The position numbers and the translations under genes were made by a program. The notes under the pieces were generated by a model, which searched no databases, was not told the origin of the DNA, and worked only from the letters and a program-made list of their open reading frames with translations. A stretch of DNA of 51,609 nt. Origin: an uncultured delta proteobacterium (GTDB lineage: Bacteria > Myxococcota_A > Polyangia > Haliangiales > Haliangiaceae). The stretch is from the NCBI GenBank assembly GCA_900696455.1, contig CAADGB010000483.1:1-51609 (forward strand), given 5' to 3'. Below are positions 1 to 51,609 of this stretch, piece after piece. The number at the start of each line of letters is the position of its first letter. Within the stretch, counting starts at the first letter, position 1.

Positions 1-91
1 CCTAACGAACGGCGCCGGCAAGCGCCCGACATCACTCGCGCGATGGCCGCGGCTTGTCGGCCTTCGACACGCCCTCGCTGACGCTCGGGCG

Positions 92-298
92 GCTCAGGCC
101 GACCGGAGAGATGCAGCTCGCCGTTCGCTTCCCGCAATCTCCGACCGCGGTCGGTGAAGAGCTCAGGCCGACCGGAGAGATGCAGCTCGCCGTTCGTTTC
201 CCACCATCTCCGACCGCGGTCGGTGAAGAGCTCAGGCCGACCGGAGAGATGCAGCTCGCCGTTCGTTTCCCGCCATCTCCGACCGCGGTCGGTGAAGG
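92..298. repeat. Three 69-bp direct tandem repeats with internal palindrome
   Basis: Three adjacent copies (92-160, 161-229, 230-298) differ at only a few positions and are followed by the first bases of a fourth copy (299-305). Each copy holds a perfect 14-bp palindrome, CCGACCGCGGTCGG, at 141-154, 210-223 and 279-292. The GGTCGG at the end of one palindrome can also pair with the CCGACC near the start of the next copy, so the transcript could switch between within-copy and between-copy hairpins. There are no spacers, so this is not a CRISPR array. Function unknown. Confidence 0.9.
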
Positions 299-326
299 GC
301 TCAGGGTGAGCGGATCATTCAGCCCC

Positions 327-360
327 GAGCCCGAGCCCGAATCCGAACCCGACCCCGAAC
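327..360. repeat. Degenerate hexanucleotide GAxxCC tract
   Basis: Five consecutive six-base units (GAGCCC, GAGCCC, GAATCC, GAACCC, GACCCC) followed by GAAC. The same motif family forms a longer tract at 51535-51609 at the other end of the window, so it is probably a dispersed short-repeat type in this genome. Confidence 0.7.
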
Positions 361-433
361 GGCCACCGCCGGCCCCCCCCGCCTCGCCCGCCCCGCCCCG
401 GCGCCGCCCGTGCTAGAAGCCCCGCTCCACGCC

Positions 434-2050
434 ATGCTCGCGTTCTCGAACGTCACCAAGCAGTTCGGCGGCCAGCTCCTGTTCGTCGACGCCAGCTTCC
501 AGATCAACCCCGGCGAGCGCATCGGCCTGGTCGGGCCCAACGGCGCCGGCAAGAGCACGGTCTTCCGCCTCATCCTCGGCGAGGACGAGGCCGACGACGG
601 CGTGATCGAGCGGCCGCGCAAGCTGGGCATCGGCTGCTTCCGCCAGGACGCCGGCGACGCCCGCGGCCGCAGCATCCTGGCCGAGACCGTGGCCGGCGCC
701 GGCGAGGTGGCGGCCCTGGGCGAGGAGCTGGCCGAGCTCACGGCGCGGCTCGAGGCCGCCGGCGACGATCTCGACGACGTCGTCGCCCGCTTCGGCGAGG
801 TCCAGGCCCGCTACCAGGATCTCGGCGGCTACGAGCTCGAGGCCCGGGCCCAGGAGATCCTGCACGGCCTCGGCTTCGCCCCCGACCAGCTCGCCGCCGA
901 CGTCGGCACGCTGTCGGGCGGCTGGAAGATGCGCGTGGCCCTGGCCCGCATCCTCCTCGCCCGCCCCGAGATCCTGCTCCTCGACGAGCCCACCAACTAC
1001 CTCGACCTCGAGTCGATCCTGTGGCTCGAGGGCTTCCTCCGCGGCTACCCGGGCACGGTGGTCATGACCTGCCACGACCGCGACATCATGAACCGCGTCG
1101 CCGGCAAGATCATCGAGATCGACGGCGGCGCGATCCGCACCTACGGCGGCAACTACGACTTCTACGAGCGGGCGCGGGTCGAGGAGGCGGCGCGGCGCGA
1201 GGCCGAGTACGCGCGCCAGCAGGCGATGCTGGCCAAGGAGAGCCGCTTCATCGAGCGCTTCAAGACCCACGTCGCCAAGGCGGCGCAGGTGCAGAGCCGG
1301 CTCAAGAAGCTGGAGAAGATCGAGAAGATCGCCGAGCCCCGCCGCATCGTCGAGCGCCGCTTCGAGTTCCGCACCCCGAGCCGCTCCGGCGACGACGTCA
1401 TCCGCCTCGAGGGCCTGCGCAAGGCCTACGGTGCCCGCGTCGTCCACGACGGCCTGTCGCTGGTCATCCGCCGCGGCGAGCGGTGGGCGGTCATGGGCGA
1501 GAACGGCGCCGGCAAGTCGACGCTGCTGCGCATGATGGCGGGCGCCCTCGCCCCCGACGCCGGCACCGCGGCCATCGGCGCCTCGGTGACGCTCGGCTAC
1601 TACGCCCAGCACACGATGGACGGCCTCACCGCCGACCACACCGTGCTCGAGGAGCTCGAGGCCCACGCCCCGCTCGCCAACCAGGGCACGCTGCGCAGCC
1701 TGGCCGGCGCCTTCGGCTTCCACGACGACGACGTGTTCAAGCCGGTCCGCATCCTGTCGGGCGGCGAGAAGGCGCGGCTGGCCCTGGCCAAGCTCATGTA
1801 CGACGCGCCCAACCTGATGGTGCTCGACGAGCCGTCGAACCACCTCGACATCGCCACCAAGCGGTCGCTGACCGCGGCCCTCGCCGACTACACCGGCACG
1901 CTGGTGTTCGTGTCGCACGACCGCATGTTCCTGCGCGCGCTGGCCACCCACGTCCTCGAGCTGGGCCCCACCGGGCCCCGCGTCTACGGCGGCAGCTACG
2001 ACGAGTACGTGACCTCGACCGGGCGCGAGGCGCCCGGCATGCGGGCCTGA
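434..2050 (+). CDS. ABC-F family ATPase
   Basis: Soluble tandem ATPase of the ABC-F family; known members bind the ribosomal E site and act on stalled translation or protect against ribosome-targeting antibiotics. The 538-aa protein has two nucleotide-binding domains and no membrane segment. Domain 1 has Walker A GPNGAGKST (about residues 34-42), signature LSGGWK (about 160) and Walker B LLLDEPTN (about 181). A basic, helical linker (about 235-310) typical of the P-site tRNA interaction motif follows. Domain 2 has GENGAGKST (about 355), LSGGEK (about 441) and VLDEPSNHLD (about 462). The ATG at 434 gives the usual family N-terminus MLAFSNVTKQFGG; a GTG at 410 in frame would add eight unrelated residues. 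The subfamily cannot be assigned by eye. The next gene follows after 98 nt on the same strand and may be co-transcribed. Confidence 0.93.
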   Translation: MLAFSNVTKQFGGQLLFVDASFQINPGERIGLVGPNGAGKSTVFRLILGEDEADDGVIERPRKLGIGCFRQDAGDARGRSILAETVAGAGEVAALGEELAELTARLEAAGDDLDDVVARFGEVQARYQDLGGYELEARAQEILHGLGFAPDQLAADVGTLSGGWKMRVALARILLARPEILLLDEPTNYLDLESILWLEGFLRGYPGTVVMTCHDRDIMNRVAGKIIEIDGGAIRTYGGNYDFYERARVEEAARREAEYARQQAMLAKESRFIERFKTHVAKAAQVQSRLKKLEKIEKIAEPRRIVERRFEFRTPSRSGDDVIRLEGLRKAYGARVVHDGLSLVIRRGERWAVMGENGAGKSTLLRMMAGALAPDAGTAAIGASVTLGYYAQHTMDGLTADHTVLEELEAHAPLANQGTLRSLAGAFGFHDDDVFKPVRILSGGEKARLALAKLMYDAPNLMVLDEPSNHLDIATKRSLTAALADYTGTLVFVSHDRMFLRALATHVLELGPTGPRVYGGSYDEYVTSTGREAPGMRA

Positions 2051-2136
2051 CGTCACCGTCCCGTCACCGCGCGGCCCCGGGATCGGCACCGAGATCGTCG
2101 AGATCGGAGGTCCGCCGCGCGTGATATGTACGACCC

Positions 2137-2142
2137 GGGGAG
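2137..2142 (+). promoter_or_regulatory. Ribosome binding site of the Ppx/GppA gene
   Basis: GGGGAG placed 6 nt before TTG 2149; this favours TTG 2149 over the in-frame ATG at 2161. Confidence 0.45.
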
Positions 2143-2148
2143 TTGGTC

Positions 2149-3765
2149 TTGACCCGCACCATGCTCGGAGCCATCGACGCCGGATCGAACGCGATCCGCA
2201 TGGTCGTGGCCGAGCTGTCGACGAGCGGCCTGGTCCGCGTCGAGGCCGAGCGGGTGCCGGTCCGCCTCGGCCACGACGTCTTCACCCGCGGCGCCCTCGA
2301 CACCGGGACCATCGACGCCGCGATCGAGGCCTTCGTCCACTTCCGCGAGGTCTTCGATCGCCACGGCGTGACCGTCTACCGCGCCGTCGCCACCTCGGCG
2401 GTGCGCTCGGCCGAGAACCGCGAGCTGCTCTGCCACCGCCTGTTCCACGAGGCCGGCATCGAGCTCGAGATCATCGACGGCGAGGAGGAGGCGCGCCTGG
2501 TCCGCAAGGCGGTGGTCCACGCCTTCGCGCAGGGCCAGCCGCCGCGCTGCGTGCTCGATCTCGGCGGCGGCAGCCTCGAGATCAACCTGCGCGACGGCGT
2601 GGGCGCGCCCTGGCGCGGCTACTCGCTGCCCATCGGCACCGTCCGCCTGGTCGAGACCTTCGGCCTGCAGGGCGCGATCAGCGACGCCGAGGCCGGGATG
2701 GTGCGGCGCTACGCCGCCACCGTCGTGCGCTCGGTGCTGCCGCCCACCGGCGAGCTCGGCACCGCCGCCTGCTGCGGCGGCAACGCCGAGACCCTGGCGC
2801 GGCTCTACGGCGACGGCCACCCCACCCAGCCCAGCTTCGAGCTGGCCGCGCTCGAGCGGGCGCTGCCCGACATCATCGGCGCCGACATCGCCACCCGCAT
2901 GGAGCGCTTCAACGTCCGCCGCGACCGCGCCGAGGTCCTGGGCGTGGCCTCGCTCATGATCGCCACCGTCGGCCGCCAGCTCGGCATCCAGCGCTTCATC
3001 GCGCCCGGGGTCGGCATCCGCGAGGCGGTCCTGCTCGAGCTGGCCGAGGCCACCGCCGAGCAGAAGGCCCGGACCGAGGGCGCCCACGACAAGGCGCTCA
3101 TCACCGCCGCCCGCACCTTCGCCAACCGCGTCGACCACGACACCACCCACGGCGAGCAGGTGCGGCGGCTGGCCCGCGCCCTGTTCGCCCAGCTCCGCGA
3201 CGTCCACCAGCTCCCCGACGACTGCGCGGTCCTGCTCGAGGTCGCGGCCCTGCTCCACGACGTGGGCGAGGTCGTCCACACCCGCGGCCACCACAAGCAC
3301 AGCGAGTACATGATCCGCTGGGGCCGCATCCCCGGCCTCGACGGCGACGAGCGCGAGCTGGTCGCGCTCATGGCCCGCTGCCACCGCAAGTCGCTGTCCG
3401 AGGTCAAGAAGGTGATCGCGGTCGCCGAGCTGCCCAAGGAGCGGCGGGCCCAGCTCCGCAAGCTGACCGCGCTCCTGCGCCTGGCCGACGCCCTCGACTC
3501 CGGCCACCGCCAGCGCATCGAGCAGCTCGTGGTCTCCCGCGCCGGCGACACCATCGTCCTCGATCTCGCCACCCGCGACGGCCCCAGCCCCGACGATCAC
3601 GAGCTCCTGCGCAAGGCCGAGATGTTCGAGGAGGAGCTCGGCCACCGCCTCCAGCTCACCGTCGGCCGGGCCATGAGCCCGGTCGCCGGCGCCCCCGGCG
3701 GCTCGACCCAGCCCCGGGCCCTGGCCGGCCCGCTCGGCCGGGTGCTGCCGCGCGCGCTGCACTGA
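2149..3765 (+). CDS. Ppx/GppA phosphatase with C-terminal HD domain
   Basis: Exopolyphosphatase/guanosine pentaphosphate phosphatase family, which degrades inorganic polyphosphate and/or converts pppGpp to ppGpp in the cytoplasm. The 538-aa product starts with the actin-like fold (AIDAGSNAIRMV near the N-terminus; LDLGGGSLEINL near residue 140). It ends with an HD domain (about 315-490: VDHDTTHGEQV, LLHDVGEVVHTRGHHKHS). Length and order fit the long Ppx type. Start choice: GGGGAG at 2137-2142 lies 6 nt before TTG 2149, whereas ATG 2161 is 18 nt away and TTG 2143 abuts the site; all are in frame. Whether the substrate is polyphosphate or pppGpp cannot be told from sequence. No polyphosphate kinase gene is adjacent. 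It converges with the following minus-strand gene across 31 nt. Confidence 0.9.
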   Translation: MTRTMLGAIDAGSNAIRMVVAELSTSGLVRVEAERVPVRLGHDVFTRGALDTGTIDAAIEAFVHFREVFDRHGVTVYRAVATSAVRSAENRELLCHRLFHEAGIELEIIDGEEEARLVRKAVVHAFAQGQPPRCVLDLGGGSLEINLRDGVGAPWRGYSLPIGTVRLVETFGLQGAISDAEAGMVRRYAATVVRSVLPPTGELGTAACCGGNAETLARLYGDGHPTQPSFELAALERALPDIIGADIATRMERFNVRRDRAEVLGVASLMIATVGRQLGIQRFIAPGVGIREAVLLELAEATAEQKARTEGAHDKALITAARTFANRVDHDTTHGEQVRRLARALFAQLRDVHQLPDDCAVLLEVAALLHDVGEVVHTRGHHKHSEYMIRWGRIPGLDGDERELVALMARCHRKSLSEVKKVIAVAELPKERRAQLRKLTALLRLADALDSGHRQRIEQLVVSRAGDTIVLDLATRDGPSPDDHELLRKAEMFEEELGHRLQLTVGRAMSPVAGAPGGSTQPRALAGPLGRVLPRALH

Positions 3766-3796
3766 TGCCGTCCCCCGCTCCGCGCGGGCGTCGCGC

Positions 3797-5785
3797 TCAG
3801 AACGCCTGGCGGTAGCCGGCCATGAAGCGCGGCGGCCACAGGCCGTGCTCGACGCCGCGCACGGTGTAGGGGGTGAGCGGGAAGGCGAGGTCGAAGCGGA
3901 AGACCTCGGGGGAGAGCTGGGGGCCCAGCGCGCGCAGGCCGATGCCGACGTTCTGGAACAGGGCGAGGTCGCGGTTGCGGTCGGCGGCGCCGCCGGCGTC
4001 GTAGAAGGCGAGCGCGCCCCAGCGGCTGTTGAGGAAGAGCTTGACCGAGCGGGTGCGGAGCTCGGCCTGGAGGACGGCGCGGCGATCGCCGAACAGGAAG
4101 CCGACCGGGTAGCCGCGCAGGCCGTTGTCGCCGCCCAGCACCAGGTAGCGGTTGGCCTCGTCGCGGAAGATGCCCGACAGGCGCAGCTCGGCGACCACGC
4201 GACCGACCGCGAGATCGGGCGAGACCACGCGCCCCGACACCGACGCGATGCGATCGATGGCGGCGCCGTCCTGGACGCGGACCGACAGGCCGCCGCCGGC
4301 GGTGGCCTGGCCGTCGCCGGCCCACGGGATCGTCCAGCCGCCCTCGATCGCCGCGACCCCGAAGTCGGCGTCGGAGCCGAGGACGCGCAGGCCGGCGCCC
4401 AGGGTGACCTCGGCCCGCGGCCCCAGGCGGGTGTCCTCCGCGATGTCGAAGCGCTCGATGTCCTGGTACTCGCGGTAGCGCGCGGTGAAGATCTCGTAGG
4501 CGCCGCTGAGCACGCCGGCGCGCTCGCTGCGGGGCAGGACGGCGGCCTCGAAGTCGGCGCGGGCCTCGGGCCCGCCCGGGAAGCTCGACAGCACCTCGGG
4601 GCGCTGGCTGGTCAGGCTGTAGACCAGCTTGAGGCGGTGCTCGACGCCGTCGCCGAAGGCGCGGGTGACGCCGCCGGCCACCGACCACCGTCGCTGCTGG
4701 TACTCGTAGGGCAGCCGGTCGTCCTCGGGCGTCGACGGCGCGTCGTAGGTGCGGAGATCGGCGCCGACGAACGACCGCTCGACCGCGTAGCGGTGGCTGG
4801 CCGCCAGCGACCACGACCACGCGCTGTCGAGCGACCACAGCGGCCGCCCCACCGACAGCGCGCTCTCGCTGCCCTCGAGCGAGAGATCGTCGCGGCGGAA
4901 GATGGGGCCGCCGCGCAGGCGCAGCTCGTGGCGGCGCCCCAGCAGGTTCTTGTCGATGTAGAGCGGGCCCAGGGTGAAGGTGGCCTGGTCCATCTGGAAC
5001 ACCAGGGCCAGGAGCTTGCGGCGCCCGAGGAAGTTGTTCTCGGACAGGGACAGGGTGAGGAACGTGAAGCGCCCGTCCTGCAGCTCGTAGTTGGAGTTCA
5101 TGCGCAGGCTGAAGATGTCGCGGGTCACCGCCAGCAGGTCGACCGTGCCCGGCGGCGCGCCCGGCCCCGGCCGCACCGGCACCAGCACCGCCAGGGTCGT
5201 GAACAGCGGGTCGCGCAGCTTGCGCTGGGTCTCGTCGATCGCGTCCTGATCCCACCGCTGCCCCGGGCGCAGCAGGAGCTCGCGGGCGATGACGCCGTCC
5301 TTGCTCGTGATGTGGAAGAAGTTGGCCCAGCCGAAGATCCGCTCGTCGCTGCCGAAGATCGGCGGCGCCGTCCACACGTGGAGCTGGCCGACGGTCTTGC
5401 CCTCGGGCGCCGGATCGAGGACGAGGCCGCGCAGCACCAGCGCGCGCACCACCGCCTGGCGCTCGAGCGCGCCGAGCAGGAGCAGGCGATCGCAGGTGGG
5501 CAGGCGGGCGGCGCAGGCCTCGCGCATCGCCGCCCGCTCGGCGGCGGTGAGCGTGCGCAGGGCGCGGAGCTGCTCGGGGGTGATGCCCGGCGGCGCCGCC
5601 GCGGTCGGCGGCCCGGGCGCGGCCGGGGCGACCGGAGGCGGCACCGCAGGGGGCGGTGACGCCGGCGGTGGCGACGCGAGCGGCGGCGGTGGGTCCGCCG
5701 GGGGCACCGACGGCGGCGGCTCGGCGCGTGCCACCGCCGCGGTCATCACCGCCACCGGGATCACGAAGCACCACGGACGGAGCAC
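3797..5785 (-). CDS. Omp85 (BamA/TamA-like) outer-membrane protein
   Basis: Predicted outer-membrane beta-barrel of the Omp85 superfamily, 662 aa. From GTG 5785 the protein begins with a good signal peptide (LRPWCFVIPVAV...AVARA, then E). A long Pro/Ala linker follows (about 25-70). A single POTRA-like module comes next (VGQLHVWTAPP ... RELLLRPGQRWDQDAIDE, about 120-200). The rest is a barrel ending in Phe (YRQAF), as in an outer-membrane insertion signal. The motif NGLRGYPVG near residue 545 matches the conserved (V/L)RG(F/Y) motif of Omp85 loop 6. One POTRA suggests a TamA-like or other accessory member rather than BamA itself. The frame stays open to 5896, but that part (RVRVRGACACA) is simple-repeat DNA and disrupts the signal peptide. 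Substrate unknown; the nearest gene is a small lipoprotein upstream on the same strand. Confidence 0.8.
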   Translation of the reverse strand: MLRPWCFVIPVAVMTAAVARAEPPPSVPPADPPPPLASPPPASPPPAVPPPVAPAAPGPPTAAAPPGITPEQLRALRTLTAAERAAMREACAARLPTCDRLLLLGALERQAVVRALVLRGLVLDPAPEGKTVGQLHVWTAPPIFGSDERIFGWANFFHITSKDGVIARELLLRPGQRWDQDAIDETQRKLRDPLFTTLAVLVPVRPGPGAPPGTVDLLAVTRDIFSLRMNSNYELQDGRFTFLTLSLSENNFLGRRKLLALVFQMDQATFTLGPLYIDKNLLGRRHELRLRGGPIFRRDDLSLEGSESALSVGRPLWSLDSAWSWSLAASHRYAVERSFVGADLRTYDAPSTPEDDRLPYEYQQRRWSVAGGVTRAFGDGVEHRLKLVYSLTSQRPEVLSSFPGGPEARADFEAAVLPRSERAGVLSGAYEIFTARYREYQDIERFDIAEDTRLGPRAEVTLGAGLRVLGSDADFGVAAIEGGWTIPWAGDGQATAGGGLSVRVQDGAAIDRIASVSGRVVSPDLAVGRVVAELRLSGIFRDEANRYLVLGGDNGLRGYPVGFLFGDRRAVLQAELRTRSVKLFLNSRWGALAFYDAGGAADRNRDLALFQNVGIGLRALGPQLSPEVFRFDLAFPLTPYTVRGVEHGLWPPRFMAGYRQAF

Positions 5786-5860
5786 GCGCGACGCCCATCC
5801 TACCCCAGCGGCGGCCGCGCCGAGCGCCGCCGCCGCGGCCCGCGCCGGGCGATGCGACGC

Positions 5861-5901
5861 CGCGCACGCGCACGCGCCGCGCACGCGCACGCGCACGCGC
5901 C
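5861..5901. repeat. CGCGCA alternating purine-pyrimidine tract
   Basis: About 40 bp of CGCGCACGCG-type units just upstream of the Omp85 gene. Strict purine-pyrimidine alternation of this sort can adopt Z-DNA. It lies between the lipoprotein stop (5910) and the Omp85 start (5785), so it would form part of the leader of the Omp85 mRNA. Confidence 0.7.
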
Positions 5902-5909
5902 GCCGCGGC

Positions 5910-6392
5910 TCACATGCCGTACGTCGCGCAGGCCCCGTCGATGCACACGTAGCCGGCGCCGTTCGACTCGTTGCCGCGCGAGTCGCTCGCGCCGCTCGAC
6001 CAGAAGCCGTCGGCCGGCGCGCCGGCCCCCTGCCCCGCCGGGCCCTCGCCCACCGGCCCCCAGTGGCCGGTGGACGGATCGTACCAGTAGGCGCCCGGCG
6101 GCAGGCCGACGGCCTGGGCGTCGGCGACCGTCAGCTCCACCCCGTTGACGAACACCCCCGAGCCGGCCGCGGCGCCGTGGCCCGACGTCGCCGCCGGCGC
6201 CGCGCCGTAGGGGCCCGTGGCCGCCGGCGGGACCACGCAGGCGGTGGCGAGCCCGAGCGGCGCCACCAGGGCCAGCGCGCGCAGCGGACCCGCCAGCGGG
6301 CGAGCGAGCCGGACGAACCGGACGTGCCGGACGAGCCGGACGAGCCGGACGAGCCGGGAGACGAGCGAGCGGGCGACCACGGAGCGCAGCAT
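5910..6392 (-). CDS. Small putative lipoprotein, unknown function
   Basis: 160-aa protein with no family I can name with certainty. ATG 6392 starts a long N-region built from VRL/VRH/VRF tripeptides encoded by a 9-bp DNA repeat. A hydrophobic core and a weak lipobox (LATAC, Cys near residue 44) follow, so it is probably exported and lipid-anchored. The mature part has GVELTVADAQAVGLPPG and AYWYDPSTGHWGPVGEG, a Trp/Tyr-rich PG-YWYD-SG-WG pattern that I believe recurs in small exported myxobacterial proteins. The tail is Gly/Ser/Asn-rich with one Cys pair (YVCIDGACATYGM) that may form a disulfide. It lies 124 nt upstream of the Omp85 gene and is divergent from the kinase gene. Confidence 0.6.
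   Translation of the reverse strand: MLRSVVARSLVSRLVRLVRLVRHVRFVRLARPLAGPLRALALVAPLGLATACVVPPAATGPYGAAPAATSGHGAAAGSGVFVNGVELTVADAQAVGLPPGAYWYDPSTGHWGPVGEGPAGQGAGAPADGFWSSGASDSRGNESNGAGYVCIDGACATYGM
6306..6359. repeat. Six 9-bp tandem repeats inside a signal-peptide coding region
   Basis: Six units of GAGCCGGAC with one or two substitutions, in frame with the minus-strand lipoprotein, where each unit encodes one three-residue step (VRL, VRH, VRF). Copy-number change by slippage would lengthen or shorten the signal peptide by three residues without a frameshift. Confidence 0.85.
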
Positions 6393-6465
6393 GGCCGGGT
6401 CCACTGCAGCCGCCGCGCCACCCTGCGGCCGCGCGCGCCCGCGGGCCTGGCGGCCGCGCACGCCC

Positions 6466-6495
6466 GCGTCCCCGGGGACGTCCCCCCGGGGACGC
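6466..6495. promoter_or_regulatory. Perfect 12-bp inverted repeat in a divergent intergenic region
   Basis: GCGTCCCCGGGG (6466-6477), six-base spacer, CCCCGGGGACGC (6484-6495). Each arm contains CCCCGGGG, itself a palindrome. It lies between the divergent lipoprotein (start 6392) and kinase (start 6563) genes, so an operator or shared control site is plausible; no regulator is identified. Confidence 0.5.
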
Positions 6496-6562
6496 CCGCG
6501 CCCGGGCGACGGGTGGCCGGCCGGCGGTGCGCCGTCCCCCGCCGCGGTATGCTCGGGCCCAC

Positions 6563-8493
<1,931 letters not shown>

Positions 8494-8497
<4 letters not shown>

Positions 8498-11385
8498 CGG
8501 CGGCGCGCGCCCGTCGCCTGACGGCCACGGCGGCGGTGGCCGTCGCCTGCGCCCTCGCCCTCGTCGCCCTGCCCACCCCGGCCGCCGCCGTCGAGCGCAA
8601 CTGCCCCGCCGGCCTGACCTGGAACCCGGGCCAGGGCGCGTGCGTCAAGAAGGCGGTGGTGCGACGGCGGTCGCCGGCCGAGACCTACTACCTGGCGATC
8701 GACCGCCTCGAGGGCAAGGACGGCCCGGCCGACCCGGCCCGCGCCGCGACCCTGCTCGCCGGCGCCTGCGCCGCCCGCCACGCCCCGTCGTGCGCGCTGC
8801 TCGGCTTCCTGCACGAGGGCACCCGGCTGGGCGCCGCCGAGCCGAAGCGGGCCCTCGACCTCTACGACCGGGCGTGCGCGCTGGGCGAGGCCGAGGCCTG
8901 CGTGTCGGCGGCCAGCGTCCACAGCCGCGGCCTCCTCGGCGCGCCCGCCCCCGAGCGCGCGATCGCGCCCCTGGGCCGGGCCTGCGAGCTGGGGTGGGGC
9001 CCCGGCTGCGTCGCCCTCGCCGACAAGTACGAGCGAGCGCTGGGGGTGACGCGCGACCTGACCCGCGCCCGCACCCTCTACCGCCGCGCCCACGACCTGC
9101 TCGCCGCCGAGTGTCCGAAGAACGGACAGAGCTGCTACCAGCTCGGCCTGCTCCACGCCTTCGGCAACGGGGTCGAGGTCGATCACGGCCGGGCCCGCGC
9201 CCACTTCACCGCCGGCTGCGAGGCCGGCGCCGGCTCGGCCTGCTACGCCGCCGGCTTCATGCTGCAGCGCGGCCACGGCGGCGCGCCCGATCCCGACGCC
9301 GCCTTGCCCTACTTCACCCGCGCCTGCGATCAGTACGACAGCGCCGACGGCTGCGCCGAGGCCGGCGCCATCCTCACCAACCAGGGCGGCGCCGATCCGG
9401 CGCGCCTGACCGCCCTCGCCGATCGCGCCTGCGCGCTCGCGACCGCCCAGTGCAGCCTGCAGGCCTTCCTCCACGCCACCGGCCGCGGCGGCGTCCGCGA
9501 CGACGCCCGCGCCACCGAGACCTACCTGCGGGCGTGTCAGGCCGGCAACGCGCTGGCCTGCTCGGCGGCCGCCACCCGCATCGCCCACGGCGAGGGCGTC
9601 CCCGCCGACGGCGCGCGCGCCGCCCAGATCTGGGAGCGCGCCTGCGCCACCGGCTCGGGCGAGGACTGCTTCCAGGCCGGCCTCGCCCACCGCGACGGCG
9701 ACCTGGTGCCGCCGGACCCCGCGCGCGCGTTCGAGCTGTTCCGCACCGGCTGCGTGCGGCGCAGCGCCGGCGCCTGCGAGGCCGCGGCGGATCTCGCCCT
9801 CGCCGGCAGCGACGGCGCGGTGGCGAAGGACGCCGCCGCCGCCCTCGAGCTCTACGACGCCGGCTGCGCCCTGGGCAGCGGCGAGACCTGCACCCGCAAG
9901 GGCGACGTCCTGCGCACCGGCGAGGGCGTCCCCGCCGATCCGCCGCGGGCGCTCGTCGCCTACGGCCAGGGCTGCCAGGCCGGCGACGGCGCCGGCTGCG
10001 CCGCGATGGCCGAGCTCCACCTGGGCGGCGACGGGATCGATCGCGACCTGGGCCGCGCCTTCGCCGCCCACGCCCAGGCCTGCCAGCTCGGCGAGGGCGG
10101 GAGCTGCTTCGCCCTGGCCCCCCTCGCCGCGCAGGCCGGGGCCTCGGCCGAGCTCCGCGCCAGGGCGGCGGCGCTCCTGCAAGGGGCGTGCGCCGACGCC
10201 CGGCGCCGCGTCGAGCCAGCGTGCGAGGCCCTGGCCCTCGCCCTCGTCGGCGAGGGCGAGCTCGTCGCGCGCGATCCGCGCCGCGCCTTCACGCTGGCCA
10301 GCGAGAGCTGCGAGCGCGGCCACCAGCCGGCGTGCCTCCTGGTCGCCGGCTTCCTGACCGAGGGCCTGGGCGTGGTCGCCGATCGCGAGGCCGCGCGCCG
10401 CCGCTACGCCGGGCTGTGCGATCAGGGCCTACCGGCGGCCTGCTGGCAGCTCGGCAACCTCCACGTCGATCAGGGGCAGCACGCCGACGCCACGCCGCTC
10501 TTCGCCCGGGCCTGCGACGAGGGGCTGGCCGCCGGCTGCAACAACCTCGGCTTCCAGCACTACACCGGCCAGGGCGCCGCGTGGAGCGTGAGCGAGGCCG
10601 CCGCCGCCTACCGCCGCGCCTGCGACCTCGGCGACGCCTACGGCTGCGCCAACCTCGGCGAGCTGACCGAGCACGGCATCGGCGTCGCCGCCGATCTGGC
10701 GGCGGCCGCGGCGCTGTACGCCCGCGCCTGCGACGACGATGTCCTCGCCGGCTGCCCCCGCCTCGCGCTGCTGCTCGAGCGCGGCGCCGGCGGCCTGGCC
10801 CGCGACCTCGACCGCGCCCGCACCCTCCACGTGCGGAGCTGCGCCGCCGGCAGCCCCGAGTCCTGCCGCGCGCTGGCGCTGCTCGTCGAGCAGGCCGGGA
10901 CGCCGCGGCAGGAGGTGGCGCGGCTCAACCTGCGCGCGTTCGACCTCGCCCGCGACCAGGCCGCGGCCAACCCGTACCACGCCTACGTCCTGGGCACGTT
11001 CCACCGCGACGGCGTGGGCGTGCCCGCCGATCGCGCCCTCGCCGCGCGCTGGTTCGACACCGCCTGCGACGGCCGCGATCCGCTCGGCTGTGTCGCCGCC
11101 GGCCGCGTCCACCTCGCCGGCGACGGCGTCCCCCGCGACGCCGGTCGCGCCGTCGTCATGTTCGATCGCGCGTGCGCCGCCGGCCTCGAGGAGGCCTGCG
11201 CCCAGGCCGCCGCCGCCAAGCAGCGCCTGCCCCTGGCCGGCCGCAAGGGCTGCGCCTGCGGGGCGACGGGCGGCGGCGCCGGCGGCGGCGCCGGGATCGC
11301 CGGGGTCGGGGCGCTCCTGGTCCTCCTGACGATCGCGCGGCGACGGCGCGACCCGCGCGGGCGGGGCGTCTCCACGGCCCGGTGA
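8494..11385 (+). CDS. Cys-rich Sel1-repeat protein with MYXO-CTERM-like tail
   Basis: 963-aa exported protein made of about 23 Sel1-like (TPR-type) helical repeats of about 36-40 residues. Nearly every repeat carries the pair C-x(6-8)-C (for example [18 protein letters not shown]), as in the disulfide-stabilised Hcp proteins of Helicobacter. GTG 8494 overlaps the kinase stop and gives a clean signal peptide ending AAAV. A short [17 protein letters not shown] module follows. The last 45 residues ([10 protein letters not shown], Gly-rich stretch, hydrophobic helix [10 protein letters not shown], then RRRR) match a MYXO-CTERM sorting signal, so the protein is likely anchored at the cell surface. 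The frame is open far upstream, but that part is noise in the kinase's other frame. Sel1 repeats mediate protein-protein binding; partner unknown, with the adjacent kinase the obvious candidate. Confidence 0.88.
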
Positions 11386-11440
11386 ATCCCGGCGCGCGGA
11401 CACGCCTGCCCCGCGACCGTTGATCGACCGAGCCCGTCAC

Positions 11441-11456
11441 CCGGCGCGCGCGCCGG
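11441..11456. promoter_or_regulatory. 16-bp perfect palindrome between two plus-strand genes
   Basis: CCGGCGCGCGCGCCGG lies 56 nt after the Sel1 gene stop and 72 nt before the next start. It could be a U-tract-less terminator hairpin or an operator; nothing in the sequence decides. Confidence 0.35.
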
Positions 11457-11527
11457 AGATCCGGCCCTTGCCACACCTCGCCGGGGATCGCCGTCATCCG
11501 GCCGTCCCCGTCCCGTATCTTCCGTCC

Positions 11528-12406
11528 GTGAGCAAGCGCCCCGACCAGCTCGAACCGTGGAGCATCTGGCTGCGTGACGCCCTGGCCGCGCGCGGTCGAC
11601 CGGCGCGCCTCGCCTACGACGACAAGGTCGGCGGCGACGTCCTCCTGCTTTCGATCGACAGCGGCGAGCGCGACCGCCTGGTCGAGCTCACGATCACCCG
11701 CCGCGCCCGCGGCCGCGCCCACCTCACCGTGCTCGCCACCAGCCCGGCCGGCGCCGCTGCCGCCCGCGACGCCCTGGGCCGCATGCACGACGAGGTCTCG
11801 CGCCTCGCCAACGCCAAGCGCAAGTTCGTCCACCGGATCGAGCGCATGCTCGAGCGCCTGGTCGCGACCTGGGACGAGCGCGCCGCCCAGCCCGCGCCCG
11901 AGCGCGACGCCGCCCTCGAGCGCCTGCGCGGCGCCCTGCCCGAGGCCTGGCCGATGATCGGCCTCGGCTTCCACACCGACGTCGCCGGCGTCGACGATCA
12001 CCACACCCGCGACGTCTACCCGTCGGTGTTCGGCGCCGCCGTCGGGCTCGACGGCCGCTGGCGCGGGCTGGCCTGGGAGCCCGAGCGCCGGCGCTGGCTG
12101 ATCCGCAACGGCACCTTCACCGCCCTGCGCCGGGCCCGCCCTGGCGTCGACCTCGACGCCGGCGGGATCACGCTGCTCGAGGCGCTCGGCGTCGGCGCCG
12201 CCGCGGTCGTCGCCACCGCGGCCGTCGCCGCGGCCGCCGACATCGACACCGACGTCGAGGGCGCCGGGCGCCAGAACGCGCGCTCGTGCGCCGACTCGAT
12301 GGATCCCTGCGACGTCCTCGACTGCTCGCTGGGCCTGGCCGACCTCGGGAGCTGCGTGCCCGACTGCGACGTCCTCGACTGCGGGGCCCTGGATTGCAGC
12401 CTGTGA
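11528..12406 (+). CDS. Membrane protein with Cys-rich CDVLDC tail, unknown function
   Basis: 292 aa from GTG 11528 (MSKRPDQLEPWSIW). I do not recognise the family. The N-terminal two thirds is soluble, basic and partly coiled-coil (DEVSRLANAKRKFVHRIERM near 100). A conserved-looking block RGLAWEPERRRWLIRNGTF (about 180-200) follows. A hydrophobic Ala/Val helix (about 220-240) is followed by an acidic tail with seven cysteines in a repeated pattern (CADSMDPCDVLDCS, CVPDCDVLDC, LDCSL). The stop overlaps the start of the YidD-like gene by four bases (GTGA), which points to a shared task in or at the inner membrane. The tail could bind metal or form disulfides; this is inference. Confidence 0.65.
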   Translation: MSKRPDQLEPWSIWLRDALAARGRPARLAYDDKVGGDVLLLSIDSGERDRLVELTITRRARGRAHLTVLATSPAGAAAARDALGRMHDEVSRLANAKRKFVHRIERMLERLVATWDERAAQPAPERDAALERLRGALPEAWPMIGLGFHTDVAGVDDHHTRDVYPSVFGAAVGLDGRWRGLAWEPERRRWLIRNGTFTALRRARPGVDLDAGGITLLEALGVGAAAVVATAAVAAAADIDTDVEGAGRQNARSCADSMDPCDVLDCSLGLADLGSCVPDCDVLDCGALDCSL

Positions 12407-13119
12407 GCCCGGCCCGCCGCGTCGTCGCCGCCGCCATCGCCGGCTACCGCCGCTGGCTGTCGGGCCGCGGCCCGCTGGCGCGGGTGCGCTGCACCTTCCA
12501 CCACGGGCAGAGCTGCTCGGCCTTCGGGCTGCGCGCGGTGGACGAGGCCCCGGGGACGTGGGCGGCGCTCGGCCGCATCCGCCGCCGCCTCCGCCGCTGC
12601 GGGGCGACGTCGATCCACGCCCTGACCGATCCGGAGGGGCGGCGCGCCCTGGGCTGGGGCCCCGATCACGACCGGCCCCTCGGCGAGCTGTGCGCCGAGC
12701 TGACCGCCGACGGCGAGCACCCGGCGGACGTCGCCGCGGTCCTCGCCGCGCGCGAGGTGGTGGCGCGGTGGCGCGGCGACGTGACCGAGGTGGCGGCGCT
12801 GGCGCGGCTGCGCCGCGGCCTGCCGCGCGCACAGGTGCTGGTGCGCCCGCCGCCGTCGCCGCGCGGGACCGCGGTCGCGCTGGCGGGTCGCGCCGCGCTC
12901 GCCGCGCTGGTGATCGCGGGCGCGGCCGCGCTCGCGCCGACGATCGTCGCCGTGGCGGTGGCCGCCGTCGCCACCCTCGGCCTGACCGCGACCGCCCGCG
13001 CCCGGATCGATCGCCACGCCCGGCTGGCGGCCCAGGCGCGGGCGGCGCTCCTGCGCGACGAGCCCGGCGCGAGCCGCGCCGCCGCGCCCGGCGCGATCAG
13101 CGCCGTCGCGCCCAGGTGA
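12403..13119 (+). CDS. YidD-like membrane protein with C-terminal extension
   Basis: 238 aa from GTG 12403. Residues about 1-70 resemble YidD, the membrane-protein insertion efficiency factor that works beside YidC: AGYRRWLSG then CTFHHGQSCSAFGLRAVDE, close to the YidD pattern C-R-F-x-P-S-C-S-x-Y-A. The two cysteines are separated by seven residues instead of five, so it is a divergent member. YidD is usually under 100 aa; here a further 160 residues contain an Ala/Val-rich double membrane segment (about 148-195). The canonical rpmH-rnpA-yidD-yidC context is absent. The gene is translationally coupled to the Cys-tailed protein upstream and its end overlaps the end of prmC on the other strand by 23 nt. 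Confidence 0.7.
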   Translation: MSPARRVVAAAIAGYRRWLSGRGPLARVRCTFHHGQSCSAFGLRAVDEAPGTWAALGRIRRRLRRCGATSIHALTDPEGRRALGWGPDHDRPLGELCAELTADGEHPADVAAVLAAREVVARWRGDVTEVAALARLRRGLPRAQVLVRPPPSPRGTAVALAGRAALAALVIAGAAALAPTIVAVAVAAVATLGLTATARARIDRHARLAAQARAALLRDEPGASRAAAPGAISAVAPR

Positions 13120-13951
13120 CCCGGGGCTGCTTGCCGAGATCGCGGACGGTGGCGGCCGGCGCGAACCCGCCGGTGGCGTCGCAGAGCGCGCGCACCGCCT
13201 CGCCCTGATCGTGGCCGTGCTCGAGCACCAGCAGGCCGCCGGGCGCGACGTGGTCGGGCGCCGCGACCACCAGCCGGCGCAGGAGGTCGAGGCCGTCGAC
13301 GCCGCCGTCGAGCGCCTGCCGCGGCTCGCGCTGGACCTCGCGGTCGAGGGTGGCGATGACCGCGGTCGCGATGTAGGGCGGGTTGGCGACCACGACGTCG
13401 AAGACCTCGCCGGCCACCGACGCCAGGAGGTCGCCCTCGCGGACCTCGACCCGGTCGGCGACGCCCAGGCGCGCCGCGTTGGCGCGCGCGACCTCGGCCG
13501 CCGCCGGCGACAGCTCGGTGGCGACGACACGGGCGGCCGCCAGCTCGCGGGCCAGGGTCACCGCCAGGACGCCCGAGCCGGTGCAGACGTCGAGGACGCG
13601 CCACGGCGCCTGCCGCTCGCCCACCTGATCGAGCACCACCTGGATGACGGTCTCGGTGTCGTGGCGCGGCACCAGCACCCGCTCGTCGACGGCGAACGAC
13701 AGCGACCAGAACTCCTGGGTGCCGACCAGGTAGGCCACCGGCTCGCCGGCGAGGCGGCGCTTGATGAGGCCGCGGGCGCGCGCCAGCTCGTCCTCGTCGA
13801 GCGGCCGGTCGAACCCGGTGTAGAGCTGGACCCGGGTGCAGCCCAGGGCGTGGGCGAGCAGCACCTGGGCCTCGAGGCGCGCGGCGTCGATGCCGGCCTC
13901 GGCGAAGCGCTTCGTGGTCCAGTCGAGGACCGCGGCCGTGGTCCAGCTCAC
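13097..13951 (-). CDS. prmC: Peptide chain release factor N5-glutamine methyltransferase
   Basis: PrmC/HemK methylates the Gln of the GGQ motif in release factors RF1/RF2 using SAM. The 284-aa protein has the N-terminal helical domain (LDWTTKRFAEAGIDAARLEAQ, YTGFDRPLDEDEL, RRLAGEPVAYLVGTQEFW, VDERVLVPRHDTE). The Rossmann methyltransferase domain follows with VLDVCTGSGVLAV (about 120) and the catalytic NPPY (about 190) followed by the usual EPRQALDGG. All diagnostic motifs are present. Start is GTG 13951. prfA, the usual partner, is not in the window. Its 3' end overlaps that of the YidD-like gene by 23 nt (convergent). Confidence 0.95.
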   Translation of the reverse strand: MSWTTAAVLDWTTKRFAEAGIDAARLEAQVLLAHALGCTRVQLYTGFDRPLDEDELARARGLIKRRLAGEPVAYLVGTQEFWSLSFAVDERVLVPRHDTETVIQVVLDQVGERQAPWRVLDVCTGSGVLAVTLARELAAARVVATELSPAAAEVARANAARLGVADRVEVREGDLLASVAGEVFDVVVANPPYIATAVIATLDREVQREPRQALDGGVDGLDLLRRLVVAAPDHVAPGGLLVLEHGHDQGEAVRALCDATGGFAPAATVRDLGKQPRVTWARRR

Positions 13952-13996
13952 CGGCCGTGCGTAGCACGCCCCGGGATCGCGCGCCGGCTCCCGGGA

Positions 13997-15160
13997 TCAC
14001 GCGCGGGCGACGATCACCAGATCGGCGTGGTTGGTGCCCGTCGGTCCGCTCACCACGGTCGCGCCGATCGCCGCCAGCGCCGCGCCGGCGTCGCAGCGGC
14101 GCAGCGCCCGCTCGCCGTCGATCCCCGCCGCCGCCAGCCGGCCCCAGGTCGCGCCGTCGACGACCGCGCCCGCCGCCGGGCCGGTGCCGTCGACGCCGTC
14201 GGAGCCGGCCACCAGCACCCGCACCTCGGCGCGCCCGCCGTCGCGGCCGAGGTCGCGCGCGGCGAGCCCCCGCGCCACGAGCAGCGCGAGCTGCACCGCG
14301 CGCCCGCCGGTGCCGGCGTCGACCGGGACCTCCACCGTCCACTCGCCGCCCGCCACCCACGCCGCGCCGGCGGCGAGGCCGGCGGCGACCTCGAGCACCC
14401 GCGCGGCGACGGCCGCGACGTCGCCCTCGAGCGGCGGCGCGTGCTCCCCGACCTCGCGCCAGCCGTCGGCCGCCAGCGCACGCGCCGCCTCCTGGCGCAG
14501 GCGCCCCAGCCCGGCCACCAGGCGCACGACGTCGCCGGGCTTGCCCGGCACGGTCGGGCCCGAGCCCACCACCGCGACGTCGTCGCCCGGCACGTCGCTG
14601 GCGACCAGGGTCACCACCCGCCCCGGGCACGCCGCCGCCAGCCGCCCGCCCTTCACCGCCGACAGCTCGCCGCGCGCGCGGTTGAGCGCCGCGATCGGCG
14701 CGCCGCTCCGCCGCACCGCCTCGGTGCGCGCCACCTTCTCGGCCAGGGTGAGGCCCGGGCGCGGCACCGCCACCAGCGCCGAGGCGCCGCCGCTCACCAG
14801 CGCCAGCAGGGTGTCACCCGCGCGCACGCCGGCGGCCGCCGCCAGGAGCGCGCGCCCCGCGGCCTCGCTGCGCGCGTCGGGGACCGGGTGCCCGGCGCGC
14901 CGCAGCGCCAGCCCGGCGGCCGCCAGCTCCGCCTCGTCGACGGCCACGCCGTCGCCGGTCACCACCAGCCCGCCGCGCACCCGCGGCCCCAGCGCCACCA
15001 CCGCGCCCGCCGCCATCGCCGCCGCCGCCTTGCCCATGGCCAGCACCGTCACCGCGCCGCGGGCCAGCGCCGGCTCGTCGGCGATCGCCCGCGCCACCAC
15101 CGCCGCCGGCGCGCACGCCGCCACCGCCGCCCGCCACGCCCGCGCCAGCGCGTCGCTCAC
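13997..15160 (-). CDS. Glycerate 2-kinase (MOFRL/DUF4147 family)
   Basis: 387-aa ATP-dependent glycerate kinase of the TtuD/GckA class, forming 2-phosphoglycerate from D-glycerate in the cytoplasm. Recognisable blocks are VLAMGKAAAAMA (about 40), GHPVPDARSEAAGRALL (about 90), VSGGASALVAVP (about 120), LNRARGELSAVKGGRLA (about 158), SDVPGDDVAVVGSGPT (about 185) and the C-terminal MOFRL part GSDGVDGTGPAAGAVVD ending SGPTGTNHADLVIV. GTG 15160 overlaps the aminotransferase stop by four bases. The longer open frame upstream of 15160 is noise. With an aminotransferase next to it, a serine/hydroxypyruvate/glycerate route is possible, but no hydroxypyruvate reductase gene is present. Confidence 0.85.
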   Translation of the reverse strand: MSDALARAWRAAVAACAPAAVVARAIADEPALARGAVTVLAMGKAAAAMAAGAVVALGPRVRGGLVVTGDGVAVDEAELAAAGLALRRAGHPVPDARSEAAGRALLAAAAGVRAGDTLLALVSGGASALVAVPRPGLTLAEKVARTEAVRRSGAPIAALNRARGELSAVKGGRLAAACPGRVVTLVASDVPGDDVAVVGSGPTVPGKPGDVVRLVAGLGRLRQEAARALAADGWREVGEHAPPLEGDVAAVAARVLEVAAGLAAGAAWVAGGEWTVEVPVDAGTGGRAVQLALLVARGLAARDLGRDGGRAEVRVLVAGSDGVDGTGPAAGAVVDGATWGRLAAAGIDGERALRRCDAGAALAAIGATVVSGPTGTNHADLVIVARA

Positions 15161-16323
15161 AGCACCCGGTTGATCCGGTCGATGCCCTCGAGCAGCCGGT
15201 CCTCGGGCACGGCGGTGAAGCACAGCCGCGCCCAGTCGGCGGAGGCCAGCCCGAAGGGCGCGCCCGGCGCCAGCAGCACGCCGGCGGCGGCGATGCGCTC
15301 CAGCACCGGCAGGCAGCCGTCGACGCCGCCGCCGTGGCCGCCGAGATCGAGGAACAGGTAGGTCGAGCCCTGCGGCGACCGCACCGGCACCCGGAGCGCC
15401 GCCACCGCGCGATCGCGGGCCTGGCGGTAGCGAGCGCGGGCGTCGGCGAGGAAGCCGTCGCCGCCGGTGAGCGCGGCCAGCGCCGCGCGCTGCAGGGCGT
15501 GGGGGACGTTGTAGACCGAGTGATTCGACATCTTGCGCACGGCCTCGATCACCGGCCGCGGCCCGGCGACGTAGCCGACCCGCAACCCGGCCTGGCCGTA
15601 GCTCTTGGAGAACGAGCCCACCGTGAGGGTGCGCGGCGCCAGCGCCGGCAGGCTGGCCACCGAGACGTGGGGACGATCGTACGTGTAGTGCTCGTAGACC
15701 TCGTCGGCCAGCACCCACAGCCCGGCCTGCTCGGCCACCCGCGCGATCGCGTCCAGCATGGCGAGGTCCAGCACCAGGCCGTCGGGGTTGTTGGGCGTGC
15801 ACACGTAGATGGCGCGGGTGCGCGCGCTGACCGCGCGCGCCAGGAGCGCGTACGGATCGGCGCCGGGATCGGCGAGCAGCATCTGGGAGAACGGCACCTC
15901 GATCGACACCACCGATCGCGACTGGGCGATGCCGCGGATGAGCGGCCAGTGGGGCGTGAGCAGGATGAGCTCGTCGCCGGGATCGAGCAGCGCCCCCACC
16001 GCGCACGCCAGGGCGTGGGTGGCGCCGGCGGTGATCTGCACGCCGCCGTCCTCGACCGGGATCCGGTTGTGGCGACGCACCTTCCCGGTCAGGGCGGCGA
16101 CCAGGGGCGGCCAGCCCGGCGCCGGGCCGTAGGCGTAGAGCTCGCGCTCGTCGGCGGTGAAGTCCTGCTCGCTCAGGCGGCCGCTCGCCGGCGGCAGGAG
16201 GTAGGTGTCGCCGATCTGCAGCGGGATGACGTCGCCGCGGAAGCCCGCGAGGCGATCGTAGAGCCGCTGGAAGATCGACAGCGGCAGGGCCCCGGCGGCC
16301 ACCGACAGCCGTGGAAATGTCAC
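15157..16323 (-). CDS. PLP-dependent aminotransferase, class I/II
   Basis: 388-aa fold-type I aminotransferase of the aspartate/aromatic group. Visible features are AYGPAPGWPPLVAAL (about 68), TAGATHALACAVGAL (about 98), CTPNNPDGLV (about 172) with the Asn that contacts PLP, LADEVYEHYTYD (about 203) with the PLP-pyridine Asp, and SFSKSYGQAGLRVGY (about 235) with the Schiff-base Lys. Substrate specificity cannot be read off. It forms an operon with the overlapping glycerate kinase gene. The start is ATG 16323; the divergent glycosyltransferase gene begins 68 nt away, so the two probably share a control region at 16324-16391. Confidence 0.88.
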   Translation of the reverse strand: MTFPRLSVAAGALPLSIFQRLYDRLAGFRGDVIPLQIGDTYLLPPASGRLSEQDFTADERELYAYGPAPGWPPLVAALTGKVRRHNRIPVEDGGVQITAGATHALACAVGALLDPGDELILLTPHWPLIRGIAQSRSVVSIEVPFSQMLLADPGADPYALLARAVSARTRAIYVCTPNNPDGLVLDLAMLDAIARVAEQAGLWVLADEVYEHYTYDRPHVSVASLPALAPRTLTVGSFSKSYGQAGLRVGYVAGPRPVIEAVRKMSNHSVYNVPHALQRAALAALTGGDGFLADARARYRQARDRAVAALRVPVRSPQGSTYLFLDLGGHGGGVDGCLPVLERIAAAGVLLAPGAPFGLASADWARLCFTAVPEDRLLEGIDRINRVL

Positions 16324-16391
16324 GATCGCGAACGTACCACCGGGAGCACGGCTTTACCCAGCCAGGCGCCGGGGTTAGCTTCGGCTCGCCC

Positions 16392-18953
<2,562 letters not shown>

Positions 18954-18959
18954 TCGCGC

Positions 18960-18978
18960 CGCCGGGCGCGGCCCGGCG
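18960..18978 (+). terminator. Terminator-like hairpin after the glycosyltransferase gene
   Basis: CGCCGGGC, loop GCG, GCCCGGCG: a perfect 8-bp stem starting 7 nt after the stop codon. No U-tract follows, so termination is inferred from position and stability only. Confidence 0.4.
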
Positions 18979-19026
18979 CGTCGTGGCGCGGCCGGGCGCG
19001 GCCGGGCGCGACCGGGCGCGTCCGGG
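18961..19026. repeat. 10-bp tandem repeat array (xCCGGGCGCG)
   Basis: Six contiguous 10-bp units beginning at 18961: three are GCCGGGCGCG and the others differ by one to four bases. A partial seventh (TCCGGG) follows. The period is close to one DNA helical turn. Confidence 0.75.
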
Positions 19027-19282
19027 ATCCCGGGAAACCCGCCGCGGCGACCGGTGTCTCGACCGGACATGCGCCTCGACCTGCGCCCCCGCGCCCCGCG
19101 TCCGCCGCGGCGAACCGACCACGGCTCGTCGGCGACGCGCGCGTGCCTACATTGTCGCCCAGATCGGGGGCCGAGGTGGTGCGTCGAATGAAGGTGCTAT
19201 GCTCGACGTTGTCGGTGGACGGTCGCGCCGGAGCCGTCGCCGGAATTGCCCGGGTTCCCGCCCGGTTCGGACGTAGGTAGCC

Positions 19283-21637
19283 ATGACCCAGCCCGCCGCC
19301 CCCGCGATCGCGACCCCGAGCCCGGCCGACCTCGGGCGCGTCCGCGCGGTGGTCGCCACCGCCCGCCACCGCCTGCGGGCCCAGGCCGCCCTCGAGGGCG
19401 CGACCACGGCCTCGATCCTGGCCTCGGCCAGCGCCCTGGGCACGGTGTTCGCGGTCCGCCTCGAGGCCATCGGCCCGGCGACCGGCGTCGGCCTGCTCGC
19501 CGCGTGCGGCGGCGTGATCGCCGCCGGCGCGATCGTGGGCGCGACCCGCCGCCTCGACGACGAGGACGTGGCCCGCCGCGTCGACCGCGCGTCGGGCCTG
19601 GCCGACCGCCTGTCCACCGCCATCGCCTTCGAGCGCTCGCTCGACGCCAACCGCGGCGCCGGCGATCCCGAGACCGTCGCCCTCATGCGCGCCGCCATGC
19701 GCGACGCCGCCCGGGTCGCGCCCCGCGCCGACGTCAAGGCGGCGGCCCCCTTCCGCCGCCCGCGCGATCTGCCGGCGGCGCTCGGCTTCGCCGCCATCGC
19801 CGCCATCGCCGCCGGCATCGCCGTGCCGCTGCCGCCTCGCGACCCGGCGCTGATCGGGGTGTCGCCGCCGGCGGCGCGCCGCGGCGCCGAGGTCACGATC
19901 TCCGGCGAGCGCCTGTGCGGTCCGGGCGTGGCCGCCACCGCCCCCTGCGACCTCGACGGCGCGATGGTCTACCTCGGCGACGAGCACGATCGCCCGCGCG
20001 CGGCGCCCCTGACCGCCGCCGCGGCCAGCGCCGGCGGCCCGGTCGCGGCCTCGGTCCAGGCGTGGACCGGCGGCGCCATCACCTTCACCGTCCCCGAGGC
20101 CGCGCCGGTGGGCCGGACCCAGCTCGTGGTCTGGGCCCAGGGCAAGCGCTGGGGCGCGCTCCCCTTCGAGGTCCTCGCCGACGACGATCCGCGCGGCTTC
20201 GGCGCGGCGACGATCGCCCTCGATCCCGACGACGAGGCCTACATGCGCGAGCTGGTCGCCGACCTGCGCGCCGCCGGCCAGAAGGATCAGGTCAGGGAGC
20301 TCGAGGACTACGCCGCGCGCATCGAGCACCTGCTGGACCTGGCGGAGCAGGGCGAGCTGACCAAGGAGCAGCTCCTGACGGAGCTGAAGAAGGCCGAGGA
20401 CGCGCTGGCCGCCGGCGGCGAGCCCGACCCCGCCCAGATCGACAAGGACCTGGCCGACACCGGCGAGGAGCTGGCCCGGAACGAGCTGACCCGCGAGCTG
20501 GGCAAGGCGCTGGAGAAGAACGACCTCGCCCGCGCCCAGGCCGAGCTCGAGAAGCTGGCCGAGCAGCTCGAGCAGGGCGCGCTGACCGAGCGGCAGCAGC
20601 AGCAGCTCGCGCAGGCGCTGGAGCAGGCGGCGCGCCAGTACCAGCAGAAGCAGGAGCAGCGCGACCAGCAGGACCAGGATCAGCGCCGCCAGGCCGAGGA
20701 CGCGGTGCGCAAGCTCGAGAAGGAGCGCGATCAGGCCCGCACCGAGCAGGAGCGCCAGGAGGCGCAGCGCCGCCTCGACAAGCAGCAGCGCGAGCTGCGC
20801 GAGCTCGAGAAGAAGCAACAGGAGCGCGAGCAGTCGGCGCAGCGGCGCAGCCTCCAGCGCCTGCACAAGGACATGGACAAGGCCGCCCGCCAGCTCAAGC
20901 AGAAGGACCAGCCCCAGGACGGCCAGCAGGACGGCAAGGACCCGCAGCAGGGCGACCAGCAGGGGCAGCAGCAGGACGGCCAGCAGGACGGCCAGCAAGA
21001 CGGCCAGAAGCAGGCCTCACGCACGCTCAAGGACATCGCCGACGAGACCGGCAAGGTCGACCGCGACCAGCGCAAGCAGGCCGCCCAGAAGAAGGTGTCG
21101 TCGCAGATGGAGGACCTGCGCGAGGCCATGCGCCGCGCCAAGCAGCGCGGCCAGCGCGGCCCGCAGAACCCGTTCGGCAAGAACGGCCGCCAGGGCAAGA
21201 ACCAGGACTTCGCCCGCCGCGCCGGCGGCAAGCAGGGCCAGCAAGGGGCCTGGCGCCCCGGCCAGGGCCAGCAGCCCGGCCAGGGCCAGGGCAAGCCCGG
21301 CGGCCAGGGCGATCAGCCCGGCGGCCAGGGCGATCAGCCCGGCGGCACCACCTACGGCGACGGCACCGATCCCAACCTGATGGGCGACCCCACCGCCAAG
21401 AGCGGCAACACCAAGGACGAGAGCGTCTCCGGCGTGCACGGCAAGAAGGGCCCGTCGCGACGCGAGACCATCCTGTCGGCGGCGCAGAAGGGGTTCGCCT
21501 CGACCGCCTACCGCCAGGTCTACACCGACTACAAGAAGGTGGTCGAGGACGTGATGCGGACCGAGAAGGTGCCGTCCTCGTACAAGTACTACGTGAAGAA
21601 GTACTTCACGAAGATCAAGCCCCACGACATGGACTGA
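19283..21637 (+). CDS. Gln-rich DUF4175-like membrane protein
   Basis: 784 aa. The N-terminal 190 residues have three hydrophobic segments (about 40-60, 70-95, 155-180) with RRLDDEDVARRVDRASGL, DRLSTAIAFE in between, resembling the DUF4175-type membrane proteins found with MoxR/DUF58/vWA genes. An external Ig-like part follows (PPAARRGAEVTISGERL, about 190-310). A long charged coiled coil (about 320-560) is very rich in Gln, Glu and Lys. A QDGQQDGQQ low-complexity stretch (about 545-575) and a GGQGDQPGG stretch (about 670-690) come next. The folded end contains FASTAYRQVYTDYKKVVEDV and YYVKKYF. It is the first gene of the operon; the MoxR ATPase gene follows after 69 nt. Role inferred only from context: an envelope-stress or surface-assembly complex. 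Confidence 0.7.
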   Translation: MTQPAAPAIATPSPADLGRVRAVVATARHRLRAQAALEGATTASILASASALGTVFAVRLEAIGPATGVGLLAACGGVIAAGAIVGATRRLDDEDVARRVDRASGLADRLSTAIAFERSLDANRGAGDPETVALMRAAMRDAARVAPRADVKAAAPFRRPRDLPAALGFAAIAAIAAGIAVPLPPRDPALIGVSPPAARRGAEVTISGERLCGPGVAATAPCDLDGAMVYLGDEHDRPRAAPLTAAAASAGGPVAASVQAWTGGAITFTVPEAAPVGRTQLVVWAQGKRWGALPFEVLADDDPRGFGAATIALDPDDEAYMRELVADLRAAGQKDQVRELEDYAARIEHLLDLAEQGELTKEQLLTELKKAEDALAAGGEPDPAQIDKDLADTGEELARNELTRELGKALEKNDLARAQAELEKLAEQLEQGALTERQQQQLAQALEQAARQYQQKQEQRDQQDQDQRRQAEDAVRKLEKERDQARTEQERQEAQRRLDKQQRELRELEKKQQEREQSAQRRSLQRLHKDMDKAARQLKQKDQPQDGQQDGKDPQQGDQQGQQQDGQQDGQQDGQKQASRTLKDIADETGKVDRDQRKQAAQKKVSSQMEDLREAMRRAKQRGQRGPQNPFGKNGRQGKNQDFARRAGGKQGQQGAWRPGQGQQPGQGQGKPGGQGDQPGGQGDQPGGTTYGDGTDPNLMGDPTAKSGNTKDESVSGVHGKKGPSRRETILSAAQKGFASTAYRQVYTDYKKVVEDVMRTEKVPSSYKYYVKKYFTKIKPHDMD

Positions 21638-21706
21638 GCCGCCCCGCGCCGCGCCGCCCCGCGCCTCCCGGGCGGCCCGCCGCCCTCGCCCCTCTCCCGG
21701 AGCATC

Positions 21707-28531
<6,825 letters not shown>

Positions 28532-28542
28532 GCTCGCCGGCC

Positions 28543-29193
28543 ATGACGGCCCCGGTCGACGACGCGACCCACTACCGGTGGCTGGCCGCCTGCTACGCCC
28601 GTGGCCGGCTCGGGCTGACCGACGACGTCGACGACGACCACGCCCTGGCCGCGGCCGCCGCCGCGGCGCTGCGCCTGCACCGCTTCAAGCGCGCCGCCGA
28701 GCTGCCGCGGGTGCGGGCGGTGCTCGGCACCCTGCGCGGCCTGGCGCCCGACCGCCTGCTCGACGTCGGCAGCGGCCGCGGCGTCTTCCTGTGGCCGGTC
28801 CTCGACGCCCTGCCCGGGGTCGCGGTCACCGCCGTCGACGTCGTGGCCGAGCGCGCCGCCCAGCTCGCGGCGGTGGCCCGGGGCGGGGCCCGCCGGCTGA
28901 CCGTGGCGCGGATGGACGCCGCCCGCCTCGGCCTGGCGGCGGACAGCGTCGACGTCGCCACCGTGCTCGAGGTGCTCGAGCACGTCGCCGATCCGGCGGC
29001 GGTGGCGGCCGAGGCGCTGCGGGTGGCGCGACGGGCGGCGGTGGCGACGGTGCCGTCCCAGCCCGACGACAACCCCGAGCACGTGCGGCTGTTCACCGCC
29101 GACCGCCTGCGCGCGCTGTGGGTCGACGCCGGCGCCCGCCGGGTCACGATCGACGGCGTGCGCGGGCACCTGACCGCGGTGGCCCTGCGGTGA
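28543..29193 (+). CDS. Class I SAM-dependent methyltransferase
   Basis: 216-aa Methyltransf_11-type enzyme from ATG 28543. Motif I is LLDVGSGRGVFLWPV (about 82), post-I VTAVDVVAERAAQL, motif II/III VATVLEVLEHVADP (about 143) and motif IV RRAAVATVPSQPDDN. Substrate not assignable. It lies 11 nt after the vWA gene and 4 nt before the RNA ligase gene. The string EVLEH also fits the ExxEH metal motif of Hen1 RNA 2'-O-methyltransferases but is equally common in UbiG-type enzymes, so a link to RNA repair is a hypothesis only. Confidence 0.85.
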   Translation: MTAPVDDATHYRWLAACYARGRLGLTDDVDDDHALAAAAAAALRLHRFKRAAELPRVRAVLGTLRGLAPDRLLDVGSGRGVFLWPVLDALPGVAVTAVDVVAERAAQLAAVARGGARRLTVARMDAARLGLAADSVDVATVLEVLEHVADPAAVAAEALRVARRAAVATVPSQPDDNPEHVRLFTADRLRALWVDAGARRVTIDGVRGHLTAVALR

Positions 29194-29197
29194 CGCC

Positions 29198-30015
<818 letters not shown>

Positions 30016-30019
<4 letters not shown>

Positions 30020-31221
30020 TCGGCGCGCGGGCCCCGGCGCCGGGCGCCGCCCTGGACGAGGCCGCGCTGGCGGCGGCGGTGGCGCCCGTCGTCGGCGCCG
30101 GGGTCCTCGCCGCCACGCCCCAGGACGCGACCTGGCATGCCGAGGGCGACGTCTGGCTCCACACCCGCATGGCGCTCGAGGCGCTGGTCGCCCTGCCCGC
30201 GTACGCCGCGGCCACGCCTGCCGCGCGCGCGCTCCTCTTCGCCGCGGTCCTCCTCCACGACGTCGGCAAGCCGGCGACCACGCGCGTCGACGCCGACGGC
30301 CGGATCACCTCGCGCGGCCACAGCGCGCACGGCGAGCGCCTGGTGCGGGCCGCGCTCTACCAGGCGGGCGCGCCGTTCGCGCTGCGCGAGCACCTGTGCG
30401 CCCTGGTGCGCTCGCACCAGGTGCCGTTCTTCGGCGTCGAGCTGGCCCCGGCCGAGGCGGCGCGGCGCGCGATCCGGCTGGCGCTGGTCACCCGCAATGA
30501 CTGGCTGGCCACGGTCGCCGCCGCCGACGCGCTCGGCCGGCGCACCGCCGACCCCGCCGATCGCGCCCGCCTGGTCGATCACTGCGCGCTGTGGCGCGAG
30601 GTCGCGGCCGAGGCCGGCTGCCTCGACGGGCCGCGGCCCTTCGCCGACGCCCACAGCCGCGCGGTCTACCTCGACGACGAGCGCGGCACCCGCGCCCCCG
30701 AGGTGCCGGCCTTCGACGACACCGTGGCCGAGGCCGTGATCCTGAGCGGGCTGCCCGCCGCCGGCAAGAGCGCCTGGCTCGCCGCCCGCCCCGAGCTGGC
30801 GGTGGTCTCGCTCGACGGCCTGCGCGCCGAGCTCGACGTCGATCCCGCCGACGGCCAGGGCGCGGTGGTCGCCGCCGCCCGCGAGCGCGCCCGCGAGCAC
30901 CTGCGCGCGGGCCGCCCCTTCGCCTGGGACGCCACCACCCTCGGCCGTGACCTGCGTCGCGCCCTGGTCGGCCTGTGCCGCGACTACCGCTTCCGCGCCC
31001 ACATCGTCTACTGCGAGGTGCCGGCCGCCGAGCAGCGCCGGCGCAACCGCGCCCGCCCCGTCGGCCGCGCGGTGCCCGAGCGCGCGCTCGCCCGCATGCT
31101 CGATCGGTGGAGCGTGCCCTCGCCCGACGAGGCCCACGCCGTGACCTACGTGGTGGGCGACGGCGGCAGCTCCGACGCTGCCGCCGGGAGCGCCGACCTG
31201 AGCTGGCCGCCGGCAGGGTGA
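30016..31221 (+). CDS. HD-domain phosphoesterase/polynucleotide kinase (HD-Pnk type)
   Basis: 401 aa from GTG 30016. Residues about 1-230 are an HD phosphohydrolase domain: WLHTRMALEAL, LLHDVGKPATTR, RGHSAHGERLV, LVRSHQVPFF, RNDWLATVAA. Residues about 235-390 are a P-loop polynucleotide kinase: VILSGLPAAGKSAW (about 242), SLDGLRAEL (acceptor-site Asp/Arg), FAWDATTLGRDLR and RRNRARPVGRAVPE lid. This order matches the bifunctional HD-Pnk end-healing enzyme described from Runella, where HD removes 2',3'-phosphate ends and the kinase phosphorylates 5'-OH. Adjacent to an RNA ligase gene, it completes a repair pathway. The last 20 residues are Ser/Ala-rich and probably disordered. Confidence 0.88.
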
Positions 31222-31268
31222 CGACGCGCCCCTTGCCAGCGCGGTGCGCGCGGTGGATCGTCGGCGCC

Positions 31269-31445
31269 ATGGAAGAGTTCATCGAGACCCTCATGACCAA
31301 GGCTGGCCTCGACCGCAAGACCGCCGAGAAGGTGGTGGACGTGATCAAGGAGCACGCCGACGACGTCCCGAAGTGGCTCGGCAAGAGCGGCGTCCTCGAC
31401 AAGCTGCCGGGGGGCCTCGGCGACAAGCTCGGCGGCCTGCTCTAG
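31269..31445 (+). CDS. Small 58-aa hypothetical protein
   Basis: Short protein from ATG 31269: MEEFIETLMTKAGLDRKTAE, a predicted two-helix head, then VVDVIKEHADDVPKWL and a Gly/Leu/Lys tail (LPGGLGDKLGGLL). The pattern of an AG(L/I)DxxTAE head followed by a GxxDKLGGLL tail resembles small DUF2267/DUF2780-type proteins, but the match is by eye. It starts 47 nt after the HD-Pnk gene and may be a separate unit. Acidic and basic residues alternate normally for a folded protein, and frame and length look like a genuine gene, though nothing indicates the function. Confidence 0.6.
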   Translation: MEEFIETLMTKAGLDRKTAEKVVDVIKEHADDVPKWLGKSGVLDKLPGGLGDKLGGLL

Positions 31446-31458
31446 AGCGCTCCAGAGC
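31439..31458. terminator. Imperfect inverted repeat between convergent genes
   Basis: GCTCTAGAGC followed at once by GCTCCAGAGC: 10-bp arms with one mismatch, overlapping the stop codon of the 58-aa gene. The opposing gene ends at 31510, so a bidirectional terminator is plausible; there is no U-tract. Confidence 0.4.
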
Positions 31459-31509
31459 ACCGAGCGGTTCGACGTGCGCGCGGCGACGGCATTCGAACCG
31501 TGCGGTGCG

Positions 31510-32532
31510 CTAGCCGGTCCCTGGCTGCCCCTGGGCCGACCGGTCCGCCGGCGCGGCCCGATCCGCGCCCCGGCCCTGGCCGCGGGCGATGTCGCCGACG
31601 ACCGCCCGCAGGAACGGCGCGCCGCGCAGGAAGAGGGCGCACACCATCGCCAGGTGCCACAGGAACTGGAAGGCGAGGATCTGGGGCCCGCTCGCCCACG
31701 GCGCGAACAGGAGCAGCCACGCCGCCTGCACCGGGCCCAGCCCGGCGACGTTGACCGGCAGCGCGCCGACCACGAGCAGGACGGGCAGGAAGCTGGCCCA
31801 GGCGTGGAACGGGACCGGCAGGCCGAACGCGCGCGCCGCCGCCCAGGTCGACACCACCAGCACCGAGATCGTGCCCATGCGCGCGACGACGCTCGCCGCG
31901 CGGTGGCCGCGGGGCACACCGCGCCACGGCTCGAACAGGCCGCGCCGGACCGCCACCGGTCGGGCGGCGAGCAGGAGCGCGAGGGCCACGCCGCCCAGGG
32001 CCGGCGCGACGACGACCAGGCGATCGCGCACCGCCGCCGGCAGGCCGTCGCCGCCGGCGATCAGCGCGCCCAGGGCCACGATCGAGACCGCGCCCAGATC
32101 GGCCAGCGTCAGCATCAGGATCACGCCCAGCGCGGTCCGCCACGGGCAGCCGACCACGCGCTGGATCCACAGCGCGAACCCGCCGTAGTTGAGGGCGAGG
32201 CCCAGCGCGTTGAGCACCGACACCCCGGCCTTGCCCTTCATCAGGGCGAGGAACCGCAGCCGCGGCGCCAGCGGGCGCAGCAGCACGAAGTCGCCGGTGG
32301 TGGCGGTGAACCACATGACCAGCGTGGCCGCGAGCGCCACCGGCGCCATGGCCAGGACGTCGCCGCGCTGCATCTCCTCGACGATGCGGCCGAGCGGGTA
32401 CTTGACCAGGATCGCCGTCACCACCACCGCCGTGATCACCCACGGCGCCAGCCGCCGCACCCAGCGCCAGCGCGGGTTGTCGGCCAGCGTGCCGGGCCCG
32501 GGCCCGAGCGCGGTGTCGTCGGGGGCGGTCAC
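31510..32532 (-). CDS. Flippase-like integral membrane protein (LPG synthase TM/UPF0104 type)
   Basis: 340-aa polytopic membrane protein with about eight helices, of the family that includes the flippase part of lysylphosphatidylglycerol synthase (MprF) and AglD. The first helix is APWVITAVVVTAILVKYP (about 28). KGKAGVSVLNALGLALNYGG (about 98) and LPVNVAGLGPVQAAWLLLF (about 258) correspond to the conserved glycine-rich loops of the family. The cytosolic synthase domain of MprF is absent. Start is GTG 32532, 47 nt downstream of the ARPP-1-like lipoprotein gene on the same strand. The tail is hydrophilic and disordered (ARGQGRGADRAAPADRS). The lipid substrate is unknown. Confidence 0.75.
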   Translation of the reverse strand: MTAPDDTALGPGPGTLADNPRWRWVRRLAPWVITAVVVTAILVKYPLGRIVEEMQRGDVLAMAPVALAATLVMWFTATTGDFVLLRPLAPRLRFLALMKGKAGVSVLNALGLALNYGGFALWIQRVVGCPWRTALGVILMLTLADLGAVSIVALGALIAGGDGLPAAVRDRLVVVAPALGGVALALLLAARPVAVRRGLFEPWRGVPRGHRAASVVARMGTISVLVVSTWAAARAFGLPVPFHAWASFLPVLLVVGALPVNVAGLGPVQAAWLLLFAPWASGPQILAFQFLWHLAMVCALFLRGAPFLRAVVGDIARGQGRGADRAAPADRSAQGQPGTG

Positions 32533-32579
32533 CCGTCGGCGATTGTCCCACAACCCCGCGGCGCGCTGGTCGCGCCAGG

Positions 32580-33611
32580 CTACTCGAGCGGCGGCGCCAT
32601 CGCGGTCTGGCCGCACGCGGTGTGGCGCGCGCCGGCGAGCAGCGCCCCGATCTCCTCCGGACGCGGCGCCCGCAGCTCGCGCCGGGCCTCGACCCCCTGC
32701 GCCACCGCCGCGCCGACGAGCTTGGGCTCCAGCGCCCGGTACAGCTCGGGCGCGGCGAAGACGTCGACCGCGATCAGCCGACCCTCGAGGGCGACCGCCA
32801 GCCCGACCACGCGCTCGCGTCCGGGCATCGCGGCCAGGCTCGCGAGCACGCGGTCGCGCCACTCGGCCTGGCCGCCGGTGTGCTGGAGCCGCGCCGTGCC
32901 GCGGTAGGTGTTGGTGGCGTTGCCCTGGCCGTGGACCGCGTTCTTGCGCTTGACCTCCTCCCACACCCGCGCCTGGCTGCCCTGGAACAGCAGCCGCCGC
33001 AGCTCGGGGTGGACCATGGCCTGCGCCGACACCAGCCGGCGACCGGGCCCTTCGCTGCGATCGGGCTCGACGCAGCGCACGTCGATCTCGGCGCGGGAGC
33101 GCGGCGCCACCGCCAGGCTCTCGGCGAACGTGCGATCCTGGTGGCCCTCGAGCACGACCTCGCCGGCGGCGAGGCACAGGGTCAGCTCCGAGCGGTTGTG
33201 GACGCGCAGCGTGCCGTAGTCGGTGTCGGGTAGCTCGCGCACGCTGACCAGGCCGCGGCGCATGCCCTCGTCGAGCGTCAGGTAGCGTCCGGCGACGGGC
33301 GCGTCGCTGGCGATCGGCACGACGATGAGGGCGCCGTCGACGATCGGGGCGAGCGCGGTCAGCCCCGGCCCGACCCGGCGGTCCTCGGCGACGACCGCCG
33401 GCGCGAGGACCGGCGCCGGGTCGCCCCGGCCCGCGGCGCTCGACGTGACGGCGGTCCCCGCCGGCGCCCCGCCCGCGGACGCGAACGGGGTGTCCGCCGG
33501 CCCGTCCCCGGCCCGCCCCTCCCGCCCCTCCCGCCCCTCCCGTTCGTCGCATCCGGCGACCGCCGCGGTCGCCGCCCCCAGCCCGATCGCGAGCCATACG
33601 CGCAGGTTCAT
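32580..33611 (-). CDS. ARPP-1-domain lipoprotein
   Basis: 343 aa. ATG 33611 is preceded by a strong GAGGAGG and gives a lipoprotein signal peptide (MNLRVWLAIGLG...AAVAGC, Cys near residue 21). A low-complexity REGREGREGR stretch and an Ala/Pro-rich linker (to about 75) follow. The folded part (about 80-335) contains LTLDEGMRRGLVSVREL, TLRVHNRSELTLCLAAGEVV, LEGHQDRTFAESLAVAPRS and IDVRCVEPDRS. This is the pattern of the ARPP-1 domain (E-x-G...V-x-N-x-S...G-x-x-Q-x-R-x...CVE-x-x-R), a domain of unknown biochemical role. Residues VFAAPELYRALEPKLV near 270 belong to the same fold. Probably periplasmic and lipid-anchored. Confidence 0.75.
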   Translation of the reverse strand: MNLRVWLAIGLGAATAAVAGCDEREGREGREGRAGDGPADTPFASAGGAPAGTAVTSSAAGRGDPAPVLAPAVVAEDRRVGPGLTALAPIVDGALIVVPIASDAPVAGRYLTLDEGMRRGLVSVRELPDTDYGTLRVHNRSELTLCLAAGEVVLEGHQDRTFAESLAVAPRSRAEIDVRCVEPDRSEGPGRRLVSAQAMVHPELRRLLFQGSQARVWEEVKRKNAVHGQGNATNTYRGTARLQHTGGQAEWRDRVLASLAAMPGRERVVGLAVALEGRLIAVDVFAAPELYRALEPKLVGAAVAQGVEARRELRAPRPEEIGALLAGARHTACGQTAMAPPLE

Positions 33612-33616
33612 CGGAG

Positions 33617-33623
33617 CCTCCTC
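33617..33623 (-). promoter_or_regulatory. Strong ribosome binding site of the ARPP-1-like lipoprotein gene
   Basis: GAGGAGG on the minus strand, 5 nt before ATG 33611. This decides the start over an in-frame ATG at 33635, which lies upstream of the site. Confidence 0.75.
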
Positions 33624-33716
33624 GGACCAGGACAACGGTCGACGCCGCCGGTTTCATCCCGCGCGCCCGCCGCGATCCCATGGCGCGCCGGCCCCGGCCA
33701 ACCCCACGGATCGCCG

Positions 33717-33747
33717 GGGCTGCGGCCGCCCTCCCGGGCGGCCAGCC
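33717..33747. promoter_or_regulatory. Hairpin in the divergent intergenic region 33612-33873
   Basis: GGCCGCCC (33724-33731), loop TCCC, GGGCGGCC (33736-33743), with outer GGCT/AGCC pairing around a 2-nt bulge. It sits between the divergent lipoprotein and flavoprotein genes, so it may be an operator or a leader element of the flavoprotein cassette. It matches no riboswitch class that I know. Confidence 0.4.
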
Positions 33748-33873
33748 GGGGTAGGCTCGCCCGGCCATGTACCGGCGTTGAAGCCCTCCCCCGACCCGGC
33801 GTGCCCGGGTCACGCACCACCGCGACGGATGATCGGCGCCTGAAGGCTCCGGGCGTCCGCGCCTGGAGTCATC

Positions 33874-34992
33874 ATGTCCCTCGCATACGAAGCCCTCGTC
33901 GAGCCCGCCGCGGCCACCGCCGCCGCCCACGCCGCCGCCACCGATCGCGGCGCCTTCCCCACCGCGGCCCTCGCCGCCCTCCGCGACGCCGGCCTCCTCG
34001 GCCTGGTGTCGAGCGCCGAGGTCGGCGGCCTCGGCGCCGGCCTGCCCGCCGCCGCGTTCGTCGTCGAGCGCCTCGCCCGCGAGTGCGGCTCGACCGCCAT
34101 GGTGGTGTGCATGCACTACTGCGCCACCGCCGTGATCGAGGCCCACGGCCCGCACGCGATCCGGCAGGCGGTCGCCCGCGGCGAGCACCTGTCGACCCTC
34201 GCCTTCTCCGAGGTCGGCTCGCGCAGCCAGTTCTGGGCCCCGGTCAGCACCGCCGCCGCCGACGGCGATCGGGTCCGCCTCACGGCGCGCAAGAGCTGGG
34301 TGACCTCGGCCCGCCACGCCGACAGCTACGTGTGGTCGAGCCGGCCCACCGCCGGCGCCGAACTGTCGACGCTGTGGCTGGTGCCACGCACCACCGCCGG
34401 CCTCCGCGTCGCCGACGCCGGCTTCGACGGCCTCGGCCTGCGCGGCAACGACTCGAGCCCGGTGACCGCCGAGGACGTGGTGGTGCCCGCGAGCGCGCGG
34501 CTCGGCGACGACGGCGCCGGCTTCGGCCTGATGATGGGCACGGTCCTGCCCTGGTTCAACGTGCTGTCGGCCTCGGTGTCGTGCGGCTTGATGGAGGCCG
34601 CGGTCACGCGCACCGCCGCCCACGCCGGCGCCACGCGCTTCGAGCACGCCGGCTCGACCATCGCCGACCTGCCCACGATCCGAGCCCACGTCGCCCGCAT
34701 GCGCGTCCGCGCCGATCAGAGCAAGGCGCTGCTCGCCGACACCGTCGCCGCCATCGGTGGCGGCCGCGCCGACGCCACCCTGCGCGTGCTCGAGAGCAAG
34801 GCCGCCGCCGGCGACGCCGCCACCGAGGTCACCGACCTGGCGATGCGGGTGTGCGGCGGGGCCGCCTTCCGCAAGGAGGTCGCGGTCGAGCGCGTGTTCC
34901 GCGACGCCCGCGCCGCCGCGGTCATGGCGCCCACCAGCGACGTCCTCCACGACTTCATCGGCAAGGCCGTGTGCGGCCTGCCGCTCTTCTGA
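33874..34992 (+). CDS. Acyl-CoA-dehydrogenase-like flavoprotein
   Basis: 372-aa FAD-dependent protein of the acyl-CoA dehydrogenase superfamily, started at ATG 33874 with GGAG 5 nt upstream. The N-terminal helical domain has FPTAALAALRDAGLLGLVSS (about 28-48) and GGLGAGLPAAAFVVERLARE. The middle beta domain has LAFSEVGSRSQFW (about 110, position of the FAD-binding (T/S)EPxxGSD) and KSWVTSARHADSYVW (about 137). The C-terminal helical domain has AAIGGGRADATLRVLESKAAAGD and VCGGAAFRKEVAVERVFRDAR. The catalytic Glu of true acyl-CoA dehydrogenases is not obvious, and the superfamily also includes monooxygenases such as DszC and SfnB-type sulfur-acquisition flavoproteins. It is first in a three-gene cassette; the PhnD-like gene follows after 11 nt. 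Confidence 0.82.
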   Translation: MSLAYEALVEPAAATAAAHAAATDRGAFPTAALAALRDAGLLGLVSSAEVGGLGAGLPAAAFVVERLARECGSTAMVVCMHYCATAVIEAHGPHAIRQAVARGEHLSTLAFSEVGSRSQFWAPVSTAAADGDRVRLTARKSWVTSARHADSYVWSSRPTAGAELSTLWLVPRTTAGLRVADAGFDGLGLRGNDSSPVTAEDVVVPASARLGDDGAGFGLMMGTVLPWFNVLSASVSCGLMEAAVTRTAAHAGATRFEHAGSTIADLPTIRAHVARMRVRADQSKALLADTVAAIGGGRADATLRVLESKAAAGDAATEVTDLAMRVCGGAAFRKEVAVERVFRDARAAAVMAPTSDVLHDFIGKAVCGLPLF

Positions 34993-35003
34993 AGGAGCCC
35001 ACC

Positions 35004-35831
35004 ATGACCGAGCTCGTCCTCGGCGCCGTCGCCTACGACGCCAAGGTCGTCCCCATCTGGGACGGCTTCAAGGCCTACTTCGCCGCCCGCGGCCTGCCCT
35101 TCGACTACGTGCTCTACACGACCTACGAGCGCCAGGTCGAGGCCCACCTCCGCGGCCACGTCGACGTGGCGTGGAACTCGCCCCTGGCCTGGCTCGAGAC
35201 CGAGCACGCCGCCGCCGCCGGGCGGCGAGCCGAGGCCATCGCCATGCGCGACACCGATCGCGATCTGACCAGCGTGGTGCTGGCGCGCGCCGACGGGCCG
35301 ATCGCGACCCCGGCCGACCTCGCCGGCCGCCGCCTCGGCGTCGGCGCCCGCGACTCCCCGCAGGCCACGCTCATCCCGCTCGACGCCCTGGCCGCGGCCG
35401 GGGTCGCGCCGGAGGTCGTCCTCCACGACGTGCTCGTCGGCAAGCACGGCGACCACGTCGGCGGCGAGCGCGACGCGGTGCGCGCGCTCCTGGCCGGGAC
35501 CGTGGACGCCGCGTGCGTGCTCGACGCCAACCGCCTGGCCTTCGCCCGCGAGGGCCTCTTGCCCCCGGGCGCCACCCGCGTCGTCCTCCAGACCGAGCCC
35601 TACGACCACTGCAACTTCACGGTCCTCGACGACGCGCCGCCCGCGGTGACGCGCCTCCGCGAGCTGCTCCTGGCCATGTCCTACGACGACCCGGAGGTGC
35701 GCCCGCTGCTCGACCTCGAGGGGTTGACGCGCTGGCTGCCGGGTCGCACCAGCGGCTACCGCGCGCTGGCGCGGGCGGTGACGGCCAGCGGCTGGCTGGC
35801 GGCGTGGGCGGCCGGGCGGGCGGCGCGGTGA
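35004..35831 (+). CDS. PhnD-type substrate-binding protein without signal peptide
   Basis: 275 aa. Fold and motifs are those of PhnD/phosphonate-class type 2 binding proteins: LGAVAYDAKVVPIWDGFKAY (about 5-25), YTTYERQVEAHLRGHVDVAW (about 38), ATPADLAGRRLGVGARDSPQ (about 101), RALLAGTVDAACVLDANRL, EPYDHCNFTVLDD (about 202). AAGGAG at 34992-34997 fixes ATG 35004, and the protein begins directly with strand 1, so it has no export signal and should be cytoplasmic. No permease or ATPase gene is nearby. It may therefore be an intracellular binding protein or have become an enzyme subunit. It overlaps the next gene (GTGA). Confidence 0.8.
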   Translation: MTELVLGAVAYDAKVVPIWDGFKAYFAARGLPFDYVLYTTYERQVEAHLRGHVDVAWNSPLAWLETEHAAAAGRRAEAIAMRDTDRDLTSVVLARADGPIATPADLAGRRLGVGARDSPQATLIPLDALAAAGVAPEVVLHDVLVGKHGDHVGGERDAVRALLAGTVDAACVLDANRLAFAREGLLPPGATRVVLQTEPYDHCNFTVLDDAPPAVTRLRELLLAMSYDDPEVRPLLDLEGLTRWLPGRTSGYRALARAVTASGWLAAWAAGRAAR

Positions 35832-37003
35832 GCGCGACGGCCCCCGCCGAGCTCGAGCTGGTGGACCTCGGCCTCGACGAGGGCGGCCACCTCCTGGTCG
35901 AGCGCGGCCTGCGCCTGGGCGGCGGCGAGCTGCTGGTCCGCGGCGGCGCCGCCACCGTCGCGATCGATCTGCCGGCGTGGTGCCGCGCGCGCGGTCACGC
36001 CTGCGCGCCGGCCGCGGGTGGCTGGCACGTCCGCGCCGGCCAGATCGACCGCTGGCGCGGGGCCGAGCGCGCCGGCGAGGTCGCGGCGCCGTCGGCCCAC
36101 GCCCCCGCCCGCTGGGGCCTGGCGGCGCGCGGCGCCCTGGTCGAGGCCGGCGCGCCCACCCTCGACCTGCCGCTGGCCGACCGGCGCACGATGTGGGCGG
36201 ACGAGGCGGCGCGCCTCTACGCCCAGGCGGTGGCGGCGCAGTGGGATCCGGCCACCGCGATCCCGTGGGACGCGCCGGCCGACCACCCGGCCGAGGGCGA
36301 GGACGCGGTGGTCCAGCTCATGACCTACCTGATCGAGAACGAGACCGCGGCGCTGCTGGTGCCGGCGCGCTTCCTCGGCCGCGTCCATCCCCACTTCCGC
36401 GAGGTGATGCAGCTCCTCGCCGTCCAGATCGCCGACGAGGCCCGCCACGTCGAGGTCTTCACGCGCCGCGCCTGCCTGCGCCGCGACGCCCTCGGGCTGT
36501 CGACCGCCGGCGGCCAGGCCTCGCTGGCGACGCTGTTCGACGAGCCCGACTTCGCGATCGCCAGCTTCCTGCTGTCGGTGCTGGGCGAAGGCAGCTTCCT
36601 GGCGCTCCTGGGGTTCGTCCGCGATCACGCGCCCGACCGCTGCACCGCCGCGCTCGCCCGCCTCGCCGCCCAGGACGAGGCCCGCCACGTCGCGTTCGGC
36701 CTCGCCCACCTGCGCCGGCACGTCGACGAGGAGCCGGCCCTGCGCGGCCGGCTCGCCGCCGCCATCGAGCGCCGCCACGCCGCGCTCGCCCACACCGCGG
36801 GCCTCAACCGCGAGGTCTTCGACGCTCTGGTCCTGCTGGCCGCCGGCGGCTGGGCGCCCGCGGACCTGCGGCGCGGCCACGCCGCGGTGGTCGAGCTGGT
36901 GCGGACGATGGACGAGGGGCGGCGTCAGCGCCTGGTCCGCCTCGGCTTCGCGCCCGACGACGCGGCCCGTCTCTCCGCCCTCCACACCCGCAACTTCATG
37001 TGA
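35828..37003 (+). CDS. TusA-like/ferritin-like di-iron fusion protein
   Basis: 391 aa from GTG 35828. Residues about 5-85 have the spacing of a TusA-type sulfur-carrier fold (GGGELLVRGG, VAIDLPAWCRARGH, GGWHVRAG) but lack the Cys-Pro motif used for sulfur transfer. Residues about 150-370 form a four-helix ferritin-like domain with two E...ExxH sets: Glu in LIENETAAL (about 171), DEARHVEVF (about 203-206), Glu in LGEGSFLALL (about 254) and DEARHVAFG (about 283-286). A carboxylate-bridged di-iron site is therefore expected, as in oxidases and oxygenases of this superfamily. No signal peptide. Third gene of the cassette with the flavoprotein and the cytoplasmic PhnD-like protein. Substrate unknown. 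Confidence 0.75.
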   Translation: MSATAPAELELVDLGLDEGGHLLVERGLRLGGGELLVRGGAATVAIDLPAWCRARGHACAPAAGGWHVRAGQIDRWRGAERAGEVAAPSAHAPARWGLAARGALVEAGAPTLDLPLADRRTMWADEAARLYAQAVAAQWDPATAIPWDAPADHPAEGEDAVVQLMTYLIENETAALLVPARFLGRVHPHFREVMQLLAVQIADEARHVEVFTRRACLRRDALGLSTAGGQASLATLFDEPDFAIASFLLSVLGEGSFLALLGFVRDHAPDRCTAALARLAAQDEARHVAFGLAHLRRHVDEEPALRGRLAAAIERRHAALAHTAGLNREVFDALVLLAAGGWAPADLRRGHAAVVELVRTMDEGRRQRLVRLGFAPDDAARLSALHTRNFM

Positions 37004-37011
37004 GCCCGCGC

Positions 37012-37374
37012 TCACTCCGCGGCGTGGCGCTTGACCTCGCCGCGCAGCTTGTGGACGGCGTCGGTGAGCTGGCGGCGCGCGGCCAGGAAGGCGTCGCGGA
37101 CCGCGACGTAGGGATCGTCGTGGGCGCCGTCCTCGCCGGGATCGTGGCTGACGACCACGTCCTTGGCCGGCGCCGCGAGGTGGAGGTGGATCTTCACGTG
37201 GAAGCGTCGGTGCCGGCTCTGGTGCTTGTGCGGGGTCTCGACCCCGACGTCGCAGCCGAGGATGCCGTCGTGCAGGTGCTCGAGCTTCGCGGTCCAGTCC
37301 TCGATGTGGGCGCGGAGCGCGTCGCTGAGGGGGAGCTCTTTGAACGTCAGCCGGATGGGAACCGTCATGGTCAT
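37012..37374 (-). CDS. HPF/RaiA-family ribosome-associated protein
   Basis: 120-aa protein with the beta-alpha-beta-beta-beta-alpha pattern of the ribosome hibernation factor/sigma-54 modulation family: VPIRLTFKELPLSDALRAHI (about 4-24), then RRFHVKIHLHLAAPAKDVVV (about 60) and DDPYVAVRDAFLAARRQL (about 88). These factors bind the 30S decoding centre and silence ribosomes in stationary phase. It is a short type without the dimerising C-terminal domain of long HPF. Its two His-rich strands (PHKHQSRHRRFH) are typical of a subgroup common in proteobacteria. Start may be ATG 37374 or ATG 37368. It ends 8 nt from the end of the convergent di-iron gene. Confidence 0.82.
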   Translation of the reverse strand: MTMTVPIRLTFKELPLSDALRAHIEDWTAKLEHLHDGILGCDVGVETPHKHQSRHRRFHVKIHLHLAAPAKDVVVSHDPGEDGAHDDPYVAVRDAFLAARRQLTDAVHKLRGEVKRHAAE

Positions 37375-37538
37375 CACCGATTGCACACCCGAGGCCAGGT
37401 GCGACACGTGCGCCGGGCTCGCCGCCGGGGCGCGCTGGACGGCGTCGCGCGCTTCCTGCAGCGCGCGTCCCCAGGGCCGCAAGCCGTGCGCGTCCGCGGG
37501 GCCGGTCGCCGGCCGCCGGCGCGCGGCGTCGCCCGGGT

Positions 37539-38185
37539 CTACCGGCGCCTCCGGGATCCCTGGCCGTACGTGGCGAAGCGGGCGCGCACGCGCTCGAGCT
37601 CGTCGTGGTCGAGGACGTGGGGCGACCCGAGCTGGGCGGCGTGCCAGTACTGGGCGGCCAGGGTCTCGACCTCGGCGGCGAGGCGCAGCGCGCTCGCCAG
37701 CGCGTCGCCGAGCGCGACCAGGCCGTGCTTGGCGAGCAGGCAGGCCCGGCCGCCGGCGAGCGCGGCGGTGGCGGCCCGCGCCAGCTCGTCGCTGCCGAAG
37801 GTGGCGTAGGCGGCGCACGGGATCTCGTCGCCACCGGCCAGCGCGACCATGTAGTGCACCGCCGGGATCGGGCGGCGCAGCATCGACACCGAGGTCGCGA
37901 ACAGCGAGTGGGTGTGGACGATCGCGGCGGCGTCGGCGCGGGCCACCAGCAGATCGCGGTGGAGCCGCCACTCGGTGGACGGCGCGCGCTGGCCGGGTCG
38001 GACGCTGCCGTCGAGCTTGACCTCGACCACGTCGGCCGCCGTCAGCTCGGCGTACGGCATGCCCGACGGCGTGATCAGGAACCCGCCCGCCGAGCGCGCG
38101 CTGACGTTGCCCGACATGCCCGGGGTCAGCCCCAGCTCGCTCATGCGCCGCGCCGTGGCCACCAGCTCGCTGCGCAGGTGGAGGG

Positions 38186-38189
<4 letters not shown>
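37539..38189 (-). CDS. Class II aldolase/adducin family protein (probable Ald2 or MtnB)
   Basis: 216-aa zinc enzyme. TPGMSGNVSAR (about 22) and ITPSGMPYAEL (about 37) bind the phosphate; AAIVHTHSLFATSV (about 90) holds the His-x-His metal pair, and a further His lies in QYWHAAQL (about 190). GTG 38189 overlaps the mtnA stop by four bases, and mtnA overlaps mtnP, so it acts in methylthio/deoxyadenosine salvage. Two roles are possible: MtnB dehydratase of the full methionine salvage pathway, or the Ald2 aldolase of the DHAP shunt, which cleaves the MtnA product to DHAP and an aldehyde. No mtnC, mtnD or mtnK follows, which favours Ald2. Confidence 0.8.
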
Positions 38190-39291
<1,102 letters not shown>

Positions 39292-39295
<4 letters not shown>

Positions 39296-40185
39296 CGCCC
39301 CCGCCCCAGCACCCGCCCCGCCACCGCGTCGAGCCGCGCGCACAGCGCGGGGTCGCGGGCCTCGGGCGCGGTGAGCACGGCGCTGTCGAGGGCGCGATCG
39401 CAGCCGTGCGGGCACGGCGCCGGGTGGGCGCCGGCCACCGGCAGCGCCGCGGCCAGGAGCCGGCGCGCGCTGGCGGCGTTGGCGGTGAGGACCCGGATGA
39501 CGTCGGCGACCTGGACGTGATCGTGGTCGGGGTGCCAGCAGTCGAAGTCGGTGACCATGGCCACGGTCGCGTAGCAGAGCTCGGCCTCGCGCGCGAGCTT
39601 GGCCTCGGGCAGGTTGGTCATGCCGATCACGCTCGCGCCCAGGCCGCGGTGCAGCTCCGACTCGGCGCGGGTCGAGAACTGGGGCCCCTCCATGGCGACG
39701 TAGGTGCCGCCGTCGACCACCGGCAGCCCGAGCCCCTGCCCGGTCGCCACCAGCGCCGCGCTCAGGCGCGCGCACACCGGGTGGCCGAACGCGACGTGGG
39801 CGACCAGCCCGGTGCCGAAGAAGGTCCGGGGTCCGCGCAGCGTGCGATCGATGAACTGATCGACGACGACCATCGTCCCCGGCGGCAGCTCGGCCCGCAG
39901 CGAGCCGACCGCGCTCACCGAGATGACCTGGCCGCAGCCGGCGCGCTTGAGGGCGTCGATGTTGGCGCGGAAGTCGATCTCGTGGGGCGGGATGCGGTGG
40001 CCGCGGCCGTGGCGGGGCAGGAACACGACCTTGACGTCGCCGAGCCGGCCGACCAGGAGCTGATCCGAAGGCTGGCCGAAGGGCGAGCGGACCGTGATCC
40101 ACTGCTGGTCGGTCAGCCCGTCGAGGTCGTAGAGGCCGGTGCCGCCGACGATGCCGATCGCGCCCGCCTGGGTCGACATGGTCAT
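39292..40185 (-). CDS. mtnP: S-methyl-5'-thioadenosine phosphorylase
   Basis: 297-aa purine-nucleoside phosphorylase family member that splits methylthioadenosine (a by-product of polyamine and homoserine-lactone synthesis) with phosphate into adenine and methylthioribose-1-phosphate. Motifs: IGIVGGTGLYDLDGL (about 10), FLPRHGRGHRIPPHEI (phosphate/ribose site, about 54), VSAVGSLRAELPPG (about 90), VAMEGPQFSTRAE (about 165) and MTNLPEAKLAREAELCY with TDFDCW (about 190-215), diagnostic for MTAP over PNP. ATG 40185 or the in-frame ATG 40179 are both possible. It is the first gene of the mtnP-mtnA-aldolase operon; the promoter should lie in 40186-40304. Confidence 0.94.
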
Positions 40186-40304
40186 CGGTTACCACGGCGC
40201 CGCCGGGCCCGCGCCCGCCCCTCTCCGGAATCGACGCCCGGCCGCCGCCGCCGCCGGCCGGGACATGATCGGCGGCGAGGACCGCGCGCGGGCCGCCCGT
40301 GGGC

Positions 40305-41947
40305 TCAGAACCGGTAGCCGACGCGCAGGAACAGCGAGCTGGTGACGATGCTCGACTGCGGCACCCCGCCCATGGTCGCGGGGTCGGTGATCGTGAGCTT
40401 CTGCAGGCCGACGCCGCCCTGGACCACCCCGAACCAGTCCGGCTTGAAACGGTAGTAGCCGGTGACGTTGCCCTGGACCGCGGCGGTGTTGGCGCTGCCG
40501 TAGCAGGTGGCGACGTCGCCGGGCTGGCACACCGCCCCGGCGTTGTCGTCGGCGGACTGCACCACCGCCAGGTCGCCCTGCAGCTCGGCCTTGCCGCCCT
40601 TGAGGCCCGGCCGGGTCGCCGCCAGGCGGACGATCTGCGAGGTCGAGCGGGCGTAGCTGGCCTGGCCGAGGCCGACGCCGCGGATGAACGACAGGTCGAG
40701 GCGGAGGCCGCCGTAGAAGCGGCGATCGACCGCCTGCACCAGCAGCTCGACGGCCTGGGCCGCGGGCAGGAGCTTGTCGGTCATGCCGGCCTCGAGCCGG
40801 ACCTCGGGCCGGCGCCGCGCCGACAGCCCGGTGGTGATCTCGAAGCGGTTGGTCTTGCCCAGCGCCGCCGACACCGTGCCCCGCACCGAGTCGGCCGCGA
40901 TCCGCTGGACCTCGGCGTTGTTGATGACGCCGCCGTCGATCGTCGGCCCGACGTTCTCGAGCTGGTTGGCGATCTGCTGCTCGAGGACCTCGGTGTCGAC
41001 GCGGTTGACGCTCAGGTTGGTGCGCAGGCGGAAGGCCGGCTTCCACTGCACGCCCAGGGTCAGGTTGGTGAGCGCGAAGCCGGCGGCGCCGGCGACGTCG
41101 ACGACGACGTAGTGGTAGAGGTCGAGGCGCGGCGAGCGCCGGGCGTAGCCGTTGGTGGTGACGAAGACCCGCGGCGACTCCCAGGCGTCGGTCCGGGTGT
41201 CGCGCTTGGTCGGCACGATCGCCACGCCGCCGATCGCGCCGTAGGTGCGCGAGGTGCGGTAGGCGGCGCCGAAGCCGCCGGCCACCGGCACGACGCGACC
41301 GGTCCGGGTGCCGACCACGTCGACGCCGCGCGGGTAGTCGGTGAGCACCGAGCGCGAGGCCCGCAGCGGGTAGGCGCCGGCGAAGCCGAGGTAGGTCCAG
41401 CGCGCGTTCTTGGCGTAGTCGATGCGCAGGCCGTCGATCTTGAGCGCGGCCAGATCGCCGATGACCTGCCGGCCGAGGAAGAGATCGGTGCGACGACCGC
41501 CGCGCACCAGGTACAGCTCGCGCACCTCGTACTCGTGCTCGCCGAACTGCCCCGACTGGATGCGGTTGCGATCGCCGCGGTCGAGGCCGAGGGCGTCGTT
41601 GATGAGGTCGCGGTTGACCAGGCGGCCGCGGGCGTCGGCGCGCAGGTCCCAGCGCCCGCCGCGGAGGTGGCGACCGTCGACCTGGGCCCGCAGCTCGGTG
41701 AACAGGCGCGAGAACGGCGACGCGTTGGGGACGGTGGCCCCGCCGGCCACCAGCGCCGTCGACTGCCCGCCGCTCTCGGTGTAGACGAAGCTGGTCGAGC
41801 TCAGGCTGCCCTGCCACAGCGTGCGGTCGCGATCCTCGTCCTCCTTGTCGACGAAGAAGCGGTCCTCCTCCGCCGACTGCGCGGCCGCCGCGCCCGCGCC
41901 CAGGCCCAGGCCCAGGGCCGCCACCACCGCCGCCGGCGCCCGCGCCC

Positions 41948-41951
<4 letters not shown>
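40305..41951 (-). CDS. Outer-membrane beta-barrel of the multiheme cytochrome locus
   Basis: 548-aa exported protein from ATG 41951, which overlaps the cytochrome stop (ATGA). The signal peptide ends AAAAQ. The mature protein has a short acidic plug (SAEEDRFFVDKEDEDRD), then many amphipathic strands with alternating aromatic/charged residues (YEVRELYLVRGGRRTDLFLG, LRIDYAKNARWTYLGFAG, LDLYHYVVVDVAG) and a C-terminal FLRVGYRF with terminal Phe. There is no CxxCH. Length and context suggest the porin-like sheath of a porin-cytochrome conduit, comparable in role but not visibly in sequence to MtrB/PioB. There is one Cys pair (VCQPGDVATCYG, about 470). Family assignment by name is not possible by eye. 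Confidence 0.72.
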
Positions 41952-44344
<2,393 letters not shown>

Positions 44345-44348
44345 CAGT

Positions 44349-46559
44349 CTACCAGGCCCGGTCCCATGACACCCAGATGTGGGCGGCGCTGAAGATGGTG
44401 AGGAGGATCGTGAACGGGACGTGGACCTTCTTCCACGAGTTGAGCAGGAGCGCCGCCTTGGGCGCGATCACCGCCGCGCGCTGGATCTTCATCATCCGGC
44501 CGGCCCGCCGCACCAGATCGCGGCGCGCCTTGCCGGTCATGCCCAGGCGGCGCAGCCGGCTGCGCCGGCGCAGCCAGCGCGCCGGCCGCCGCGCGTCCTC
44601 GACGAGGAGCCACAGCAACGTGACGACCACGCCCGAGTGGCTGGCGACGGCGTCGACCTTGGCCTTGTGCTCGTACAGCTCGCGGTCGACCTCGGCGGTC
44701 GCCACCGGGTTCTGGCCGCGGTGGTGCTGGAAGGCGCGCTCGTGGTCCAGCTCCTCCAGCTCGCGCCCGCTCGAGAGCTCGGGGACCTGGGTGTAGAGGT
44801 AGCGGCCGATGAAGCCGCTGACGGCGACGATCACCATGCTCCACAGCGCGATGTCGACCCAGGTGCCCAGGCGCAGCGCCGAGTGCAGGACGATGAACAT
44901 CGGCCCGATCGTGCCCGCCATCAGGTGGAAGTCGAACCACATCGTGTTCGACGCGATCCAGCGGAACGGCCGGAGGCGGCGGAACATCGGGTAGATCGCG
45001 GCGATGATCATGAGCGCGGTGCCGACCAGGCCGCACTGGATCGCCAGCTCGTCGCCGGCGCGGAACCCGACCTTCTCCACCACCATGTCGGTGGGCAGGT
45101 CGGCGAGGTCCGGCACCTGGCGCAGCTTGTGGTACTGCCACGACAGGGTCGGGGCGTAGAGGCGCAGGAGCACCTCGCCCAGCACCACCAGCCAGGCCAG
45201 GAGGCCCAGGGTCCACATGAGGAGCGGGCCGCCGCGGCCGCGGCGGACCTTGGCCTCGCCGCCCGAGCGCACGGCCACCCCCTCGGTGAAGGCGTAGGTC
45301 GGCAGGACCTCGCGGCGATCGCCGTCGACGTCGTGCTCGTAGCCGGCGCGGGCGGCGGCGGCCACCGCCGGCGAGCGCTCGCGGAACAGGTCGTAGGCGT
45401 CGAGCTCGATCAGCGAGCCGGTGGGGCACGCCGAGATGCAGGCCTGGTCGCTGTAGGTCGCGCAGTGGTCGCACTTGTTGGCGATGCGGCGCGGCCGCGC
45501 CACCCGCCCGGTGCCCGGCCCGAAGGCCAGCGCCTGCTTCTTGTCGAGGCGCTTCTTGAACGCCCACCGCACCAGCGGGCTGTCCTCGTCGATGTCGACC
45601 ATGTCGATCGCGCCGTAGGGGCAGCTCTGGGCGCAGGCGGTGCAGCCGGTGCAGGTGGCCTCGTTGATGACCACCTCCTTGCGCCGCTCGTCGTACTTGA
45701 TCGAGTCGTAGGCGCACGGATCGATGCAGCGCTGATCGGTGCAGGTCCGGCAGGTGTAGACGAAGTCCAGCATGCCGAGCTGGTAACCGCCCAGGGTCAG
45801 GCGGCGGACGCCGTAGCGCTCCTCGCAGGCGATCTCGCACTGCTTGCAGTCGATGCAGCGATCGAGCTGACGGACGCGCACCCGCTCCCCCGACACCGAG
45901 ATGCCCTGGCGCACGAAGAAGTCGAGCACCTCCTGCTTGACGCCGGTCACGCCGTGCAGGCGCTGGCGCGAGGCCTGGATGGCGCGGCGGAAGCGGGCCT
46001 CGAAGAACGGGAACGTCACCGCGACCTCGGCGACGAAGCGCTGGGCCAGGGTGACGATCGTGGTGGGCGCGGTGGTGAAGAACGCGACCGGCTGCCCGCG
46101 GGTGGCGGCCAGGGCGCCGGCGTTGAAGACGTCGCCGTCGGCGAACAGCGCGACGTTCTTCCTGGCGACGCGCGCCAGCGGCTCGGGCTTGATGAGCGAC
46201 TCGGCCTCGCGCTCCTCGGCGGTCATCGCCTCGAGGCGGGCCTGGAGCTCCTTGCGCTCGGCGAGATCGCTCGGCTCGAAGACCCCGGCGGCGACCTGAC
46301 CGCTGACCACGTAGACCAGCGGCGCCGCCTGCCCGCGCGGGACGCTCCCCGGATCGGCCACCAGCAGGTCGCGATCGATCGCGCGCTCGACCAGGTCGCC
46401 GGCGGTGAGGGCGCCGACCAGCAGATCGTTGGGCAGGCCGTCGAAGAACGGGAGCTGACGGAGGGCCGCGTAGCTCCCCCGCAGGTCGGGTGGTAGCATC
46501 GCGGCGGGATCGACCGCCGGCATGTTCGGATCCACCGCGAGGCGAAACGGAGTGCTCAT
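44349..46559 (-). CDS. cNMP-like/4x[4Fe-4S]/cytochrome b-like membrane fusion protein
   Basis: 736 aa from ATG 46559. Residues about 30-210 form a CRP-type cyclic-nucleotide-binding-like beta roll (QLPFFDGLPNDLLVGAL, LVYVVSGQVAAGV, LFADGDVFN). Residues about 232-390 carry four ferredoxin clusters, 16 Cys: CIDCKQCEIAC, CRTCTDQRCIDPC, CTGCTACAQSCPYG and CDHCATYSDQACISACPTG. From about 445 there are about six membrane helices with paired His (FDFHLMAGTIGPMFIVLHSA, FTILLTIFSAAHIWVSW) that may hold haem b. It is likely the inner-membrane electron entry or exit module for the multiheme cytochrome. The open frame extends to 46712, but the added residues look non-coding. The ligand of the sensor-like domain is unknown. 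Confidence 0.85.
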   Translation of the reverse strand: MSTPFRLAVDPNMPAVDPAAMLPPDLRGSYAALRQLPFFDGLPNDLLVGALTAGDLVERAIDRDLLVADPGSVPRGQAAPLVYVVSGQVAAGVFEPSDLAERKELQARLEAMTAEEREAESLIKPEPLARVARKNVALFADGDVFNAGALAATRGQPVAFFTTAPTTIVTLAQRFVAEVAVTFPFFEARFRRAIQASRQRLHGVTGVKQEVLDFFVRQGISVSGERVRVRQLDRCIDCKQCEIACEERYGVRRLTLGGYQLGMLDFVYTCRTCTDQRCIDPCAYDSIKYDERRKEVVINEATCTGCTACAQSCPYGAIDMVDIDEDSPLVRWAFKKRLDKKQALAFGPGTGRVARPRRIANKCDHCATYSDQACISACPTGSLIELDAYDLFRERSPAVAAAARAGYEHDVDGDRREVLPTYAFTEGVAVRSGGEAKVRRGRGGPLLMWTLGLLAWLVVLGEVLLRLYAPTLSWQYHKLRQVPDLADLPTDMVVEKVGFRAGDELAIQCGLVGTALMIIAAIYPMFRRLRPFRWIASNTMWFDFHLMAGTIGPMFIVLHSALRLGTWVDIALWSMVIVAVSGFIGRYLYTQVPELSSGRELEELDHERAFQHHRGQNPVATAEVDRELYEHKAKVDAVASHSGVVVTLLWLLVEDARRPARWLRRRSRLRRLGMTGKARRDLVRRAGRMMKIQRAAVIAPKAALLLNSWKKVHVPFTILLTIFSAAHIWVSWDRAW

Positions 46560-46569
46560 CGATGCGGGC

Positions 46570-47316
46570 GTGGCAGGCGATCCGGACGGGGCGGACCGGG
46601 CCGTGGCTGGAGCGGGAGGCGACACCGACCCCCGGGTAGAAGCAAGCGTCGGACCGGTCGAGGCGTCACGGGTCGGCCGCCAAATTCCAGGCGATCGTAC
46701 CAGGTTACGCACGGCGGATCACGCGGCTGGCGGGGTCTCGGCGCGCCGGTCCTCCCCGCCTCGGGCCTTGGGTCCCCAGGTCCCCGCGGGGCGGACGTGG
46801 TCGGAGCGCCGCGGCCGGGCCCTCGTCGCCGTGGCCGCGGTCGGCGTCCTGAACGTCGGGCCCGCCGCCGCCGATCCCGCCCCGCGCACCCTGCGCGCCG
46901 CCAGCGATCTGGATGGTCTCCACCTCTGGCTGGGGCCGGTGGGCGCCGCGACCCGGGTGGAGGGGGACTGGGACTCGGCGTGGGGCGGCACCGTCGCCGT
47001 GGTCCGCGTCCGCGAGCGGGCCCCCCTGGCCGCCGCCGGGCTGTGGCTGGGCGGCGCGCGTTACGCCGCCCGCGACGGGGGACGGCTCTGGCTGGACGGG
47101 ATCGCGGGCACGCGCCGGCTGGGCGGGCGGATGCTCGGCGTGGGCGTCGGCCCGGTGCTGGAGCTGGGCGAGCTGCGTCACCTGCGGCCCGGCGCCCAGG
47201 CCAGCATTTGGTGCTTCGCCGGGGTTGTGCCTTATGCGAGGGTAGGTGTATTGGAGGCGTCCGGCCCGTTCGTCGAGCTGGGTCTCAGCCTGAGCGTCCC
47301 CGCGCTGCGCTGGTGA
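46570..47316 (+). CDS. Putative small outer-membrane protein, start uncertain
   Basis: The convincing part runs from about 46800: a signal peptide (RALVAVAAVGVLNVGPAAAD) and about 150 residues of alternating strands (GLHLWLGPVGAATRVEGDW, TVAVVRVRERAPLAAAGLWL, ARYAARDGGRLWLDGIAG, GPFVELGLSLSVPALRW) ending in an aromatic residue, as in small beta-barrels. In this frame the only start codons are ATG 46522, GTG 46552 and GTG 46570. All add about 75 poor-quality residues before the signal peptide and overlap or abut the start of the divergent Fe-S gene. A non-standard start or a sequencing error nearby is possible. Function unknown; a link with the electron conduit is only positional. Confidence 0.55.
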   Translation: MAGDPDGADRAVAGAGGDTDPRVEASVGPVEASRVGRQIPGDRTRLRTADHAAGGVSARRSSPPRALGPQVPAGRTWSERRGRALVAVAAVGVLNVGPAAADPAPRTLRAASDLDGLHLWLGPVGAATRVEGDWDSAWGGTVAVVRVRERAPLAAAGLWLGGARYAARDGGRLWLDGIAGTRRLGGRMLGVGVGPVLELGELRHLRPGAQASIWCFAGVVPYARVGVLEASGPFVELGLSLSVPALRW

Positions 47317-47377
47317 CGGGATCTTTGACAAGCAATTCCGGTTTGTTGTGACCAGTCCATGGTGAGCCACATCGCCG

Positions 47378-47406
47378 TTGACAGCCGGGGCCGCGAGGGG
47401 TAATCC
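47378..47406 (+). promoter_or_regulatory. Candidate sigma-70-type promoter of tRNA-Pro
   Basis: TTGACA at 47378-47383, 17-nt spacer, weak -10 TAATCC at 47401-47406, about 45 nt before the tRNA. A second TTGACA lies at 47325-47330 without a clear -10. The segment is clearly less GC-rich than its surroundings. Confidence 0.4.
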
Positions 47407-47451
47407 CTTCACCTACTCGTCCACCCTCAGCGAAACTTTCCAACCATCTCA

Positions 47452-47525
<74 letters not shown>

Positions 47526-47548
47526 CGAAACAGCAGAGACCAACCGTC

Positions 47549-48196
<648 letters not shown>

Positions 48197-48228
48197 GCGC
48201 CACGTCCCTGGCGCGGCCGCGAGCCGCG
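48197..48228. terminator. Two hairpins between convergent genes
   Basis: GCGCCA-CGTCCC-TGGCGC (48197-48214) begins at the stop codon of the response regulator gene. CGCGGC-CGCGA-GCCGCG (48212-48228) follows, overlapping it, just before the end of the opposing gene (48231). They are mutually exclusive stems and suit a bidirectional terminator; there is no U-tract. Confidence 0.45.
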
Positions 48229-48230
48229 GG

Positions 48231-49244
48231 TCAGAACCCGACCAGCAGCAGCACGACCGCCGCCGCGATCAGCGCGACCACCAGCAGGGTCGAGACGAGG
48301 AGCTCGACCCGGTCGCGGTCGGCCCGCCTGCCGCGGGCGCGCGTCCCCCACGGCGCGGGCGCGCGCGCCTCGGTGGCGCTCATGACCTGGGCCCGGGGCG
48401 GCACCGCGAAGCCGCCGGTGGGCGGACGGCTCGTCGCGACCGCCGTCGCGAGCTGCGTGGTCGCGACCGCCGGATCCGCGAGCTCCGGCCTGGCGATCGC
48501 GGCCCCCGCGACCTCCGGCGGCGCCACCGCGGCCGCCACCACCACCGCCTCCTGCGCCTTCGCCTTCGCCTCCTCCTCCGCCGCCGCCGCCGACGACGCG
48601 GCGCGCGCGACCGGGAGCTGGGGCGAGGTGCCGCGCGCGAACCGCGGCCCGAGCTGGAAGGGCACGGTGGGCTCGCGCCGAACCTTGGGCCAGCCCTCGA
48701 TGTCGAGGTCGAGCGGCGGCGCCGCCACCCGGAAGCGGGCGTCGGGCCAGCCGAGGACGGTGACGATGGCGTCGTCGTCGTAGAAGCCGTTGAGCTCGAC
48801 CCGACGCAGCTCGCCGGCGTGGTAGTCGATGACCGCGCGATCGAAGCGGGAGACCACGGTGATCGTGCAGGTCAGCGCGTGGTGCTCGCAGTGGCGCATG
48901 AGCGCGATGAGCGGCACGCCGGTGACGTCGCCCTCGAGCAGCGAGCTGCCGCCGAGCTCGCCGGTGAGATCGGGCAGGCGCTGGGTCAGCTCGTACCAGC
49001 CGTCGACCAGCGACCGCGCCTGCTCGAGGGCGCGGGCGCCGGTGCGCTCGCCGAGCCGGGCGCGGTCGACCGCGCCGGCGCGCAGCTCGATCTCGCCGGT
49101 CACGCCGCCGACCTCGATCCGGATCTCGCCGGTCACCAGGTGGCGGTGGCACGCCGCCAGGAGGCGATCGAGGGGCACGTCGCTGAACGAGCCTTCGAGG
49201 TGGTTGCGCGACACGTAGATCGGCGCGGTGGCGGGACGCCGCAT
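48231..49244 (-). CDS. DUF4388 membrane protein
   Basis: 337 aa. ATG 49244 follows GGAGGGG by 7 nt. The N-terminus HLEGSFSDVPLDRLLAACHR, HLVTGEIRIEVGG, GEIELRAGAVDRARLGER (about 10-60) is the DUF4388 (PatA N-terminal-like) pattern, common in Myxococcota regulators. A second similar half (LLEGDVTGVPLIALMRHCE, about 100-185) suggests a tandem duplication. Then comes an Ala/Pro-rich, poorly folded linker (about 215-300) and a single C-terminal membrane helix (LLVSTLLVVALIAAAVVLLL) leaving two residues outside, so it is a tail-anchored protein with a cytosolic head. DUF4388 is found in polarity and signalling proteins; a partner is not visible here. Confidence 0.78.
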   Translation of the reverse strand: MRRPATAPIYVSRNHLEGSFSDVPLDRLLAACHRHLVTGEIRIEVGGVTGEIELRAGAVDRARLGERTGARALEQARSLVDGWYELTQRLPDLTGELGGSSLLEGDVTGVPLIALMRHCEHHALTCTITVVSRFDRAVIDYHAGELRRVELNGFYDDDAIVTVLGWPDARFRVAAPPLDLDIEGWPKVRREPTVPFQLGPRFARGTSPQLPVARAASSAAAAEEEAKAKAQEAVVVAAAVAPPEVAGAAIARPELADPAVATTQLATAVATSRPPTGGFAVPPRAQVMSATEARAPAPWGTRARGRRADRDRVELLVSTLLVVALIAAAVVLLLVGF

Positions 49245-49251
49245 GGCAGGA

Positions 49252-49258
49252 CCCCTCC
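49252..49258 (-). promoter_or_regulatory. Ribosome binding site of the DUF4388 gene
   Basis: GGAGGGG on the minus strand, 7 nt before ATG 49244. It supports this start over an in-frame upstream start at 49367. Confidence 0.65.
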
Positions 49259-49458
49259 AGCGAACGCCGTGCCAGGCGCGTCGACGCGCCGGGCGGTGCG
49301 TGATCGCGCCCTTGGCGTCACCGGGTGGGGGCCCGAGCGGCCGCGACGCGGCGACCGGAGGCGCCACCCTCCGGAAGGCGGAGACCGAGAACCGGCGTTC
49401 GCGAGCGCGGCTCGGCGCGCGTGGAGCAACCCCACCCTCTCGGCGATCGGTCGGGCCC

Positions 49459-49481
49459 GGCGAGGCGGAGACCGCCTCGCC
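49459..49481 (-). terminator. Perfect 10-bp hairpin after the kinase-hydrolase gene
   Basis: GGCGAGGCGG, loop AGA, CCGCCTCGCC, directly downstream of the stop codon (49482-49484). Stem stability and position indicate a terminator or 3' stabiliser; no U-tract follows. Nothing else is seen in 49259-49458. Confidence 0.55.
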
Positions 49482-51431
49482 TCAGCGCGTGACCGTGGCG
49501 GTCGCGGTCACGGTCGGCGACGGGGTGGCGGTCGGCTCGTGGGCGGTGACCATCATCGCGCCGACGATGCGGTTGAGCTCGTCGACGTTGCGCGCGGTCC
49601 ACTCCGGGTGTCGGGGGTTGGGCACCTGCGGCGAGTGGCCGCCCGAGGCCAGCAGGTGGAGGTGCGCGGGATCGATCCCGAGGTCGGCGGCGCCGCGCGC
49701 GCGGACCTCGGCGTCGCGCAGCCACGGATCGTCGACGCCGCACAGGAGCGCGACCCGGCGCTGGCGGCCGCGCTTGAACGCGACGTCGGCCAGGGCGCCG
49801 ACGATGCGGGCGTGGGTCCCGGGATCGACGGCGAGGTTGAGCTCGATCATCTCGTCCTGATCCTCGGGGGTGAGCTGGCGCGAGGCGCCGCTGCGGCAGG
49901 CGTACTCGACCAGCGCCCGCCGCACCGGCGGCAGGCGGCCGGCGGCGCGGGCGACCCAGGTGATGAGCTGGAGCTTGCGGCGCAGCGTCGGATCGTGCGG
50001 CGTCAGCATCGGGTTGACCAGCACCCGCGCCACCTGCGGATCGACGTCGCCATCGTCGAGGGTGAGCAGCGCCATCGCCGCCATCGAGTGGCCCACCAGC
50101 ACCGTCGGCAGGTGGACCAGGCCGAGCAACCGGCACAGGCCGAGGACGGCGCGGGCCATGCCGCGCAGCGAGACCTGGGCGGAGGTCGGCCGCCCGGCGA
50201 AGGGGGTCTCGCCCCAGCCGTGGAGGTCGGGCGCCAGCACCAGGGCCAGCGCGTTGTCGCGGCACAGGCCCGGCGCCACCAGCCGCCACACCCGCCGCGA
50301 GCTCGACGAGCCGTGGCACAGGACGACGACCTCGGCGACGCGGGCCAGGAGATCGGGATCGCCGAGCGCGCCCAGCCGCGGGCTGGCGGCGTAGATCGAG
50401 AAGCCGAGGTCGGCGAGCCCGGCGTCGGCGAGGTAGCGCTCGACCCGCGCCGGCTCGAGGCGCCCGCACGCCGCCAGCTCGCGCAGCCGGTAGTCGCCGC
50501 GCACCAGGTCGGGGCCGAGCGCCTCGTGGCGACGCGGCGCCGCCGTCCACGGGTACGGATCGGCCGGCCGCCGCGGCTCGGCCTTGCGCACGGTGGCGAT
50601 CGCGCCGTCGAGATCGAGCGCGGCCAGCGCCGCGCCGAACGCCGCCATCGACGGGAAGCGCGCCGCCGGCTCGAGGGCGGTGCCGCGCTCGAGCACCGGC
50701 CGCAGCGCGGCCAGCCCGGCCGGGAGCTGGCCCAGCGCCTCGTCGCACCGCGCCGGCAGGCGACCGCCGCCCACCACCTCGAGCAGCGTGCGCGCCAGCG
50801 CGTACTGATCGGCGGCGGGCCCGACCCGGGCGCCGCGCAACTGCTCCGGGGCCATGTAGCGCGGGGTGCCGGCCGCGCGCGCGAGCTCGTCGGGGGCGAC
50901 CGCGATCCCGAAGTCGGACAGGTACGCGGTCTCGCGCTGGTCGAGGAGGATGGTCGACGGCTTGACGTCGCGGTGGATGACGCCGCGCTCGTGCGCGTGG
51001 GCGAGCGCGGCCGCGACCTGGCGGGCGATGCGCACCGCCTGCGCCGGCTCGAGCGGCGTCTGCATGCGGCGGGCGAGGCTCATGCCCTCGATGTAGGGCA
51101 TGACCACGAAGCCGTCGCCGTACTCGAACAGCGGCACGATGTGGGGGTGGGCGAGGCGGGCGATGGTGTGGGCCTCGCGCGCGAGCAGCTCGCGCTTGCC
51201 CCCGAGGTGGGCGGCGCCGGTCGCGACCGCCGCCCCCGCCCCGTCCGTCCGCGGCGCCGGGGCCAGCCGCTTGACCGCGGCCACGCCGCCCGACACCACG
51301 TGCCGGCCGAGCCAGACCTCCGCCATGCCGCCCGAGCCGATGCGCCGCACCAGGACGTAGCTCCCCACTTGCTCGGCGGGCGGCGCCGCCGCGCCCGCAC
51401 GGACCTCACGCTGGACCTGCACGCCGGTCAC
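49482..51431 (-). CDS. Ser/Thr kinase fused to an alpha/beta hydrolase
   Basis: 649 aa from GTG 51431. Residues about 22-275 are a protein kinase domain: IGSGGMAEVWLGRH, AAVKRLAP, MPYIEGMSLARRM, HRDVKPSTILLD, YLSDFGIAV, GTPRYMAPEQLRG; all catalytic residues are present. Residues about 330-625 form an alpha/beta hydrolase: oxyanion region VVVLCHGSSSSRRVW, nucleophile elbow VLVGHSMAAMALL (Ser near 465), acid CGVDDPWLRD (about 570) and His in SGGHSPQVPNPRHPEW (about 600). The end is a Thr/Pro/Val-rich tail (PTATPSPTVTATATVTR). No membrane helix, so both activities should be cytoplasmic. Fusion of a Hanks-type kinase with a hydrolase suggests that phosphorylation and ester/amide cleavage are coupled; substrate unknown. 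Confidence 0.88.
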   Translation of the reverse strand: MTGVQVQREVRAGAAAPPAEQVGSYVLVRRIGSGGMAEVWLGRHVVSGGVAAVKRLAPAPRTDGAGAAVATGAAHLGGKRELLAREAHTIARLAHPHIVPLFEYGDGFVVMPYIEGMSLARRMQTPLEPAQAVRIARQVAAALAHAHERGVIHRDVKPSTILLDQRETAYLSDFGIAVAPDELARAAGTPRYMAPEQLRGARVGPAADQYALARTLLEVVGGGRLPARCDEALGQLPAGLAALRPVLERGTALEPAARFPSMAAFGAALAALDLDGAIATVRKAEPRRPADPYPWTAAPRRHEALGPDLVRGDYRLRELAACGRLEPARVERYLADAGLADLGFSIYAASPRLGALGDPDLLARVAEVVVLCHGSSSSRRVWRLVAPGLCRDNALALVLAPDLHGWGETPFAGRPTSAQVSLRGMARAVLGLCRLLGLVHLPTVLVGHSMAAMALLTLDDGDVDPQVARVLVNPMLTPHDPTLRRKLQLITWVARAAGRLPPVRRALVEYACRSGASRQLTPEDQDEMIELNLAVDPGTHARIVGALADVAFKRGRQRRVALLCGVDDPWLRDAEVRARGAADLGIDPAHLHLLASGGHSPQVPNPRHPEWTARNVDELNRIVGAMMVTAHEPTATPSPTVTATATVTR

Positions 51432-51534
51432 ATAGCATCACCGCCGGCCGGTGCCGTCCCGGATCGCTCGCTCCCGCTGGCACGGTGCGCACCGGGCCCC
51501 CCGCCCGCCCCGGCGAGGCCCGCTCAGCTCGACC

Positions 51535-51609
51535 GAGCCCGGATCCGGATCCGAATCCGAGTCCGAGCCCGAATCCGAATCCGAATCCGAATCCGAATCC
51601 GGGTCCGAA
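51535..51609. repeat. Hexanucleotide repeat (GAATCC family) at the window end
   Basis: Twelve consecutive six-base units from GAGCCC (51535) through GGATCC, GGATCC, GAATCC, GAGTCC, GAGCCC, five GAATCC and GGGTCC, then GAA, cut by the window end. It lies upstream of the kinase-hydrolase gene and is of the same type as 327-360. The interval 51432-51534 holds no other visible feature. Confidence 0.9.

Follow-up and report, generated by a model that had tools for sequence, protein, structure and literature searches.

Bacteria from more than 10 phyla carry a gene module built on two proteins, an acyl-CoA-dehydrogenase-fold flavoprotein (A) and a cytosolic oxyanion-fold protein (B), joined by one of several unrelated catalysts. 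We describe this module from one of its members, a cassette of three genes (A, B and C) in a window of 51,609 nucleotides, the whole stretch of DNA that was analysed. Here the third partner, C, unites a TusA-like module with a di-iron domain. The trio probably aids selenium recovery, because SelD co-occurs with it and the selenocysteine (Sec) machinery adjoins it in some relatives. More specifically, we give about even weight to the reading that it is a selenium-recovery module, probably one that demethylates methylated selenium to feed SelD; its substrate, cofactors and reaction are what we infer from these ties and from the folds.

To our knowledge, selenide acquisition and recycling for SelD in aerobic Sec-using bacteria is poorly known. 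The module offers a specific, testable role for three uncharacterised families found in hundreds of genomes, and such a role would correct the present labelling of Rv1680-type proteins as components of phosphonate transporters. Its accessory domain, common to a di-iron, a radical-SAM and, rarely, a zinc methyltransferase-fold enzyme, marks an unusual non-homologous replacement within one module. The original prediction, made from the sequence alone, could match the trio to no described pathway; our literature searches likewise found no published account of its function and no functional study of the Rv1679/Rv1680/Rv1681 genes.

Gene layout and conservation

The three genes are open reading frames on the same strand (table 1), each with a strong coding score from its codon-position composition. 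A gap of 11 nt separates A from B and an overlap of 4 nt joins B to C, which bears out the tight linkage first reported. Conservation elsewhere had been proposed as a check: the A-B-C order recurs in more than 20 genomes of the window's phylum, at 47-70% protein identity, and the adjacency is therefore not due to chance.

Table 1. Positions of the three genes, and of the two parts of C, in the window.
Feature	Positions	Strand	Description
Gene A	33874-34992	+	372 aa; acyl-CoA-dehydrogenase-fold flavoprotein, Rv1679/FadE16-like, without catalytic Glu
Gene B	35004-35831	+	275 aa; cytosolic PhnD/PtxB-fold protein, Rv1680-like, module core
Gene C	35828-37003	+	391 aa, GTG start; TusA-like module plus di-iron oxygenase-like domain
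TusA-like module of C	35840-36043	+	about residues 5-72; Cys-Pro motif absent
Di-iron domain of C	36182-37000	+	about residues 119-391; predicted ligands E172, E204, H207, E254, E284, H287

Methionine-salvage genes are found at 37539-40185. They lie on the strand opposite to the trio, in a flank that is not conserved, and both points speak against functional coupling to them. A methylthioadenosine (MTA) phosphorylase gene, however, lies near the trio in the window and also in loci L170 and L169, so that such coupling may still exist. An Rfam search for a riboswitch or other RNA 5' of A gave nothing at the gathering score, the sole match being a tRNA elsewhere, and a plasmid search gave no match.

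The flavoprotein and oxyanion-fold core

Protein A matches the Pfam Acyl-CoA_dh_1/N/M models (the acyl-CoA dehydrogenase N, M and C domains) and is homologous to the Rv1679 family NF049984 of NCBIfam, at 415.7 bits, below the cut-off of 600. The three-domain fold is present, and K140 and T144 of the FAD-binding sequence motifs are invariant. The catalytic glutamate is missing, as anticipated: position 352 (the SCAD/MCAD Glu site) is Ala and position 228 (the IVD Glu site) is Phe, both non-Glu in 28/28 homologues. Judged by its sequence, A is an acyl-CoA-dehydrogenase fold with a predicted FAD site. Its nearest sequence relatives are ordinary acyl-CoA dehydrogenases and not S-oxygenating flavoenzymes.

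Protein B scores 114 bits against Pfam Phosphonate-bd and 238 bits, below the cut-off of 400, against the NCBIfam family NF049985 (Rv1680 SBP-like). Its AlphaFold model (pLDDT 96.2) has a type II binding-protein fold, with Z scores of 23-24 to HtxB, PtxB, PhnD and ArrX. The model opens directly at strand 1, with no signal peptide, and no transporter genes adjoin B among its neighbours, in line with the original description. Ten residues (Y41, W57, R82, D117, S118, H148, D150, E155, H202 and C203) are invariant in 39/39 sequences. B is a cytosolic oxyanion-fold protein of the PtxB/HtxB/PhnD/AioX/ArrX group, whose members bind small phosphorus and arsenic oxyanions. Its invariant residues and lack of a leader rule out a decayed transporter component.

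A replaceable third catalyst

Across 532 candidate B loci, A and B form the core pair, and the third partner is C, an Rv1681 radical-SAM protein, or a MetE-like zinc enzyme together with a Cys-less OsmC-like protein. The gene order is permuted (A-B-C, C-A-B, A-C-B) yet the genes stay together. Each of the 94 automatically typed loci has one partner type. Strict exclusivity is nevertheless contradicted by L083, where a MetE/TusA-OsmC/DsrE set lies a few kb from the A-B-C of that locus. The least-changes count on the B tree is 4, a lower bound from a quick tree.

In the di-iron form, window C by itself has no Pfam TusA match; 23 of 28 homologues do match, and the family profile matches the TusA structures 1dcj and 3lvj. 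The same module is found on the radical-SAM protein and, rarely, on MetE and OsmC. In hhalign comparisons, the module of C aligns with that of the radical-SAM protein over 85 columns (97.1%, E 6e-11) and with that of the MetE fusion in L147 (97.5%, E 5e-12). The Cys-Pro active-site motif is absent from it in both C and the radical-SAM protein, as first noted for C. The original prediction of a di-iron domain also agrees with the data: E172, E204xxH207, E254 and E284xxH287 are invariant in 28/28 homologues, and the domain gives Z 22.8 to the azoxy synthase VlmB (8wvr) and 21-22 to ADO and R2lox. It is a four-helix bundle with the E, ExxH, E, ExxH di-iron ligand set, predicted to be oxygenase/oxidase-like. 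The refuting case in which C is a known enzyme is not borne out: it is not a bacterioferritin, and its VlmB/R2lox-like fold carries a TusA-like fusion. Paralogues resembling C also occur in tandem (L025-L031, identity about 35%); they have neither the TusA-like module nor A-B partners and were set aside.

The MetE-like protein retains the zinc residues H255, C257, E291 and C348 and the homocysteine-site residues S14, E65 and D201, with roles taken from PMC7857596. In L139 the upstream genes include one that is methionine-gamma-lyase-like, and a DsrE-like protein, read from sequence, sits beside the MetE form in L083 and L147. The genes found near radical-SAM loci include TIGR04282 'arsenosugar' glycosyltransferases and nucleoside phosphorylases. 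The di-iron and radical-SAM forms both occur in aerobic lineages (e.g. Bradyrhizobium, Bacillus), which disfavours a simple aerobic/anaerobic exchange between them. Oxygen-dependent conversion had been predicted for the trio; it is plausible for the di-iron variant only, because a radical-SAM or MetE-like enzyme replaces the di-iron protein elsewhere.

Genomic ties to selenium

Some relatives of the trio are embedded among selenium genes. One operon reads selD-tRNA(Sec)-selA-orf-selB-A-B-C (L174), two read tRNA(Sec)-selD-OsmC-A-B-MetE (L134 and L141), and another reads OsmC-B-MetE-senA-senB-egtD (L140). Such direct linkage is confined to three independent lineages and is absent at most loci, the window included. 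At four further loci (L089, L098, L131 and L172) the best model for an adjoining LysR is NF040786 (selenium-metabolism LysR), by 73-88 bits, at scores of 225-249 bits, just under the cut-off of 250.

In the window's phylum, SelD is present in 31/31 genomes with B and in 144/253 without it (Fisher p 1e-7; family-level 0.003). Outside the phylum, SelD accompanies di-iron loci in 37/41 cases, MetE loci in 14/16, radical-SAM loci in 7/23 and controls in 27/49. The SelD-less genomes of the first two classes (four di-iron, two MetE) are all MAGs. Since SelD is common as background, in 55-62% of genomes, lineage and genome size are partial confounders of its co-occurrence with B. SelB was considered as a sharper marker and proved uninformative, since 42/49 genomes that have SelD but no B carry it too.

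The di-iron and MetE forms are tied genomically to selenium use. The radical-SAM form, the Mycobacterium Rv1679-Rv1681 families included, has no SelD tie, which implies that A-B chemistry is not confined to selenium. For the substrate, the original prediction had named a phosphonate-, sulfonate- or carboxylate-like compound; this finds no support here, and operon linkage, the LysR family and the co-occurrence with SelD favour selenium instead.

Proposed function and alternatives

In the module A and B form the core and the third catalyst completes it, with the TusA-like module as a putative docking part. The di-iron and MetE forms would serve the selenium economy, most likely by supplying selenide to SelD. 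A would oxidise, and B would hold, a small methylated selenium species (e.g. methylselenol or methylseleninate) arising from methylation of selenide or breakdown of selenomethionine. The third enzyme would then strip the methyl group: the di-iron form would do so by oxidation, the MetE form by passing it to homocysteine. It is possible, though we put it forward tentatively, that the A-B core and a Cys-less TusA-like module on unrelated catalysts give aerobic Sec-decoding bacteria a corrinoid-independent, undescribed route to selenium from methylated species.

The module might instead consume selenium, with B holding selenophosphate and the third enzyme building a new selenium-containing metabolite or cofactor. 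Selenophosphate, as an X-PO3 anion, is an isostere of phosphite and methylphosphonate, which PtxB and PhnD bind, and the PhnD/PtxB-type fold of B would accommodate this role; a lineage-variable catalyst would suit varied products, and OsmC-B-MetE adjoins senA-senB-egtD in L140. We consider consumption unlikely: positions within complete Sec operons as well as beside selenoneine genes fit a common supply step better, and SelD is absent from most radical-SAM loci.

Those same radical-SAM loci, with their 'arsenosugar' glycosyltransferase and nucleoside phosphorylase neighbours, are consistent with an enzyme system of the cytosol that acts on a compound of sulfur, phosphorus or arsenic, the tie to selenium being secondary, as are the anion-binding fold of B and the MTA phosphorylase genes noted above. 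This too seems improbable, given that the SelD excess is confined to the di-iron and MetE forms and that the neighbours are Sec, selenoneine and selenium-LysR genes. Fold-level annotations, taken by themselves, would even allow three chance neighbours: an ordinary acyl-CoA dehydrogenase, a degenerate piece of a transporter and a ferritin that has nothing to do with either. Synteny refutes a chance cluster, and as the partners are swapped yet stay linked, and the residues of the pocket and the metal site are invariant, this explanation retains almost no credence.

Comparison with known systems

A and B are homologous to Rv1679 (FadE16) and Rv1680 (NF049984 and NF049985), below the curated cut-offs. 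C has the TusA-like module in common with Rv1681 (NF049973), whose catalyst is radical SAM whereas that of the window is di-iron. With PtxB, HtxB, PhnD, AioX and ArrX, B shares the fold, the DS(x) anion loop and His148; unlike them, it has no signal peptide or transporter and carries invariant Arg82, Asp150 and His202-Cys203. C likewise has the fold and di-iron ligand pattern of VlmB, aldehyde-deformylating oxygenase, R2lox and AurF, but identity is about 20%, the AurF Pfam score is below gathering, and the TusA-like fusion sets C apart.

In Lin et al. (PMC5322559), YedF (a TusA-DsrE protein) and LysR_Se are selenium candidates, and a name search of that paper found no mention of partners A, B and C. 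YedF also ties a TusA-like fold to SelD, and a selenium-type LysR adjoins some trio loci. The MetE-form partner shares zinc and homocysteine residues with the core methionine synthases MesA-D (PMC7857596); unlike these, it has A, B and an OsmC-like protein without Cys as partners.

A functional parallel is with the type 1 mlp clusters of Kountz and Balskus (PMC10418091), which are anaerobic, are proposed to demethylate methyl-selenides and occur in 87% of cases with Sec machinery. Both systems combine a proposed recovery of methyl-selenium with strong Sec co-occurrence and a minority form without selenium. The mlp clusters, however, use corrinoid proteins and UroD-family methyltransferases, and A, B and C belong to neither family.

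Conservation of the module and exchange of its third partner

The original prediction of three tightly linked reading frames, with their short gap and overlap, proved correct, and codon-position composition gives a positive coding character for all three. The trio also recurs elsewhere: A, B and C are syntenic in more than 20 of the 284 genomes of the window's phylum. A DHAP-shunt-type salvage set adjoins the trio; in two other extracted loci (L170 and L169), too, MTA phosphorylase is encoded no more than a few kb away from the module.

Coordinates of genes in the window and in loci extracted from other genomes
Feature	Position	Strand	Description
Gene A	33874-34992	+	ORF
Gene B	35004-35831	+	ORF, 11 nt after A
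Gene C	35828-37003	+	ORF, 4-nt overlap with B
Salvage set	37539-40185	-	MTA phosphorylase, methylthioribose-1-phosphate isomerase, class II aldolase; opposite strand to the trio
MetE-form genes	L062:4687-7141		OsmC-like, B, MetE-like, in this order
Single-strand run	L083:2-2096		DsrE-like, TusA-OsmC fusion and MetE-like genes
C-like fragment	L072:1304-1612		Separate ORF, about 66% identity to the C-terminal 60 residues of C; its distance to the trio is about 6.5 kb

A scan of 84,980 species genomes with an alignment of B found 532 loci; the 80 best come from Planctomycetota, Acidobacteriota, Myxococcota, Bacillota, Actinomycetota, Pseudomonadota, Chloroflexota, Armatimonadota, Verrucomicrobiota, Latescibacterota and Thermoplasmata. 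These 80 and 27 further loci make up the 107 in which partners were typed. The core pair is A-B, beside which stands C (49/107), an Rv1681-type radical-SAM protein (26/107; 495 bits against NF049973, cut-off 380) or a MetE-like protein that is usually accompanied by an OsmC-like one (19/107), and 13/107 have none of these partners nearby; 6 of the 107 are second extractions of loci already present, which slightly inflates these counts. Gene order is variable (A-B-C, C-A-B, A-C-B) and linkage is retained, in no typed locus do partners of two types lie three genes or fewer from B, and a tree of 96 B proteins implies at least 4 changes of partner type. The MetE form also occurs in the window's phylum, given the gene order in L062. 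The single-strand run in L083 lies a few kb from an A-B-C set.

Aligned with hhalign, C shares its first 85 columns with the N-terminal end of the radical-SAM protein (97.1%, E 6e-11), and there is no alignment between the catalytic portions of the two; 6 of 10 radical-SAM proteins have a Pfam TusA match of their own. The TusA-like module is also fused to MetE in L147 (97.5%, E 5e-12), where a DsrE-like gene again lies upstream, and to an OsmC-like protein in L083. By our reading of their sequences, the OsmC-like proteins have no Cys at the usual peroxidatic positions. Radical-SAM loci often have genes for DUF2064/TIGR04282, GT2, GT87, DoxX-like and nucleoside phosphorylase proteins nearby, a recurrent set (e.g. 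L169, L176, L177, L142) sometimes joined by a second radical-SAM/SPASM protein; SelD is missing from most such genomes.

Association with selenium use

SelD is found in 175/284 genomes of the window's phylum, including 31/31 with a strong B match and 144/253 without B (p 1e-7; p 0.003 with 12 families as units), although some of these matches may be SelD-fusion proteins. Outside the phylum, SelD accompanies 37/41 di-iron, 14/16 MetE and 7/23 radical-SAM forms, against 27/49 B-negative controls. From these counts, the di-iron form (that of the window) and the MetE form track selenium use, whereas the radical-SAM form does not. The window's own genome encodes SelB and a SelD with one in-frame TGA.

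Gene neighbourhoods point the same way. An actinobacterial locus (L174) carries selD, tRNA(Sec), selA, an orf, selB, A, B and C on one strand, with about 136 nt between selB and A and with the TusA-like module in C. Two Chloroflexi loci (L134 and L141) have tRNA(Sec), selD, OsmC, A, B and MetE, and one from Acidobacteria (L140) has OsmC, B, MetE, senA (523 bits, cut-off 420), senB and egtD. Three independent immediate adjacencies would arise by chance with a probability of 2e-4, in a rough Poisson estimate from assumed gene counts. The LysR genes adjoining four loci (L089, L098, L131, L172) have the selenium-metabolism LysR NF040786 as best model (225-249 bits, cut-off 250).

Properties of the three proteins

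A has three acyl-CoA dehydrogenase domains in Pfam, and its best NCBIfam model is Rv1679/FadE16 (NF049984; 415.7 bits, cut-off 600). At the catalytic-Glu position of MCAD/SCAD, 28/28 homologues have Ala (VMAPT instead of IYEGT), and at the isovaleryl-CoA-dehydrogenase Glu position 28/28 have Phe. The noted absence of the catalytic Glu is thus upheld and, because both positions are non-Glu throughout, A has a flavoprotein fold that lacks the catalysis known for acyl-CoA dehydrogenases.

B matches Pfam Phosphonate-bd (114 bits), the Rv1680-like NCBIfam model NF049985 (238 bits, under its cut-off of 400) and, second, TIGR04553, 'putative selenate ABC transporter substrate-binding protein' (61.5 bits). 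In published annotation, Rv1680 is a putative component of a phosphonate transporter (PMC8562490). The AlphaFold model of B (pLDDT 96.2) has strand 1 at its very start and therefore no leader, and no transporter genes lie among the neighbours of the window trio, in agreement with the predicted PhnD-class protein lacking both. Its nearest structures are HtxB, PtxB, PhnD and ArrX (Z 23-24) and AioX (Z 20-21), whose ligands are hypophosphite, phosphite, methylphosphonate, arsenate and arsenite. B shares with them the anion-loop Ser118 and His148, to which its pocket region adds the invariant Arg82, Asp150, Glu155 and His202-Cys203. In genomes of one genus (g52; L063-L067), B occurs without A or C and adjoins a conserved 244-aa phosphoesterase-like gene; SelD is present, in some with two matches.

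Both parts expected of C were recovered. Its N-terminal module matches Pfam TusA in 23/28 homologues, retrieves TusA structures by profile and lacks the Cys-Pro motif, and the di-iron ligands E172, E204xxH207, E254 and E284xxH287 are invariant in 28/28. The model (pLDDT 90.6) is closest in fold to the azoxy synthase VlmB (Z 22.8), aldehyde-deformylating oxygenase and R2lox. C-like di-iron proteins that lack the TusA-like module commonly occur as tandem pairs in the window's phylum (L025-L031). The upstream copy in L029 and L030 has lost its ligand motifs (FDAARMA/FDASRLA versus DEARH in the other copy), which suggests an active/inactive pair. The fragment in L072 is probably the remnant of a duplicate.

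Proposed chemistry and comparison with known systems

The cassette was rightly called unfamiliar, and the open-access literature yielded no published function for these genes. The phosphonate-, sulfonate- or carboxylate-like substrate first suggested was not borne out: the Sec and selenoneine neighbours, the LysR genes and SelD speak for changing the substrate class to selenium. The MetE-like partner retains the zinc and homocysteine-site residues of methionine synthases (residue roles from PMC7857596), and methyl transfer to homocysteine is therefore its most likely chemistry. In the di-iron form, C could remove the methyl group oxidatively; both routes would fit demethylation of selenium. 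Selenide is reported to be methylated spontaneously to methylselenol (PMC3511371). A repair path of this kind would presumably be needed by a cell that makes Sec in air.

The set A-B-C was not found described in the open-access literature, and its proposed general role, selenium supply, already has precedents. In anaerobes, demethylation of methyl-selenide has been proposed as the function of type 1 mlp clusters; 87% of them occur with Sec machinery, and the minority without selenium has been assigned to methyl-sulfur metabolism (PMC10418091). These clusters provide a precedent for the role proposed here.
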